The notes below the pieces were generated by a model. It was not told the origin of the DNA. It saw nothing but the letters and a program-made list of their open reading frames with translations, and did no database searches. Of a stretch of 64,000 bases of DNA, positions 1 through 64,000 are shown piece by piece (within the stretch, counting starts at the first letter, position 1; each line of letters opens with the position of its first letter). The stretch is from contig NZ_CP051154.1 in NCBI RefSeq assembly GCF_012317045.1, forward strand, positions 1,178,001 through 1,242,000, read 5' to 3'. A program made the position numbers and the translations under genes. Source of the DNA: Leifsonia sp. PS1209 (GTDB lineage Bacteria; Actinomycetota; Actinomycetes; Actinomycetales; Microbacteriaceae).

Positions 1-295
1 CGCGGAACGCGAGCTGCAGGGAGCGCAGGCCGTCGCGGAGGCTGCGGGCGTGCTGGTCGCCGAGGTGAGCCGCGCTCGCGGTGACCAGGCCGGCGAGGGC
101 GTCGATGAGCTTGCGGGCCTCGTCGAGGTCGGTCTGCGCATCCGGGTCGTCTGCCAGTCCGCACTTGACCGCCGCGGCGCTCATCAGGTGCACAGCGGTG
201 GTCGTGATGACCTCGACGGCGGGCACTTCGGAGATGTCGCGGGTGGCCGCGCTGACGTCGTCGGTGTCGTCGAAGACGTGGGGTGTGTCGCTCAC
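1..295 (-). CDS. DUF1844 family protein (3' part cut by window edge)
   Basis: The visible 98 residues begin MSDTPHVFDDTDD and contain an alpha-helical stretch (AVEVITTTAVHLMSAAAVK, then DEARKLIDALAGLVTAS) typical of DUF1844, a short actinobacterial family of unknown function usually found divergent from or next to infC. The GTG start at 295 follows AGAGGAAA six bases upstream, a good ribosome binding site. The C-terminus lies outside the window. It is transcribed away from the infC operon, so the two share the 296-563 intergenic region. The function is unknown; the assignment rests on the helical pattern and the conserved position. Confidence 0.75.
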   Translation of the reverse strand, partial: MSDTPHVFDDTDDVSAATRDISEVPAVEVITTTAVHLMSAAAVKCGLADDPDAQTDLDEARKLIDALAGLVTASAAHLGDQHARSLRDGLRSLQLAFR

Positions 296-563
296 TGCTT
301 TCCTCTGTTAGAATCGTTCGGGCTCCGGGACATCTGTCTCGGTACGAAAGTGGAGATTCCTCCCACCCGCGCTTGACCGCTTTATTAGGTTACCGGGTTG
401 TTGCACTCCGCCAACGCGCGCAAGCGCGGGGGTAGTCAGGGTGCTGTACCAGGCCTGCGAGAAATCGCGGGAATGCGTTGGTGCGTGGAAAATCCTCTTT
501 CGCCGGTGTCGTCACCCGACGAGATCGCGGCCGCGAAGTATCGCTTGATCAGAGGAGAAAAGC
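296..563 (+). promoter_or_regulatory. infC operon leader and divergent intergenic region
   Basis: This is 268 bases without a convincing ORF between the divergent DUF1844 and infC genes. A small perfect hairpin CGCGC-GCAA-GCGCG lies at 415-428, with a GNRA-type tetraloop. A TTGACC box is at 373-378, but no well-spaced -10 was found, so the infC promoter is not placed. Long leaders before infC-rpmI-rplT can be sites of L20 or IF3 control in other bacteria; whether this one is regulated cannot be seen. Confidence 0.4.
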
Positions 564-1219
<656 letters not shown>

Positions 1220-1220
<1 letters not shown>

Positions 1221-1414
1221 TGCCCAAGCAGAAGACCCACTCCGGGGCCAAGAAGCGTTTCAAGATCACCGGAAGCGGCAAGGTCATGAAGCAGCAGGCC
1301 GGGATGCGCCACAACCTGGAGGTCAAGTCCAGCGACCGCAAGCGTCGCCTCAACCAGGAGCAGGTCGTTCCCGAGGTGGATGCCAAGGTCATCCGCCGCA
1401 TGCTCGGCAAGTAA
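1220..1414 (+). CDS. rpmI: 50S ribosomal protein L35
   Basis: A 64-residue basic protein, [20 protein letters not shown] onward, with the L35 signature K(T/M)HSGAKKRF and the usual length. L35 is a late-assembly component of the large ribosomal subunit. The ATG overlaps the infC TAA by one base (TAATG), so translation is probably coupled to infC. It belongs to the universal infC-rpmI-rplT operon. Confidence 0.97.
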
Positions 1415-1447
1415 CCCCACCCGACTTTTTAAGGAAGTAAAGAAGAC

Positions 1448-1834
1448 ATGGCAAGAGTAAAAAGGGCGGTCAACGCTCACAAGAAGCGTCGGGTCATCCT
1501 CGAGCGTGCCGAGGGCTACCGCGGACAGCGTTCGCGCCTCTACCGCAAGGCCAAGGAGCAGGTCACTCACTCGCTGGTCTACAGCTACCGTGACCGCCGT
1601 GCGCGCAAGGGCGACTTCCGCCGCCTGTGGATCCAGCGCATCAACGCCGCGAGCCGCGCGAACGGCCTCACGTACAACCGTCTGATCCAGGGCCTGGGTC
1701 TCGCGGGTGTCGAGGTCGACCGTCGCATCCTCGCCGAGCTGGCCGTCAACGAGCCCGCCACCTTCGCGGCTCTCGTGCAGACCGCCAAGAAGGCTCTCCC
1801 CGCCGACACCTCGGCGCCGAAGGCTGCTGCGTAA
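1448..1834 (+). CDS. rplT: 50S ribosomal protein L20
   Basis: 128 residues beginning [20 protein letters not shown], with the canonical [22 protein letters not shown] basic N-terminus and the globular C-terminal part ([13 protein letters not shown]). L20 binds 23S rRNA early in 50S assembly. The ATG at 1448 follows AAGGAAGTAAAGAAG. It is the last gene of the infC operon; a hairpin terminator follows 17 bases after the stop. Confidence 0.97.
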
Positions 1835-1851
1835 CTCGCACCCACCACGTC

Positions 1852-1885
1852 AGAACCCGGTCGACCATCGTGTCGGCCGGGTTCT
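1852..1885 (+). terminator. Hairpin terminator after rplT
   Basis: AGAACCCGG (1852-1860) pairs with CCGGGTTCT (1877-1885), and inside the loop CGAC can pair with GTCG. It sits between rplT and the next gene and is followed by a short pyrimidine run. It very likely ends the infC-rpmI-rplT transcript. Confidence 0.75.
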
Positions 1886-1908
1886 CTCGTTGTGCGGGCG
1901 CATCCCTC

Positions 1909-1914
1909 TAAGCT
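1909..1914 (+). promoter_or_regulatory. -10 element of a leaderless promoter (methylase gene)
   Basis: TAAGCT ends six bases before the ATG at 1921, and no Shine-Dalgarno sequence lies between them. Transcription would then begin at or next to the start codon. The same arrangement recurs before many genes in this window. Confidence 0.5.
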
Positions 1915-1920
1915 GGGGAC

Positions 1921-2736
1921 ATGCTTGACAACCCGCGCTCACCGCGCGTTCGGGCCGTCGCCAAACTCGCGAAGCGCGCCGCCAGGGCTGAGACCGGCCT
2001 GTTCCTCCTCGAAGGGCCGCAGGCCGTCGCCGAGGCTCTGTCGTTCCGTCCGGAGCTCGTGGTCGAGCTGTACGCGACGCCGACGGCGCTCGAACGGTAC
2101 AGCGACATCGGCCAGACCGCCGTGGATGCGGGTGTCGACGTCGAGTTCGTCACCGAGCAGGTGCTGGATGCGATGGCCGACACGGTCACCCCGCAGGGCT
2201 TCGTGGCCGTGTGCCGCCAGTTCCCCACCTCGGTGAAGGACATCTTCCGGGACGAGCCGCGCCTGGTCGCGGTCCTGGAGGAAGTCCGCGACCCCGGCAA
2301 CGCCGGCACGATCATCCGCGCCGCGGACTCCGCCGGCGCAGACGCCGTCGTGCTCACCGGCCGCACCGTCGACCTCTACAACCCGAAGGTGGTCCGCTCG
2401 ACCACCGGCTCGCTCTTCCACGTCCCCGTCGCCGTCGGCGCCACTCTGGACGACGTGGTTCAGCGCGCCCACAGCGCCGGACTGCAGGTGCTTGCCGCCG
2501 ACATCAAGGGCGAAGACCTTCTCGCCGCGCGCACGGACGGGCAGCTCGCCCGCCCCACCGCGTGGGTGTTCGGCAACGAGGCGCACGGCCTCGCCGACGA
2601 GCTGCTTCCCCTGGTCGACCGCGTCGTCACCGTGCCGATCTACGGCAAGGCGGAGTCGATGAACCTGGCGACCGCCGCGAGCGTGTGCCTCTACGAGTCC
2701 GCGTTCGCGCAGCGCTCGGCCGCTGTGACGGACTGA
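1921..2736 (+). CDS. SpoU/TrmH-family RNA 2'-O-methyltransferase
   Basis: 271 residues with the three SPOUT knot motifs: EEVRDPGNAGTIIRAADSAG (about 121-140), FGNEAHGL (217-224) and VPIYGKAESMNLATA (238-252). The N-terminal 100 residues form the L30e-like RNA-binding domain (LLEGPQAVAEAL). The family transfers a methyl group from SAM to ribose 2'-OH of rRNA or tRNA. Its position between rplT and pheS matches the tsnR-type methylase of mycobacteria; the exact target nucleotide cannot be read from sequence. It appears to be transcribed from its own leaderless promoter. Confidence 0.92.
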   Translation: MLDNPRSPRVRAVAKLAKRAARAETGLFLLEGPQAVAEALSFRPELVVELYATPTALERYSDIGQTAVDAGVDVEFVTEQVLDAMADTVTPQGFVAVCRQFPTSVKDIFRDEPRLVAVLEEVRDPGNAGTIIRAADSAGADAVVLTGRTVDLYNPKVVRSTTGSLFHVPVAVGATLDDVVQRAHSAGLQVLAADIKGEDLLAARTDGQLARPTAWVFGNEAHGLADELLPLVDRVVTVPIYGKAESMNLATAASVCLYESAFAQRSAAVTD

Positions 2737-2757
2737 GCGTCGTCCCGGCCAGCGACA

Positions 2758-2797
2758 CACGAACGCCCTGCGTGAATATCCACGCAGGGCGTTCGTG
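2758..2797. terminator. Bidirectional terminator between convergent genes
   Basis: A 17-bp perfect stem (2758-2774 with 2781-2797, core CGAACGCCCTGCGTG) and a 6-nt loop lie between the ends of the methylase and the leftward MFS gene. Its symmetry suits both strands. Confidence 0.85.
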
Positions 2798-2823
2798 CGT
2801 CAGTGCGTCAGTGAGTCAGAACC

Positions 2824-4335
2824 TCAGTGCGCGACGACCGGCTCGGTCGGCTCCGGTGCGTCCGCTGCCGCCCCCGCCGTGCCGCCCGGGTTGCCGAGCG
2901 ATGCCCCGTCTCCGCGGCGGCGGTAGAGCAGCGCGGACAGGATCGCGCCGAACACGAAGAACGCTGCGCCCCACCAGTACGCGGTCGCGTAGCTGTGCAC
3001 GGCGGCCTCCGCCGCCACCGAGGGGGTGGGCGGCAGGTGCGAGGCGATGTAGTCGGTCGCCGCGGTAGCCGCGAGCGTGTTGAGCAGTGCAGTGCCGATG
3101 GATCCGCCGACCTGCTGGCTGGTGTTCACCATCGCGGAGGCGACCCCGGCGAAGTGCCGGTCGACGCCGAGGGTCGCGGTCTGGATTGCCGCGGGCATGA
3201 TCGAGCCCATGCCGGTTCCGAGGATCATCAGCGCGGGCAGCACGTCGGTCGCGTAGTTGGCCGTGACGCCGAGGTGGGTCAGGTAGACCATGCCGATCGC
3301 GGCGATGGTCATGCCGATCGGCACCATCACCTTCGGCCCGAACCTGGGCACGAAGATGTTGGTCGACAGCTGGGCGGCGATCACCAGCATCACGATCATC
3401 GGCAGGAAGCCGAGGCCGGTCTGGATGGGGCTGAACTTCAGCGTGGTCTGCAGGTAGTAGGTGACGAAGAGGAAGATGCCGAACATCCCCGCCCCGGCGA
3501 TCAGGATGGACGAGTACGAGGCTCCGCGGTTGCGGTCGAGCACGATCGACAGCGGCAGCAGCGGATGTGCCGCCCTGCGCTGCCAGAGCACGAACGCGAT
3601 CAGCAGCACACCGGATGCGGCGAGCAGCCCCCAGCTCTGCGGGGAGTCCCAGCCGTCCGTCTCCGCGTTCGAGAATCCGTAGACGAGGCTGAACAGCGCG
3701 CCGGAGACGAGGATCGTGCCCGGCACGTCGAGCTTCGGCCGCGGGCCGGAGCGGGCGACGCTGCTGACGAAGATGGTCGCGCCTATGATCGCCACGATGG
3801 CGATGACGACGTTGATGTAGAGGTTCCAGCGCCAGTCGAACTGCTCGGTGAGGAAGCCGCCGAGCAGCAGGCCGACCGCGCCGCCTGCTCCGGCGATGGC
3901 TCCGAAGATGCCGAACGCGCGGGCACGCTCCTTGGGGATGGTGAACGTGGTGGTGAGCACGGCGAGGGCGGTGGGGGCGAGCAGTGCGCCGAACGCGCCC
4001 TGCAGTGCCCTGGCGCCCACGAGCATCCCGAAGCTGCCGGCGGCCCCGCCGAGGGCGGACGCCCCCGCGAAGCCGATGAGGCCGATGATGAAGGCGCGTT
4101 TGCGGCCGATGAGGTCGGAGAGCCTTCCGCCGAACAGCAGCAGGCTGCCGAAGGCGAGGGAGTATGCGGTGACGATCCACTGGCGGTCGGCGTTGCTGAA
4201 ACCGAGGTCGGCCTGTGCCGACGGGAGGGCGATGTTCACGACCGTGGAGTCGAGGACGACCATGAGCTGCGCGAGGGCGACGGTGACGAGCGTCCACCAG
4301 CGGCGGGTCGAAACGGGAGGGGGATTCTGCGACAT
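2824..4335 (-). CDS. MFS drug exporter, DHA2 (EmrB/QacA) type
   Basis: 503 residues predicted to form 14 membrane helices. It carries the DHA2 motifs: LDSTVVNIALPSAQ in helix 1 (D29), GRLSDLIGRKR (motif A, 70-80) and the antiporter motif C region ending WRWNLYINV (145-176). Such proteins export drugs or toxic compounds with the proton gradient. The ATG at 4335 has no Shine-Dalgarno sequence, but TATAGT (4343-4348 on this strand) lies 7 bases upstream, so it is probably leaderless. It is divergent from a TetR regulator, the usual arrangement for a repressed efflux pump. The substrate is unknown. The pair interrupts the otherwise conserved rplT-methylase-pheS order, suggesting insertion into the core block. 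Confidence 0.9.
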   Translation of the reverse strand: MSQNPPPVSTRRWWTLVTVALAQLMVVLDSTVVNIALPSAQADLGFSNADRQWIVTAYSLAFGSLLLFGGRLSDLIGRKRAFIIGLIGFAGASALGGAAGSFGMLVGARALQGAFGALLAPTALAVLTTTFTIPKERARAFGIFGAIAGAGGAVGLLLGGFLTEQFDWRWNLYINVVIAIVAIIGATIFVSSVARSGPRPKLDVPGTILVSGALFSLVYGFSNAETDGWDSPQSWGLLAASGVLLIAFVLWQRRAAHPLLPLSIVLDRNRGASYSSILIAGAGMFGIFLFVTYYLQTTLKFSPIQTGLGFLPMIVMLVIAAQLSTNIFVPRFGPKVMVPIGMTIAAIGMVYLTHLGVTANYATDVLPALMILGTGMGSIMPAAIQTATLGVDRHFAGVASAMVNTSQQVGGSIGTALLNTLAATAATDYIASHLPPTPSVAAEAAVHSYATAYWWGAAFFVFGAILSALLYRRRGDGASLGNPGGTAGAAADAPEPTEPVVAH

Positions 4336-4342
4336 GGAGGTC

Positions 4343-4400
4343 ACTATATACGAAACTAAGCAGTTCCGGATCTCCCAAGTTCTAAAATTAACCTTACAAT
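4343..4400. promoter_or_regulatory. Divergent promoter region, MFS exporter / TetR
   Basis: The leftward -10 TATAGT occupies 4343-4348 and the rightward -10 TACAAT occupies 4395-4400. The 58 bases are markedly AT-richer than the flanks. The TetR protein probably binds here, but no clear palindrome stands out by eye. Confidence 0.5.
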
Positions 4401-4437
4401 GGTCTGGATGGACAGCCACAACACGAAGGAAGCCGCA

Positions 4438-5085
4438 ATGACGCAGCTCGACACCGTTGACGAAACGCGGACGGCGCCCGCGAAGCTGGGCCGCAAACGC
4501 GACCACACGCGCGACCCCGAAATCCTCGCCGCCGCCCTCGACGTCTTGGCCGAGACCGGGTACGAACGAATGACGATGGACATGGTCGCCTCCCGCGCCA
4601 AGGCGGGGAAGGCCACGGTCTACCGCCGCTGGGGCTCCAAGGCCGAACTGGTCATCGAGGCCGTCGCGTGCATGAAGAAGATCGACGTCGACCAGGATGC
4701 GCTGCCGGACACCGGGACGCTCCGCGGCGACATGATCGCGATGATCAAGCCGCACAGCCTCGAAGACGCGGAGAGGAAGCTGCGCGTGATGGCCGGGCTC
4801 ATCTCGATGCTCGCGCAGGACCCCGACCTGGCGGAGGCCGTCAACGCCGCCATCGTCGAGCCCCGCGCATCCGTCAACCGGTTCTTCATGCGCAGGGCGA
4901 TCGAGCGCGGGGAGATCTCCGCGGACTGCGACATCGAGACGCTCGCGCTCGTGACGCCGTCGATGGCCTCGTACCGCACCCTCATCCTGCACAAGCCGGT
5001 GGACAGGGAGTTCCTCATCTCGCTGATCGACGGCGTGCTGCTGCCGGCGGTCGGGCTCGGTGCGCACCAGGGGAGTGCCGGCTAG
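4438..5085 (+). CDS. TetR-family transcriptional regulator
   Basis: 215 residues. The N-terminal HTH reads ILAAALDVLAETGYERMTMD then KATVYRRWGSKAELV, the standard TetR fold; the C-terminal ligand domain (about 65-215) resembles TetR_C of drug-pump repressors. It is divergent from the MFS exporter and probably represses it. The start is ambiguous: ATG 4438 has GAAGGA 7 bases upstream, while ATG 4408 lies exactly 7 bases after the -10 TACAAT and would give a leaderless form 10 residues longer. Confidence 0.88.
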   Translation: MTQLDTVDETRTAPAKLGRKRDHTRDPEILAAALDVLAETGYERMTMDMVASRAKAGKATVYRRWGSKAELVIEAVACMKKIDVDQDALPDTGTLRGDMIAMIKPHSLEDAERKLRVMAGLISMLAQDPDLAEAVNAAIVEPRASVNRFFMRRAIERGEISADCDIETLALVTPSMASYRTLILHKPVDREFLISLIDGVLLPAVGLGAHQGSAG

Positions 5086-5095
5086 CGCTGCCCAC

Positions 5096-5101
5096 TAAAC
5101 T
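5096..5101 (+). promoter_or_regulatory. -10 element of leaderless pheS promoter
   Basis: TAAACT ends eight bases before the GTG start of pheS at 5110. There is no Shine-Dalgarno sequence between, which implies a leaderless pheST transcript. Confidence 0.5.
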
Positions 5102-5109
5102 TGGGTCTC

Positions 5110-6150
5110 GTGTCTGAATCCTCCGAAATCTCCGAAGCCGCCGTCGAGGCGGCGGTCGCGTCGGCCCTCGCGGCGATCGACGCCGCGGCCGACTCGGCTG
5201 CACTCAAGGTCGTGCGCGCAGAGCACACGGCCGAGGGCTCGCCGCTCGCGCGCCTGAACGCCGCCATCCGCTCCGTGCCCAACGACCAGAAGGCCTCCGC
5301 CGGCAAACTGGTCGGCCAGGCGAGGGGAACCGTCAACCAGGCGTTCGCGGCCAAGGAGGCCCAGATCGAGCGCGAGGAGAACGAGGCTCGTCTCGCAGCG
5401 GAGGCGCTCGACGTCACCGCCCTCCCTACGCGCTGGACCCCGGGCGCCCGTCACCCGCTCTCGCTGCTGCAGGAGCGCATCGCCGACGTCTTCGTCGGCA
5501 TGGGCTGGGAGGTCGCGGAAGGCCCGGAGCTGGAGAGCGAGTGGTACAACTTCGACGCCCTCAACTTCGATGAGGACCACCCGGCGCGTGCGATGCAGGA
5601 CACCTTCTTCGTCGAGCCGACGAACGCGCACCTCGTGATGCGCACCCACACGTCTCCGGTGCAGCTGCGCGCCCTGCTGGGCAACGAGCTGCCGGTGTAC
5701 CGGATCGCGCCCGGCCGGGTGTTCCGCACGGACGAGTTCGACGCGACCCACCTTCCGGTGTTCCACCAGACGGAGGGCATCGCGGTCGACAAGGGCCTCA
5801 CGATGGCGCACCTGCGCGGCACCCTCGACCACTTCGTCAAGACGCTGTTCGGCGACGAGGCGAAGGTGCGGCTGCGCCCCAACTACTTCCCGTTCACCGA
5901 GCCGAGCGCCGAGCTCGACCTCTGGCACCCCACGTTCAAGGGCGGGGCGCGCTGGATCGAGTGGGGCGGCTGCGGCATGGTCAACCCCAACGTGCTCCGC
6001 TCGGCGGGGATCGACCCGGAGGTGTACTCGGGCTTCGCGTTCGGGATGGGCGTCGAGCGGGCGCTGATGTTCCGCAACGACGTCAAAGACATGCGTGACA
6101 TGGCCGAGGGCGATGTCCGGTTCTCTCAGCAGTTCGGAATGGTGGTCTGA
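5110..6150 (+). CDS. pheS: Phenylalanine--tRNA ligase alpha subunit
   Basis: 346 residues. An N-terminal coiled-coil of about 100 residues binds tRNA-Phe. The class II catalytic core follows, with HTSPVQ, motif 2 ([19 protein letters not shown]) and motif 3 ([10 protein letters not shown]) near the C-terminus. It charges tRNA-Phe as an alpha2-beta2 enzyme with PheT. GTG 5110 is chosen because of the leaderless -10 and because upstream sequence belongs to the promoter. The stop overlaps pheT (TGATG). Confidence 0.97.
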
Positions 6151-8693
6151 TGCGCGTCCCCCTGAGTTGGCTCGGCGAGTACGTCGACCTCGAGCCGGGT
6201 ACGACCCCCGAGGAGGTCCACGCGGCCCTCGTCTCCGTCGGTCTCGAAGAGGAGGAGATCCACTCGTTCGAGATCTCCGGACCCGTCGTCGTCGGCGAGG
6301 TGCTCGACTTCGTCGAGGAGCCGCAGAGCAACGGCAAGACCATCCGGTGGTGTCAGGTGCGCGTCGCGCCGGAGGGTGAGAAGGCTGCGGACGGCGGAGA
6401 CGCCGTGCACGGCATCGTCTGCGGCGCCGGCAACTTCTTCCCCGGCGACAAGGTCGTGGTGACCCTGCCGGGCTCCGTCCTGCCCGGGCCGTTCCCGATC
6501 GCCGCCCGCAAGACGTACGGCCATGTCTCCGACGGCATGATCGCCTCCGCCCGCGAGCTGGGCCTCGGCGACGAGCACGACGGCATCCTGCGCCTCTCCA
6601 CCCTCGGGCTCGACCCCGAGGTGGGAGCGGACGCGATCGCCCTGCTCGGCCTGGACGACACCGCCGTCGAGGTCAACGTGACGCCCGACCGCGGATACGC
6701 GTTCTCGATCCGTGGCATCGCCCGCGAGTACTCGCACGCCACCGGTGCGGCGTTCCGCGACCCCGCCGACGCGGCGGGCATCCTGCCGGCCGGTGCGCAC
6801 GCGCACGGCTTCAGCGTCGCGATCGACGACAGGGCGCCGATCCGCGGCCGCTCGGGGGCGACGGTGTTCGTCACCCGCGTCGTCCGCGACGTCGACGGCT
6901 CCCGTCCGACGCCCGCGTGGATGATCGCCAGGCTCAAGCTGGCCGGCATCCGCTCCATCTCGCTCGTGGTCGACATCACCAACTACGTGATGCTCGAGCT
7001 CGGCCAGCCCATCCACGGCTACGACCTGGACAAGCTGCATGGAGGCATCGTCGTGCGCAGGGCGCACCAGGGGGAGACCCTGGTGACCCTGGACGACCAG
7101 ACCAGGACGCTGGATGCGGAAGACCTCGTCATCACGGACGACTCCGGTCCCATCGGCCTCGCCGGCGTGATGGGCGGCGCATCCACCGAGATCGGCGCAG
7201 AGACCTCGAACGTCCTGATCGAGGCCGCGAACTTCGACCCGGTGTCGATCGCGCGCACCGCGCGCAGGCACAAGCTGCCGAGCGAGGCGTCCAAGCGCTT
7301 CGAGCGCGGCGTCGACCCGCGCGTCGCCGTCGCTGCCGCCGGACGCGTCGTTCAGCTGCTCGAACAGCTCGCCGGCGGCCACGCCGACGCGCTCGGCTCC
7401 GTGCTGGATGCCGCGGAGGCTCCGGAGGCGATCCGCCTTCCCCGCACGTACATCGCCTCCCTCATCGGCGTCGAGTTCACCGACGACGAGGTGCGCGGCG
7501 CGCTCGCCGAGATCGGCGGAGCCGTCTCCGAGTCCGATGGCGACCTCGCGGTGGTCCCTCCGACCTGGCGTCCGGACCTGCGCGACAAGTCCGACCTAGC
7601 GGAGGAGGTGGCGCGCATCGTCGGCTACGACCGCATCCCGTCGGAGCTGCCCGTCGCGCCTCCCGGCCGCGGCCTGACCCGTGAGCAGAAGCTGCGCCGC
7701 GCGGTCGCGCAGACCCTCGCGGACAACGGCGCCACCGAGATCCTGGCGTTCCCGTTCGTGAGCGAGAAGGCGAACGACCTCTTCGGCTCGCCGGAGGCGG
7801 GCGGCGTCCCTGCCGTCAAGCTGGCGAACGCCCTGGATGCGACGGCGCCGTACCTGCGGACGGCCCTGCTCCCCGGCCTGGTCGACGCGGCCAAGCGCAA
7901 CCTCGCCCGCGGCCTGGTCGATCTGAGCATCTACGAGCTGGGCACCGTCTTCCGTCCGTCCGGCGACGGCCTCGGAAGCGAGACGCTCCCGCTCGGCGCT
8001 GCTCTGCCGTCCGACGACGTGCTCGCCGGGCTCAACGCCGGCATCCCGGCGCAGCCGAGGCACCTCGCCGGGCTGGTGCTCGGGCATCCCGTGCAGAAGC
8101 AGCCAGGTCAGGAGGCGATCGCCGCCGGTGTCGCCGACGCGCTCACGATGGTGGCGCAGACCGCAGCGGCGCTCGGCATCGAGGTGGACCCCGTGCAGAG
8201 CACGCACCAGGCGATGCACCCCGGCCGCACGGCGCAGCTGATCGCCCGGGGAGCAGACGGCGTCGAGGTGCCCGTCGGCTACGCGGGCGAACTGCTGCCG
8301 GCGCTGGCCGAGGAGCTCGACCTGCCGCGCGTCGTCGCGGTGTTCGAGCTCGACCTGGATGCGCTGATCGCGGTCGCGCCCGCCGACATCGTCGCCGGCA
8401 CGATCTCCGGTTTCCCCGCCGCCACCCAGGACCTCTCGCTCGTCGTGCGCCAGGAGGTTCCGGCCGGCGACGTCAAGCGTGCGGTGCGGGAGGGTGCAGG
8501 GGCGCTGCTGGAGCACATCCGGTTGGTGGACGACTACCGCGGCCACGGCCTGCCCGCCGCGCACAAGAGCCTGACGTTCGCGTTGCGGTTCCGCGCGGAC
8601 GACCGCACGCTCACCGCGGCCGAGGCCAGCGAGGCCAAGCTCGCGGGAGCGGCGCGCGCCGGGGAGCTGTTCGGAGCGCACATCCGCGACTGA
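6150..8693 (+). CDS. pheT: Phenylalanine--tRNA ligase beta subunit
   Basis: 847 residues. In order: N-terminal B1 part, an OB-fold EMAPII-like tRNA-binding domain (about 40-160, with GIVCGAGNFFPGDKVVV), the B3/B4 editing domain (about 220-390), B5, a catalytic-like core and a C-terminal FDX-ACB anticodon-binding domain (from about residue 745, FPAATQDLSLVV). It partners PheS and hydrolyses mischarged Tyr-tRNA-Phe. Its ATG overlaps the pheS stop by one base, so translation is coupled. A strong terminator follows. Confidence 0.97.
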   Translation: MRVPLSWLGEYVDLEPGTTPEEVHAALVSVGLEEEEIHSFEISGPVVVGEVLDFVEEPQSNGKTIRWCQVRVAPEGEKAADGGDAVHGIVCGAGNFFPGDKVVVTLPGSVLPGPFPIAARKTYGHVSDGMIASARELGLGDEHDGILRLSTLGLDPEVGADAIALLGLDDTAVEVNVTPDRGYAFSIRGIAREYSHATGAAFRDPADAAGILPAGAHAHGFSVAIDDRAPIRGRSGATVFVTRVVRDVDGSRPTPAWMIARLKLAGIRSISLVVDITNYVMLELGQPIHGYDLDKLHGGIVVRRAHQGETLVTLDDQTRTLDAEDLVITDDSGPIGLAGVMGGASTEIGAETSNVLIEAANFDPVSIARTARRHKLPSEASKRFERGVDPRVAVAAAGRVVQLLEQLAGGHADALGSVLDAAEAPEAIRLPRTYIASLIGVEFTDDEVRGALAEIGGAVSESDGDLAVVPPTWRPDLRDKSDLAEEVARIVGYDRIPSELPVAPPGRGLTREQKLRRAVAQTLADNGATEILAFPFVSEKANDLFGSPEAGGVPAVKLANALDATAPYLRTALLPGLVDAAKRNLARGLVDLSIYELGTVFRPSGDGLGSETLPLGAALPSDDVLAGLNAGIPAQPRHLAGLVLGHPVQKQPGQEAIAAGVADALTMVAQTAAALGIEVDPVQSTHQAMHPGRTAQLIARGADGVEVPVGYAGELLPALAEELDLPRVVAVFELDLDALIAVAPADIVAGTISGFPAATQDLSLVVRQEVPAGDVKRAVREGAGALLEHIRLVDDYRGHGLPAAHKSLTFALRFRADDRTLTAAEASEAKLAGAARAGELFGAHIRD

Positions 8694-8708
8694 TCGACCA
8701 CCCAGAGT

Positions 8709-8747
8709 GCGAGAGCGCGGCCCCGTCTGCCGGGGCCGCGCTCTCGC
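8709..8747 (+). terminator. Hairpin terminator after pheT
   Basis: A 17-bp GC-rich perfect stem (8709-8725 with 8731-8747, arm GCGAGAGCGCGGCCCCG) with a 5-nt loop, beginning 16 bases after the pheT stop. No U-tract follows, as is common for actinobacterial terminators. Confidence 0.85.
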
Positions 8748-8788
8748 GCGTTCGGCGCCCGATTTGGTGCGGAGGTGGGGAGTGACGA

Positions 8789-8794
8789 TAGGGT
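8789..8794 (+). promoter_or_regulatory. -10 element before the arginine leader ORF
   Basis: TAGGGT ends six bases before the ATG at 8801. TTGGTG (8764-8769) could be the -35, at a long spacing of 19. This places a transcription start on the small arginine-rich ORF upstream of argC. Confidence 0.5.
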
Positions 8795-8800
8795 TGGCGC

Positions 8801-8887
8801 ATGCTTTTCGTTCGGTGCATTGAGGACACGCGCTCGGCTTCCGCCGCCCGCGCCATGCGCCGACGCCTGCGCGACCGCCGAATCTAG
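8801..8887 (+). CDS. Arginine-rich leader peptide upstream of argC (candidate)
   Basis: A 28-codon ORF with nine arginine codons, six of them in the last nine positions (ending MRRRLRDRRI). It lies 85 bases before argC and starts 6 bases after a TANNNT -10, as in other leaderless genes of this window. Runs of the end-product amino acid in a short ORF ahead of its biosynthetic operon are the mark of ribosome-mediated attenuation. CCGCC in the last codons can pair with GGCGG just after the stop, giving competing structures (separate entry). The ORF may instead be chance; GC-rich DNA encodes much arginine. No coding evidence beyond context and composition is available. Confidence 0.5.
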   Translation: MLFVRCIEDTRSASAARAMRRRLRDRRI

Positions 8888-8944
8888 GCGGCGCTGGCGC
8901 GACCCTTTCCGAGGGACTCGTGGGTGCCGCCTTCGTCGAGGCCC
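8875..8944 (+). promoter_or_regulatory. Possible attenuator with alternative RNA stems before argC
   Basis: Three stems can be drawn: A, CCGCC 8875-8879 with GGCGG 8887-8891 (the leader stop codon lies in the loop and 3' arm); B, GGCGGC 8887-8892 with GCCGCC 8926-8931; C, GGGACTCG 8913-8920 with CGAGGCCC 8937-8944 (one mismatch). A and B share an arm, and B and C cannot form together without a pseudoknot. A ribosome stalled on the arginine codons would block A and favour B. Energies were not computed. Confidence 0.35.
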
Positions 8945-8972
8945 CCTGTCGTCCACTCAATAAGGTAGAAGC

Positions 8973-10016
8973 ATGACTTTCTCGGTAGCCGTCGCCGGAG
9001 CATCCGGTTACGCGGGCGGAGAGCTCCTGCGGATCCTCGCCGGTCATCCAGACTTCGAGGTCCGCACGGTCACGGCGCATCAGAACGCCGGGCAGACGCT
9101 CGTCTCGCACCAGCCCCACCTCCGTTCCCTCAGCCACCTGACCCTGGTCGAGTCGACCGTGGAGAACCTCTCCGGTCACGACGTGGTCTTCCTGGCCCTT
9201 CCGCACGGCAAGTCCGGCGAGATCGCCGCGCTGCTGCCGGAGGAGACGCTCGTCGTCGACTGCGGCGCCGACCACCGGCTGGAGAGCCCGGAGTCGTGGG
9301 CCGCGTTCTACGGCGGCGAGTACTTCGGCTCCTGGGCGTACGGTGTGCCCGAGCTGCCCGTCGGCGACGGCAAGCAGCGGGATGCGCTGGTCGGAGCGAA
9401 GCGCATCGCAGCACCGGGATGCAACGCCAGCGCCGTCTCCCTCGCGCTCGCCCCGGGCATCGCCGCCGGGCTGATCGAGGAGGAGGACATCGTCGCCGTC
9501 CTCGCCGTCGGCCCGTCCGGCGCAGGCAAGAGCCTCAAGACGATGTACCTGGCCAGCGAGATCCTGGGCTCGGCCAACCCGTACGCGGTCGGCGGGACCC
9601 ACCGCCACATCCCGGAGATCCAGCAGAACCTCCGCAAGGCGGGGGCCGCCAACCCCACGGTCTCGTTCACCCCGGTGCTCGTTCCGATGTCGCGGGGCAT
9701 CCTGGCCACCTCCACCGCCCGGCTGAAGCCCGGCGTGACGGCCGAGCAGGTGCAGAGCGCATGGGAGTCCGCCTATGCGGGCGAGACGTTCGTGCAGGTG
9801 CTCCCGGCCGGCACCGTGCCGCGCACCGCCGACGTGCTCGGTGCGAACACCGCTCTGATCGCCGTTGCCGTCGACGAGGCGGCGGGCCGCGTCGTCACGG
9901 TCCTCGCTCTCGACAATCTCTACAAGGGGACGGCCGGCGCCGCCATCCAGTCCGCCAATATCGCCCTCGGTCTCGACGAGACCGCCGGCCTGACCGTGAA
10001 CGGAGTGGCACCGTGA
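8973..10016 (+). CDS. argC: N-acetyl-gamma-glutamyl-phosphate reductase
   Basis: 347 residues. The NADPH-dependent enzyme reduces N-acetylglutamyl phosphate to the semialdehyde, step 3 of arginine synthesis. It has a Rossmann motif [10 protein letters not shown] (9-18) and catalytic Cys150 in [13 protein letters not shown]. The ATG at 8973 is preceded by GGTAGAAGC. TAAGGT at 8961-8966 ends 6 bases before the ATG and could be a second, leaderless promoter. It is first of the argCJBDF run; the stop overlaps argJ (GTGA). Confidence 0.96.
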
Positions 10017-11185
10017 GCGTCACAGCAGCATCCGGATTCGCCGCGGCGGGGGTCGCAGCCGGCCTCAAGGCCAGCGGCAAGCGCGACCTCGCGATCGTGC
10101 AGAACCTCGGCCCGCTCAGCGCGGCGGCCACGGTGTTCACGACCAACAGGTGTCAGGCCAACCCGGTCATCTGGAGCAGGCAGGTCATCGCGGACGGCGT
10201 GGTCTCCGCCATCGTCCTCAACTCGGGCGGAGCCAACTGCTACACCGGTGCACAGGGCTTCCAGACCACCCATGCCACCGCGGAGGCGGTCGGCGAACGG
10301 CTCGGCGTCTCCGCCGGAGACGTGCTCGTCTGCTCGACCGGCCTGATCGGCGACCAGCTCGACCTCGGCAAGCTCACGGCGGGCGTCACGGACGCCGCGG
10401 CAGCCCTCGCCGAGGGAACGGGCCTCGGCGCGGATGCCGGACTCGCCGCCGCCGAGGCGATCATGACGACGGACACCAAGCCCAAACAGGCGGAGCACCG
10501 CTCCCCGGCGGGCTGGACGGTCGGGGGTATGGCCAAGGGAGCGGGGATGCTCGCGCCCGGCCTCGCGACCATGCTCGTCGTCATCACCACCGACGCCGTC
10601 CTCGACTCCGCCCGGCTGGATGCGGCGCTCCGGGCCGCGACCAGGGTCACCTTCGACAGGCTCGACTCCGACGGCTGCATGTCCACCAACGACACCGTCG
10701 CCCTGCTCGGCTCCGGCGCGAGCGGCGTCGCAGCAGACGAGGCGGAGTTCGCCGCGGCGCTCACCGCGGTGTGCCGCGATCTCGCCGAGCAGCTGCAGGC
10801 CGACGCGGAGGGCGCATCCCACGACATCGCCATCGAGGTCGTCAACGCGGCGAGCGAGGACGACGCCGTGACCGTCGGCCGCGCCGTCTCCCGCAGCAAC
10901 CTGTTCAAGGCGGCCATCTTCGGCAACGATCCCAACTGGGGCAGGGTGCTCGCAGCGGTCGGCACGACCGATGCGGTGTTCGATCCGTACGGCATCGACG
11001 TCGCGATCAATGGCATCCAGATCTGTACGGCGGGGGAGCCGGACCAGCCGCGCGAGCTGGTCGACCTGACGCCGCGCGCCGTGCACATCCTGATCGATCT
11101 GCATGCCGGGGGCGAGACGGCGACCATCCTGACCAACGATCTCACGCACGACTACGTGCACGAGAACAGTGCGTACGCGAGCTGA
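10013..11185 (+). CDS. argJ: Bifunctional glutamate N-acetyltransferase / amino-acid acetyltransferase
   Basis: 390 residues. ArgJ recycles the acetyl group from N-acetylornithine to glutamate and, when bifunctional, also uses acetyl-CoA. The precursor is self-cleaved before the nucleophilic threonine; here GLATML places cleavage at Ala185-Thr186, after the conserved KGAGMLAPG. The GTG at 10013 overlaps the argC TGA by three bases, so there is no room for an independent promoter. Whether it is mono- or bifunctional cannot be told from sequence. Confidence 0.95.
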
Positions 11186-11186
11186 G

Positions 11187-12122
11187 ATGACAGACGACAG
11201 CACGCTCGACACGAGAGCAGAGACCGACGCGGCGGAGGCGGAGGAGCGCAGGAGCGCCTCGGCCAAGGCCGAGACGCTGATCGAGTCGCTTCCCTGGCTG
11301 AAGCGGTTCCACGACCAGATCATCGTGGTCAAGTTCGGTGGGAACGCGATGGTCAGCGAGGAGCTGCAGCAGGCGTTCGCCGAGGACATGGTCTACTTGC
11401 GCTACGCGGGCATCCGGCCGGTCGTGGTGCACGGAGGCGGCCCGCAGATCTCCGCGATGCTGGACAGGCTCGGCATCGAGTCCGAGTTCCGCGGCGGGTA
11501 CCGGGTGACGACGCCGGAGGCGATGGATGTGGTGCGCATGGTCCTCACCGGCCAGATCAACCGCGACCTCGTCAGCAACATCAACAAGCACGGTCCGCTC
11601 GCCGCCGGTATCTCCGGTGAGGACGCCGGGCTGTTCCAGGGGCGCAAGCGCGGAACCGTCGTCGACGGCGTCGAGGTGGACCTCGGGCTGGTCGGCGACG
11701 TGATCGGTGTGAACCCGGAGGCCGTGCACGCGCAGCTGGACGCCGGGCGCATCCCGGTCGTGTCCTCGATCGCGCCGGACATCGACGACCCAGGGCACTC
11801 GCTCAACGTCAACGCGGATGCGGCGGCCGCGGCCCTCGCCGTCGCTCTCGGGGCGGCGAAGCTCGTCATCCTGACCGACGTCGCCGGGCTGTACAGCGAC
11901 TGGCCGAACCGCGACTCGCTGCTGTCCAAGATCGACGCAGGCGAGCTGCGCGAACTGCTGCCGACGCTCGAGTCCGGCATGATCCCGAAGATGTCCGCCT
12001 GCCTCGACGCCGTCGACGGCGGCGTCGCGAAGGCCGCGATCATCGACGGGCGCATCCCGCACTCGATCCTGCTCGAAGTCTTCACCCAATCGGGGATCGG
12101 AACGGAGGTGGTGCCATCGTGA
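11187..12122 (+). CDS. argB: Acetylglutamate kinase
   Basis: 311 residues of the amino-acid kinase fold, with VVKFGGNAM (N-terminal phosphate site) and [10 protein letters not shown]. It phosphorylates N-acetylglutamate and is normally the arginine-feedback point of the pathway. The N-terminus includes a helix ([18 protein letters not shown]) of the kind found in arginine-inhibitable hexameric enzymes. ATG 11187 lies one base after the argJ stop; a GTG at 11169 is in frame but would overlap argJ. Confidence 0.95.
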
Positions 12123-13333
12123 GCACCAGCACGACGACCGGCTGGACCGACCGTTTCGGCCACACCATGATGCGCACGCTCGCCACGCCCAAGCTGATGC
12201 TGGCGCGCGGAGAGGGCTGCCGCGTCTGGGACGTGGACGGCAACGAGTACCTCGACTTCCTCGCGGGGATCGCGGTCAACTCGCTCGGCCACGCGCATCC
12301 CGTGCTGGTGGATGCGGTCTCCCGCCAGATCGCGACGCTCGCGCACGTCTCCAACTACTTCGCCACCCCGCCGCAGCTGGAACTGGCCGAGCGTCTCACC
12401 AGGATCACCGGGGCCGGCGACGCCGGGCGCGTGTACTTCTGCAACTCGGGAGCTGAGGCGAACGAGGCGGCCTTCAAGCTGGCCAGGCTCAACAGGTCCG
12501 GCGGTCACCGCACCCGCGTGCTCGCGCTGAACAACGCGTTCCACGGCCGCACGATGGGGTCGCTGGCGCTCACCGGCAAGCCGCCGATGCGCGAGGCGTT
12601 CGAGCCGCTGCCGGCTGGGGTCGAGCACATCGACACCACGATCGAGGCGCTCGAAGCAGCCATCGACGAGCGCGTCGCCGCGCTATTCGTCGAGCCCATC
12701 AAGGGCGAGGCCGGCGTGCTCGACCTGCCGGACGGCTTCCTGAAGCGTGCGCGCGAGCTGACAGAGCAGCACGGGGTGCTGCTCATCATCGACGAGATCC
12801 AGACCGGCGTCGGACGCACGGGACGCTGGTTCGCCTACGAGCACGCCGGCATCCTTCCGGACGCGGTGACGGTCGCCAAAGGCATCGCGGGCGGCGTCCC
12901 GATCGGCGCGCTCGTCACCTTCGGCTGGGCGTCCGAGCTGTTCTCGCAGGGCCAGCACGGCTCGACCTTCGGCGGCAACCCGCTCGCGACCGCGGCGGGC
13001 AACGCCGTGCTCGGCGAGATCGAGCGCTCCGACCTGGTCGGCAACGCCGAGCGCCGCGGGGAAGAGCTGCGGGCGATCATCCGCGGCTACGACTCCCCGC
13101 TGATCGGCGACGTGCGCGGCCAGGGCCTCCTCGTCGGCATCGGCCTGACAGAGGGGGAAGCGCACCGGCTCTCCGATGCCGCGCTCGCCAACGGGCTCAT
13201 CATCAACGCCCCCAACGAGTCGAGCATCCGGCTGGCCCCGCCGCTGATCGTCGGCGACGACGAGCTGGCGGAGTTCCGCGAGCGATTCGGCCGAGCCCTC
13301 GCCTCCATCCCCACCACCGGAAAGAAATCATGA
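12119..13333 (+). CDS. argD: Acetylornithine aminotransferase
   Basis: 404 residues of class-III PLP aminotransferase. It has the [11 protein letters not shown] motif (D225 contacts the PLP ring nitrogen) and the PLP lysine K254 in [14 protein letters not shown]. It converts N-acetylglutamate semialdehyde to N-acetylornithine. The GTG start at 12119 overlaps the argB TGA (GTGA); the stop overlaps argF (ATGA). Confidence 0.95.
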
Positions 13334-14259
13334 CCAGGCATTTTCTGCGCGACGACGACATCAGCCCCTCCGAGCAGGCCGAGATCCTGGATCTCGCCGT
13401 GCAGCTGAAGCAGGACCGCTTCGGCGCCAAGCCGCTCGCCGGTCCGCAGACGGTCGCCGTGATCTTCGACAAGTCGTCGACCCGCACGCGCGTCTCGTTC
13501 GCCGTCGGCATCGCCGACCTCGGCGGCAGCCCGCTGATCATCTCGACGGCCAACAGCCAGCTCGGCGGCAAGGAGACCCCGTCCGACACGGCTCGCGTGC
13601 TGGAGCGCATGGTGTCCGCGATCGTCTGGCGGACATACGCGCAGTCCGGCCTGGAGGAGATGGCGAAGGGCACCACGGTCCCCGTCGTCAACGCCCTCTC
13701 CGACGATTTCCACCCGTGCCAGATCCTCGCCGACCTCCTGACGATCAGGGAGAAGCGTGGATCGCTCGCGGGGCTCACCCTCACCTTCTTCGGCGACGGC
13801 GCGAGCAACATGGGCCAGTCCTACCTGCTCGGCGGCGTCACGGCCGGGATGCACGTGCGCGTCGCCTCCCCGGCCGAATACGCCCCGAGCGCAGCGGTCG
13901 TCGCCGACGCGGAGGCCATCGCGGAGCAGACCGGAGGGTCCGTCACCCTGTTCGCCGACCCGCGCGAGGCGGCCGCCGGCTCGGACGTGATGATCACGGA
14001 CACCTGGGTGTCGATGGGCAAGGAGGACGAGAAGGCGGAGCGCATCGCTGTCTTCGGCGGCTACCGCGTCGACTCCGACCTGATGGCGCTCGCCCAGCCG
14101 GATGCGCTGTTCATGCACTGTCTTCCCGCCGACCGTGGCTACGAGGTCACGGCCGACGTCATCGACGGCCCCCAGTCGGTCATCTGGGACGAGGCGGAGA
14201 ACCGCCTGCACGCCCAGAAGGCCCTGCTGGTCTGGCTGCTCGCGAAGAACGCCGCATAG
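13330..14259 (+). CDS. argF: Ornithine carbamoyltransferase
   Basis: 309 residues with the carbamoyl-phosphate motif STRTR (50-54), HPCQILAD, and the ornithine-loop motif HCLPAD near the C-terminus. It makes citrulline from ornithine and carbamoyl phosphate. In many actinobacteria argR, the arginine repressor, follows argF; here only 44 bases separate argF from argG and no argR is present. Confidence 0.95.
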   Translation: MTRHFLRDDDISPSEQAEILDLAVQLKQDRFGAKPLAGPQTVAVIFDKSSTRTRVSFAVGIADLGGSPLIISTANSQLGGKETPSDTARVLERMVSAIVWRTYAQSGLEEMAKGTTVPVVNALSDDFHPCQILADLLTIREKRGSLAGLTLTFFGDGASNMGQSYLLGGVTAGMHVRVASPAEYAPSAAVVADAEAIAEQTGGSVTLFADPREAAAGSDVMITDTWVSMGKEDEKAERIAVFGGYRVDSDLMALAQPDALFMHCLPADRGYEVTADVIDGPQSVIWDEAENRLHAQKALLVWLLAKNAA

Positions 14260-14269
14260 CGGCACTCCC

Positions 14270-14275
14270 TAGAAT
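14270..14275 (+). promoter_or_regulatory. Putative -10 element of an argG promoter
   Basis: TAGAAT, near consensus, in the 44-base argF-argG gap. The start would fall near 14282, leaving a short leader with GAAGGAG before the argG ATG. No convincing -35 and no ARG-box palindrome is visible. Confidence 0.4.
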
Positions 14276-14303
14276 CTTTACGAAACAGAACTGAAGGAGA
14301 ATC

Positions 14304-16974
<2,671 letters not shown>

Positions 16975-16975
<1 letters not shown>

Positions 16976-17106
16976 TGAGCGGTTATCGTCCCGACAAGAA
17001 GTCTCCGCGCTATCCGTGGATCATCCCGGCGATCGTCGTGGTCGCCGTGCTCGTGATCGTGGTCGGCCTGATCGTCACGCTCGTGGCCGGCGGCCGGATC
17101 TTCTGA
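16975..17106 (+). CDS. Small single-pass membrane peptide (43 aa)
   Basis: 43 residues: a short charged N-terminus (MSGYRPDKKSPRYP) followed by one hydrophobic helix of about 24 residues (from WIIPAIVVVAVLVIVVG) and a short GGRIF tail. The ATG overlaps the argH stop (TGATG), which favours real coupled translation over chance. Function unknown. It could be a small membrane regulator or an uncharacterised co-transcribed peptide. Confidence 0.6.
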
Positions 17107-17119
17107 GCGGCGACCGGAC

Positions 17120-17779
17120 ATGACCTCGGGCGGGCAGGGGGCGCTCGCGGACGGGCTCTTCCTGCCCGACCGCGAGTTCTTCCTGGCGTCGTCGCTCGAC
17201 GTCGCCCCTCGGCTCCTCGGTGGCGTGCTGCGGCACGAGACGCCGGAGGGCGCGGTCTCCCTGCGCATCACCGAGGTCGAGGCGTACATCGGCGACGGCC
17301 TCGACCCGGGATCGCACGCCTTCCGCGGCCGCACCAAGCGCAACGCCGTCATGTACGGCGAGCCAGGGCACCTCTACGCGTACTTCACCTACGGGATGCA
17401 CGTCTGCGCCAACGTCGTCTGCTCGCCGCCTGGAGAGGCCTCGGCTGTGCTGCTGCGCGGCGCAGAGGTGGTGGAGGGCGAGGAGCTGGCGACCCTGCGC
17501 CGCTCCGGCCCGACGGCGCGCGTCGTCCCGCGCCGCGACCTGGGACGCGGGCCTGCGCGGCTCGTCGTCGCCGCCGGGATCACCCTCGCCGACGACGGCG
17601 CGGACCTGTACGCGCCGCCGTTCTCGCTGCTGTTGCCGCGCATCCCGCTGCCGCACGAGACGGGGCCGCGCACCGGGGTGTCAGGGGCAGGCGGGGGAGC
17701 GGCGTTCCCGTGGCGGTACTGGCTGCCGGGGGAACCGTCGGTGTCCGCGTACAAGCGGCACCCGAAGTCGCACGACTAG
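17120..17779 (+). CDS. mpg: DNA-3-methyladenine glycosylase (AAG/MPG family)
   Basis: 219 residues. Family motifs are RLLGGVLRHE, ITEVEAYIGDGLDPGSHAFRGRTKRNAVMYG (containing the catalytic glutamate of EAYI) and YAYFTYGMHVCANVV. It excises alkylated purines such as 3-methyladenine to begin base excision repair. It lies 13 bases after the membrane peptide gene and is probably the last gene of the argGH transcript. Its stop overlaps the end of the convergent membrane gene by four bases. Confidence 0.92.
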   Translation: MTSGGQGALADGLFLPDREFFLASSLDVAPRLLGGVLRHETPEGAVSLRITEVEAYIGDGLDPGSHAFRGRTKRNAVMYGEPGHLYAYFTYGMHVCANVVCSPPGEASAVLLRGAEVVEGEELATLRRSGPTARVVPRRDLGRGPARLVVAAGITLADDGADLYAPPFSLLLPRIPLPHETGPRTGVSGAGGGAAFPWRYWLPGEPSVSAYKRHPKSHD

Positions 17780-18372
17780 CCGGCGGCGATCCGGAACAGC
17801 GCGGCGCACACGCATGCCCAGACCAGGCTGGTGAGCGTGCCGATGATGAACCGCTCGCGCGCTTCGGCCGCGTCCAGTTCGGTGAAGCGGCCGACGCCCT
17901 TGATGGCGACGAGCACGGCGATGGCCTCCGGGAAGCCGGCCATGATCGCGCCGGTCGTCGCGAAGCGTTCGAGGAAGCCGATCGTCGTTCCGCCGCGCAG
18001 CACCTCGCGGGTGCCGTCCTGACCGTCGACGCGGTCGGGGACGACGATGCCGCCGTGCACTCCGTCGACGGTGGACCGGGATGCGAGGGCCAGCACCACC
18101 TGCGACGCCGGTCCGCCTCCCGCAACACTGAGCGCGATGGCCACGATGCCGATGAGCACCTGGAAGAGCAGGGGAGCGTGCTGGCCGGGCAGGATCACGA
18201 GCACCACCGCCAGGGCGAGCAGCCCGGAGGCGACGTAGACCAGCGGACGCCGCGGCGACCGCAGCGTGGCGATCATGCAGCAGAGCGCTGCGATGGCGAG
18301 CACCAGCGCGAACGACCAGGCGGCGATCGGGCCGGCAGCGGCGAGGATCGCGGGGTATGGGATGGTCGTCAC
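17776..18372 (-). CDS. Multi-pass membrane protein, partner of the SatD-like gene
   Basis: 198 residues with about four hydrophobic segments: residues 8-34 (AAAGPIAAWSFALVLAIAALC), about 45-62, about 70-95 and a C-terminal pair around 140-155 and 180-196. A soluble stretch around residues 100-128 separates them. The GTG start overlaps the SatD-like stop (GTGA), so the two form one operon. No family is recognised beyond this pairing; similar membrane partners accompany SatD-like proteins. Function unknown. Confidence 0.75.
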   Translation of the reverse strand: MTTIPYPAILAAAGPIAAWSFALVLAIAALCCMIATLRSPRRPLVYVASGLLALAVVLVILPGQHAPLLFQVLIGIVAIALSVAGGGPASQVVLALASRSTVDGVHGGIVVPDRVDGQDGTREVLRGGTTIGFLERFATTGAIMAGFPEAIAVLVAIKGVGRFTELDAAEARERFIIGTLTSLVWACVCAALFRIAAG

Positions 18373-19016
18373 GCTCTCTCCGTTCTGCGCCCGGCGTCGT
18401 GCCCGGCATCGTCGGCACGCGCCACCAGCCTAGTCAGAGCGGGGACGGCGGACTGCTCGACGCGGAGGTTCGCCACCCGCGCCCTGTCGTTGGCCGACTG
18501 CGGTGTGATGCCGAGGCGGGCGCCGGCCTCCGCCTGGGTGAGGCCGGTCTCCAGCAGGTCGTAGAGCTCCCAGCCGGCGTCGGAACGTTCCGCCCGGATG
18601 GTGAGCAGGAGGTTCATCAGGGCCTCGACGTCCGCTGCGTCCTGCTCGGAGGCTCCGGAGGTTCCGGATGCGACGGACGCGGCTGCGAAGCGGGTGCTGG
18701 CGCGCTTCGCCCTGGTGACGGCGTCTCTGGCCGCGACGAACGCATCCCCTGCCGCTTTGCGGGTAGCGTCGGGGAGCGGGGTGCGCACGGCTCCGATGCC
18801 CAGGCCGACGCTCCAGGCGCCCCGCCTGGTGAGGTCGAGCACGAGGTCGACGGCCGCGTCCGCCGACGCGGTGAGCGCCTGGAGCTCGTCTCCCGCGTTG
18901 CGGTCGACGGGGAGCTCGAGCCGGTCGGCGTAGCGCCCGTTGAGGTCGTCCAGGGCGGAGGCGACGATGTCCGGCCTGTTCCTGCTGTCGACCTGGTCTG
19001 CGGTGATGACGTACAC
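18369..19016 (-). CDS. SatD-like protein with C-terminal helix-turn-helix
   Basis: 215 residues. The N-terminal region (MYVITADQVDSRNRPDIV, then ELPVDRNAGDELQALT and GLGIGAVRTPLP) fits SatD-like proteins. The last 50 residues carry a clear HTH: LTQAEAGARLGITPQSANDR. It therefore probably binds DNA and may control its own operon through three identical-type operators just upstream (19031-19108). GTG 19016 is preceded by AAGGAG. It is followed, overlapping, by the membrane protein gene. The inducing signal is not visible. Confidence 0.75.
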   Translation of the reverse strand: MYVITADQVDSRNRPDIVASALDDLNGRYADRLELPVDRNAGDELQALTASADAAVDLVLDLTRRGAWSVGLGIGAVRTPLPDATRKAAGDAFVAARDAVTRAKRASTRFAAASVASGTSGASEQDAADVEALMNLLLTIRAERSDAGWELYDLLETGLTQAEAGARLGITPQSANDRARVANLRVEQSAVPALTRLVARADDAGHDAGRRTERA

Positions 19017-19030
19017 GGCGCACTCCTTCC

Positions 19031-19108
19031 ATCAGGGCTGTGAACCTGATGCTGACAATATCAGGCCCACAGACCTGATTCAACCCCGATCAGGCCCACA
19101 GCCCTGAT
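19031..19108. promoter_or_regulatory. Three phased palindromic operators, ATCAGG-N8-CCTGAT
   Basis: Three 20-bp sites: 19031-19050, 19060-19079 and 19089-19108. All have identical arms ATCAGG...CCTGAT and similar centres (GCTGTGAA, CCCACAGA, CCCACAGC). Centres are exactly 29 bp apart. They fill the gap between the SatD-like gene (leftward) and tyrS (rightward), ending 32 bp before the tyrS -10. The HTH of the SatD-like protein is the natural candidate to bind them. Confidence 0.85.
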
Positions 19109-19152
19109 CGCTCGCGGCAATCCCGCGGCGGCCCCGCTGATAATCTGAGTGC

Positions 19153-20454
19153 GTGTCCGACTCCGAAACGCTCAACGCACAGACCAACGATCCGTCCTTC
19201 GACGACGTCTGGGATGAGCTGGTGTGGCGCGGGCTCATCCAGGTGTCCACGGATGAAGCAGCGCTCAAACAGCTCCTCGCCGGCGAGCCGGTCACCTATT
19301 ACTGCGGCTTCGACCCGACAGCGGCCAGCCTGCACCTCGGCAACCTGGTGCAGCTCCTCACCATGCGCAGGCTGCAGCTGGCCGGCCACAAGCCGCTCGG
19401 CCTGGTCGGCGGCTCCACCGGCCTGATCGGCGACCCCCGCCCGAGCGCGGAGCGCACGCTGAACACCAAGGAGACGGTCTCCGAGTGGGTCGGCTACCTG
19501 CAGGGGCAGGTCTCGCGCTTCCTCAGCGCGGAGGGCGACAACGCTGTGCGGCTGGTCAACAACCTCGACTGGACAGAGCCGCTGTCCGCCATCGACTTCC
19601 TCCGCGACATCGGCAAGCACTTCCGCGTCGGCACCATGCTCAAGAAGGACGCCGTCGCCGCGCGCCTCAACTCCGACGAGGGCATCAGCTACACCGAGTT
19701 CAGCTACCAGATCCTGCAGGGCCTCGACTACCTGGAGCTGTACCGCGAATACGGCTGCGTGCTGCAGACCGGCGGGAGCGACCAGTGGGGCAACCTCACC
19801 AGCGGCACCGATCTGGTCCGCCGCGTCGAGCACGTCTCCGTCCACGCCATCGGCACTCCGCTCATCCTGAACAGCGACGGCACCAAGTTCGGCAAGAGCG
19901 AGGGCAACGCCATCTGGCTGGATGCGACGCTCACCAGCCCGTACGCCATGTACCAGTTCTGGCTGAACACGGACGACGCGGATGTTGTCGACCGCCTCAA
20001 GGTGTTCACCTTCCTCGGCCGCGCCGAGATCGAGCGCCTCGCCCAGGCCGTCGCCGACGAGCCGTTCAAGCGGGAGGCGCAGCGCACGCTCGCCTTCGAG
20101 GTGACCAGCCTGGTGCACGGCACGGAGGCGACGGAAGCTGCGATCGCCGCCGCCCAGGCGCTCTTCGGCCAGGGCGAGCTGACGGCACTGGATGCGTCGA
20201 CGCTGGAGGCAGCGCTGCGCGAGCTTCCGAACACCACGACGGCACCCACGGCGACCGTCACCCAGTCCCTGGTCGACACCGGCCTCACATCGAGCCTCGG
20301 CGAGGCCAGGCGTGCCATCGCGCAGGGCGGCGTCTACGTGAACAACACGAAGGTGGACGACGGAGAGGTGCCGGTCGGCGATCTGGTGCTCCCCGGCAAC
20401 CTCGTCGTGCTCCGCCGCGGCAAGAAGACGCTCGCCGGCCTGTTCGTCGAGTAG
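19153..20454 (+). CDS. tyrS: Tyrosine--tRNA ligase
   Basis: 433 residues, class I synthetase. HIGH-type motif HLGN at 61-64, KMSKS-type motif KFGKS at 245-249, and a C-terminal S4 RNA-binding domain (about 370-433). The GTG at 19153 lies six bases after TAATCT (19141-19146) with no Shine-Dalgarno sequence, a leaderless start. It opens the conserved tyrS-tlyA-nadK-recN block. Confidence 0.97.
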   Translation: MSDSETLNAQTNDPSFDDVWDELVWRGLIQVSTDEAALKQLLAGEPVTYYCGFDPTAASLHLGNLVQLLTMRRLQLAGHKPLGLVGGSTGLIGDPRPSAERTLNTKETVSEWVGYLQGQVSRFLSAEGDNAVRLVNNLDWTEPLSAIDFLRDIGKHFRVGTMLKKDAVAARLNSDEGISYTEFSYQILQGLDYLELYREYGCVLQTGGSDQWGNLTSGTDLVRRVEHVSVHAIGTPLILNSDGTKFGKSEGNAIWLDATLTSPYAMYQFWLNTDDADVVDRLKVFTFLGRAEIERLAQAVADEPFKREAQRTLAFEVTSLVHGTEATEAAIAAAQALFGQGELTALDASTLEAALRELPNTTTAPTATVTQSLVDTGLTSSLGEARRAIAQGGVYVNNTKVDDGEVPVGDLVLPGNLVVLRRGKKTLAGLFVE

Positions 20455-20484
20455 CCGCCCGCCTTGTCGCGTACCGTTGAACCC

Positions 20485-20637
20485 ATGGATGCGACAGACA
20501 GGGGTGAAGACGGGCTCGTCTCCCGCCTCGCCGTGATCGAAGAGCAGGCGCTCGCAGCGCGGGCGGAGGCGTACGCGCAGGTGCACGACGAACTGCGCGA
20601 CCAGCTCGAGGGCGGCGACGTGCAGCGCAATGGCTGA
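20485..20637 (+). CDS. Small conserved-position protein between tyrS and tlyA (50 aa)
   Basis: 50 residues, acidic and helical (LVSRLAVIEEQALAARAEAYAQVHDELRDQLE), probably a short coiled coil. ATG 20485 lies seven bases after TACCGT, another leaderless arrangement. Its stop overlaps the tlyA start by eight bases. Mycobacteria carry a small uncharacterised gene (Rv1693) at the same place, which supports it being real. Function unknown. Confidence 0.7.
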   Translation: MDATDRGEDGLVSRLAVIEEQALAARAEAYAQVHDELRDQLEGGDVQRNG

Positions 20638-21427
20638 CTCCCGTCTCGACGTCGCGCTCGCCGCCAGGGGACTCGCACGGTCGCGCTCGCACGCCGCCAC
20701 CGTGATCGCCGACGGACTGGTCACGGTGGACGGCGTGCCCGTCACCCGCGCGTCGCACAAGGTGCGGGACGACCAGGTGGTCGAGGTGGCCGGCGCCGAC
20801 CACTACGTCAGCCGCGGCGCCCACAAGCTGATCGGTGCACTGGATGCGTTCGGCATCGACGTCGCGGGCCGCGTCGCCCTCGACGCCGGAGCATCCACGG
20901 GCGGGTTCAGCCAGGTGCTGCTGGAGCGCGGAGCCGCCAGGGTGATCGCCGTGGACGTCGGCCACGGGCAGCTCTCCCCGCTGATCGCGGGCGACGAGCG
21001 GCTGGCGTCGTTCGAGGGCGTCAACGTGCGGACGCTCACCGCGAGGGCGCTCGCCGGGCTGGTCGGCGATGAGGTGCGCCCGGATCTCGTGGTCGGGGAT
21101 CTGTCGTTCATCTCGCTGACCCAGGTGCTGCCTGCGCTCGCGGAGACGGCGGCGGACGGAGCCGACTTCGTGCTGCTGGTGAAGCCGCAGTTCGAGGTGG
21201 GCCGCACGGGCATCAAGGAGGGGATCGTGCGCGACGCGGCGCTCCGCTCCGACGCGGTGACGAGCGTGCTCTGGGCCGCGCACGACCTCGGCCTCGGCAC
21301 GAAGGGCTTCATCGCGTCGCCGATCGCCGGCAGCCAGGGCAACCGCGAATACCTGGTCTGGCTGAGCGCATCCGGGGTCAACCCCACCGAGTGGCTAGCC
21401 GAGGTGCAGGCGGTCACCGCGCGCTGA
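20630..21427 (+). CDS. tlyA: TlyA-family rRNA 2'-O-methyltransferase
   Basis: 265 residues: an N-terminal S4 domain (RLDVALAARGLARSR, about 3-62) joined to an FtsJ-like SAM methyltransferase (ALDAGASTGGFSQVLLERGA, about 83-102; DLVVGDLSFISL). TlyA in mycobacteria methylates 16S C1409 and 23S C1920 and affects capreomycin sensitivity; the family was first called hemolysin A. It is translationally coupled to the small upstream gene. Confidence 0.92.
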   Translation: MADSRLDVALAARGLARSRSHAATVIADGLVTVDGVPVTRASHKVRDDQVVEVAGADHYVSRGAHKLIGALDAFGIDVAGRVALDAGASTGGFSQVLLERGAARVIAVDVGHGQLSPLIAGDERLASFEGVNVRTLTARALAGLVGDEVRPDLVVGDLSFISLTQVLPALAETAADGADFVLLVKPQFEVGRTGIKEGIVRDAALRSDAVTSVLWAAHDLGLGTKGFIASPIAGSQGNREYLVWLSASGVNPTEWLAEVQAVTAR

Positions 21428-21560
21428 CGCTCGGGCACGCGCGAACACGTTGTCCACACCCTGAGAGCTTTCCCCAACCTGCCGCGCGCTCACACAGACG
21501 TGCCGAAAACCGACAGAATGGGAAGACCGGATTCCACCACCAGAACGGAGCGTGACGCCA

Positions 21561-22478
21561 ATGGATGCACCCACCAGGTACATCCTCGTCGTCGCGCACA
21601 CCGGTCGCCAAGATTCTCTCGAAGCAGGGGTGCAGGTCTGCTCCCAGCTGATCGAGGCGGGCGTCGTGCCCGTGCTCAGCGAAGACGAGCGGCGTGACGT
21701 CCTCGCCGCCAGGCCGAGCTTCCACGACGTGGCCGTGCTCGGCGTCGACGTGCAGCCGAACGAGCTGGAGCTCGTCATCGTGCTGGGTGGAGACGGCACC
21801 ATCCTGCGCGCCGCCGAGCTGATCCGTGGATGCTCGGCCCCGCTGCTCGGCATCAACCTCGGCCACGTCGGGTTCCTCGCCGAGAGCGAGAGGGACGACC
21901 TCGCGCTGGCCGTCGCGCGCGGCCTCGCCAAGGACTACGAGGTCGAGGAGCGCATGACCCTGTCCGCGCGCGTGAAGCTCGGCAAAGAGGTCGTCTACGA
22001 GAGCTGGGCTCTCAACGAGGCCACCGTCGAGAAGGCGAGCCGCGAGCGCATGCTCGAAGTGGTGATCGAGGTCGACGGACGGCCGATGTCGAGCTTCGGC
22101 TGCGACGGCGTCGTGATGTCGACGCCGACCGGGTCCACCGCATACTCGTTCTCCGCCGGCGGCCCTGTCGTGTGGCCGGGCGTCGCCGCTCTATTGCTCG
22201 TGCCGCTGAGCGCGCACGCCCTCTTCGCACGGCCGCTGGTGGTCGATGCGGACTCCTCGCTCGCCGTCGAGCTGCTCGACAGGACGGGCGGGGCCGGAAT
22301 CCTCTGGTGCGACGGCCGCCGTGCATACGATCTGCCGCCCGGAGCGCGCGTCGTCGTGCGCAGGTCGCCCATCCCTGTGCGTCTCGCCCGCCTGCATCCC
22401 GGCCCGTTCACCGACCGGCTGGTGCACAAGTTCAACCTTCCCGTCACGGGATGGAGGGGGCCGGCCGACCGTGACTGA
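21561..22478 (+). CDS. nadK: NAD kinase
   Basis: 305 residues with the diagnostic GGDGTILRAAE motif and the second motif TPTGSTAYSFSAGGPVV. It phosphorylates NAD to NADP using ATP or polyphosphate. ATG 21561 has GGAG 10 bases upstream; GTG 21552 is in frame but would sit almost on that site. Its last bases overlap the GTG of recN, so the two are coupled. Confidence 0.95.
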   Translation: MDAPTRYILVVAHTGRQDSLEAGVQVCSQLIEAGVVPVLSEDERRDVLAARPSFHDVAVLGVDVQPNELELVIVLGGDGTILRAAELIRGCSAPLLGINLGHVGFLAESERDDLALAVARGLAKDYEVEERMTLSARVKLGKEVVYESWALNEATVEKASRERMLEVVIEVDGRPMSSFGCDGVVMSTPTGSTAYSFSAGGPVVWPGVAALLLVPLSAHALFARPLVVDADSSLAVELLDRTGGAGILWCDGRRAYDLPPGARVVVRRSPIPVRLARLHPGPFTDRLVHKFNLPVTGWRGPADRD

Positions 22479-24195
22479 GAACCGCGGAGGCATCGAGGAG
22501 ATCTCGATCAAAGACCTGGGTGTCATCGCCGACGCCTCTCTTCCCCTCGGACCGGGCTTCACGGCGATCACCGGCGAGACGGGCGCAGGCAAGACGATGG
22601 TGGTCTCCGCGCTCGGGCTGCTGCTCGGAGAGCGGGCGGACACGGGAGCCGTGCGGCTCGGCAGCGCGCAGGCGTGGGTCGAAGGGCGCTGGCGCATCGC
22701 GGAGTCGAGTGATGTCGTCGAGCGCGTGCGGGATGCAGGCGGAGATGTCGACCCCGTCGGTGGAGGGGGAGCGGAGCTGGTGCTCACGCGCTCCGTTTCG
22801 TCGGAGGGGCGCTCGCGCGCGATCGTCGGGGGCCGCAGCGCTCCGGTGAGCGTGCTCACCGAGCTGGGCGGCCAGCTGGTCGTCGTGCACGGCCAATCCG
22901 ACCAGATCCGGCTGCGGTCCGCCGTCGCGCAGCGCGAGGCCCTCGATCGGTTCGCCGGTCCCGACTTCGCCGCAGCCGTCGACGCGTACGCCCAGGTCTT
23001 CCACCGCTGGCGCGACAACCGCGCCGAGCTGGACGAGCTGGTAGCGGATCAGGACCGGCGCGCCCGTGAGGCCGAAGACCTGCGGATCGCGATGGCCGAG
23101 ATCGAGGCCGTCGCTCCGCAACCGGGGGAGGACGACGAACTGGCCGAGCGCGCAGAGCGGCTGTCCAACCTCGAAGAACTGCGCCTGGCAGCGGCCAGCG
23201 CCCGCGAATTGCTCTCGGCGGAGGAGTCGGAGGGCGCGGATGCGCTCGGTCTCCTCGACAGCGCCAGGAGGCACCTCGAACGCGTCTCCGAGCACGACAG
23301 CGCGCTCGTCGCCGTCGCCGAGTCCGTCGCGAACGCCAACTACCTGATCTCCGACGTCGCCGCGCAGCTGTCGACCTATCTGGCGACCCTGGACACCGAC
23401 GGTGCACGCGAGCTCGAGATCGTGCAGGACAGGCGCGCGGAACTGGCGACCCTCGTGCGCAAGTACGGCCCGACGCTCGCCGACGTGATCGGGGCGCTCG
23501 ACACCGGAAGCGGCCGCCTGCTCGAACTCGACGGGGACTCCGACAGGATCGAGGAGCTGCGCGCAGAGGTCGAGGCGGACGCCGCCCTCGCCGAGCAGTT
23601 GGCGGACGGCCTCAGCGCCCAGCGGCGATCGGCCGCTGAGCGACTGAGCACGGCCGTCTCCGACGAACTGACGGCCCTCGCGATGGCCGACGCGCGCGTG
23701 GTGGTCGAGGTCATCCAGCGCGACGAGTTCACGGCCGCGGGCCGCGACCAGGTCTCGATCCTGCTGCAGCCGCACTCCGGCGCGGAGCCGCGGCCGCTCG
23801 GCAAGGGCGCATCCGGGGGCGAGCTCTCCCGCGTGATGCTCGCCATCGAGGTCGTCATCGCAGGCACGGACCCCGTGCCCACCTTCATCTTCGACGAGAT
23901 CGACGCGGGCGTCGGCGGCGCGGCGGCCATCGAGATCGGCCGCAGGCTCGCGAAGCTGGCGGAGACCTCGCAGGTGATCGTCGTCACGCACCTCGCGCAG
24001 GTGGCCGCGTTCGCGGGCAACCACCTCACCGTGGTGAAGGGCAGCGACGGCTCGGTCACCGCATCCAGTGTCCGGCAGCTGGGCGGAGACGAGCGCATCG
24101 CCGAGATGGCCCGCCTGCTCTCCGGTCTGCCCGACTCCGAGAGCGGACTCGCCCACGCGCGCGAGCTGGTGGAGATGGCGGGAGCGTCGCGGTGA
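22471..24195 (+). CDS. recN: DNA repair protein RecN
   Basis: 574 residues of an SMC-like ABC ATPase: Walker A GETGAGKT (35-42), long central coiled-coil (about 170-390), signature GGELSRVMLAIE and Walker B FIFDEIDAGVGG. RecN acts early in double-strand break repair. The start GTG lies inside the end of nadK (8-bp overlap), the same arrangement as in mycobacteria. Confidence 0.95.
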   Translation: MTENRGGIEEISIKDLGVIADASLPLGPGFTAITGETGAGKTMVVSALGLLLGERADTGAVRLGSAQAWVEGRWRIAESSDVVERVRDAGGDVDPVGGGGAELVLTRSVSSEGRSRAIVGGRSAPVSVLTELGGQLVVVHGQSDQIRLRSAVAQREALDRFAGPDFAAAVDAYAQVFHRWRDNRAELDELVADQDRRAREAEDLRIAMAEIEAVAPQPGEDDELAERAERLSNLEELRLAAASARELLSAEESEGADALGLLDSARRHLERVSEHDSALVAVAESVANANYLISDVAAQLSTYLATLDTDGARELEIVQDRRAELATLVRKYGPTLADVIGALDTGSGRLLELDGDSDRIEELRAEVEADAALAEQLADGLSAQRRSAAERLSTAVSDELTALAMADARVVVEVIQRDEFTAAGRDQVSILLQPHSGAEPRPLGKGASGGELSRVMLAIEVVIAGTDPVPTFIFDEIDAGVGGAAAIEIGRRLAKLAETSQVIVVTHLAQVAAFAGNHLTVVKGSDGSVTASSVRQLGGDERIAEMARLLSGLPDSESGLAHARELVEMAGASR

Positions 24196-24242
24196 TGTCG
24201 CGCGCACGGAACGTCCCGAACAGGGTGATAGGATAAAAGCCC

Positions 24243-25949
24243 GTGGTGGATAAATCAGACGCGGGCATTTCGAACGGCATTACCAAGCACATTTTCGTGA
24301 CGGGTGGTGTCGTTTCTTCGTTGGGCAAGGGTCTTACGGCCGCTAGCCTCGGCAACCTTCTCACTGCTCGCGGCCTTCGCGTCGTGATGCAGAAACTCGA
24401 TCCGTACCTCAACGTCGACCCTGGAACGATGAACCCGTTCCAGCACGGCGAGGTGTTCGTCACAGACGACGGTGCGGAGACCGACCTCGACATCGGGCAC
24501 TACGAGCGGTTCCTCGACATCAACCTCGGCCAGTCGGCCAACGTGACCACGGGACAGATCTACTCCAACGTGATCGCCAAGGAGCGCCGGGGCGAATACC
24601 TCGGCGACACGGTGCAGGTCATCCCGCACATCACCGACGAGATCAAGCGCAGGATGCGTCTCCAGGCCCAGCCTGGGCCGGACGGCGAGCTGGCCCCGGA
24701 CGTCATCATCACCGAGATCGGCGGAACGGTCGGCGACATCGAGTCCCAGCCGTTCATCGAGTCGGCCAGGCAGGTGCGCCACGAGCTCGGCCGCAAGAAC
24801 TGCTTCTTCGTGCACGTCTCCCTGGTGCCGTTCATGAACGCCTCCGGCGAGCAGAAGACCAAGCCGACCCAGCACTCCGTCGCCGCCCTCCGCTCCATCG
24901 GCATCCAGCCGGATGCGCTGGTCCTCCGCAGCGACCGCCCGGTCTCCGAGTCGAACAAGCGCAAGATCGCGCTGATGTGCGACGTCGACGAGAGCGCAGT
25001 GGTCAACGCCGTCGACGTGCCGAGCATCTACGACATCCCGACGATGCTGCACGACCAGGGCCTCGACGCGTACATCATCGACCAGCTCGGCCTCGACAAG
25101 GCCGACGAGGTCAACTGGGACGGCTGGAGCGAGCTGCTCGACGCCGTCCACGACCCCAAGCACGAGGTCACCATCGGCCTGGTCGGCAAATACATCGACC
25201 TCCCGGATGCGTACCTCTCGGTCACCGAGGCGCTGCGCGCAGGCGGTTTCGCGCACAACACCAAGGTGCACCTCAAGTGGATCGCCTCCGACGAGTGCCA
25301 GACCCCCGAGGGCGCGGCGGCTCAGCTGAGCGACGTGGATGCGATCTGCGTGCCCGGCGGGTTCGGCGTGCGCGGCATCGAGGGCAAGCTCGGCGCGCTG
25401 CGGTTCGCCCGTGAGAACGCCATCCCGGCCCTCGGCCTGTGCCTCGGTCTGCAGTGCATGGTCATCGAGTACGCCCGCAACGAGGCCGGTCTCGGCGGAG
25501 CGTCGTCGTCGGAGTTCGACCCGGACACCGAGTTCCCCGTCATCGCGACGATGGCGGAGCAGGTGGAGATCATCGCGGGCGGCGACCTGGGCGGCACCAT
25601 GCGCCTCGGCCTCTACCCGGCACTCCTCGCCGACGGCTCCATCGTCTCGGAGCTCTACGGTGCGCCCGAGGCGTCTGAGCGTCACCGCCACCGCTACGAG
25701 GTGAACAACAACTACCGCGAGCAGATCGCGGACGCCGGCCTGTGGTTCTCCGGAACGTCGCCGGACGGTCACCTGGTCGAGTACGTCGAGCTTCCGCGCG
25801 ACGTGCACCCGTTCTACGTCGGCACCCAGGCGCATCCCGAGCTGCGGTCGCGCCCGAACCGTGCGCACCCGCTGTTCCGCGGGCTCGTCGGTGCCGCCCT
25901 CGAACGGCAGAAGGCCAGCATGCTGTTCGAAGTCGCCGCGGACGCCTGA
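24243..25949 (+). CDS. pyrG: CTP synthase
   Basis: 568 residues: N-terminal amidoligase domain ([18 protein letters not shown]-loop region) and C-terminal class-I glutamine amidotransferase with Cys400 in [11 protein letters not shown]. It makes CTP from UTP, ATP and glutamine. TAGGAT (24229-24234) lies eight bases before GTG 24243, so the mRNA is probably leaderless; GTG 24246 is an alternative start. The stop overlaps the NUDIX start (TGATG). Confidence 0.97.
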
Positions 25950-26575
25950 TGGCGGCGGAGCTGACGGACGACCCGTTCTCGCCGGAGGTCGTCTCCTCGC
26001 GGACGGTCTTCTCCGGCCGGGTGTGGGACGTGCGGCACGAGACGTTCCGCTACAACGGCGACGAGATCGGCCGCGACTTCGTCGACCACACGGGTGCCGT
26101 CGCCGTCCTCGCTCTGGACGACGACGGCCGGGTGCTGCTCATCAAGCAGTACCGGCACCCCGTGCGGCACCGCGACTGGGAGATCCCGGCCGGTCTGCTC
26201 GACGTGCGCGGCGAGCATCCACTGGATGCCGCCAAGCGCGAGCTGGCAGAGGAAGCCGACTTCCAGGCCGACCAGTGGAACGTGCTCTCCGAGTTCTACA
26301 CCAGCCCGGGCGGGAGCGACGAGGCGATCAGGATCTACCTCGCCCGCGGGCTGCGGCCGACCGCTGAGGCGTTCGACCGCTTCGACGAGGAGGCGGACAT
26401 CGAGGTGCGCTGGGTGCCGCTCGACGAGGCGGTGGATGCTGTGCTCGCCCGCCGCATCCAGAACCCGTCGCTGACCATCGGCGTGCTGGCTGCGCACATC
26501 GGACGGCAGAGCGGCTGGTCGCAGCTGGGCGCGGCCGACCTGCCGTGGCTGCGGCACCCGAAGCTCGAGGCATGA
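25949..26575 (+). CDS. NUDIX hydrolase, ADP-ribose pyrophosphatase type
   Basis: 208 residues. The Nudix box appears as [22 protein letters not shown] (E-x7-REL-x-EE) after the substrate-side motif WEIPAG. The position between pyrG and xerD matches the mycobacterial ADP-ribose pyrophosphatase Rv1700, which hydrolyses ADP-ribose to AMP and ribose 5-phosphate. The substrate is inferred from synteny and the PAGLLD motif. It overlaps pyrG by one base and xerD by four. Confidence 0.9.
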
Positions 26576-27477
26576 CCGTCGAGGCGGCCGCCGACTCGTA
26601 TCTGCGGCACGTCTCGATCGAGCGCGGGCTGTCGGCGAACACCGTCGCCGCGTACCGGCGCGACCTCGGCCTGTACACGCAGTGGCTGGCCGAGCAGCAG
26701 GTGACGGCCCCCGCGGAGATCACGACGCCGATGATCTCCGCGTTCACGCTCCACCTCGGTTCGCGCGCCGAGTCCCCGCTGACCTCGTCGTCGCTCGCCA
26801 GGGTGCTGTCCACGGTCCGCGGCTTCCACCGCTTCCTGCTCGACGAGGGCGTCGTCGAGCGGGACGTGGCGCACGAGGTGAAGCCGCCGAAGCTGGCCAG
26901 CCGCCTGCCGAAGGCGATCAGCGTCGACCAGGTCTCGGCGCTGCTCGCCGCGACGGACGGCGACAGCATCGCCTCGCTCAGGGACAAGGCGCTGCTCGAA
27001 CTGCTCTACGCGACGGGCGCGCGCGTCAGCGAGGCGGTGAACCTCAACGTGGACGACGTGATCGACGACGACATCGTTCGCCTCACCGGCAAGGGCAGCA
27101 AGCAGCGCATCGTGCCGCTCGGCAGCTACGCCAGGGCGGCGATCGACACCTACCTGGTGCGCGCGCGCCCCACCCTCTCGCTGAAGGGCAGGGCGACGCC
27201 CGCCCTCTTCCTCGGGATGCGCGGGGCCAGGCTGTCCCGCCAGAACGCCTGGCTGATCATCCGGGCGGCCGCAGAGCGTGCGCAGCTCGGCGTCGAGGTC
27301 TCCCCGCACACGCTGCGCCACTCGTTCGCCACGCACCTGCTCGCCGGGGGAGCGGACGTGCGTGTCGTGCAGGAGCTTCTCGGCCACTCTTCGGTGGCGA
27401 CGACGCAGATCTACACGCTCGTCACCGCTGACACCCTCCGCGACGTCTACACCTCGGCCCACCCCCGCGCCCGCTGA
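26572..27477 (+). CDS. xerD: Tyrosine site-specific recombinase XerD
   Basis: 301 residues with an N-terminal SAM-like core-binding domain (1-110) and a catalytic domain containing R151, the lysine of GKGSK, H246 and R249 (HTLRHSF), H272 and nucleophile Y281 ([14 protein letters not shown]). It resolves chromosome dimers at dif with a partner. The ATG overlaps the NUDIX stop (ATGA). The location next to parA and scpAB is the conserved chromosomal one, so this is the housekeeping enzyme rather than a phage integrase. Confidence 0.93.
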
Positions 27478-27494
27478 CCCGCGCCCGCTGACCC
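27467..27494. repeat. Exact 14-bp tandem duplication over the xerD stop
   Basis: GCGCCCGCTGACCC occurs at 27467-27480 and again immediately at 27481-27494. The first copy contains the xerD TGA. The duplication changes no coding sequence. A GC-rich palindrome CCGCCGCGCGGCGG follows at 27503-27516 and might contribute to termination, although it lacks a real loop. Confidence 0.7.
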
Positions 27495-27545
27495 TGGCCC
27501 CGCCGCCGCGCGGCGGTGCGCCCCGCGAGATGGGGGTTGCGTCGG

Positions 27546-27571
27546 TAGGATGGGCAACTGACGTAAGTCAG
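27546..27571 (+). promoter_or_regulatory. parA promoter -10 and start-site palindrome
   Basis: TAGGAT at 27546-27551 is a good -10. Six bases on, at the expected start of transcription, lies the palindrome CTGAC-GTAA-GTCAG (27558-27571). It could be an operator or a 5'-end RNA hairpin. A normal ribosome binding site (GAGGAA) precedes the GTG at 27597. Confidence 0.45.
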
Positions 27572-27596
27572 CGACAAAGGGACGAGGAACACGCAG

Positions 27597-28496
27597 GTGA
27601 CGCGCAACGACGAGGTCAGAACCCAGCTTCCGGGCATGGATGACGCATCGCTCGCCGTGCCGCTCGGACCCACCGGCCGCCCGCTGCGGCCGTTCCCTGT
27701 GCCTCCCGCGCTGAAGGGTCACGGACCCGCGCGCATCATCGCCCTGTGCAACCAGAAGGGCGGCGTCGGCAAGACGACGACGAGTATCAACCTGGGGGCG
27801 ACCCTGGCCGAGTACGGCCGCAGGGTGCTCGCGATCGACTTCGACCCCCAGGGTGCACTGTCCGCCGGTCTCGGCGCGCAGACCCACGACGTCACCACCA
27901 TCTACGACCTCCTGCTCTCACGCTCGAAGGACCCGGCGGAGGCGATCCAGAAGACCGGCGTCCCCGGGCTCGACATCATCCCGGCCAACATCGACCTGTC
28001 CGCTGCGGAGGTGCATCTCGTCAACGAGGTCGCGCGCGAGCAGATCCTCGCCAGTGTGCTGCGCAAGGTGAGCGGCGACTACGACGTCATCCTGATCGAC
28101 TGCCAGCCGTCGCTCGGCATCCTCACGGTGAACGCGCTGACCGCTGCACACGGGGTGCTCATCCCGCTGGAGTGCGAGTACTTCGCGCTACGCGGTGTCG
28201 CCCTGCTGATCGAGACGATCGACAAGGTGCGCGAGCGCCTCAACCCGGCCATCGAGCTGGACGGCATCCTGGCCACGATGTACGACTCCCGCACGCTGCA
28301 CTCCCGCGAGGTCCTGGAGCGCGTGGTCGACGCGTTCGGCGACCGGGTGCTCGAGACGGTCATCTCGCGCACGGTCAAGTTCCCGGATGCGTCCGTGGCC
28401 GCCACCCCGATCACCCAGTTCGCTCCGGAGCACTCCGCGGCCGAGGCGTACCGCCAGCTCGCGAGGGAACTGATCGCGCGTGGTGCCGTCGCCTAG
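27597..28496 (+). CDS. ParA/Soj-family ATPase
   Basis: 299 residues with a deviant Walker A KGGVGKTTTS (54-63), FDPQGALSAGLG and DCQPSLGILTVNAL (Walker B). The first 45 residues are an extension rich in proline. It lies between xerD and scpA without a parB partner, as the second ParA-like protein of mycobacteria (Rv1708) does, so it is probably not the oriC segregation ParA. Its role with the ScpAB condensin is inferred from position only. Confidence 0.88.
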   Translation: MTRNDEVRTQLPGMDDASLAVPLGPTGRPLRPFPVPPALKGHGPARIIALCNQKGGVGKTTTSINLGATLAEYGRRVLAIDFDPQGALSAGLGAQTHDVTTIYDLLLSRSKDPAEAIQKTGVPGLDIIPANIDLSAAEVHLVNEVAREQILASVLRKVSGDYDVILIDCQPSLGILTVNALTAAHGVLIPLECEYFALRGVALLIETIDKVRERLNPAIELDGILATMYDSRTLHSREVLERVVDAFGDRVLETVISRTVKFPDASVAATPITQFAPEHSAAEAYRQLARELIARGAVA

Positions 28497-29304
28497 CCCT
28501 GCCGGCGAGGAGACCCAGCAGCCGGCGACGTTCCGTGTCGCGCTCGGCGACTTCGAGGGCCCGTTCGATCTGCTGCTGTCGCTCATCACCAAGCACGAGC
28601 TCGACATCACCGCGATCTCGCTGAGCCGCGTGACGGACGAGTTCATCGCCTACCTGCGCGCGCTCGACTCCGCGGACAGCCTCGACGAAGCGAGCGAGTT
28701 CCTGCTCGTCGCCGCGACGCTGCTCGACCTCAAGGTGGCCGGCCTCCTCCCGCAGGGCGAGCTGGTGGATGCGGAGGACGTCGCCCTGCTGGAGGCCCGC
28801 GACCTGCTGTTCGCGCGGCTGCTGCAGTACCGCGCGTTCAAGGAGGCGTCCGCGTGGTTCCAGAGCGGCATGGAGGCGGAGGCGACCAGGCACACGCGCA
28901 GCGTCCGCCTGGAGGACAAGTACCGGCAGCGCACACCGGAGCTGGTGTGGACGCTGACCGCGGAGGACTTCGCGGCCATCGCGACGCTCGCGCTCACGCC
29001 CAGGGAGATCCCGGTGGTCGGGCTCGACCACCTGCACGCCCCGCTGGTGAGCATCCGGGAGCAGGCGGCGCTCGTGGTCGGGATGCTGCGATCCGGAGAG
29101 ACCGTGACGTTCCGGCAGCTGGTGGCCGGCGCCGACCTCAAGGGGGTCGTGATCGCGCGGTTCCTCGCGGTGCTGGAACTGTATCGCCACGCGGCGATCG
29201 CGTTCGAGCAGCTCGAACCACTCGGTGAGCTGACGCTCCGCTGGACGGCGGAGCACTGGTCGGAGGAGAATCTGTCGAATTTGGGAGCGGACTATGACGG
29301 TTGA
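28480..29304 (+). CDS. scpA: Segregation and condensation protein A
   Basis: 274 residues of the kleisin family: FEGPFDLLLSLITKHELDI at the N-terminus (SMC-contacting) and the winged-helix end TVTFRQLVAGADLKGVVIARFLAVLELYRH. It bridges SMC heads in the bacterial condensin. GTG 28480 (or 28483) lies inside the end of parA, and the stop overlaps scpB by 11 bases, so the three genes are coupled. Confidence 0.94.
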   Translation: MVPSPSPAGEETQQPATFRVALGDFEGPFDLLLSLITKHELDITAISLSRVTDEFIAYLRALDSADSLDEASEFLLVAATLLDLKVAGLLPQGELVDAEDVALLEARDLLFARLLQYRAFKEASAWFQSGMEAEATRHTRSVRLEDKYRQRTPELVWTLTAEDFAAIATLALTPREIPVVGLDHLHAPLVSIREQAALVVGMLRSGETVTFRQLVAGADLKGVVIARFLAVLELYRHAAIAFEQLEPLGELTLRWTAEHWSEENLSNLGADYDG

Positions 29305-29908
29305 CGACGTGGACACGGCGACACAGGACGAGGCACGGCCCGCTCTGCCGGAGGGCGTCGCCATCGAGCGCGCCCTCGAAGCGATCCTGATGGTGGCCGA
29401 CGAGCCGATGAGCGTCGTCACCCTCGCCACCGCCGTCGGCGCACCCGTCAAGCGCGTCCGGGCAGCAGTGGATGCGCTGGTCGCCGACTTCGACGGAGTA
29501 GACGGAGGAACGCGCCGCGGTTTCGAGCTGCGCGAGGTCGGGGGAGGATGGCGCATCTACGTGCGGCCGGAGTTCGACCCCGTCGTCGCCGACTACGTGC
29601 TCGCCCAGAACCCCACCAAGCTCTCCCAGGCCGCTCTGGAGACGCTCGCCGTGATCGCATACAAGCAGCCGATCAGCCGCGGTGCCATCGCCTCCATCCG
29701 GGCGGTGAACGTCGACTCCGTCGTGCGCACGCTGCTTGGCCGCGGCCTGATCACGGAGATGTTCACCGACAGCGAGACCGGCGCCATCAACTACGGCACC
29801 ACGGAGCTCCTGCTCACCCAGCTCGGCATCAACTCGATCGACGAGCTTCCCAAGATCTCCCCGCTGCTGGCGGACGGAACGGATGGATTCGACGGCGATG
29901 TCCGCTAA
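29294..29908 (+). CDS. scpB: Segregation and condensation protein B
   Basis: 204 residues with tandem winged-helix domains; the conserved block is LSQAALETLAVIAYKQPISRGAIASIRAVNVDSVVRTLLGRGLI. It dimerises on ScpA and completes the SMC-ScpAB complex. ATG 29294 lies within the end of scpA. Its 3' end overlaps the pseudouridine synthase start by 26 bases if the longer start of that gene is used. Confidence 0.94.
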   Translation: MTVDDVDTATQDEARPALPEGVAIERALEAILMVADEPMSVVTLATAVGAPVKRVRAAVDALVADFDGVDGGTRRGFELREVGGGWRIYVRPEFDPVVADYVLAQNPTKLSQAALETLAVIAYKQPISRGAIASIRAVNVDSVVRTLLGRGLITEMFTDSETGAINYGTTELLLTQLGINSIDELPKISPLLADGTDGFDGDVR

Positions 29909-30710
29909 AGACGCTAGAGACTACAGAGACGACAAGAAGACGCACCCGCAGCAGGCGGACGGCAGCCCGGAGGGGGAGCGGCTGCAGAAGGTGATGGCCG
30001 CCGCGGGGGTGGCATCCCGCCGGGTCTCCGAAGACCTGATCGCGGCCGGCAGGGTCACCGTGAACGGCGACGTCGTCACCGAGCTCGGCCGCAGGATCGA
30101 CCCGCTCACCGACCTGGTCGCGGTCGACGGCTCCGCCGTGCAGCTGGACACCTCGCGCCGCTACGTAATGCTGAACAAGCCCGTCGGCGTCGTCAGCTCC
30201 ATGCGCGACGAGCAGGGACGCCCCGATCTGTCCCGGTTCACCGCCGACTATCCCGAGCGCCTGTTCAACGTCGGGCGCCTGGATGCCGAGACCTCCGGCC
30301 TGCTCATCCTCACGAACGACGGGGAGCTCGCGCACGTGCTCGCCCACCCCAGCTTCGGCGTGACCAAGACGTACATCGCGCGTGTGCGCGGCGTCGTCAC
30401 CCCGCAGACCATCGCGACGCTCACCCGCGGGGTCGAGCTGGAGGACGGCCCCATCGCCGCAGACAAGGCGCGACTGCTCGAACGCAGCTCGTCCGCGAAG
30501 GACAGCCTCGTCGAGCTGACCCTGCACTCCGGCCGCAACCGGATCGTGCGGCGCATGATGGCCGAGGTCGGTCACCCGGTGATCGAGCTGGTCAGGCGCC
30601 AGTTCGGACCTCTGCACCTCGGCACGCTCCGGGTGGGCCAGATGCGCGACCTGACTAAGGTGGAACTCGGCCAGCTGCTGACGATCTCCCGCCAGAAAGA
30701 CACGAAGTGA
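29883..30710 (+). CDS. RsuA/RluB-family pseudouridine synthase
   Basis: 275 residues: S4 domain (about 33-80, [14 protein letters not shown]) and catalytic domain with [11 protein letters not shown] at 131-141, where D134 is the catalytic aspartate. It isomerises a uridine in rRNA, probably 23S (RluB-like). ATG 29883 is taken; ATG 29898, which removes five residues, is equally possible. The stop overlaps the tyrA GTG by four bases. Confidence 0.92.
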
Positions 30711-31795
30711 ACGACACCGCCTCCCGGCTCACCGGACCCGTCCGTGTGGTCGGCGCCGGGCTCCTCGGCGCCTCGGTCGGGCTCGGGCTGCGCGCCCGCG
30801 GCGTCGATGTGCTGCTTGCAGACGCGTCACCGGCGCACCTCCGGCTCGCGGCCGACTACGGAGCAGGGCGTCCGGACGACGGCGCGGCCGAGCCGGCGCT
30901 GATCGTCGTGGCCGTTCCGCCGGACCTGGTGGCGTCCGTGGTGCTGGCGGAGCTCGCCGCGCATCCGGATGCGGTCGTCACCGATGTGGCGAGCGTGAAG
31001 GTCGCCCCGCTGTCCGAGCTGGAGGCGTCCGGGGCCGACCTGTCCCGTTACGTCGGCTCGCATCCACTGGCCGGACGGGAGCGCGGAGGGCCGTCGTCTG
31101 CACGTGCCGACCTGTTCGTCGGCCGTCCGTGGGTGGTCTGCGCCCGCCCGGAGAACGACAGGGCCGCCGTCTCCCTCGTGGAGGCGCTACTGCTCGACCT
31201 CGGTGCGACGCCGGTCGAGATGGGAACGACGGAGCACGACGCGGCCGTCGCGCTGGTCTCGCACACCCCGCAGATCGTCGCGAGCCTGATGGCGAAGCGC
31301 CTCTCCGGATCGACGGACGCCGCCCTCGCCCTCGCCGGTCAGGGATTGCGCGACGTGACGCGCATCGCGGGCAGCGAGCCGGAACTCTGGGTGCAGATCC
31401 TCGGAGCGAACGCCCCGGCCATCGTGGAGATCCTGCACGCGTACCGCGACGACCTGGACAGGATGCTCGTGGCGCTCGGCGACGTCGACGCCTCCGGGGC
31501 CAGGCGCACCATCGCGGAGGAGATCGCGGGCGGAAACGTCGGCGTCTCGCGCCTGCCGGGCAAGCACGGTCAGGACAAGCGGTACACCTCGATCGTCGTC
31601 ATGGTCGACGACCGCCCCGGCGAGCTCGGCCGGCTGTTCACCGAGCTGGGCGAGATCGGCGTGAACCTGGAAGACCTGCGGCTCGAGCACTCGCCGGGCG
31701 CGCAGGTGGGGCTCGCGGAGATCGCCGTGCTGCCCGAGGTGCTGCAGCGCACCATCGACGACCTGACAGCCAGAGGATGGAGGATCGCCGGATGA
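30707..31795 (+). CDS. tyrA: Prephenate dehydrogenase with ACT domain
   Basis: 362 residues. NAD-binding motif [11 protein letters not shown] at 16-26, the [12 protein letters not shown] and [15 protein letters not shown] substrate motifs, and a C-terminal ACT domain (about 290-362, [20 protein letters not shown]), which usually provides tyrosine feedback. It converts prephenate to 4-hydroxyphenylpyruvate. Mycobacteria keep this gene elsewhere, so its place between the synthase and cmk is a lineage difference. Confidence 0.93.
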
Positions 31796-32496
31796 GCGCG
31801 ACCGAACAGCAGCAGAGGCAGCAGACCCCGACGGTCGTCGCCGTCGACGGCCCGGCGGGGAGCGGCAAGTCGAGCGTCAGCAAGGCGGCAGCGCGCGAGC
31901 TCGGATACGCCTACCTCGACACCGGGGCCGCATACCGGGCGCTCAGCTGGTTCGTGGTCGCGAGGAAGCTCGATCCCACCGACTCGGCAGCCGTCGTGGA
32001 TGCGCTGCCCGACTTCGACTACCGCATCGGCACCGACCCGGACACGTACCACGTGTTCGTCGGCGACCACGACGTGACGGACGCCATCCGGGAGCCGGAG
32101 GTGTCCGCCGTCGTCAGCGCCATCGCGCGCGTTCCGGAGGTGCGCACGTTCCTCACCGAGCTGTTCCGGCGCATCATGCGCGGCACGGACAAGCCGGGCA
32201 TCGTGGTCGAGGGAAGGGACATCACGACGGTGGTGGCCCCGGATGCTCCCGTGCGCATCCTGCTGACTGCCAGCGAAGCCGCTAGAATAGCCAGGCGTTC
32301 CGCGGAACTCGTCGGCCACTCCGCCGCCCATGTCGGTGAGCAGCTGCACCGCCGCGACCTGGCTGACTCCCGGGTCGTCGACTTCATGAACGCCGCCGAC
32401 GGTGTGACCACCGTCGATTCAACCGATCTCGACTTCGAGCAGACCGTGGCCGCGGTCATCGACGTCGTACAGACCGAAATCCGGAAAGGCGCCTGA
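31792..32496 (+). CDS. cmk: Cytidylate kinase
   Basis: 234 residues with P-loop GPAGSGKSS at 20-28, then [10 protein letters not shown] and the late motif [30 protein letters not shown]. It phosphorylates CMP and dCMP. ATG 31792 overlaps the tyrA stop and has GGAGG eight bases upstream; an in-frame ATG 31777 is less likely. It is five bases before der, the common cmk-der pairing. Confidence 0.95.
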
Positions 32497-32501
32497 CGCG
32501 C

Positions 32502-34010
<1,509 letters not shown>

Positions 34011-34024
34011 CCTCGCTCGCTCGC

Positions 34025-34237
34025 TCCGCTCACGCGGAACCCCGCCGCGACACGCCGCCGGTTTCTCCGCTCCAACGGACAAACCGGCGGCGTTCGCGCA
34101 TCCCTCCGCTTGAACGGAGTCCCCGGATGCGCTGAGCGCGTCTCCGTTCGAGCGGAGTTCGGCGCCGATCTGGCCGGTTTCTCCGCACGAACGGACAAAC
34201 CGGCGGCGTGTCTCCCCGCTTCTCCGCGTCAGCGGAG
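34025..34237. repeat. Array of six short hairpins with about 40-bp period
   Basis: Six inverted repeats of the form TCCG(C/T)-N-CGGA: 34025-34038, 34066-34079, 34104-34119, 34142-34157, 34182-34195 and 34222-34237. Centres are 41, 39, 38, 39 and 41 bp apart. Two copies (second and fifth) sit in a longer shared context, GGTTTCTCCGC...CGGACAAACCGGCGGCG, which itself pairs end to end. The array fills the gap between der and the convergent DUF2252 gene and may act in termination. It is not a CRISPR: repeats are short and degenerate. Confidence 0.75.
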
Positions 34238-34253
34238 CCGGCTCCGCGGCCGG

Positions 34254-35657
34254 CTAAAGCACGTCGCTGACGGCGAAGCGGCCGGCTGCTGCCGCTTCGC
34301 CGAGCGCCTCGAAGTCGGCGAGCGACTGGTCGGCGTACGCCATCGACCAGGCCGTCACCGCGCGCGGCAGCGCGTCGCCGCTGCCGATGTACCCGGCGAC
34401 GAACGCGCTGCTCGGGCTGCGTGAGTGCGCCCGGGAGAGGATCGTCGCACAGGTGCGGACGTAGTCGTCGAACGGCTCGTCCGGCATGGTCGGGATGTCG
34501 AACGACAGGTTCCTGTCCCGGAACTGACGCACGTAGAAGCCGAACCCCTCGAAGTTGACGTAGCCGAGGAACGGGTCGGAGACCGCCTGCAGGATGCGCT
34601 GGCTCGCCGTGACCCGGTAGCCGTGGTGCGCGGCGAGGGTCGCCCTGTCGATCCCGGCCACGTCGTACTCCGGCACACCGCCGAACTCGTGCAGCACCGA
34701 CTGGGTCGCCTCCTTCACCTGCAACACGAGCGGTTCGCCGCGCGGCCCGGTGAGCACCACGATGAAGCATCGCGTTCCGACGCTGCCGACGCCAACCACG
34801 CGGCGCGCGATGTCGGTGACGGTGTGCTGGTCGAGCAGCAGCGCGATGTCGGGGGAGACGGTGCGGCTGTACTGCGCGAGCACTTCGCCGACGCTGTCCT
34901 CGATCTCCGCGGGGACGTGCGTGAGTCTCGGCGGGTTCTCGACGATCCGGCGGGAGCCGTCCTCCGCCAGCTCGGTGATGCGTGAGACGACGTGGGCGGA
35001 GGTGCGCTTCTCGGCGGAGGCGACGGCCTTCTTCACCAGCCGCTGTGTCTCCTTCCCGTACTGGCGCCCGCCCCGGATGACCGCCGCCTCGAAGAAACGC
35101 TGCGTCACGTCGAGCCCGAGGGAGGTCCGCAGCCCGTCCCTGTATGCGATCGCGGAGCGCAGCGCAGACTCCTCCGCAGCGGCGTCGGTCGCCCCGCGGC
35201 CGCGCGCCGCGATGACGACGCTGGTGACCAGGCGCTTGAGGTCCCACTCCCAGGGCGCGATGGTCGCCTCGTCGAAGTCGTTGAGGTCGAACACCATCCG
35301 GCGTTCCGGCGAAGCGAAGATGCCGAAGTTGGCGATGTGCGCGTCGCCGCAGGCCACCACGTTCGCTCCGGATGCTGCCCCGTCGGCGAGGTCGGCGGCC
35401 TGCAGCGCCGCGGTTCCCCGGTAGAAGGCGAACGGATCCTGCAGCATCCTTGCGGTGCGCAGCGGCACCAGGTTCGGCAGGCGGCTCGCGTTCTGCTGCT
35501 CGAGGATCGCGAGGGGGTCGCGCCGCGCATCCGGCGTGTACTCGGCGTGCGCCGACCGCGGGATGCGGGCTCTCGCATCCTTGCCGAGCTGGTACTGATC
35601 CCGGTCGCTGGCAACCGGTTCGTGGTCGTAACGCAGACGACCCGCGACACTGTCCAT
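34254..35657 (-). CDS. DUF2252 family protein
   Basis: 467 residues with DUF2252 landmarks: FYRGTAALQAADL, CGDAHIANFGIFASPERRMVFDLNDFDEATIAPWEWDLKRL and the C-terminal AWSMAYADQSLADFEAL. The GDAHxxNFG and NDFDE blocks resemble the catalytic and metal loops of aminoglycoside-phosphotransferase-like kinases, but the substrate is unknown. The ATG has TACTGT six bases upstream (35664-35669 on this strand) and no Shine-Dalgarno sequence, so it is probably leaderless. Confidence 0.85.
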   Translation of the reverse strand: MDSVAGRLRYDHEPVASDRDQYQLGKDARARIPRSAHAEYTPDARRDPLAILEQQNASRLPNLVPLRTARMLQDPFAFYRGTAALQAADLADGAASGANVVACGDAHIANFGIFASPERRMVFDLNDFDEATIAPWEWDLKRLVTSVVIAARGRGATDAAAEESALRSAIAYRDGLRTSLGLDVTQRFFEAAVIRGGRQYGKETQRLVKKAVASAEKRTSAHVVSRITELAEDGSRRIVENPPRLTHVPAEIEDSVGEVLAQYSRTVSPDIALLLDQHTVTDIARRVVGVGSVGTRCFIVVLTGPRGEPLVLQVKEATQSVLHEFGGVPEYDVAGIDRATLAAHHGYRVTASQRILQAVSDPFLGYVNFEGFGFYVRQFRDRNLSFDIPTMPDEPFDDYVRTCATILSRAHSRSPSSAFVAGYIGSGDALPRAVTAWSMAYADQSLADFEALGEAAAAGRFAVSDVL

Positions 35658-35703
35658 GGCGTAACAGTAGCCCCGTGCCTGAAATCTCACCACAACGGGG
35701 GGT

Positions 35704-35778
35704 TTGTACCCCGGCTTGTCCTCACTATTGTGGACAACGAGAGCTACCCGACCGCGCGACCCGAAAGCGCGGGCTCTC
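35704..35778 (+). promoter_or_regulatory. Promoter and structured 5' leader of the GT2 gene
   Basis: TTGTAC (35704-35709) and TATTGT (35726-35731), 16 bp apart, make a plausible promoter with a start near 35738. The new RNA would begin almost at once with a 12-bp stem: GAGAGC 35739-35744 with GCTCTC 35773-35778, and CCGCGC 35752-35757 with GCGCGG 35767-35772, with a 7-nt bulge on the left arm. The gene start is 26 bases after it. Confidence 0.45.
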
Positions 35779-35804
35779 TGAGAATCAAGGACGCATACCC
35801 GATC

Positions 35805-38096
35805 ATGAGTTCTACAAGTTCATATTCCCCTGCCCGGAAACGCCAGTGGGGCGCAGAGCGCCGCACCGAGCCGCTCCCGACCGTCCACCCGAAGCCCTCG
35901 GACCGCAAGGTCACCTGGAGCCGTGTCGCCATCGTCGCGACCGTGCTCTTCTGGGCCATCTACGTCGTCACCACCATTATCCGCCAGTTCCTCGTGCTCG
36001 GCACGCAGGACTTCCGGTTCACGATGGAGGCGATCGGCTACCTGATCGTCGTCACCTTCCTGACCTTCTCCGCTCTGATGTACCTGGTCGCCCGCCAGGG
36101 TGCGCTGCAGCGGTTCCAGAAGCACGTGCGGGTTCCCCGCGCGGAGCTGGACAGGCACTTCGCCGAGAACCAGCCGTCCATCACGGTCCTGGTGCCCTCG
36201 TACGCCGAGGAGCCGGAGGTCGTGCGCATGACGCTGCTCTCCGCCGCCCTGCAGGAGTTCCCGTCGATGCGCGTCGTGCTGCTGCTCGACGACAACCCCA
36301 ACCCGAAGGATCCAGCCGTCGCGGAGAGGCTCAACGCCACCCGCGCCCTCGGCACGGACATCGCGGCGCTGCTCGCCGAGCCGCGCACCCGCTTCAGCGA
36401 CGCGCTGCTGCACTACGAGCTGACCGAGACCGGCGCGTTCGCCTCCGAGTCCGACACCCTCGACCTCGCGGCGCACTACACCTGGGCCGCGCAGTGGCTG
36501 CACGACCAGGCGGACGCCCACGGCGTCGAAGACCACGTCGACCTGTTCTTCGCCGACCAGGTGCTCCGCGCCCTCGGCGACGAGCTGGTGCTCACCGCGC
36601 AGGCCGTCGAGGCCGCCGTCGAGGAGGGCGCAGCCCTGTCCTCCGAGCGCGTCGCGCAGCTCTACCGCCGCCTGGCCTGGACGTTCGACGCCGAGCTGGA
36701 CGTGTTCGAGCGCAAGCAGTGGGCATCCCTGTCCCACGAGGCGAACAAGGCGATGAACCTCAACGCGTACATCGGCCTGATGGGCGGAACGTACCGCGTC
36801 GAGGAGACGCCGGACGGCCCCATCCTGACCCCGGTGTCCTCGCGCCGCCCCGGTGACATCGTCATCCCGGACAGCGACTTCCTGCTCACGCTCGACGCGG
36901 ACTCGATCCTGCTCCGCGAGTACTGCCTCCGTCTCACCTACCTGCTGCAGCAGCCGGACAACGCCCGCGTCGCCGTGACGCAGACGCCGTACTCCTCCTT
37001 CCGTGGGGCAGGCACGCGCATCGAGCGCCTCGCCGGTGCGACCACCGACATCCAGCACATCCTGCACCAGGGGATGAGCTTCTACGGCGCCACCTTCTGG
37101 GTGGGTGCGAACGCGGTCATCCGCAAGCGCGCCATCGAGGACATCGTGGAGACCGAGTTCGTCGGCGGCTTCGAGGTGCGCCGCTACGTCCAGGACCGCA
37201 CGGTCATCGAGGACACCGAGTCGAGCATCGACCTCGGCACCCACGGCTGGACGCTCGTGAACTACCCGGAGCGCCTCAGCTACTCCGCCACCCCGCCCGA
37301 CTTCGGCTCGCTCATCGTGCAGCGCCGCCGCTGGGCGAACGGCGGACTCCTCATTCTGCCGAAGCTGTGGCGTCAGCTGCGCGAGCGCAAGCGCCGCGGC
37401 GAGGTCATCTCGCGCACGGAACTGCTGCTGCGCGTGAACTACATGGCGTCGATCGCCTGGGCAAGCTTCGGCCTGATCTTCCTGCTCGCGTACCCGTACG
37501 ACGGCCGCCTGCTCAGCCCTGTCGTGCTGCTCGCAGCGCTGCCGTACTTCATCGCGATGGCCAGCGACCTGCGCTACGCCGGATACAAGGCCACCGATGT
37601 GCTCCGCATCTACGGGTTCAACCTGATCCTGCTGCCGGTGAACCTGGCCGGCGTTCTCAAGTCGCTCCAGCAGTCGCTGACCGGCAAGAAGATCCCGTTC
37701 GTCCGCACCCCGAAGGTCAAGAACCGCACGGCATCTCCGCTGCTCTACGTCATCACGCCGTTCCTGATCGTCGCGTTCTCGGCCTTCACCCTGTGGCGTG
37801 ACGTGAACGCGCAGAACTGGGGCAACGCCGCGTTCGCCGCCTTCAACGCGACCCTCGCCATCTGGGCGATCGTCAGCTACATCGGTGTCGGCAACGCGAT
37901 CGTCGACATCTGGCTCGGCCTCACCAAGCCGCTGTACGTGGAGCGGAACCGCAAGGCCGCAGCGACGTCGACGGCCCCCGCCGCCGACGTGATCGACTGG
38001 CGCTCCGTGCTCTACCACGGCCACACCGGCGGCGACCTGCCGCACGTGGAGCGCATCGCCCTCCCGGCCGCCGAGACCGAGAAGCAGGCCGCCTGA
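35805..38096 (+). CDS. Processive family-2 glycosyltransferase (cellulose/chitin/hyaluronan synthase-like)
   Basis: 763 residues. Two N-terminal membrane helices (about 40-66 and 76-97), a cytoplasmic GT-A domain and about five C-terminal helices (550-710). Processive-synthase residues are visible: DD in LLLDDNPN (162-163), DAD in TLDADS (364-366), ED in VIEDTES (469-470) and QRRRW (506-510). An insertion of about 180 residues separates the first two motifs. It probably polymerises a beta-linked sugar and extrudes it. No PilZ domain follows, so c-di-GMP control through that domain is not expected. The stop overlaps the GH18 gene by one base (TGATG). The polymer is unknown. Confidence 0.88.
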   Translation: MSSTSSYSPARKRQWGAERRTEPLPTVHPKPSDRKVTWSRVAIVATVLFWAIYVVTTIIRQFLVLGTQDFRFTMEAIGYLIVVTFLTFSALMYLVARQGALQRFQKHVRVPRAELDRHFAENQPSITVLVPSYAEEPEVVRMTLLSAALQEFPSMRVVLLLDDNPNPKDPAVAERLNATRALGTDIAALLAEPRTRFSDALLHYELTETGAFASESDTLDLAAHYTWAAQWLHDQADAHGVEDHVDLFFADQVLRALGDELVLTAQAVEAAVEEGAALSSERVAQLYRRLAWTFDAELDVFERKQWASLSHEANKAMNLNAYIGLMGGTYRVEETPDGPILTPVSSRRPGDIVIPDSDFLLTLDADSILLREYCLRLTYLLQQPDNARVAVTQTPYSSFRGAGTRIERLAGATTDIQHILHQGMSFYGATFWVGANAVIRKRAIEDIVETEFVGGFEVRRYVQDRTVIEDTESSIDLGTHGWTLVNYPERLSYSATPPDFGSLIVQRRRWANGGLLILPKLWRQLRERKRRGEVISRTELLLRVNYMASIAWASFGLIFLLAYPYDGRLLSPVVLLAALPYFIAMASDLRYAGYKATDVLRIYGFNLILLPVNLAGVLKSLQQSLTGKKIPFVRTPKVKNRTASPLLYVITPFLIVAFSAFTLWRDVNAQNWGNAAFAAFNATLAIWAIVSYIGVGNAIVDIWLGLTKPLYVERNRKAAATSTAPAADVIDWRSVLYHGHTGGDLPHVERIALPAAETEKQAA

Positions 38097-39727
38097 TGGG
38101 GAGGAAGAACACGCCGAAGACCCAGGCTCCTGCCGAGCAGGCTCCGGATGCGCAGTCCCCGTCGGCCGGACACGCCGACGGCGGCCGCCGCCTCTCGCCC
38201 CTCCGGGTGGTCGGCGCAGCGCTCGTCGCCGCCGTCGTGGTCAGCGTCGGTGTCGTCGGGTTCCAGTGGTGGAGTGCGAAGGCCGCCGTGGAGGCGCAGC
38301 CCTGGTTCGCGTCGTACGTCGACGTGACCGCCACCCCGCGGTTCGCGTTCGAGAACCTCGGCAGCACGAAGAACAAGGACGCCGTCCTCTCGTTCATCGT
38401 GGCCGACTCCTCCTCGGCATGCACCCCGTCGTGGGGCAACGCGTACACGCTCGACCAGGCGCGGGGCTCCCTCGATCTCGATCGCCGCATCGCCAGGCTG
38501 CAGCAGCAGGGCGGGACCGTCGCCGTGTCGTTCGGCGGCCAGCTGAACGACGAGCTCGCTGTCGCCTGCACCGACGCCACCAAGCTGAAGGCCGCGTACG
38601 CCGCGGTCATCGACCGCTACAAGATCGGCACGATCGACCTCGACCTGGAGGGCGACGGCCTGGCGGACTCCGACGCGAACGCGCGCCGCGCATCCACCAT
38701 CGCTGCCCTGCAGAAGGAGCGCAGGGCGGAGGGCAAGAGCCTCGCCGTCTGGCTGACGCTGCCCGCCTCTCCGACCGGGCTCACCAGCCAGGGCACGGAC
38801 GCGGTCGCCGCCATGCTCAAGGCCAAGGTCGACATCGCGGGCGTCAACGCCATGACGATGGACTTCGGCGACGCCAAGAAGGCCAAGCAGTCGATGTCCG
38901 ACGCCGCACAGGATGCGGTCACCGCCACCCAGCGCCAGCTCGGCATCCTCTACGACCGCGCCAAACTGCACCAGTCGGACCCGAGCCTGTGGTCGAAGGT
39001 CGGCGCCACCCCGATGATCGGCCAGAACGATGTCGAGAAGGAGGTCTTCTCGCTCGCGGATGCCAAGTCGTTCAACGCGTGGGCCGTCTCCACGGGCGTC
39101 GGCCGGATGTCGATGTGGTCGGCGAACCGCGACAAGACCTGCGGGTCGAACTACGTGGACACCTCCGTCGTCTCGGACGCGTGCAGCGGCGTGAAGCAGG
39201 GCAAGCAGACCTTCGCCGGGCTGCTGTCCAAGGGATTCGACGGGCACATCTCGCTCGGCGAGGCCGCCGTCACCACGCCGGAGCCGGTCTCGACCGCCGC
39301 CAAGGACGACCCCGCCACCTCGCCGTACGCGATCTGGACCACGTCCCACTCCTACCTCAAGGGCACCAAGGTGGTCTGGCACCACAACGTCTACGTCGCC
39401 AAGTGGTGGACGAAGGGCGACATGCCGGACGACCCGGTGCTGAACGCGTGGGAGACGCCGTGGGAGCTGGTCGGCCCCGTGCTGCCGGGCGAGACGCCCA
39501 TCCCGCAGCCCACCGTCCCGGCCGGCACGTACCCGGAGTGGACGGGCACCGCGCAGTTCGACAAGGGCGCCCGCGTGCTCTTCGACGGCGTGCCGTTCGA
39601 GGCCAAGTGGTGGACCCAGGGCGACAGCCCGGAGGCCGCGAGCGCCAACCCGGACGCGTCCCCGTGGGCTCCGCTCACGCAGGACGAGATCGACACGATT
39701 CTGGGCGGCGGCACCGCCGCCCAGTGA
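38096..39727 (+). CDS. Membrane-anchored GH18 chitinase-like protein with two CBM5/12-like modules
   Basis: 543 residues: a cytoplasmic linker, one transmembrane helix (about 38-57), a GH18 barrel (about 68-395) and two short C-terminal modules around 405-455 and 475-525. Each module contains an AKWWT-(K/Q)-GD core like chitin-binding CBM5/12. The barrel active-site strand reads TIDLDLEG (D181, D183, E185), the DxDxE of GH18; the first Asp of the classical DGxDxDxE is replaced. Barrel type resembles the PF-ChiA-like group. It is coupled to the GT2 synthase, so it may trim or bind the secreted polymer at the cell surface. Confidence 0.85.
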   Translation: MGRKNTPKTQAPAEQAPDAQSPSAGHADGGRRLSPLRVVGAALVAAVVVSVGVVGFQWWSAKAAVEAQPWFASYVDVTATPRFAFENLGSTKNKDAVLSFIVADSSSACTPSWGNAYTLDQARGSLDLDRRIARLQQQGGTVAVSFGGQLNDELAVACTDATKLKAAYAAVIDRYKIGTIDLDLEGDGLADSDANARRASTIAALQKERRAEGKSLAVWLTLPASPTGLTSQGTDAVAAMLKAKVDIAGVNAMTMDFGDAKKAKQSMSDAAQDAVTATQRQLGILYDRAKLHQSDPSLWSKVGATPMIGQNDVEKEVFSLADAKSFNAWAVSTGVGRMSMWSANRDKTCGSNYVDTSVVSDACSGVKQGKQTFAGLLSKGFDGHISLGEAAVTTPEPVSTAAKDDPATSPYAIWTTSHSYLKGTKVVWHHNVYVAKWWTKGDMPDDPVLNAWETPWELVGPVLPGETPIPQPTVPAGTYPEWTGTAQFDKGARVLFDGVPFEAKWWTQGDSPEAASANPDASPWAPLTQDEIDTILGGGTAAQ

Positions 39728-39730
39728 GAC

Positions 39731-39776
39731 TCGGCGGCGGGATGCAGATTCCCCCCTGAACGCATCCCGTCGCCGA
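39731..39776 (+). terminator. Hairpin terminator after the GH18 gene
   Basis: TCGGCGGCGGGATGC (39731-39745) pairs over 15 positions, one a G-U, with GCATCCCGTCGCCGA (39762-39776). It begins three bases after the GH18 stop. The loop is C-rich. Confidence 0.7.
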
Positions 39777-39818
39777 CCAGACCCGGACTCCCGCTGCGGG
39801 GCGGAGAGTTCTGGGCAT

Positions 39819-39921
39819 CCAGTGGATGCGGCACACTGTCGGGTCGCATCCACTGGCGCGTCGTGCCGGCGAGCACCGGGCGGACTTTCGGGTAGCGAGC
39901 CCGGGAGTGTTCGCCGGCACG
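39819..39921. repeat. Two further inverted repeats before the LacI gene
   Basis: CCAGTGGATGCG (39819-39830) pairs with CGCATCCACTGG (39845-39856). CGTGCCGGCGA (39862-39872) pairs with TCGCCGGCACG (39911-39921), with an inner CCGGGC/GCCCGG pair at 39876-39881 and 39899-39904. They occupy most of the 240-base gap between the GH18 and LacI genes and may be terminators or operators. TATCGT at 39941-39946 could be the LacI -10. Confidence 0.5.
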
Positions 39922-39967
39922 TTCGCATACCGCCTGTGAGTATCGTTGAGTCGACAAGGAGGGTGAC

Positions 39968-40972
39968 GTGACGCGTGTGACGATCGCCGGGCTGGCGGCC
40001 CAGCTGAAGCTCTCCAAGGCGTCGGTCTCCTACGCCCTCAACGGCCAGCCGGGTGTCAGCGACGAGACCCGCAGGAGGGTCCTCGACCTCGCGGCCGACC
40101 TCGGCTGGCACCCGAGCGCGAGCGCCCGCGCCCTGTCGCGCTCCCGCACGGACGCGATCGGCATCGTGCTGCGCCGCGACCCCAGCCTGCTCGGCACGGA
40201 ACCGTTCTACATGAGCCTGCTCGCCGGCGTCGAGAGCGTGCTCGCGGAGACCGACCAGGCGCTCATGCTCCGGATGGTCGGCACCGGCGTCGGGCAGGAC
40301 CTCGAGACCTACCGGCGCTGGAGCGCCCAGGGCAGGGTCGACGGCGTGATGCTGTTCGACATCGGGGTCAACGACCCGCGGCCGGCCCTCCTCGACCAGC
40401 TCGGCCTCGACTACGTGATGCACGGCAACCGGGACGACATCGCGCCAGGTCACGTGCTCGTCTACGACCCGCCGGCCGAGTCCGCGCTCATCGTCGGGCA
40501 CCTGGCGCGGCTCGGCCACCGCACGGTGCTGCACGTCACCGGTCCGCGGGAGTTCGAGCACGAGGGCGACAGGGCGACCTCCATCGAGGTCGAGGCGTTC
40601 GCGCGCGGCATCGGGACGGTGTTCGCCGAGTCGGACTACTCGTCGGAGGCGGGGGAGCGGCTCGTCGTCGAGCACCTGGCCGCGGACCCGGGCATCACCG
40701 CGGTCGTCACCTCGAACGACGTGCTCGCGCTGGGAGCAGCCGCCGCCTTCGGCAGGCTCGGGCGCGACGACGTCGCCCTGGTCAGCTGGGACGACTCCTT
40801 CATGTGCCGCCTGGGCTCCCGCCCGATCACCGCGCTCGCGCGGTTCCCGGAGGAGCAGGGCAGGCGCGCCACCCGGATGCTGCTGGATGCGCTGGCCGGC
40901 ATGCCCTCCGAGGTGACCGCCGCGAAGCCGAGCGAGCTCGTCGTCCGGGCCACGAGCATCCCCGCCCGATAG
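39968..40972 (+). CDS. LacI-family transcriptional regulator
   Basis: 334 residues. The N-terminal HTH and hinge helix (VTIAGLAAQLKLSKASVSYALNGQPGVSDETRRRVLDLAADLGWHPS) are classic LacI; the rest is a periplasmic-binding-protein-like effector domain. GTG 39968 has AGGAGGG upstream. A perfect 18-bp palindrome with a central CG, of LacI-operator type, lies in the promoter of the next gene, so it very probably represses the transporter and glycosidase genes until a sugar effector binds. Confidence 0.92.
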   Translation: MTRVTIAGLAAQLKLSKASVSYALNGQPGVSDETRRRVLDLAADLGWHPSASARALSRSRTDAIGIVLRRDPSLLGTEPFYMSLLAGVESVLAETDQALMLRMVGTGVGQDLETYRRWSAQGRVDGVMLFDIGVNDPRPALLDQLGLDYVMHGNRDDIAPGHVLVYDPPAESALIVGHLARLGHRTVLHVTGPREFEHEGDRATSIEVEAFARGIGTVFAESDYSSEAGERLVVEHLAADPGITAVVTSNDVLALGAAAAFGRLGRDDVALVSWDDSFMCRLGSRPITALARFPEEQGRRATRMLLDALAGMPSEVTAAKPSELVVRATSIPAR

Positions 40973-41009
40973 CGGAGGCAGCCGATGCCGAATCGTTTTC
41001 TTCGCCCCC

Positions 41010-41043
41010 TTGACAACTGAACCGGTTCAGTTAGCGTATAACT
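41010..41043 (+). promoter_or_regulatory. Sugar operon promoter with LacI operator
   Basis: TTGACA (41010-41015) is a perfect -35. The operator AACTGAACCGGTTCAGTT (41015-41032), an 18-bp perfect palindrome, begins on its last base. A -10 follows as TAGCGT (41032-41037, spacing 16) or TATAAC (41037-41042). A repressor bound here would block RNA polymerase. Confidence 0.85.
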
Positions 41044-41083
41044 CGTGGTGTGTGCGCCACGACCAAGAGACAAGGGAGTCACT

Positions 41084-42388
41084 ATGAAGAAACGCGCCAT
41101 CCTCGCGGGTGCCATCGCTGCCGCGGTCGCGCTCGTCGCAGCAGGTTGCAGCAGCTCGGGATCGGGTAGCTCGGCCAGCGGATCCACCATCACATACTGG
41201 GCCAGCAACCAGGGCACCAGCCTCGACAACGACAAGCAGGTCCTCACCCCGGTGCTCGACGCCTTCACCAAGAAGACCGGCATCAAGGTCAAGTTGGAAG
41301 TGATCGGCTGGAACGACCTGCAGACCCGCATCCAGACCGCCGTCACCAGCGGCCAGGGGCCCGACGTGCTGAACATCGGCAACACCTGGGCCGCCTCGCT
41401 GCAGGCCACCGGCGCGTTCATGCCGTTCGACTCCGCCAACATGAAGGCCATCGGCGGCTCGGACAAGTTCGTCAAGACGGCGCTCGAGACCGGTGGTGCG
41501 CCGGGCAAGGACGTCACCAGCGTCCCGCTCTACGGCCTCGCATACGGGCTGTACTACAACAAGTCGATGTTCACCGCCGCCGGCGTCCAGCCGCCGACCA
41601 ACTGGGAAGACCTCGTTGCCGACGCCAAGAAGCTGACGAACGGCACGACGTACGGCTTCTCCCTCGCGGCGGGCAGCTACACCGAGAACGCGCACTTCGC
41701 CTTCATCAACGCCGCGCAGAACGGCGCGGAGTTCTTCGACTCCAAGGGCAACCCCACCTTCACGTCGAGCGGGGCGGTCGACGGCATCAAGCGCTACCTC
41801 GACCTGATGCAGACCGACAAGGTCGTCAACACCTCGAACGCCCAGTACGACAATGGCGTGCAGGCGGTGAACGACTTCGCGACGGGCAAGGTCGCGATGA
41901 TCCTCAGCCAGAACAACGCAGACTCGTCGATCAACGCCAACGGCATGAAGACCGACGCGTACGGCGTCGTTCCGTTCCCTGCACCTCAGGGCGGCAAGCC
42001 GGTCGCCAGCCACGTCGCCGGCATCAACCTGTCGATCATGAAGAACACCAAGAACAAGGATGCGGCGCTCCAGTTCGTCAAGTACATGACGAGCGAGGAG
42101 ACCCAGACCACGCTGGGCAAGCCGTACGCCACCCTCCCCGTGCTCAACGGGGCGAAGGCCAACTTCACCGACAACGCTGAAGAGGCCGCCACGTTCCAGA
42201 AGATCTACAACACCATGTCGAAGCCGCTGCCGCTCGTCCCGGCGGAGGACCAGTTCGAGAACACGGTCGGCAAGGCCATGAACGACATGTTCGCGAAGAT
42301 CGCCACAGGAGGCACCGTCTCCGACAGCGACATCAAGGCAGCGCTGCAGTCGGCGCAAGACCAGGTGAAGCAGTCCATCGGCGGCTAA
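41084..42388 (+). CDS. ABC transporter sugar-binding lipoprotein
   Basis: 434 residues. Signal peptide MKKRAILAGAIAAAVALVAAGC with lipobox VAAGC and lipidated Cys22, then an extracellular solute-binding protein of the MalE/family-1 type (TITYWASNQG, GQGPDVLNIGNTWAASL, GKVAMILSQNN). It captures an oligosaccharide outside the cell for the two permeases. ATG 41084 has AAGGGAG upstream. First gene of the LacI-controlled operon. Confidence 0.93.
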   Translation: MKKRAILAGAIAAAVALVAAGCSSSGSGSSASGSTITYWASNQGTSLDNDKQVLTPVLDAFTKKTGIKVKLEVIGWNDLQTRIQTAVTSGQGPDVLNIGNTWAASLQATGAFMPFDSANMKAIGGSDKFVKTALETGGAPGKDVTSVPLYGLAYGLYYNKSMFTAAGVQPPTNWEDLVADAKKLTNGTTYGFSLAAGSYTENAHFAFINAAQNGAEFFDSKGNPTFTSSGAVDGIKRYLDLMQTDKVVNTSNAQYDNGVQAVNDFATGKVAMILSQNNADSSINANGMKTDAYGVVPFPAPQGGKPVASHVAGINLSIMKNTKNKDAALQFVKYMTSEETQTTLGKPYATLPVLNGAKANFTDNAEEAATFQKIYNTMSKPLPLVPAEDQFENTVGKAMNDMFAKIATGGTVSDSDIKAALQSAQDQVKQSIGG

Positions 42389-42398
42389 TACCACCGGC

Positions 42399-42446
42399 GC
42401 CAGGTGCGGGATGCGCGTGCAGCACAGCGCGCATCCCGTGCCTGGC
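42399..42446 (+). other. Intercistronic hairpin after the binding-protein gene
   Basis: A 19-bp stem (42399-42417 with 42428-42446, two G-U pairs) and 10-nt loop, starting 10 bases after the stop. Such hairpins between malE-type genes and permeases partly terminate transcription and protect the upstream mRNA, giving more binding protein than permease. Confidence 0.75.
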
Positions 42447-42495
42447 AGCACCCCCAAGCACTCCATGACCACCTCCTGACCAGACAGAGGTCACC

Positions 42496-43467
42496 ATGTC
42501 GACGACGACACTCAGCACCGCCACCGCCGCCCCAGCGCCGGCCCCTCCGCGCAAGCGCAAGAAGAGGAACAAGGGGTGGTGGATCCCTCTCGCCCTGCTC
42601 GCGCCCGCCATCATCTTCGAGATCCTGATCCACGTCATCCCGATGCTCACGGGCATCTGGATCAGCTTCGTGCAGCTCACGAAGTTCTACATCGCCAACT
42701 GGTCGGAGGCGCCGTTCGTCGGCTTCAAGAACTACGCCGTCGCCCTCGACTTCAACGGATCGGTCGGCGCGGCGCTGCTGCAGTCGTTCCTGATCACCTG
42801 CGCGTTCACGATCCTGGTGGTCGGCATCTCCTGGTCGCTCGGGATGTCCGCCGCCGTCGCCCTGCAGCGCAAGTTCTGGGGCCGCGGCTTCTTCCGCACC
42901 CTGTTCCTGGTGCCGTACGCGCTGCCGATGTACGCGGGCATCATCGCCTGGAAGTTCATGCTGCAGAAGGACACGGGAGCGGTGAACCACTTCCTGTTCG
43001 ACAACCTCGGGCTGCCGGGGGACAAGCCGTTCTGGCTGATCGGCGGCAACGCATTCTGGTCGATCGTGGTCGTGGCGATCTGGCGCCTGTGGCCGTTCGC
43101 CTTCCTGATGCTGATGGCGGGGCTGCAATCCATCCCGGAGGAGGTCTACGAGGCCTCCGCCGTCGACGGCGCGAAGCCGTTCCGGCAGTGGGGTGCGATC
43201 ACCCTGCCGATGCTCCGGCCGGTCAACACGGTGCTGTTGCTGGTGATGTTCTTATGGACGTTCAACGACTTCAACACCCCGTTCGTGCTCTTCGGCAACG
43301 CCCAGCCGGCGGCCGGCGACCTGATCTCCTTCCACATCTACAACGCGTCGTTCCTCACCTGGAACTTCGGCTCCGGCGCCGCGATGAGCGTCCTGCTGCT
43401 GATCTTCCTGCTGATCGTGACGGGTGCGTACCTGCTCGTGCTGAACCGGAGGTCCCGTCGTGCGTGA
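42496..43467 (+). CDS. Sugar ABC transporter permease (MalF type)
   Basis: 323 residues with about six membrane helices after a basic, proline-rich N-terminus. The EAA loop reads EVYEASAVDGAKPFRQWGAITLPML, which docks the ATPase. ATG 42496 follows AGAGGTCACC. The gene overlaps the second permease by eight bases. Confidence 0.92.
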   Translation: MSTTTLSTATAAPAPAPPRKRKKRNKGWWIPLALLAPAIIFEILIHVIPMLTGIWISFVQLTKFYIANWSEAPFVGFKNYAVALDFNGSVGAALLQSFLITCAFTILVVGISWSLGMSAAVALQRKFWGRGFFRTLFLVPYALPMYAGIIAWKFMLQKDTGAVNHFLFDNLGLPGDKPFWLIGGNAFWSIVVVAIWRLWPFAFLMLMAGLQSIPEEVYEASAVDGAKPFRQWGAITLPMLRPVNTVLLLVMFLWTFNDFNTPFVLFGNAQPAAGDLISFHIYNASFLTWNFGSGAAMSVLLLIFLLIVTGAYLLVLNRRSRRA

Positions 43468-44299
43468 CACAGCATCCTCGAAAGTCTTCCGCTGGGTGGT
43501 CCTGGTCATCCTGACCGTGTTCACCGCCGTCCCCATCTACGTGATGATCACGTCGTCGATGAAGTCGCTGCCGGATGTGCAGGGCGCCTTCACCTGGTGG
43601 CCGACCGAGATCACGTTCCAGCCGTTCATCGACATGTGGTCGACCGTCCCGCTGGCGTCGTACTTCGTGAACAGCCTGATCGTGGCCGGTTCGGCGACCA
43701 TCCTGAGCCTGGTGATCGCGGTGTTCGCGGCGTACGCCGTCTCCCGCTACCGGTTCAAGGGCCGCAGCGTCTTCACGACCACCGTGCTGTCCACGCAGAT
43801 GTTCCCCGGCGTGCTGTTCCTGCTGCCGCTGTTCCTCATCTTCGTGAACATCAACCAGGCCGTGGGCATCCAGCTGGTCGGCACCCGGTTCGGTCTCGTG
43901 ATCACGTACCTGACGTTCGCGCTCCCGTTCTCGATCTGGATGCTCGCCGGCTACTTCGACGGCATCCCGCGCGACCTGGACGAGGCGGCGATGGTCGACG
44001 GCAGCGGCCCGATGGGCGCGCTCTGGCACGTCGTGCTGCCCGCTGCCCGCCCCGGCCTGATCGCCGTCGCCATCTACTCGTTCATGACGAGCTGGGGCGA
44101 GGTGCTGTTCGCCTCGGTGATGACGACGGACGAGAACAGAACGCTCGCGGTCGGTTTGCAGCTGTATTCGACGCAGACGAACGTCTACTGGAACCAGATC
44201 ATGGCCGCGTCGCTTGTGGTGAGCATCCCGGTGGTGGTGGCGTTCCTGCTGCTGCAGCGCTCGTTCGTGGCCGGGCTGACGGCGGGCGCCGTGAAGTAG
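43460..44299 (+). CDS. Sugar ABC transporter permease (MalG type)
   Basis: 279 residues, six helices, EAA loop DLDEAAMVDGSGPMGALWHVVLPAARP. It pairs with the upstream permease to form the channel. GTG 43460 lies inside the previous gene. No ATPase gene is present; actinobacterial sugar importers of this class usually share one MsiK-type ATPase encoded elsewhere. Confidence 0.92.
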   Translation: MRDTASSKVFRWVVLVILTVFTAVPIYVMITSSMKSLPDVQGAFTWWPTEITFQPFIDMWSTVPLASYFVNSLIVAGSATILSLVIAVFAAYAVSRYRFKGRSVFTTTVLSTQMFPGVLFLLPLFLIFVNINQAVGIQLVGTRFGLVITYLTFALPFSIWMLAGYFDGIPRDLDEAAMVDGSGPMGALWHVVLPAARPGLIAVAIYSFMTSWGEVLFASVMTTDENRTLAVGLQLYSTQTNVYWNQIMAASLVVSIPVVVAFLLLQRSFVAGLTAGAVK

Positions 44300-44360
44300 C
44301 CGCCCCGCTCTCTGCTCGCCTGTCGCTCTTCGCTCTTCTCTCGTCGTTTCGGAAGGAATC

Positions 44361-46289
44361 ATGGAACGCCATTCCCCCCTGCTCGCCGTCGACGGCGCCC
44401 CGGCCATCTGGCTCGGCGCCAACTTCTGGTCCCGGTCGGGCGGCCCGCTGATGTGGACGCGCTACGACCACGACGTCGTGCGCTCCGAGCTGGCCGTCCT
44501 GGCCGAGCATGGTCTCACCATGACACGCTCGTTCTTTTACTGGCCGGACTTCCACCCCACCCCGGACACGCTCGACGAGCAGTGCATCGCCAACTTCCAC
44601 GACTTCCTCGACGCGCACGTGGATGCGGGCATGACGACGGTGCCCACCTTCCTGGTCGGCCACATGTCGGGCGAGAACTGGGATCCGGCCTGGCGGGACG
44701 GCCGCGACCTGTACAGCGACATCTGGTTCGTCGGACGCCAGGCCTGGTACGTCCGCGAGCTGACCGCCCGCTTCGCCGAGCATCCCGCTGTCGCCGGCTG
44801 GCTGCTCACCAACGAGGTCCCGATCTACGGGGGAGAGGCGCCGCGCCCGATCGTGGATGCATGGGCGTCGCTCCTGGTGGATGCGGTGCGCGCGGGCGGG
44901 GGCACGCAGCCGGTCTCGGTCGGCGACGGTGCATGGGGCATCGAGACCACCGGCCACGACAACGGCTTCTCCACCACCGACCTCGCCGCCTTCACGGATT
45001 TCGTCGGCCCGCACGTCTACCGGATGGAGTCCGACCAGACCAGGCAGCACCTCAAAGCCGCGTACATCGCGGAGCTCTGCCATATCGCAGGCCTCCCGGT
45101 GATCATGGAGGAGTTCGGCGTCACGAGCGACTTCGTCTCCCCATCCGGTGCTGCGTCGTACTACCGCCAGCTGCTCTACAACACGCTGCTGGCGGGCGCG
45201 ACGGGCTGGATCGCCTGGAACAACACCGACTACGACGACCTGATCGCCCAGCGCCCGTACTCCCACCACCCGTTCGAGATGCACTTCGGCATCACCGACT
45301 CGACCGGAGCCCCGAAGCCGCCCCTGCTGGAGCTGGCCGGTTTCGCCGCCGACCTCGCCGCCATCGACCTCGCCTCGGTCACGCGCTCCCCGGTGGATGC
45401 GGCGATCGTCGTCCCCTCGCACCTCGCCGCTGACTACCCCTTCACCCAGGAGCCGGAGCGCGCGCTCATCGTGGCGACGGGGGAGCAGGCATACGTCGCC
45501 GCCCACGAGGCCCACGTGCCTGTCGCGGTGGTGCGCGAGGCGGAGGACGGCGGCATTCCGTCGGGCTACGGCCTCTACCTGCTGCCGAGCGTGAAGCAGC
45601 TCTGCGGCCCCACCTGGAAGCAGCTGATCACGCTCGCCTCCGAGGGCGCCACCATCTACGCCTCGTACTGCGCAGGCGACATCGGCGTGCAGCGCGGCCC
45701 GTGGTGGGCATACACCGAAGAACTCTTCGGCGTGCAGCGCGACTCCGCATACGGCCTCGTCTCCCCGGTCGCCGACGACACCGTGACGGTCCGCTTCCTC
45801 ACGTCGTTCGGCAGCCTCGCCGAGGGCGAGGTCCTGTCGTTCGCCGCCGCCGGCAACGCCCACTCTCGCTCCTTCCTCCCGGTCAAACCGACCACGGGAA
45901 CGGTGATCGCAGTGGATGCGCACGACCGCCCGGTCATCGTCTCCCAGCCCCACGGCTCCGGCCGCGCGATCCTCTCCACCTACCCCTTGGAGTACTTCGC
46001 CTCCGAACTCCCCGCCGTGAACCCCGAAGACACCTGGCGCCTCTACGACGCCCTCGCCGACGTGGCCGACGTCGAACGCGACATCCGTCTCACCGACCCG
46101 GAGATCTTCACCGACACCCTCGTCCACACCGACGGCCGCCGCTTCGTCTTCTTCATCTCCCAGCACCCCACCGAAGTGACGGTGACCCCCCAGGTTGCGG
46201 GAACCCTCCACACCCTGACGGGCTCTGCTTCGCCCACGGTGACGCTCGCCCCCTACGGTGTCGAGGTGCGCCAGCTGGTCTTCGAGTAG
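44361..46289 (+). CDS. GH5-like glycoside hydrolase (mannosidase-like), intracellular
   Basis: 642 residues, no signal peptide. The N-terminal TIM barrel (1 to about 330) has the clan GH-A pair: acid/base E152 in LLTNEVP and nucleophile E251 in IMEEFGV. A glutamine-amidotransferase-like domain (about 345-540, with LLPSVKQLCGPTWKQL) and a small beta domain (about 560-642) follow, an architecture known from GH5/GH42-like beta-glycosidases. It probably cleaves the oligosaccharide brought in by the ABC transporter. Bacterial GH5 enzymes of this shape include exo-beta-mannosidases, so a mannan or Man-GlcNAc substrate is a guess. ATG 44361 has GGAAGGA. Confidence 0.8.
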   Translation: MERHSPLLAVDGAPAIWLGANFWSRSGGPLMWTRYDHDVVRSELAVLAEHGLTMTRSFFYWPDFHPTPDTLDEQCIANFHDFLDAHVDAGMTTVPTFLVGHMSGENWDPAWRDGRDLYSDIWFVGRQAWYVRELTARFAEHPAVAGWLLTNEVPIYGGEAPRPIVDAWASLLVDAVRAGGGTQPVSVGDGAWGIETTGHDNGFSTTDLAAFTDFVGPHVYRMESDQTRQHLKAAYIAELCHIAGLPVIMEEFGVTSDFVSPSGAASYYRQLLYNTLLAGATGWIAWNNTDYDDLIAQRPYSHHPFEMHFGITDSTGAPKPPLLELAGFAADLAAIDLASVTRSPVDAAIVVPSHLAADYPFTQEPERALIVATGEQAYVAAHEAHVPVAVVREAEDGGIPSGYGLYLLPSVKQLCGPTWKQLITLASEGATIYASYCAGDIGVQRGPWWAYTEELFGVQRDSAYGLVSPVADDTVTVRFLTSFGSLAEGEVLSFAAAGNAHSRSFLPVKPTTGTVIAVDAHDRPVIVSQPHGSGRAILSTYPLEYFASELPAVNPEDTWRLYDALADVADVERDIRLTDPEIFTDTLVHTDGRRFVFFISQHPTEVTVTPQVAGTLHTLTGSASPTVTLAPYGVEVRQLVFE

Positions 46290-46316
46290 GTGGCACGGGC
46301 ACCCGCCGGGACACGC

Positions 46317-46355
46317 TAGTATGGACAAGTTGCTTTGGGGCTCCACCCTCAAAGC
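46317..46355 (+). promoter_or_regulatory. tRNA-Pro promoter -10 and leader hairpin
   Basis: TAGTAT at 46317-46322 fits a -10. The leader then folds as GCTTTG (46332-46337) with CAAAGC (46350-46355), just before the mature tRNA, probably a processing element. Confidence 0.5.
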
Positions 46356-46360
46356 GACTT

Positions 46361-46434
<74 letters not shown>

Positions 46435-46478
46435 CGTAACGGGCCGTTTGTGTAACTGTTTACGAAACCGGCCAAAAG

Positions 46479-46512
46479 AGAATCGCCCCGGAGAAATCTC
46501 CGGGGCGATTCT
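46479..46512. terminator. Terminator hairpin after tRNA-Pro
   Basis: AGAATCGCCCCGGAGA (46479-46494) pairs perfectly with TCTCCGGGGCGATTCT (46497-46512), 16 bp with a tiny loop. It lies 44 bases beyond the tRNA. From here to 46671 no gene or other structure is seen. Confidence 0.8.
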
Positions 46513-46671
46513 GGTCCTAATAGCGAAGATGCCGATTGAGTGCGTCAGTTTGGTGCGATCTTCGTAGTTGTCAGTATCGGTTCTCGCCAGCTGTGGTTTT
46601 TCGGGCAGGCTGGCGCCGTCTCTAAGCAGGGCTGTGGCTCTCTCGAGCAGTGTCAGTAGGTGGCCGGCAGG

Positions 46672-47577
46672 CTACTCCTGGAGCGGAGGCCCGCCCGTAC
46701 CGTCACCATCGTTAGGTCGCGTCCTGTCGGGCTTAGACGGCTTAACGCCCGGCGGATACGTTCCGGTGTATGGGTTGTAGTGCTCGCGGTCACGTCGTCT
46801 GACCTTGGGATCCTTCGGCTGGCTCCGAGCAGCTTCGTGTGCAGCGTCGGCGATGAATGAGCTGATCTTACGCATGTTGAACGCCGCAACGATGAGCGTC
46901 ATCATTACCTGAGCCGCGGCGAATCCGCGTACGGGGCGACGGGTGGAGTCGTGAAGGTTGTGGCCGCCGCCGCTATTGATCTGCGAGTTGAGCGACTCGA
47001 TCGCATTGCGTGCGTGCGTGCGTGTGGAAGTCTTCCCACTCCTGTGTCCCGTAGGGGAACGCCTGTGCCTCGCGACGGAGATCGGCCGGGTCGAAGGTGG
47101 CACTGTGCTTCGAGCAGATTGTGTCGCGGACGGCGGCAGGAATCAGGTCTTCCTCGTCGATCGCCGGTCGGCTCTTCTTCGCCGCCTTTTTGACGAGTTC
47201 TCGCAGGGGGCAGGTGACGGTGGGCGCGTTCCCCAACGCCGGGCAGGCCAGCATGACCTTGCCGTTCGGTTTCGTCTCCTTCTTGTGGAGCTCGTAGGCA
47301 GCCAATTCCTCCTTGCGCTCGCGGAACGTCGGCTTGTCGATGTCGCCGTCGTGATACTGCTGAGTCGCCTACAGGTTGCTCTCGGGAGTGCTGGGACAGC
47401 ATGCGCGTCCCTCCAGATAGCGGGCACCGTGTGCACCACCGGACGGCTTCAACCGATCCACGCGGTAGTCGGTTGATGGTGTGAAGCCGAGCATGAAGGC
47501 CGGCTCGTGCAGACGCTCAGCGAGGCTATTCGCCCAGTACTGCTTGTCAGCGTCAGCAACGCCCGGAGCACGCCCCA
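46672..47577 (-). pseudogene. Degenerate transposase (truncated, nonsense and frameshift)
   Basis: Three blocks of one protein remain: residues like DADKQYWANSLAERLHEPAF to PSTPESNL, ending at an in-frame TAG (47369-47371); then ATQQYHDGDIDKPTFRERKEE through YGTQEWEDFHTHAR in the same frame; then, after a frameshift near 47008-47023, NAIESLNSQINSGGG to PGVKPSKP and the stop at 46672. The last block has the glutamate helix and C-terminal helical part of a DDE transposase. The N-terminus is missing beyond about 47577. Without the TAG and with one ACGC unit fewer, the frame would be open. No terminal inverted repeats were identified. Confidence 0.8.
47008..47023. repeat. Four-unit GCGT tandem repeat causing the frameshift
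   Basis: GCGT is repeated four times (ACGC on the coding strand) inside the transposase remnant. Removing one unit restores HTHARNAIESLN. Replication slippage is the likely cause of the frameshift. Confidence 0.75.
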
Positions 47578-47579
47578 GG

Positions 47580-48005
47580 CGTAAGAGGAACCTGCGTCGC
47601 GAGGCGGCGGCCGATTTGCTCAGCTCGATCCCGGAGCTCCGGTCACGGCTGTACCGCCTCGAAACCGGTAAGTGCGACAAGAAGGCGTGGCGACGCGTGA
47701 TGGCGGAGGCGTACGAGTCCGTGCGCCGAGTCAGACACCGCACTCCACGCGAGTGGCGTCACCTCCGACTCTCACTATTCGACGCGATTGGGAATGGTGC
47801 CGGGTCGGTAGTTTGGATCGACGTCAGCCCCTCAGGCGCTAATGGAGCGCTGACTTACGACCACCGGTGGACAGTGAGCGCGGCTGAGTACCTCGGCTAT
47901 GTGCAAGACGCCGTGCAGCGTTGGGGCGACATATACAAGCGCGGCACGGCCGACAAGGTACGACTGCTCAGCTGCGACGATTGGCTACGTCGGTCAGGCT
48001 GCTGA
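47580..48005 (+). pseudogene. Orphan ORF fragment of unknown function
   Basis: 142 codons open to a TGA at 48003-48005, abutting the transposase remnant. The nearest ATG start is 47481, inside that remnant; ATG 47700 would give 101 residues. The sequence has a coherent look (basic helical part RKRNLRREAAADLL, then FDAIGNGAGSVVWIDVSPSG and VSAAEYLGYVQDAVQRWGDIY) but no family is recognised. It probably lost its 5' end to the transposon. It ends 18 bp from the convergent end of the 816-residue gene. Confidence 0.35.
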
Positions 48006-48023
48006 ATGTCCTCGACTTGGGCC

Positions 48024-50474
48024 TCAATCGCTCGCTTCCTCTCGCCAATGTGCCACCGTCCGGAGCACGGGGTCTGCTGGGGCGTCGTTCATCTCTCCCA
48101 CAGACCTCACCCATTGTTTCCTGCGATCAGTCGACGACGCTGCGTCAGGCGCTTTGAAGGGATCGGCGCCCATCGCCCACATGACGTGGCGGCTGCTCAG
48201 ATGATCAGCAGTTAGAAGGAATCTGGGTCGATCTGGAAGGCGGCGTTCGAGGCTGCTTGGCAGGTCGTTACTCGCCACGCTGTCGAGCACGCACATCACA
48301 TCGAATGGGGATCCGAGGTGCTCCGATGTTGCATCCAGCTGGTCAGCGGCGCTGCGATTGAAGGCTGAACCGCGACGCTTTGCCTCGACGGGAACGAGGC
48401 TTCCATCTGCAAAAAGAAGTACGACGTCTGCTTCAGCCGCGACACGCCCTTCCAGAATGAACTCGACGCCGGGGTGAGCGCCAACAAGTCCGCGATCGTG
48501 AAACAAATCGACGAGCCACCTCAATGCAAGCACGTGTCCTAGAGAGTCGTTTTCGAGGCATCGCCGCAGCACCTCACCAAGGCGATACTTGAACACTAGG
48601 TTCTCCGGCCCGAACGGTTGAGGCAGAGTGCGAGCGCATCCTGAGCAAACGAACGGTGGAGAAAGCTCTGCTATCGGAACCCAAGTTGTCGCTCGGCAAG
48701 AGGGGCAATGAAGTTCCACGCCCTTGACTAGCAACCTGTGATTAGTTGCCCAATCTACCCAGACCTTTGCGGCGCGCAGATCGCCGAAACAGGCTTTGAA
48801 CCGACCAAATGGGACCTGGCGCGTGTCGTCGGCCCCCGCGACCACGGGCGCATCTCGCTGCCCCGACACCGCGATGGCATCGGTTTCATCCGGAGAAAGC
48901 CCGGCATCACGTAGCTTCCTTTCGGCGGCAGCCCACCGTTGTTTCCACCAAGACATACCGCTCAACTCGGCCATTTCATACAGGAGGCCGAGCAGTCCAG
49001 GATCCGACAGGTAGTAGCAATCGGCTACGGACCCGATGGCTCTGACAAGGCTCATGGCAGTTAGGCCCGGCTGCGACTCGCGGACGTCCAGTCCCAGTGT
49101 GAGCGCGGCTGCAGAGAGGGACGTCCAGCCGGAAGGCCACCGCACTTCCGCAGTTCCCCGACGTTGCAACGATGACACCTGAACCTGAGCGCCGCCAGAC
49201 TGAAAGTCTGCGTAGAAGCGTCCCCTTAGAGGACCCACAGCGGGAATGGGCCGGTCTCTCAGCCGAACCGAAAGGCGAAGGCTTGGCACCTTCCCTGTTG
49301 CCCGAAACAAGTCGCGGTCGTCGGCCGAAAGGCCGGCTATGCGTGCCGCCCCCTCGGCCCAGTTCTGCACACTCTCGCTGTACCGAGACGGTGCTTGTCC
49401 GAAACGGAGGAGGTCCGCCGGCTCTGCAACATGCGTATTAGCGATGCCAACACTGAGCGCGGTAAGGCGCTCGACCGACACAGATGAGCTTGTGAGATAC
49501 GTTTCGCCGCCGCTGAAGCCAAAGTAGGCGGTGGCACCGGGAACACGAAGTTCACGAATTGCTGCACCGTTCACTGCACTAACCGGCATGCCGATGGGCA
49601 TGACGTGGGAGTCGCCCCAGGCGGCTCTCAGATTCCAGAGAAGAGCTAGGTCGACAAGCGACTCCGGCTCCATAACGACGACAATGTTTGGGCCTGCGGC
49701 AGTTGCCGTACGCCACGGGTCGGGGATGACCGGCTCGTCGGCGAAGTAGCCGGTATTCGGGCTGATGCCTGCGGCCAAGAATAAGGTGCTGAACTGACGC
49801 GGGGTTATGGCATTCTGATTTTGCAGCCGACGCACGAGATCCTGGATGCTACCTTCGGCCTTCACCCGATTGAGTGGGAAAACTGAAGAGACGGCAAGCG
49901 GCTCCGCTCCAATTCGGTCGGTCAAGTCCGTATCAAGCTCGTCGGGCATCCAGCCCAGGGTGCCCAAGTAAGCCGTGCGCCAGGGATCGTCTGGATCCAA
50001 TTCGACTACTTCGATTGGTCGCGCATTTGTCAGATCCTCCTTTGCAGCTATGACCAGCACTGGGTAGTCCCAAGGATTGGCGCTCGAGAGGTACGGGACA
50101 CCCGGGATGGGCGTGGCCCAATCTTGCCCCTCATGCGGTAGATAACCGTCCACCTCGCCCTCAACCAGCCGATTGGCGATGTAGCGCGGAGCCGCTCCGT
50201 CGGCGAGCGGGAGGAGCGGATTTCCTGCGCCGCCCCACGCCTGACAAAGCCTTGCGACCGCCGCCTGAGCCTGCGTCAGCGTCGAGACGCATCTCGCCAC
50301 GACCGACGGCCTCAACCCGACCTGCACCTCATGGGGGCCTGACGCCAATTCAGAGTCGAGAAGGTAATCCAAACGTCCCCCTATATACGCGGAACTCTCT
50401 GCCGGCACTGTTGAGTCGATCGATACTCGTAATGGCGATTCTGCCCTGCCGAATAGCCGTTCCTCGCGCGCCAC
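48024..50474 (-). CDS. Zinc-ribbon and PD-(D/E)xK-like protein, third gene of the defence module
   Basis: 816 residues of no family I recognise. Visible features: a large N-terminal region (1-560) with a VVVMEPESLVDLALLWNLRAAWGD segment (265-288); a four-cysteine zinc ribbon, C590-x2-C593 and C610-x2-C613; then a C-terminal nuclease-like motif with EAD (681-683) and VEAKR (E697, K699), the ExD...ExK pattern of PD-(D/E)xK enzymes. The GTG start lies 51 bases after the helicase stop, same strand, so it is likely co-transcribed. Composition is AT-richer than the host genes. A role beside the HamA/HamB-like pair in anti-phage defence is an inference from context. Confidence 0.7.
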   Translation of the reverse strand: MAREERLFGRAESPLRVSIDSTVPAESSAYIGGRLDYLLDSELASGPHEVQVGLRPSVVARCVSTLTQAQAAVARLCQAWGGAGNPLLPLADGAAPRYIANRLVEGEVDGYLPHEGQDWATPIPGVPYLSSANPWDYPVLVIAAKEDLTNARPIEVVELDPDDPWRTAYLGTLGWMPDELDTDLTDRIGAEPLAVSSVFPLNRVKAEGSIQDLVRRLQNQNAITPRQFSTLFLAAGISPNTGYFADEPVIPDPWRTATAAGPNIVVVMEPESLVDLALLWNLRAAWGDSHVMPIGMPVSAVNGAAIRELRVPGATAYFGFSGGETYLTSSSVSVERLTALSVGIANTHVAEPADLLRFGQAPSRYSESVQNWAEGAARIAGLSADDRDLFRATGKVPSLRLSVRLRDRPIPAVGPLRGRFYADFQSGGAQVQVSSLQRRGTAEVRWPSGWTSLSAAALTLGLDVRESQPGLTAMSLVRAIGSVADCYYLSDPGLLGLLYEMAELSGMSWWKQRWAAAERKLRDAGLSPDETDAIAVSGQRDAPVVAGADDTRQVPFGRFKACFGDLRAAKVWVDWATNHRLLVKGVELHCPSCRATTWVPIAELSPPFVCSGCARTLPQPFGPENLVFKYRLGEVLRRCLENDSLGHVLALRWLVDLFHDRGLVGAHPGVEFILEGRVAAEADVVLLFADGSLVPVEAKRRGSAFNRSAADQLDATSEHLGSPFDVMCVLDSVASNDLPSSLERRLPDRPRFLLTADHLSSRHVMWAMGADPFKAPDAASSTDRRKQWVRSVGEMNDAPADPVLRTVAHWREEASD

Positions 50475-50525
50475 GCGAGGCCAGTGGCCGCACGGCGGGT
50501 TGTGGCAAGAGCTGCACCGGCGGGG

Positions 50526-53500
50526 TCAAGATTCCAGGCTCACCCTCAGTCGTTGCTTTGTGGCGGTCAAATCCAGCTCGACCCTGATTGCAAAGCCGCT
50601 GTCGATAATGCTTGCGACGTCTGCATGGTCTTCTGTGGCGACGTATGCGAATAGCTTGCCCGCAGCGTAGACACCAAACGGCCTCGGATCCGGTTCATCT
50701 TTCGCCTCGTGGATTTGCAAGTTGCTGAAACCCGTAGGCCATTCGAACGCGGCTAGGGCGATGTATGTTACGCCAGATTCCAAGAGTTCGGTCAGAAGAT
50801 TGCGCTTCCTCCTTCGGGTGAACTCCAGGAGGTCAATCAAATCCGAGGAGTTGGCGTCGAACTTGATTCTCCAGTCGCTGATCGTCATCAGCGCCAAACG
50901 GCTTCGAAGTGCAGCTTCGTCAGAATCTCGTGTTTCCGGTAGCCGCACCGCGATCGTGTTTGCAAGGCGACGTGACCTCAGCCCTGCGCGCAGAAGGACG
51001 AGAGCGGCCTCGTTTGAGACCCCGAATCGGATGAATGATCCCAACTCTGGGCAGATGAAGTTTTCCGAGCCCAGTTCCTCGAGGCGATTATTGATCAGTT
51101 CGACGAGCGCGCCCATTAGCCAAGCTAAGTAGTGCTCGAAATGTTGCGATACAGCACCGACGACCTGCTCAGAGCGAAACTCGTCGTCTTCCACGTCCTT
51201 CAAGAACCTGCTGGCGATTGATGGCAGGCTCGCCCCATCGATCCAGGCGCCTAACATTTCGACCGGGTCAACAGCGATGTCGCGAGGTGAGCGCGCGGTC
51301 GGCTTGAACTTCCACGGGGGAGCTTCCTGCAAGCTATACAGATCCCGAATGACGTCGGAGAGGTAGTCAACGGCTCTCCCAGGGCTTCCAACGAGAACCG
51401 TATCTTGGGAGAGTTCGCGGGCCACGGACTCCGCGATTTGGTCGAGGATCCGAGCCGACCCGATTGATGTTCCGGGTTGTGCCCATCTAAGCCGTGCCGC
51501 TGCCGGCGCGGTGATGTAGCGCCGCTGAACCGCTCGAGCTGAGTTTTGAAGCAACTGTAATTGAGCGGGGTCGGCCTGATTCCCGGCTAGGGTCTCCGCC
51601 ACAATATTCGAAATGTCCAAAGAGGCCGGATCCAGAGCACGCCGCTCGACGACGCTTAGCGTCGTCCAAATGAAGCTGATGAAGTCTGCGGCAACATCTT
51701 GTTCACTGAAGATGGCGTCGGCGTCGGCGCTGAGTCTCGTCTCCGCGGCCGCGAGCGCGGCCAGAGACGAGTTGACTAGGAGAGAAGATCGCACCTCTAG
51801 CCGATCGGCCGTAGGGTTCAACTCGTCGAAGTCGTCATCCGACGGTGATTGAGTTCGTATCAGGACGATCCAGCCTTCGGTTTCAATGCCGGCACGACCC
51901 GCTCTACCGATGGCGTTCACCAGTCGCGCGCCAGCGAAGCGGCTTTCCTCCGGCTGCCCAGGGTATGGCGCGTCGTAGATGACGACCGTTCGGACGGGAA
52001 GGTTGACTCCGTCTGTGAGCGTTGAGGTGCAAGCTAGATATGAGAGTCTCTCGTCGCGTACTGCTGATTCGAGCGCCTCCAGAACTTCCACGGGCAGGCC
52101 GGCGTGATGAAAGCCAACACCACTTCGCAAACAAGCGACTAGCGGATGCGCGTCCCCCAGTTCCTGGCGAACGAACTCTACAAGCCCATCGAGGCCATCC
52201 TGGGGGCCGTTCAGCCGCGCGAGTTCACGTGCCAAACGTTGCGCATCCGCCTTCGTCGATGTCACGACTAGGACCGAGCCAGCATGACCCAACGCCTCAA
52301 TCATTTCCGCCGCGATGACGTACTGCTTCGTCGAAGTGGCGTCAGTGCTGAACGACGCAGCGGCAGATGATAGCTCGCGGGCTTTGCGCACGAGCCGCCA
52401 TCCGGTATCGCCTTGAGTCACCAAGCGTTCCACACGTCCGTTTGCCAGGCGCACGCGAATGACACCCTTCAGTTCAGTGACGTGCCTGTATTTCCAGACA
52501 GTCCCTGAGGTCTTTTCTGTCTTCGTGGTAGACCATTCGGCCTCGGTTGAGAAGATCGCGTGGAGTCGTCGAGGACCCCGCCAATCCGAACGGAAAACCA
52601 GGGGAGTCTGGTTTTGGGCAACCCATTGAGCAATCCCCCCGCTATTACCCATCGCGGCCGAGATAAGCATGATCTTGTGTTCGGTGGATTGAGTCAGGAC
52701 GTGCAGGAGCGAGATTGCGGACTCCAGGGTGAACCCGCGGCCCTGCTCTGCAAGGAGTTGGGCCTCATCGAAGATGAACATGCCGAATGTTCGTAGGACC
52801 CCGTCTGCATCGTGCCTTAGAAGGTGCGCGAGCCGCTCGGGCGTCATGACTTCGACATCTCCGAACGGCTCTGGCATAGCGTTGATCAGATCCCACAACG
52901 AGTTGTAATCGGGCTGTTCCGCTTTTACTTCGCGCTGCAGTACCCGCACCCTCTTCGACATGCTGGCGCGAACTTCTCGGGCGAGACTCCGTGTTGGTAC
53001 GACGTAGCAGACACCTCTACCGGTTCTGGCTAGCTGCTCGACGGCGAGTATCTGAGCAACCAGGCTCTTTCCACCACTGGTAGGCACGGCCAGGACCATG
53101 CGCTTTGTCTGCGGGTCATAGGGGCTGGGACTCGACGTGAGTAACTCTCTTTGTGGCTCCCAGAGAGTGAAGACAGGCGACCCGCCCGTGGTGAACGCGC
53201 TCCGTACAATCGACGCAGCCGAGTCAGGCAACACCGAGGGGTTCCAAAGAGAACCTTGTAGCGCTGCCTCACCGAAGGCGAAAAGGTGCGCGGCTACCCA
53301 TCGAGCGTCCAGCGAGTTGGTCTTGACGTCGTCCGATGCTGCGAGGCGCAACAGGTTCATGCCGCGTTCGTAACGTTCAGCATTGCCGCGTGCGAAGTAG
53401 TAAAGAAGATCCTCGGCCCCGAGAATCAAGAACTGTAGGCTGCCCAGCGAGGTAAGGCTGAGGTCATCCAAGTCGGATGCATCAGCGAGGGACTCAAACT

Positions 53501-54005
53501 GGCGTCTCCATGCAGACAGGAGTGGGAACAGTCGTCTGGCGTTGAGGGTGAGAAAGGCCAGTCCTATCCGACTTGGCAGCAGTTCTATGCGGGACATATT
53601 GTCGGCGGCTTGATACAAGTCTTCCCCGAACCGATGGGCGATAGCCGATGCGTTGGGGTCCAACCCGCCACGACGGTAGCCAATCGCTGCGGCGAAGCCC
53701 CAACTCTGGCGCTCGTAAGCTGAAGCGTCGGCAACACTCAACGCAAGGTCGAAAATGTGGGCGCTTACTTGAAAGGCACGGCGCTGCTGAGCCAAGGAGT
53801 AAAGGTTGCGAGCTTCCTCTACTGACGCAACGGCGTGCAGATACCACGCCGTCTCGATGAGCTTTGGCTCGAACGAGGCTCGCCGAAGCACTAGCGCTAT
53901 CTCGACCTGTGCGAGCATCTCCTGGAGTTCTTCGGCTGATGGAAGGCCATCGTGGGCTCGACCCAAAGCCTCGGCGAGAACGGCTGCGTCTAAAGCCCGC
54001 TCCAC
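50526..54005 (-). CDS. Ski2-like DEAD/DEAH helicase, HamB-like
   Basis: 1159 residues. SF2 motifs in order: I, VPTSGGKSL (308-315); Ia-like, VVPTRSLAREV; II, DEAQ (413-416); III, LISAAMG (447-453); V, TSTLTDGVNLPVR (660-672); VI, IGRAGRAG (699-706). The TLTDGVNLP form is typical of Ski2-like enzymes. About 280 residues precede the core and 450 follow it without recognised domains. Hachiman HamB is a helicase of this general type, encoded directly after hamA. Here the GTG start overlaps the HamA-like gene by 16 bases, which implies coupled expression. Alternatives are helicases of other defence systems. Confidence 0.8.
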   Translation of the reverse strand: MERALDAAVLAEALGRAHDGLPSAEELQEMLAQVEIALVLRRASFEPKLIETAWYLHAVASVEEARNLYSLAQQRRAFQVSAHIFDLALSVADASAYERQSWGFAAAIGYRRGGLDPNASAIAHRFGEDLYQAADNMSRIELLPSRIGLAFLTLNARRLFPLLSAWRRQFESLADASDLDDLSLTSLGSLQFLILGAEDLLYYFARGNAERYERGMNLLRLAASDDVKTNSLDARWVAAHLFAFGEAALQGSLWNPSVLPDSAASIVRSAFTTGGSPVFTLWEPQRELLTSSPSPYDPQTKRMVLAVPTSGGKSLVAQILAVEQLARTGRGVCYVVPTRSLAREVRASMSKRVRVLQREVKAEQPDYNSLWDLINAMPEPFGDVEVMTPERLAHLLRHDADGVLRTFGMFIFDEAQLLAEQGRGFTLESAISLLHVLTQSTEHKIMLISAAMGNSGGIAQWVAQNQTPLVFRSDWRGPRRLHAIFSTEAEWSTTKTEKTSGTVWKYRHVTELKGVIRVRLANGRVERLVTQGDTGWRLVRKARELSSAAASFSTDATSTKQYVIAAEMIEALGHAGSVLVVTSTKADAQRLARELARLNGPQDGLDGLVEFVRQELGDAHPLVACLRSGVGFHHAGLPVEVLEALESAVRDERLSYLACTSTLTDGVNLPVRTVVIYDAPYPGQPEESRFAGARLVNAIGRAGRAGIETEGWIVLIRTQSPSDDDFDELNPTADRLEVRSSLLVNSSLAALAAAETRLSADADAIFSEQDVAADFISFIWTTLSVVERRALDPASLDISNIVAETLAGNQADPAQLQLLQNSARAVQRRYITAPAAARLRWAQPGTSIGSARILDQIAESVARELSQDTVLVGSPGRAVDYLSDVIRDLYSLQEAPPWKFKPTARSPRDIAVDPVEMLGAWIDGASLPSIASRFLKDVEDDEFRSEQVVGAVSQHFEHYLAWLMGALVELINNRLEELGSENFICPELGSFIRFGVSNEAALVLLRAGLRSRRLANTIAVRLPETRDSDEAALRSRLALMTISDWRIKFDANSSDLIDLLEFTRRRKRNLLTELLESGVTYIALAAFEWPTGFSNLQIHEAKDEPDPRPFGVYAAGKLFAYVATEDHADVASIIDSGFAIRVELDLTATKQRLRVSLES

Positions 54006-54832
54006 ACGATCTCCTTCACACGATCGGCGAAACCCGCAAAGTCAGGTAGCGCCACGACCAGTCCTTCGGTCTGAGTCGCTGATGTGAACGCGGGGAACCT
54101 TGTTCGGATGGACCTGAAAGTTCGTCCGTCTCGGGGTGCGTTGTCCTTGGTGGTGCCGACGGCAACTCCGACACCAGCCCTGGCACTTCGATCGAACCAA
54201 AGTTCCACCATCTCGCCGTACAAGTCGAGCAGCTCACCTTCGGCGGTGAGAGTTTCGGGAGCGGCTAACTTGGCCAGGTACTCGTGACCGCGCCCCTCCA
54301 ACTGTGAACTTGCCCGGTTGATTGTCGCCGAAATCCGCGCGGTTGCTGCGTGCTTCTTGATCTCCCAGAGACGGAAGACCAAATCGCCGGCCGAATCTCG
54401 GTAGATGACCAGCCCATCGCCACCGGGTTCGGTTGGGTCGGCCTTAACTGAATGCGCTTTCACCAGTCGGCGACCATCCATGCACGTCTCGCGTTCGCCG
54501 AGTACGCGATTCCAGATCAACTCCGCCACATGTCCCTGAAGGTGGTCGGTATTCGGCGGAGCTCCGGGTAGGCCGAAGGCGATGGAGGCATACGTCTCCA
54601 CGGCCTGTCTGCGCGCAGAAGGGTGTGGTGCGCCACCGTCCCGTCGCGCCCGCCAGCTGTCGAATGCGAGGGTGTTGCCGCACGCCACACGCATCCCGTC
54701 ATCCGCAATCAATTGGGCGGCGACTTCGCGGGCAGGTTCCGCCAGGTTAGCTCCCCCAACGAAGTATGAAACGCGCGATCCAGCTGCGGACTCGGAAAGG
54801 TCGAGCAGTGGCGTTAGAGTTGCCGGCTTCAC
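53990..54832 (-). CDS. HamA-like PD-(D/E)xK nuclease
   Basis: 280 residues. A nuclease core is visible: E104 in HVAELIWNRV, D139 in PGGDGLVIY, and E157-x-K159 in LWEIKKH. Size, motif spacing and position just upstream of a helicase match HamA (DUF1837) of Hachiman, whose nuclease is unleashed when the helicase partner senses damaged or phage DNA. GTG 54832 is chosen because upstream residues look non-coding; GTG 54856 is an in-frame alternative. First gene of the three-gene leftward operon. Assignment is by motif and context, not by alignment. Confidence 0.65.
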   Translation of the reverse strand: MKPATLTPLLDLSESAAGSRVSYFVGGANLAEPAREVAAQLIADDGMRVACGNTLAFDSWRARRDGGAPHPSARRQAVETYASIAFGLPGAPPNTDHLQGHVAELIWNRVLGERETCMDGRRLVKAHSVKADPTEPGGDGLVIYRDSAGDLVFRLWEIKKHAATARISATINRASSQLEGRGHEYLAKLAAPETLTAEGELLDLYGEMVELWFDRSARAGVGVAVGTTKDNAPRDGRTFRSIRTRFPAFTSATQTEGLVVALPDFAGFADRVKEIVWSGL

Positions 54833-54976
54833 ATGAGAAGGTTCGCACAATCGCACCCGATGGCCCGCGCAGCACGCTGACCGCTCGAGATGAAACGCCG
54901 GAGGAAAAAACGGAGCCGACGGAGGAAAGGAAGGGGTTCCATGACTGCGTGGCCCAGCGTGCGCAAGTATCGTAAA

Positions 54977-54990
54977 CAGCCCACGTAACG
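54977..54990. repeat. Possible attR: decayed copy of the tRNA-Pro 3' end
   Basis: CAGCCCACGTAACG differs from the tRNA end and flank CAGCCCGACGTAACG (46427-46441) by one missing G. Same orientation, 8.5 kb apart, at the point where base composition changes. Short for an attachment core, so tentative. Confidence 0.35.
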
Positions 54991-55045
54991 ACAAATGGAG
55001 AGTGGCCGCTCGCGATGCGAGCGGCCACTCTCCATTTGTCGTTAC
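54985..55045. terminator. 61-bp perfect palindrome, likely terminator of the NmrA gene
   Basis: Arms of 29 bp (54985-55013 and 55017-55045) pair perfectly around a GAT loop. The arm core is GGAGAGTGGCCGCTCGC. It lies 127 bp beyond the end of the leftward NmrA gene and at the island edge. It resembles the other long loop-poor terminators of this window. Confidence 0.75.
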
Positions 55046-55171
55046 TCGCTGCTGTCTGTTGGGGTCCCCGCCGCCCGGGGGGAGCGTGTGGGGCACAGCC
55101 CGACGGAGAGCCGTGATCGTCACGACTTCGTCGTTCTGGAGCGCACACCACTCGCCGCGACGGCCGCACCG

Positions 55172-56008
55172 TCACCTGAACAGCTCCACATGATCCCCCA
55201 CCCACTCCCGAAACGTCCGCCCCGCCCTCCCCATAATGCGCGCATACTCCCCGGACACCGCCGGCTCCGCACCCACCGCTTCCCGCCAGTCCTTCACGAT
55301 CTGCCTCACCCACACCTCCGGCACGTACTGCGAGAGCATCGCGACCGATTCCGCTTCGGTCTGCTCGATCACCGACACCGTGCGGCCGATCACCTCGCCG
55401 ATCGTGGCGACCTGCTCGCGCAGGGTCAACCGTTCAGGCCCTGTGAGGAGAGGCTTCGCCCCGCGCAACGTGTCGCCCGTCAGCGCGACCAGCGCAACGT
55501 CGGCGATGTCCGCTTCGTGGATCGGCACCTGCACGGCCTCCGGATACGGCAGCGGCACCGCGCTCTCGCCTTTCACGCTCCAGCTCCACCGCGCCGCGTT
55601 GCTGGCGAAACCGCCCGGCCGCAGGAACGTGTATCCCAGCCCCGACGCCTCGATCGCCCGTTCGACGCGCAGGAATCGGGAACCGTTGAAGTCGTCCGAC
55701 GCTCCGGGGAGAGTCACCGCCGACGACGACAGCAGCACCACATCCCGGATGCCCGATCGCACCAGCTGCGCCACCAGTGCCCCCGGATCCTCGAGATCGG
55801 CGTACAGGAACACCCGATCCGCCCCTGCCAGCGCCGGCTCGAACGAGGCAGGCTCGTTCAGATCCGCGGCGAACACCTTCACGTCCGACGGCAGGCTCAG
55901 CGTCTGCGGAGTGCGGCTCGTCGCCCGCACCGCCATCCCGCGCTCCACCAGTCCAGAGACCACCAGACTCCCAACGGCACCGCTGGCGCCCACCACCACA
56001 ACCGACAT
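55172..56008 (-). CDS. NmrA-like NAD(P)-binding oxidoreductase
   Basis: 278 residues of atypical short-chain dehydrogenase fold. N-terminal nucleotide motif VVVGASGAVGSLV, then DRVFLYADLEDPG, YTFLRPGGFASNAARW and a C-terminal helical end. Such proteins are NAD(P)H-quinone oxidoreductase-like enzymes or redox sensors. The ATG is preceded by GAGGAAGAGG. It is divergent from a TetR regulator whose likely operators overlap its promoter, so it is the probable target. Substrate unknown. Confidence 0.85.
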   Translation of the reverse strand: MSVVVVGASGAVGSLVVSGLVERGMAVRATSRTPQTLSLPSDVKVFAADLNEPASFEPALAGADRVFLYADLEDPGALVAQLVRSGIRDVVLLSSSAVTLPGASDDFNGSRFLRVERAIEASGLGYTFLRPGGFASNAARWSWSVKGESAVPLPYPEAVQVPIHEADIADVALVALTGDTLRGAKPLLTGPERLTLREQVATIGEVIGRTVSVIEQTEAESVAMLSQYVPEVWVRQIVKDWREAVGAEPAVSGEYARIMGRAGRTFREWVGDHVELFR

Positions 56009-56037
56009 CCTCTTCCTCCACTCACGAAGAACAATCA

Positions 56038-56075
56038 CGAACAACGTTCGCGAACAATGTTCGTATAGAACATTG
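56038..56075. promoter_or_regulatory. Tandem TetR operators between NmrA and TetR genes
   Basis: CGAAC-AAC-GTTCG (56038-56050) and CGAAC-AAT-GTTCG (56051-56063) abut exactly. The second also forms CAATGTTC-GTATA-GAACATTG (56055-56075), an 8-bp arm palindrome that covers a leftward -10 (TATACG). Binding here would repress the NmrA gene and probably the TetR gene. Confidence 0.8.
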
Positions 56076-56101
56076 ATCGTGTCAATTGCTACGATCGACC
56101 C

Positions 56102-56800
56102 ATGACCGCATCCACCGAGCCCGTCTCGCGCCGGGACCGACCAGCGAAGGTCCCGCTCTCCCGGCAGCTGATCCTCGATGCAGCTCGGCAGCTGATCCGT
56201 GAACGGGGAGTGGAGGCGGTGGCGCTCCGGCACGTCGCTGCCGAGGTCCAGACGGGTCCGGCGTCGCTGTACGCCTACTTCGGCAATCGCGACGTGCTCC
56301 TCGAGCACGTCCTCGATTCCGCGTACGCCGAGGTGCAGCTGGTCGATGCCCGCGACGGCGCGTGGCGGCCGGCGCTGGCGGCGACCATCGTCAACACCAT
56401 CGAGACCCTCGAGTCATACCCCGGCCTCGGCGCGGTGGCACTGGGCACCATCCCGACCCGGCCGGGGGCCCTCCGCCTGGCGGAGCACGAGCTCACCCTG
56501 ATGGAACTCGGCGGAATCGACCAGGATGCGGCTGCGCTCGGAGTCGATCTCATCGCCCAGTTCGCCGCCGCGACGGCCATCGAGCGCACGTCGCACCCCG
56601 ACCGCGGGCGAGGCGACGGAGCCCGCGAACGGGTCAAGGCCGTCTACGGCGACGCCGACCCCGCCCTGTACCCCCACGTCGCGAAGCTCGCCGAAGCGCT
56701 CACGGGCCCGGATGCGCGCGCCCGCCGCGACTTCGCCATCGACGCCATCCTGAACGGCCTCGCCAGCACACCGTCCCCGTCGGCCACCGCGCGCCACTGA
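56102..56800 (+). CDS. TetR-family regulator of the NmrA gene
   Basis: 232 residues. HTH in the first 60 (ILDAARQLIRERGVEAVALRHVAAEVQTGPASLYAYFGNRDVL), followed by a TetR_C-like ligand domain. TACGAT (56090-56095) ends six bases before the ATG, a leaderless start. Divergent from the NmrA-like gene with shared operators, so it is a local, probably ligand-relieved repressor. Confidence 0.9.
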   Translation: MTASTEPVSRRDRPAKVPLSRQLILDAARQLIRERGVEAVALRHVAAEVQTGPASLYAYFGNRDVLLEHVLDSAYAEVQLVDARDGAWRPALAATIVNTIETLESYPGLGAVALGTIPTRPGALRLAEHELTLMELGGIDQDAAALGVDLIAQFAAATAIERTSHPDRGRGDGARERVKAVYGDADPALYPHVAKLAEALTGPDARARRDFAIDAILNGLASTPSPSATARH

Positions 56801-56846
56801 CGCAGCCCCCTGTCGGCCCGCCGCGGCTTTCGTGTATACAGAAACG

Positions 56847-57194
56847 GTGACCACCTTCGAGGAGCTCCTCCACCGCAACCTGCTCGGCGTCTTCAACGAA
56901 CGCGACGAGGCCAGGCGTCTCCCGGTGCTCGCCGAACTCTACGCACCGGATGCGCGGTTCTCCGACCACGACGGCGTCGCGGTCGGTCCCGCGGCGATCA
57001 ACGACAAGATCCGCGAGCTGCACGACCGCACTCCCGGCTTCGTGTTCGTTCCCGGAGCGTTCCACGAGGTCCAGGATCTCGCCACCGTCGAGTGGTCATA
57101 CGGGCCGGCCGGCGCGGACCCGGTCGTGCGCGGCACCGACGTGGCGCTCATCCGGGACGGTCGGATCGCCGCCCTCTACGTGTACCTGCGGTAG
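56847..57194 (+). CDS. SnoaL/NTF2-like protein
   Basis: 115 residues with the cone-shaped alpha+beta pattern of the NTF2 superfamily: TFEELLHRNLLGVFNERD, LYAPDARFSDHDGVAVGPAAINDKI and RGTDVALIRDGRIAALYVYL. Members are small polyketide cyclases, isomerases or binding proteins; the role here is unknown. GTG 56847 lies six bases after TATACA (56835-56840), fitting a leaderless transcript; GTG 56832 is an in-frame alternative. Confidence 0.8.
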   Translation: MTTFEELLHRNLLGVFNERDEARRLPVLAELYAPDARFSDHDGVAVGPAAINDKIRELHDRTPGFVFVPGAFHEVQDLATVEWSYGPAGADPVVRGTDVALIRDGRIAALYVYLR

Positions 57195-57213
57195 GGAAGC
57201 GGCACGCGGCCGC

Positions 57214-57396
57214 CTACTCGGTCAGATCCTCGACGCTCGCGCTTCCCGCGTTCGTCTTCACCGACTCGATCCCGTTCTTCGCCGACGCCTTCGACTTATA
57301 CCCCTCGGACACCGCGATGATCTCGCCGTTCCCCGCCTTCAACCGGAAGCGGTATTCGCCGTTGCTGGACTGGTAGATCTCGAACTTCCCGGCCAT
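57214..57396 (-). CDS. DUF1508 (YegP-like) small protein
   Basis: 60 residues, one YegP repeat: KFEIYQSSNGEYRFRLKAGNGEIIAVSEGYKSKASAKNGIESV. The family has a small beta-alpha fold and unknown function. The ATG is preceded by GGGAGACG. A -10 TAGGGT lies at 57444-57449 on this strand, with a short leader. Confidence 0.9.
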   Translation of the reverse strand: MAGKFEIYQSSNGEYRFRLKAGNGEIIAVSEGYKSKASAKNGIESVKTNAGSASVEDLTE

Positions 57397-57511
57397 CGTT
57401 CGTCTCCCGGTTCGCTGCAGCTCCTGTGCTGTCAGACGAGCACACCCTAGCGGCAGCGATCGCTCCCCGTCGAGAGGCAGATTCGTCGACGAACCCCTCG
57501 CATCCCCGCCC

Positions 57512-57539
57512 GTAACGATATATCGTTGACTATCGTTAC
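57512..57539. promoter_or_regulatory. PadR operator and promoter
   Basis: GTAACGATA (57512-57520) and TATCGTTAC (57531-57539) form a 9-bp inverted repeat; inside it AACGATATATCGTT (57514-57527) is a perfect 14-bp palindrome. TATCGT (57531-57536) can serve as the -10 of the PadR gene, so autoregulation is likely. Confidence 0.75.
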
Positions 57540-57561
57540 CGACTCGATCCGGAGGTACATC

Positions 57562-58119
57562 ATGAACACGTCCTTCCCGGCCGGCGCCACCGGCCCCGGA
57601 CTCAACGCCGACACCATGTGGCAGGCGTTCGAGCAGCTGCGCTCCACCTTCGAAAAGCGCGTCACGCCGCGCATGGGCCGCGGCGATGTCCGCGCCGCCG
57701 TCCTCGTGCTGCTCGCCGAGAAGCCCATGCACGGATATCAGATCATCCGCGAGATCGAGGAGCGCAGCGGCGGCAGCTGGAGGCCGAGCGCCGGTTCCGT
57801 CTATCCCACGCTGCAGCTGCTCGCCGACGAGGGGCTGCTCACCGCCGAGGAGTCGAACGGCCGGAAGACGTACGCGCTCACCGAGGGCGGTCGCGCCGAG
57901 GCGGAGGCCGCTGGTCCTGCGCCGTGGGAGTCCAGCGCTGGTAGCGCAGGCAACGCCACAGACGGCCCGGGCTTCGGCGCCCTCCCCAAGGCCGCCTTCG
58001 AGCTCGCGCAGGCCGCAGGCCAAGTGCGCCGCACCGGCACGCCGGCGCAGGTCGACCAGGCCGCCGCGGTGCTCGACGAGGCGCGGCGGAAACTGTACTC
58101 GATTCTCGCCCAGGACTGA
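57562..58119 (+). CDS. PadR-family transcriptional regulator
   Basis: 185 residues. The winged helix reads RGDVRAAVLVLLAEKPMHGYQIIREIEERSGGSWRPSAGSVYPTLQLLADEGLLT, diagnostic of PadR, followed by a C-terminal dimerisation part. ATG 57562 has GGAGGT. The next gene, an ABC1 kinase-like protein, begins five bases after its stop and is probably co-transcribed. PadR proteins normally repress; the ligand is unknown. Confidence 0.93.
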   Translation: MNTSFPAGATGPGLNADTMWQAFEQLRSTFEKRVTPRMGRGDVRAAVLVLLAEKPMHGYQIIREIEERSGGSWRPSAGSVYPTLQLLADEGLLTAEESNGRKTYALTEGGRAEAEAAGPAPWESSAGSAGNATDGPGFGALPKAAFELAQAAGQVRRTGTPAQVDQAAAVLDEARRKLYSILAQD

Positions 58120-58124
58120 CGCGG

Positions 58125-59891
58125 GTGTCGTCGGTTCGTCCCGCTCGCCCTGACCCACAGGCACACGCACACGCACAGGGCGCGGGGTCGACGCGCGCCC
58201 GCTACCGCCGCATCCTGCGTTTCGCCGGCTGGAATCTGGCCGTGACCTGGTGGTACGAGCTGTTCCTCCCGCGGATCGGCCTGCAGCGGGTCGCCGATCG
58301 CACCCGGTCGAAGCGGATGCGGCGCTTCGCCCAGCGGTTCCACGGCCTCGCCGTCGACCTCGGCGGGCTGATGATCAAGGTCGGGCAGTTCATGTCATCC
58401 AGGCTGGATGTGCTGCCTCCCGAAATCACCGCCGAGCTGGAGGGGCTCCAGGATGAGGTGCCTCCCGTCTCCTTCTCGGCCATCCGGGAGCTGGCGGAGG
58501 CCGAGCTGGGCGTCCCGCTCGGCCAGGCGTTCGCGCAGGTCGACGAGACGCCGGTCGCCGCCGCATCCCTCGGCCAGGCGCACCGGGCCCGTCTCTCACC
58601 GATCGACGCGGCAGACACCGGACTCGATGGCGTCGTCATCAAGGTGCAGCGCCCCGGCATCGGCGCGATCGTCGACGTCGACCTCGCCGCGCTGCGGAAG
58701 GTCGGCGGCTGGCTGAGCCGCGTGCGGCTCGTGTCCGACCGGGTCGACATGCCGGCGCTGGTGGAGGAGTTCGCGACCACGAGCCTCGAAGAGATCGACT
58801 ACCTGCACGAGGCCGCGAACGCCGAGCGCTTCGCCGAGCAGTTCGCCGGAGACCCCAGAGTGGCGGTGCCCGAGGTGGTCTGGGAGCGCACGACCAGGCG
58901 CGTTCTCACCCTCCAGGACGTGACGGCCATCAAGATCACCGACACCGACGCACTGGATGCGGCGGGCATCGACCCGGCCCAGGTGGCGCCGGTCTTCGCC
59001 TCCGTCATGTTCGACCAGCTGTTCACGAACGGCTTCTTCCACGCCGACCCGCACCCCGGCAACATCTTCGTCACGCCGGTCGCGCCCGTCACCGCGGCAG
59101 CCTCGCCAGCACCCGACGCACCCGTCGCACCCGACACCCGGCCCTGGAAGCTGACCTTCATCGACTTCGGCATGATGGGCGAGGTCCCGTCCTCCACCCG
59201 CAGCGGCCTGCGCAAGCTGCTGATCGCCGCCGCCTCCCGCGACGGTCGCGGACTGGTGGATGCGATGCGCGACGTCGGCGTGCTCCTCCCGACCGCCGAG
59301 ACCACCGAGCTCGAGAAGGCGATGACGCACCTGTTCGCCCGGTTCGGCGGCATGGGGTTCGCCGAGCTGCGCGAGGTCGACCCGCGCGAGTTCCGCGACT
59401 TCGCCGTGCAGTTCGGCGACGTCGTGCGTTCGCTGCCGTTCCAGCTGCCGGAGAACTTCCTGCTGATCATCCGTGCGATGTCGCTCACCTCCGGGGTGTG
59501 CAGCGCGCTCGACCCCGAGTTCAACCTGTGGGACTCGGTCGAGCCGTACGCCGCCCAGCTGCTCCGCGACGAGCGGGGGAACGTCGTCCAGGATCTCGCG
59601 AAGCAGGCCGTCGAGATCGCGGGCATCGCCCTGCGCCTGCCGAAGCGGGTGGATGCACTGCTCGACCGCATCGACGACGGCACCGTCGAGGTCCGCTCTC
59701 CGCGACTGGAGCAACGCGTCGCGTCCCTCGACCGCACGGCGAGACGGGTGGTCTCCGCCATCCTGTTCGGCGCGCTGCTCATCTCGGGCGCTGTGCTGCA
59801 TGCGGGGGAGCCGGTGTTCGGCACCGTCCTGATGGCGCTGTCGGTCCTGCCGTTGCTGCACGCCCTGTTCGCGGGCCGGCGCAGACGCTAG
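58125..59891 (+). CDS. ABC1/UbiB-family atypical kinase
   Basis: 588 residues. Family motifs: KVGQ in GGLMIKVGQFMSSR (85-88), the alanine-rich AAASLGQAH loop (145-153), VIKVQRPG (K173), HADPHPGN (about 306-313) and FIDFGMMG. Two hydrophobic segments close the protein (about 545-585). UbiB relatives support quinone or lipid metabolism at the membrane and have ATPase rather than classical kinase activity. Follows padR directly; the reason for that pairing is not evident. Confidence 0.9.
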   Translation: MSSVRPARPDPQAHAHAQGAGSTRARYRRILRFAGWNLAVTWWYELFLPRIGLQRVADRTRSKRMRRFAQRFHGLAVDLGGLMIKVGQFMSSRLDVLPPEITAELEGLQDEVPPVSFSAIRELAEAELGVPLGQAFAQVDETPVAAASLGQAHRARLSPIDAADTGLDGVVIKVQRPGIGAIVDVDLAALRKVGGWLSRVRLVSDRVDMPALVEEFATTSLEEIDYLHEAANAERFAEQFAGDPRVAVPEVVWERTTRRVLTLQDVTAIKITDTDALDAAGIDPAQVAPVFASVMFDQLFTNGFFHADPHPGNIFVTPVAPVTAAASPAPDAPVAPDTRPWKLTFIDFGMMGEVPSSTRSGLRKLLIAAASRDGRGLVDAMRDVGVLLPTAETTELEKAMTHLFARFGGMGFAELREVDPREFRDFAVQFGDVVRSLPFQLPENFLLIIRAMSLTSGVCSALDPEFNLWDSVEPYAAQLLRDERGNVVQDLAKQAVEIAGIALRLPKRVDALLDRIDDGTVEVRSPRLEQRVASLDRTARRVVSAILFGALLISGAVLHAGEPVFGTVLMALSVLPLLHALFAGRRRR

Positions 59892-59906
59892 CGGCGCCGG
59901 CGCTCG

Positions 59907-60791
59907 CTACAAACTGTCCGGGTCCAGATTCAACGACGTGGATGCGTACAGGAACTGGTTCCCGCCGTCTCCCGGCAGATCCGGGTTCAGCCACAGCAGA
60001 TACTCCACCGGGATCCCGAACCGCGCAGCCACGTCGGTCGGGTTGTCGCCCGGCGCGATCGCATAGCGCTTCGGCGCGCCGCTCGCCGTGGTCGACGAGA
60101 CCGTTCCCGTCGCGCCCTGCCTGGCCCCGCCATCCACCGGGTGCACGTTCGACTCCCGCACGGGCACCGACCAGTGGATGCTGTTCACCGCCAGCACCTT
60201 GTCCGGCCCGAGCTCCTGCGGCACACCGTCGGCGGAGGCGGCGGCGGAGTATATGACGAGCGTGCCCAGGTAGGACGGCTGCCCGACGTCGCCGAGCAGC
60301 GCCGACGACGATGCTCCGGCGGTGGTCGGCCCGCCCAGCGGGTGATCGCCGACCCCGTGGAACGTCAGTCCGTCTCCAACGCTCGGCGGGATCTCCAGCA
60401 GCGTCACGGACACCGGGACGGGGACCGACGAGGTGAACCCGGAGTATTCGGCCGTGTACGTGTTGTTGCCGTTCGACACGATCCGGTAGTGGAAGTGGAT
60501 GCTCCCCTTCGGCGAGGCGACGTCGCCCTGCGCGACGACCGTCCGCGCGGCAACCGGCGTCAGTGTCGCGGGCGGGACGGGAGCAGCGGACGGCGTCGCG
60601 CTGCCGACGGCGCCGGTCGCCGTGTCGGAGGTCCGCTTCGGGGTGGGTGTCGCGCTGTGCGTGGTGTGCCGTGCGCGGGTTGGTGTCGGCTGAGCGCCTC
60701 CGAAGAGTGCGCATCCGGCCAGAACGCCGGCGATCACCGCTCCGACGCCCAGCGCCGTCGCGAAACGGCGCGTCTTCCCCCTGTGAACCAT
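59907..60791 (-). CDS. LysM-domain lipoprotein
   Basis: 294 residues. Signal peptide with lipobox VLAGC (Cys27), a Pro/Thr-rich linker (about 34-85), a beta-rich middle region and a C-terminal LysM module (RYAIAPGDNPTDVAARFGIPVEYLLWLNPDLPGDG). It is likely anchored outside the membrane and binds peptidoglycan. The ATG has GGGGAGAAGC upstream. Convergent with the ABC1 gene, 15 bases apart. Confidence 0.85.
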   Translation of the reverse strand: MVHRGKTRRFATALGVGAVIAGVLAGCALFGGAQPTPTRARHTTHSATPTPKRTSDTATGAVGSATPSAAPVPPATLTPVAARTVVAQGDVASPKGSIHFHYRIVSNGNNTYTAEYSGFTSSVPVPVSVTLLEIPPSVGDGLTFHGVGDHPLGGPTTAGASSSALLGDVGQPSYLGTLVIYSAAASADGVPQELGPDKVLAVNSIHWSVPVRESNVHPVDGGARQGATGTVSSTTASGAPKRYAIAPGDNPTDVAARFGIPVEYLLWLNPDLPGDGGNQFLYASTSLNLDPDSL

Positions 60792-60871
60792 GCTTCTCCC
60801 CGTGTGGCTCCGACGAGCCTAGCGGGGCGGCGGGCGGAAGCGACAGAGCGTCGCAGCCGCCCGCCGGAATA

Positions 60872-61864
60872 TCACGCGCTCAGCAGAACCTTGCCGACGC
60901 GCCCTGCCTCGTTGCTCGCCGCGACGGCCGCGTCGATCTGATCCAGCGGGTACGTCCCCGCCACCGGCAGCGTCAGGGTGCCGTCCGACACCCGGGCGAT
61001 CAGCTCGCCGAACAGCTTCCCGCGCACGTCCGCGGGCATCTCCTTGCTGACGACGCTGCCCCAGAATCCCTTGACCGTGGCCTGCTTGAAGATCACGTCA
61101 CCGGATGCGAGTTCCAGCGTCGGCGACGCCATCGCGCCGAACACCACGAGCGTGCCGTTGACCGCGAGTGTCGAGAGCACGTCCCCGGCCGACGATCCGC
61201 CCACCGAGTCGATCCCGACCGAGATCGGGGCGCCGCCGGTGAGCGCTGCGAGTTCCTCGCGCCAGCCGTCGCCGTCCGTCGCGATGACGCGATCGATCCC
61301 CTGAGCGCGCAGCTCGTCGACACCGGCAGCGCGCCGCACGAGCCCGACCACATTGATCCCGCGCGCCGCGCCGAGCTGGGCGACCATCCGACCGACCGCG
61401 CCGTTCGCCGCGTTCTGGATCAGCCAGTCGCCCTCGTGCAGATCGAGCGAGTGCAGCAGGCTGAGCGCGCTGAACGGCATCGAGACCAGTTGCGCTGCCG
61501 ACTCGTCCGGCAGCGCATCCGGAACCGGGATGAGACCGGCCGCGTCGGCGACGAAGTACTGCGCCCACACGCCGAAGGTCCCGCCCGTGACGACCCGCTG
61601 GCCGACCGCGAGCGTGTCGACGCCCTCGCCGAGCGCATCCACGACGCCGACGGCCTCGGTTCCGGCCTGCGCAGGTAGCGACGGCTTGAAGCCGTATGTG
61701 CCGCGCACCGTCCAGAGGTCGTGGTTGTGGATGGGGGAGAGCAGCGTCCGCACGCGCACCTGGCCTGCGCCGGGCTGGGGGAGCGGCCGCTCTTCGACGG
61801 CGAGGACCGTCTCCGGGGCGCCGAACTCGTGGTGCACGAGCGCCTTCATCGTCTCGGTCGCCAT
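60872..61864 (-). CDS. Medium-chain dehydrogenase/reductase, quinone oxidoreductase type
   Basis: 330 residues: N-terminal GroES-like domain (PLPQPGAGQVRVRTLLSPIHNHDL, GTEAVGVVDALGEGV) and an NADPH-binding Rossmann domain (IQNAANGAVGRMVAQLGAARG). Zinc ligands of alcohol dehydrogenases are absent, which suits a quinone or enal reductase. It starts three bases after ohr, so it is the third gene of the ohrR-ohr operon and may detoxify products of lipid peroxidation. Confidence 0.88.
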   Translation of the reverse strand: MATETMKALVHHEFGAPETVLAVEERPLPQPGAGQVRVRTLLSPIHNHDLWTVRGTYGFKPSLPAQAGTEAVGVVDALGEGVDTLAVGQRVVTGGTFGVWAQYFVADAAGLIPVPDALPDESAAQLVSMPFSALSLLHSLDLHEGDWLIQNAANGAVGRMVAQLGAARGINVVGLVRRAAGVDELRAQGIDRVIATDGDGWREELAALTGGAPISVGIDSVGGSSAGDVLSTLAVNGTLVVFGAMASPTLELASGDVIFKQATVKGFWGSVVSKEMPADVRGKLFGELIARVSDGTLTLPVAGTYPLDQIDAAVAASNEAGRVGKVLLSA

Positions 61865-61867
61865 GGC

Positions 61868-62290
61868 TCAGTCCTCCGAGACGGTGATCGTGACGTCGAT
61901 GTTGCCGCGCGTCGCGTTCGAGTACGGGCACACCAGGTGCGCGGCGTCGGCGAGCGACTGCGCCTCCGACGCCTCCAGGCCGGGGAGGACGACCTCGAGC
62001 AGCACGGACAGCTGGTATCCGCCTTCGCCGTTCGGGCCGATCTGCACGCGTCCGCCGACGGACGAATCGGTCAGCGTCACCTTCTTGCTGCGCGCGACCG
62101 CCTGCAGGGCGGAGTGGAAGCAGGCCGCGTATCCCGCGGCGAACAGCTGCTCCGGGTTCGTGCCTGCTCCGGAGCCTCCCATCTCCTTCGGAACGGCGAG
62201 GTCCAGTGCGAACGAGTTGTCGCTTGTGGCGACGCGCCCGTCACGGCCCGCTCCTGTCGAGAGGGCTTCTGCGGTGTAGAGGACGTTCAT
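61868..62290 (-). CDS. ohr: Organic hydroperoxide resistance protein Ohr
   Basis: 140 residues of the OsmC/Ohr family with both reactive cysteines, C57 (FAAGYAACFHSAL) and C121 (HLVCPYSNATRGN). It reduces organic hydroperoxides using lipoyl-type dithiols. The ATG is 20 bases after the OhrR stop with GAAAGG upstream. Confidence 0.95.
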   Translation of the reverse strand: MNVLYTAEALSTGAGRDGRVATSDNSFALDLAVPKEMGGSGAGTNPEQLFAAGYAACFHSALQAVARSKKVTLTDSSVGGRVQIGPNGEGGYQLSVLLEVVLPGLEASEAQSLADAAHLVCPYSNATRGNIDVTITVSED

Positions 62291-62310
62291 CGGTGCCTTT
62301 CTTGTGCTTT

Positions 62311-62760
62311 TCAGTGCTCGACCGGCTGGTGCGCGCCCACGGCGTGCATCGTCTCGGTGAGATGGTGGAGTGTTCCGATCAGGGCCGCTGCCGACTTCTC
62401 ATCGGGCAGGCCTGTTCCCGCGGCGATCCTGGCCGGGATGTGCGCAAGCTCGGAACGCAGTTCCCGCCCGCGGTCGCCGATGGCGACGGTGACGACGCGT
62501 TCGTCCGGCTGCCGCCGTTCGCGCCGCACCAGCCCGGCCTGCTCCATCCGGCGCAGCAGCGGGGACAGGGTCCCCGAGTCCAGCTGGAGGTGGTCGCCGA
62601 GCGAGGAGACGGTCTGGTCGCCTTCGATCCACAGCGTCACGAGCACGAGGTACTGCGGGTAGGTGATTCCCCACGGTTCGAGCAGCGAACGATAGGCCTG
62701 AGTCGTCGCACGGGTGGCGGCGTACAGGGAGAAGCACACCATCTCATCGGTCACGGGCAT
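62311..62760 (-). CDS. ohrR: OhrR-type MarR-family peroxide sensor
   Basis: 149 residues. The winged helix (LGDHLQLDSGTLSPLLRRMEQAGLVRRERRQPDERVVTV) is MarR; the N-terminal VCFSLYAATRA carries C9, the redox-sensing cysteine of OhrR. Oxidation releases it from DNA and induces ohr. ATG 62760 gives the canonical MPVTDEMVCFSLY start; a longer frame exists but would run through the operator. Confidence 0.93.
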   Translation of the reverse strand: MPVTDEMVCFSLYAATRATTQAYRSLLEPWGITYPQYLVLVTLWIEGDQTVSSLGDHLQLDSGTLSPLLRRMEQAGLVRRERRQPDERVVTVAIGDRGRELRSELAHIPARIAAGTGLPDEKSAAALIGTLHHLTETMHAVGAHQPVEH

Positions 62761-62769
62761 ATCTCGATG

Positions 62770-62796
62770 ATTGCACGCAATTGAGTTGTGCACAAC
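62770..62796. promoter_or_regulatory. OhrR operator region
   Basis: Two adjoining palindromes upstream of ohrR: ATTG-CACG-CAAT (62770-62781) and GTTGTGCACAAC (62785-62796). They share the CAAT/TTG half-sites typical of OhrR boxes and lie where the ohrR promoter must be. They could also influence the divergent GNAT gene. Confidence 0.65.
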
Positions 62797-62833
62797 CTAT
62801 CGGCGTGAATCGCCCTTGCTAGGCTCGCTGACC

Positions 62834-63421
62834 ATGCCAGCCTCTCCGCCGCCCGCCGTCGACACCTCGCTCCTGACCGCGGTGCGCACCCTCCGCGGCC
62901 CGCGCCTCCGGCTGGAGCCGCTCGGCCCCGAGCACCTGGATGCGGTTTGGAGTGGACTGCAGGATGACGAGACCCTGCGTCTCACCGGCACCCGCACCCG
63001 GTTCGAACGGGATGCGGTGGCGCGCCACCTCTCCTCCATCCAGTCGGCCGACGACCGGGTCGATTGGGCCATCGTCGACGAGGCGACGGGGGAGTACCTC
63101 GGCGAAATCGTGCTCAACGAACTGGAGGAAGAGGATGCGGTGATGAACTTCCGGATCGCCCTCCTCCCTGGGAACCCGGGCAAGGGATACGGCACGGAGG
63201 CGACCACGCTGGCTCTCGACCACGCGTTCCACGAGCTCGGCCTGCACCGCGTCACGCTGGACGTCTACTCCTTCAACCCGCGCGCCCAGCGCTCGTACGA
63301 GAAGGCGGGCTTCGTCGTCGAGGGGCGCCAGCGCGACACTCTCTACTGGGACGGCGAGTGGGTGGACTCCATCCTCATGTCCGTGCTCAGCACCGATACG
63401 AGGCCGTCCTACCTGCCCTGA
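62834..63421 (+). CDS. GNAT-family N-acetyltransferase (RimJ/RimL-like)
   Basis: 195 residues. RimJ-type start (LRGPRLRLEPLGPEHLDAVW), the acetyl-CoA loop NPGKGYGTEATTLALDHAF and the closing YSFNPRAQRSYEKAGFVVEGRQRD. It acetylates an amino group of an unknown protein or small molecule. TAGGCT (62820-62825) ends eight bases before ATG 62834, a leaderless start. Divergent from ohrR. Confidence 0.9.
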   Translation: MPASPPPAVDTSLLTAVRTLRGPRLRLEPLGPEHLDAVWSGLQDDETLRLTGTRTRFERDAVARHLSSIQSADDRVDWAIVDEATGEYLGEIVLNELEEEDAVMNFRIALLPGNPGKGYGTEATTLALDHAFHELGLHRVTLDVYSFNPRAQRSYEKAGFVVEGRQRDTLYWDGEWVDSILMSVLSTDTRPSYLP

Positions 63422-63541
63422 GGACGCCGGGCGTGTCGCCCGAATTGGGGTACAAACACGTGTCCTCCATTTGACCCACAGACGGAACATTCTGGCTAGG
63501 CTCTGGACGAAACGCAGTCACGTCAACCCGAAGGACACGCT

Positions 63542-64000
63542 GTGAACCCGAACACCCTTTCCTACAACCATGCCCACGACGAGGCCCGACGACAGCTCCG
63601 TCGTCACGAACGCGACCTGCAGTGGGCGAAAGATCGCCGCCGCCAGCAGGAACGCGAGCTGGCAGAGGCGCGCGCACTCCTGGCCGCCAGCCCGGCAACC
63701 CTCGTCTGGACTCCGCTGACCATCGCCGCCGTCCTGCTCGTCGCAGACGCCGTGCTGGTCTGGGGCGTGCTGAACTCCTCCCTGCTCGGAAGCACCGGCT
63801 TCATCGCGGTGTGGGCAGGCGCCGCCTTCGCGGCCGTCGTGATCGCGAAGGTGACCGTCTCCCTCGTCCGGCTGCACGGCCGGCGCCGGGCGGCGCGCAA
63901 GCGGGTGCAGGTGCGGGATGCGCGCCTCGCGCACACCCAGTTCCACATCGAGGAGAGCCTCGGCTCGTTCATCGACGGCCACCAGGTCGCCCGCGCCACG
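63542..64000 (+). CDS. Membrane protein with N-terminal coiled coil (3' end beyond window)
   Basis: 153 codons open to the window edge. A charged helix rich in Arg/Glu/Gln (residues 12-48) precedes two membrane segments (about 55-78 and 86-108), then a basic cytoplasmic stretch (RLHGRRRAARKRVQ). GTG 63542 has GAAGGA. In the 120 bases before it, TAGGCT (63497-63502) may be the -10 and TTGACC (63471-63476) a distant -35. No family recognised. Confidence 0.65.
   Translation, partial: MNPNTLSYNHAHDEARRQLRRHERDLQWAKDRRRQQERELAEARALLAASPATLVWTPLTIAAVLLVADAVLVWGVLNSSLLGSTGFIAVWAGAAFAAVVIAKVTVSLVRLHGRRRAARKRVQVRDARLAHTQFHIEESLGSFIDGHQVARAT

What the first reader, a model, noticed from the sequence alone, without database searches (positions are those of the whole stretch)
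48024..54832. Three-gene Hachiman-like defence module on a tRNA-linked island
Seen: a 280-residue protein with E104/D139/E157-x-K159 nuclease spacing, overlapping by 16 bp a 1159-residue Ski2-like helicase, then an 816-residue gene on the same strand. Known: Hachiman consists of HamA (DUF1837 PD-(D/E)xK nuclease) followed by HamB (SF2 helicase). Inference: this is a Hachiman relative in which a third gene has joined the operon. Its setting in AT-rich DNA beside a tRNA supports a defence role.
Basis: partly seen in the sequence, partly recalled or inferred. Interest (0 to 1): 0.8.

Follow-up and report, generated by a model that had tools for sequence, protein, structure and literature searches.

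The report
Divergent Hachiman pair beside orphan nuclease
A two-gene bacterial antivirus system of the Hachiman type, with a nuclease part that standard search profiles miss, sits on a small mobile island next to a tRNA gene, together with an unrelated and probably independent nuclease gene.

The parts
53990..54832 (-). Gene 1: HamA-like PD-(D/E)xK nuclease, 280 aa (E104, D139, E157-x-K159)
50526..54005 (-). Gene 2: HamB-like Ski2-family SF2 helicase, 1159 aa
   Evidence: PADLOC PDC-M23B 1.1e-63, HamB1 8.4e-55; Pfam DEAD and Helicase_C; five helicase motif stretches kept, with conservative changes, in 16/16.
53990..54005 (-). 16-bp overlap of gene 1 stop and gene 2 start
   Evidence: A start codon (GTG, ATG or TTG) at the same 16-bp overlap in 15/15 other loci.
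48024..50372 (-). Gene 3: orphan nuclease, 782 aa from TTG 50372 (open frame extends to 50474): N-terminal part of unresolved kind, CxxC...CxxC zinc ribbon, PD-(D/E)xK domain of Card1/Can2 type
   Evidence: No family match; 43 database proteins including the window's own; fold; C590/C593/C610/C613, E681-x-D683, E697-x-K699 invariant in 31/31 alignment rows, two of which are the window's own protein; start. Residue numbers are those of the 816-aa frame.
46361..46435 (+). tRNA-Pro(GGG), integration site
   Evidence: ARAGORN, Rfam RF00005 at 46361-46434.
46427..46441 (+). Left copy of the att-like repeat (tRNA 3' end)
   Evidence: Sequences and alignment; comparison with G004.
54977..54990 (+). 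Right copy of the att-like repeat, one base shorter
   Evidence: Window 54977-55074 aligns (78%) right behind the tRNA in congener G004.
54985..55045 (.). Perfect hairpin (29-bp arms), read as the tRNA's native 3' flank displaced by the island
   Evidence: the corresponding flank, with a similar hairpin by eye, directly follows the tRNA in G004.
46513..47926 (.). 1.4-kb insertion, absent in G021, holding a broken relative of an intact 649-aa frame in G005
   Evidence: The two flanking pieces are contiguous at L027 18154 in G021; homology to G005 over window 46302-47577; 649-aa frame, no NCBIfam match.

Best explanation
Genes 1 and 2 are a divergent Hachiman-type pair. By analogy with E. coli HamAB, the helicase patrols DNA and holds the nuclease in check; damaged or abnormal DNA during phage attack drives the helicase, which releases the nuclease, and it destroys DNA in the cell. 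Gene 3 is not a subunit: it is a separate cargo gene of the same tRNA-Pro island. It encodes a self-contained nuclease with a Card1/Can2-type catalytic half and an N-terminal part that probably senses an unknown signal, most likely as a one-gene defence. Shown here: folds, residues, gene order, distribution, mobility. Inferred: the activation mechanism, the defence role, and the independence of gene 3 in the cell.
Against: No sequence-level match of gene 1 to HamA: PADLOC, Pfam and NCBIfam scans are empty at E<=1, 19 close homologues give no PADLOC match and only chance Pfam matches (E 0.16 or worse), PDB sequence searches are empty at E<=10, while known HamAs do hit PADLOC HamA models; profile-profile comparison with 4 known HamAs is not significant (E 0.29 and 0.19, probability below 1%). 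A profile of the helicase N-terminus has no PDB match at E<=10. By single-sequence search against the PDB the helicase is slightly closer to Hel308 than to HamB (96.9 and 90.5 bits), and its family profile scores higher against ASCC3/Brr2 chains than against HamB (228 and 173 bits). The helicase's best PADLOC model is PDC-M23B, by its name (as I recall PADLOC's usage) only a candidate system. Gene 3 lies on the same strand 153 bp downstream, so co-transcription here is possible. No defence assay was available for any of the three.
Confidence: 0.75

Rival explanations
1. A true three-gene Hachiman variant: gene 3 is a second effector nuclease unleashed by the HamAB-like sensor in this lineage.
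For: Same strand, 153-bp gap, both predicted nucleases intact. Hachiman is known to recruit extra nucleases (HamM-protease pairs, PMC12799240, passages read).
Against: 0 of 15 other pair loci have gene 3; 0 of 20 gene-3 genome loci have a pair gene in the DNA fetched; G021 carries the pair with another gene in the slot; gene 1 keeps its active site, whereas virtually all protease-HamA fusions lost it.
Confidence: 0.1
2. The pair is not Hachiman but a separate family (PADLOC candidate PDC-M23 or similar) that shares an ancestor with HamAB and has the same nuclease-helicase layout but a different trigger.
For: Helicase scores better with PDC-M23B than with HamB; no sequence profile links gene 1 to HamA.
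Against: Full-length fold match to HamA far above unrelated PD-(D/E)xK folds; same order and catalytic residues; some close database homologues already bear names with HamA C-terminal domain or DUF1837. A HamA-HamB fusion protein from Nostoc matches HamB and PDC-M23B models alike, so the two model sets overlap.
Confidence: 0.2
3. Gene 3 is a cyclic-nucleotide-activated CARF nuclease working with a remote CRISPR or CBASS system.
For: C-terminal half is of Card1/Can2/Cdn1 type, proteins activated by cyclic oligoadenylates, VC1899 being an orphan exception (PMC7969007, passages read).
Against: No Cas10 palm and no SMODS cyclase found in the host genome; that the N-terminal part is a CARF domain was not shown; the annotated tables of the three plasmid loci list no CRISPR gene. 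CRISPR genes were not searched at the 20 genome loci.
Confidence: 0.12

Closest known systems
Hachiman (HamAB), E. coli ECOR31, PDB 8VX9
   Same: HamA fold over nearly the whole of gene 1, D and E-x-K residues, order nuclease-helicase, Ski2-like helicase of about the same length (1159 aa here, 1174 in 8vx9_B)
   Different: Gene 1 is invisible to the HamA profiles tried; helicase better matched by PDC-M23B; the 16-bp overlap is constant in this clade (three known HamA-helicase plasmid pairs overlap by 11, 14 and 4 bp by their annotation)
AbpAB (8ZUE)
   Different: AbpA carries an extra N-terminal Cap4-like nuclease and an inactive HamA-like site (PMC12278908); here the site is intact and there is no fusion
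HamMAB (nuclease-protease Hachiman)
   Same: Hachiman with an added nuclease gene
   Different: HamM is an MBL-fold nuclease upstream, paired with a protease fused to HamA; here the added gene is downstream, PD-(D/E)xK, with no protease fused to gene 1, and is not conserved with the pair
Card1 / Can2 / VC1899 nucleases
   Different: Larger N-terminal part of unresolved kind, zinc-ribbon cysteines, no Cas10 found in the genome, no PF09002 match

Membership tests
Hachiman (HamAB) | Gene 1 matches HamA/DUF1837 sequence profiles | tested here: not met
   0 matches at E<=1 in PADLOC, Pfam, NCBIfam; positive control: four known HamA sequences hit PADLOC HamA models at 4e-21 to 2e-112. I therefore file the pair as Hachiman-type by fold and layout, not as a HamA1/HamA2 subtype
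Hachiman (HamAB) | Gene 1 has the HamA fold | tested here: met
Hachiman (HamAB) | D and E-x-K catalytic residues | tested here: met
   D139, E157, K159 invariant in 20/20 rows and 16/16
Hachiman (HamAB) | Ski2-like SF2 helicase directly downstream | tested here: met
   adjacency in the window and 15/15 other loci
Hachiman (HamAB) | HamB N-terminal alpha-helical (NAH) domain that binds HamA | tested here: inconclusive
   About 280 residues precede the helicase core and have 27 invariant columns in 16 rows, but no PDB match; among the 60 chains shown only HamB's best stretch begins as early as profile position 212; helicase structure not predicted
Hachiman (HamAB) | Anti-phage activity and activation by damaged DNA | not testable with these tools
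   needs bench work
Three-gene Hachiman operon | Third gene conserved with the pair | tested here: not met
   0/15 pair loci, 0/20 gene-3 genome loci
Card1/Can2/VC1899 (DUF1887) nucleases | Catalytic half: fold and E-x-D...E-x-K | tested here: met
   Can2 E276/D278 and VC1899 E291/D293 from PMC7969007
Card1/Can2/VC1899 (DUF1887) nucleases | Sequence match to Card1_endonuc PF09002 | tested here: not met
   own-genome search, none at E<=1 (its control genomes ring weakly in 4 of 14, none over the cut-off); Pfam scan of 31 alignment rows, no such match
Card1/Can2/VC1899 (DUF1887) nucleases | N-terminal CARF domain | tested here: inconclusive
Type III CRISPR ancillary nuclease | Cas10 in the same genome | tested here: not met
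   PF22335 search of own genome, none at E<=0.1; control over cut-off in 5 of 14 genomes

The most novel reading that the evidence does not exclude
Gene 3 founds an undescribed family of stand-alone antiphage nucleases in Actinomycetota: the Card1/Can2 catalytic half, known from CRISPR signalling, placed under a new sensor domain, with no cyclase and no CRISPR, and mobile as a single gene among defence islands.
Probability: 0.35. Interest if true: 0.65.

Novelty: new variant of a known kind. Interest (0 to 1): 0.45.

Why it matters
A clade of HamA-like nucleases with 406 database homologues at E <= 0.001 escapes the profile libraries tried here (all members tested: 20 close rows, and 9 others), so Hachiman-type systems are probably under-counted, at least in Actinomycetota and Deinococcota (a Deinococcus plasmid copy is among those read). 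Gene 3 offers a test of whether CRISPR-type effector nucleases also serve in one-gene defences. The case also shows that a same-strand neighbour on an island need not be an operon partner.

Tried and rejected
Three-gene operon: rejected on conservation. Viral origin: no relatives of gene 1 or gene 3 in IMG/VR by pattern scan or in INPHARED phages by tblastn; the gene-3 model against BFVD gave nothing at E <= 0.001. Two proteins of similar length next to pair helicases (L030, 814 aa; L029, 827 aa) looked like distant gene-3 relatives by size but do not match the gene-3 profile; L030's follows the helicase on the same strand, L029's lies on the opposite strand. A second search with the gene-3 alignment returned 42 proteins, all of them already found. 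Gene-3 neighbours (9 proteins at 8 of the 20 loci, my choice of same-strand near neighbours) scanned with Pfam: TIR, YhcG, DUF4365, integrase, resolvase, Mu-type transposase, methyltransferase, a sub-threshold LysM, and one with none; no recurrent partner. Zinc-ribbon matches to ribosomal eS27 (E 0.55 or worse) judged chance. A sequence link of gene 1 to HamA through diverse relatives was tried and failed. Literature searches on Hachiman genes and on Card1-like or zinc-ribbon nucleases showed in their listings no description of gene 3 or of this HamA clade; I saw titles and abstract starts only, of the held open-access library only.

Limits: the larger genome samples score few candidates per genome (6; 2), so their low counts (gene 1 in 3 of 396, 2 of 396, own genome included in both, and 9 of 401; gene 3 in 11 of 401) are lower bounds. 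Six of the 11 gene-3 matches are partial or weak. Three of 16 plasmid records with gene 1 were read in full; the other 13 only through the feature names. L109 is the same plasmid as L031 and was counted once. Of the 20 gene-3 genome loci several are cut by contig ends (for example L004, L015), four are split over frames (L014, L015, L016, L018), L009 and L019 are short, and L020 matches over 61 residues only. The three gene-3 plasmids were judged from annotation only. In one search one of six helicase motif strings was mistyped and not found; five were compared. G004 is intact at the tRNA junction but unmatched to the window further right (L099 6698-13233).

Full report
What is there. Searches confirm three frames on the minus strand: gene 1 (53990-54832, 280 aa), gene 2 (50526-54005, 1159 aa, 16-bp overlap) and a third frame (48024-50474, 816 aa). 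For the third frame, 15 of 29 other homologues in the alignment begin exactly at its residue 35, the model's first 33 residues have pLDDT < 50, and a TTG at 50372 follows GGGGGA. I take the gene as 48024-50372, 782 aa, 153 bp after the helicase; the database record of the window's own protein starts later still, at residue 59. Near the three lies tRNA-Pro(GGG) at 46361-46435. G+C is 0.59-0.62 in the genes, 0.69-0.70 in the rest of the window tested.

Gene 2. PADLOC gives PDC-M23B (1.1e-63) and then HamB models (8.4e-55). Single-sequence search of the PDB puts Hel308 slightly above HamB, and the family profile scores higher against the two-cassette helicases ASCC3 and Brr2 than against HamB. 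Among the 60 chains shown, only HamB's best stretch begins as far upstream as profile position 212. The N-terminal part alone (284 residues here) matches nothing. Five core motif stretches are kept, with conservative changes such as DEAQ/DEAH/DEVH, in 16 of 16.

The unit of conservation is the pair. I examined every gene-1 hit outside the own genome (13 places, one being a plasmid below) and 3 of 16 plasmid records: 15 distinct loci. All 15 have the helicase directly downstream and none has gene 3 in the 14-20 kb fetched. At all 15 a start codon stands at exactly the same 16-bp overlap. In the 16 plasmid records, 14 list a DEAD/DEAH helicase under the match.

Gene 3 travels alone. The genome collection gave 20 loci; none holds gene 1 or the helicase in the DNA fetched, though some contigs are short and one locus (L020) is a weak partial match. 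Three plasmids carry relatives without the pair as annotated. Among 28 congeners, gene 1 is in 2 and gene 3 in 1, own genome included. Among 401 genomes of the family of G065, 9 match gene 1 and 11 match gene 3, 6 of them partially or weakly; no genome is in both lists. The gene-3 neighbours scanned (9 proteins at 8 loci) include TIR, YhcG, integrase, resolvase and transposase genes, company expected of mobile defence islands.

The island. In congener G021 the pair, 95% identical over window 50528-54948, stands in the same orientation beside that genome's tRNA-Pro(GGG); the shared stretch ends at the helicase stop, and the slot holds a 284-aa gene on the other strand with a sub-threshold DUF4241 match. 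The tRNA and pieces of its 3' flank are shared, but the chromosome beyond is not: the window's left-flank and right-flank genes have their best G021 matches elsewhere in that genome. In congener G004, which shares the window's left flank, the sequences at window 46441 and 54977 are joined, an uninterrupted site; further right G004 differs from the window until 57513. The repeat CAGCCCGACGTAACG at the tRNA end recurs, one base shorter, at 54977-54990. In G012, 89% identical up to the tRNA, the same site carries sce7726 and sce7725 family genes and a RES-domain gene. A 1.4-kb insertion at 46513-47926 holds a broken relative of an intact 649-aa frame in G005. I recognised no integrase in the window's island, from the few frames scanned.

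Mechanism. For HamAB, PMC12278908 (passages) shows a helicase sensor that unleashes a DNase on DNA damage. I infer the same here from fold, residues and order. For gene 3 I infer a self-contained sensor-nuclease. PMC12799240 (passages) shows that Hachiman can recruit extra nucleases, so a working link here cannot be excluded, but nothing in the comparisons favours it.

Verdict. A divergent Hachiman-type pair, hidden from the profile libraries used, plus an independent orphan nuclease. The three-gene module is not supported.

Noticed in passing
L130 (Nostoc sp. UHCC 0926 plasmid pn3) 2348-6577: A natural single-protein HamA-HamB fusion of 1409 aa: HamA model at residues 31-200, HamB at 323-1374.
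   Followed up: partly
L097 (congener G012) 8929-12100: The same tRNA-Pro site carries an sce7726-sce7725 pair and a RES-domain gene: tRNA-Pro looks like a hotspot for variable cargo in this genus.
   Followed up: partly
L027 (congener G021) 17214-18068(-): A 284-aa gene with, by eye, a hydrophobic stretch near its start and a sub-threshold DUF4241 match takes the slot of gene 3.
   Followed up: partly
window 46513-47926; L098 6464-8413(-): Degenerate copy of a 649-aa frame, intact in G005 next to its tRNA-Pro, without an NCBIfam match.
   Followed up: partly
window 47481-48005(+): A 174-aa frame whose last 26 or so codons are kept beside the tRNA in G021; no Pfam or NCBIfam match. Possibly a remnant of the island's original gene.
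   Followed up: no
L005 2778-8229: A gene-3 relative in a Subtercola MAG stands between a TIR-domain gene and a YhcG (DUF1016) nuclease gene.
   Followed up: no
L030 3011-5452(-): Downstream of another HamA-like/helicase pair lies a different large frame on the same strand with, by eye, an E-x-K motif; it does not match the gene-3 profile.
   Followed up: partly
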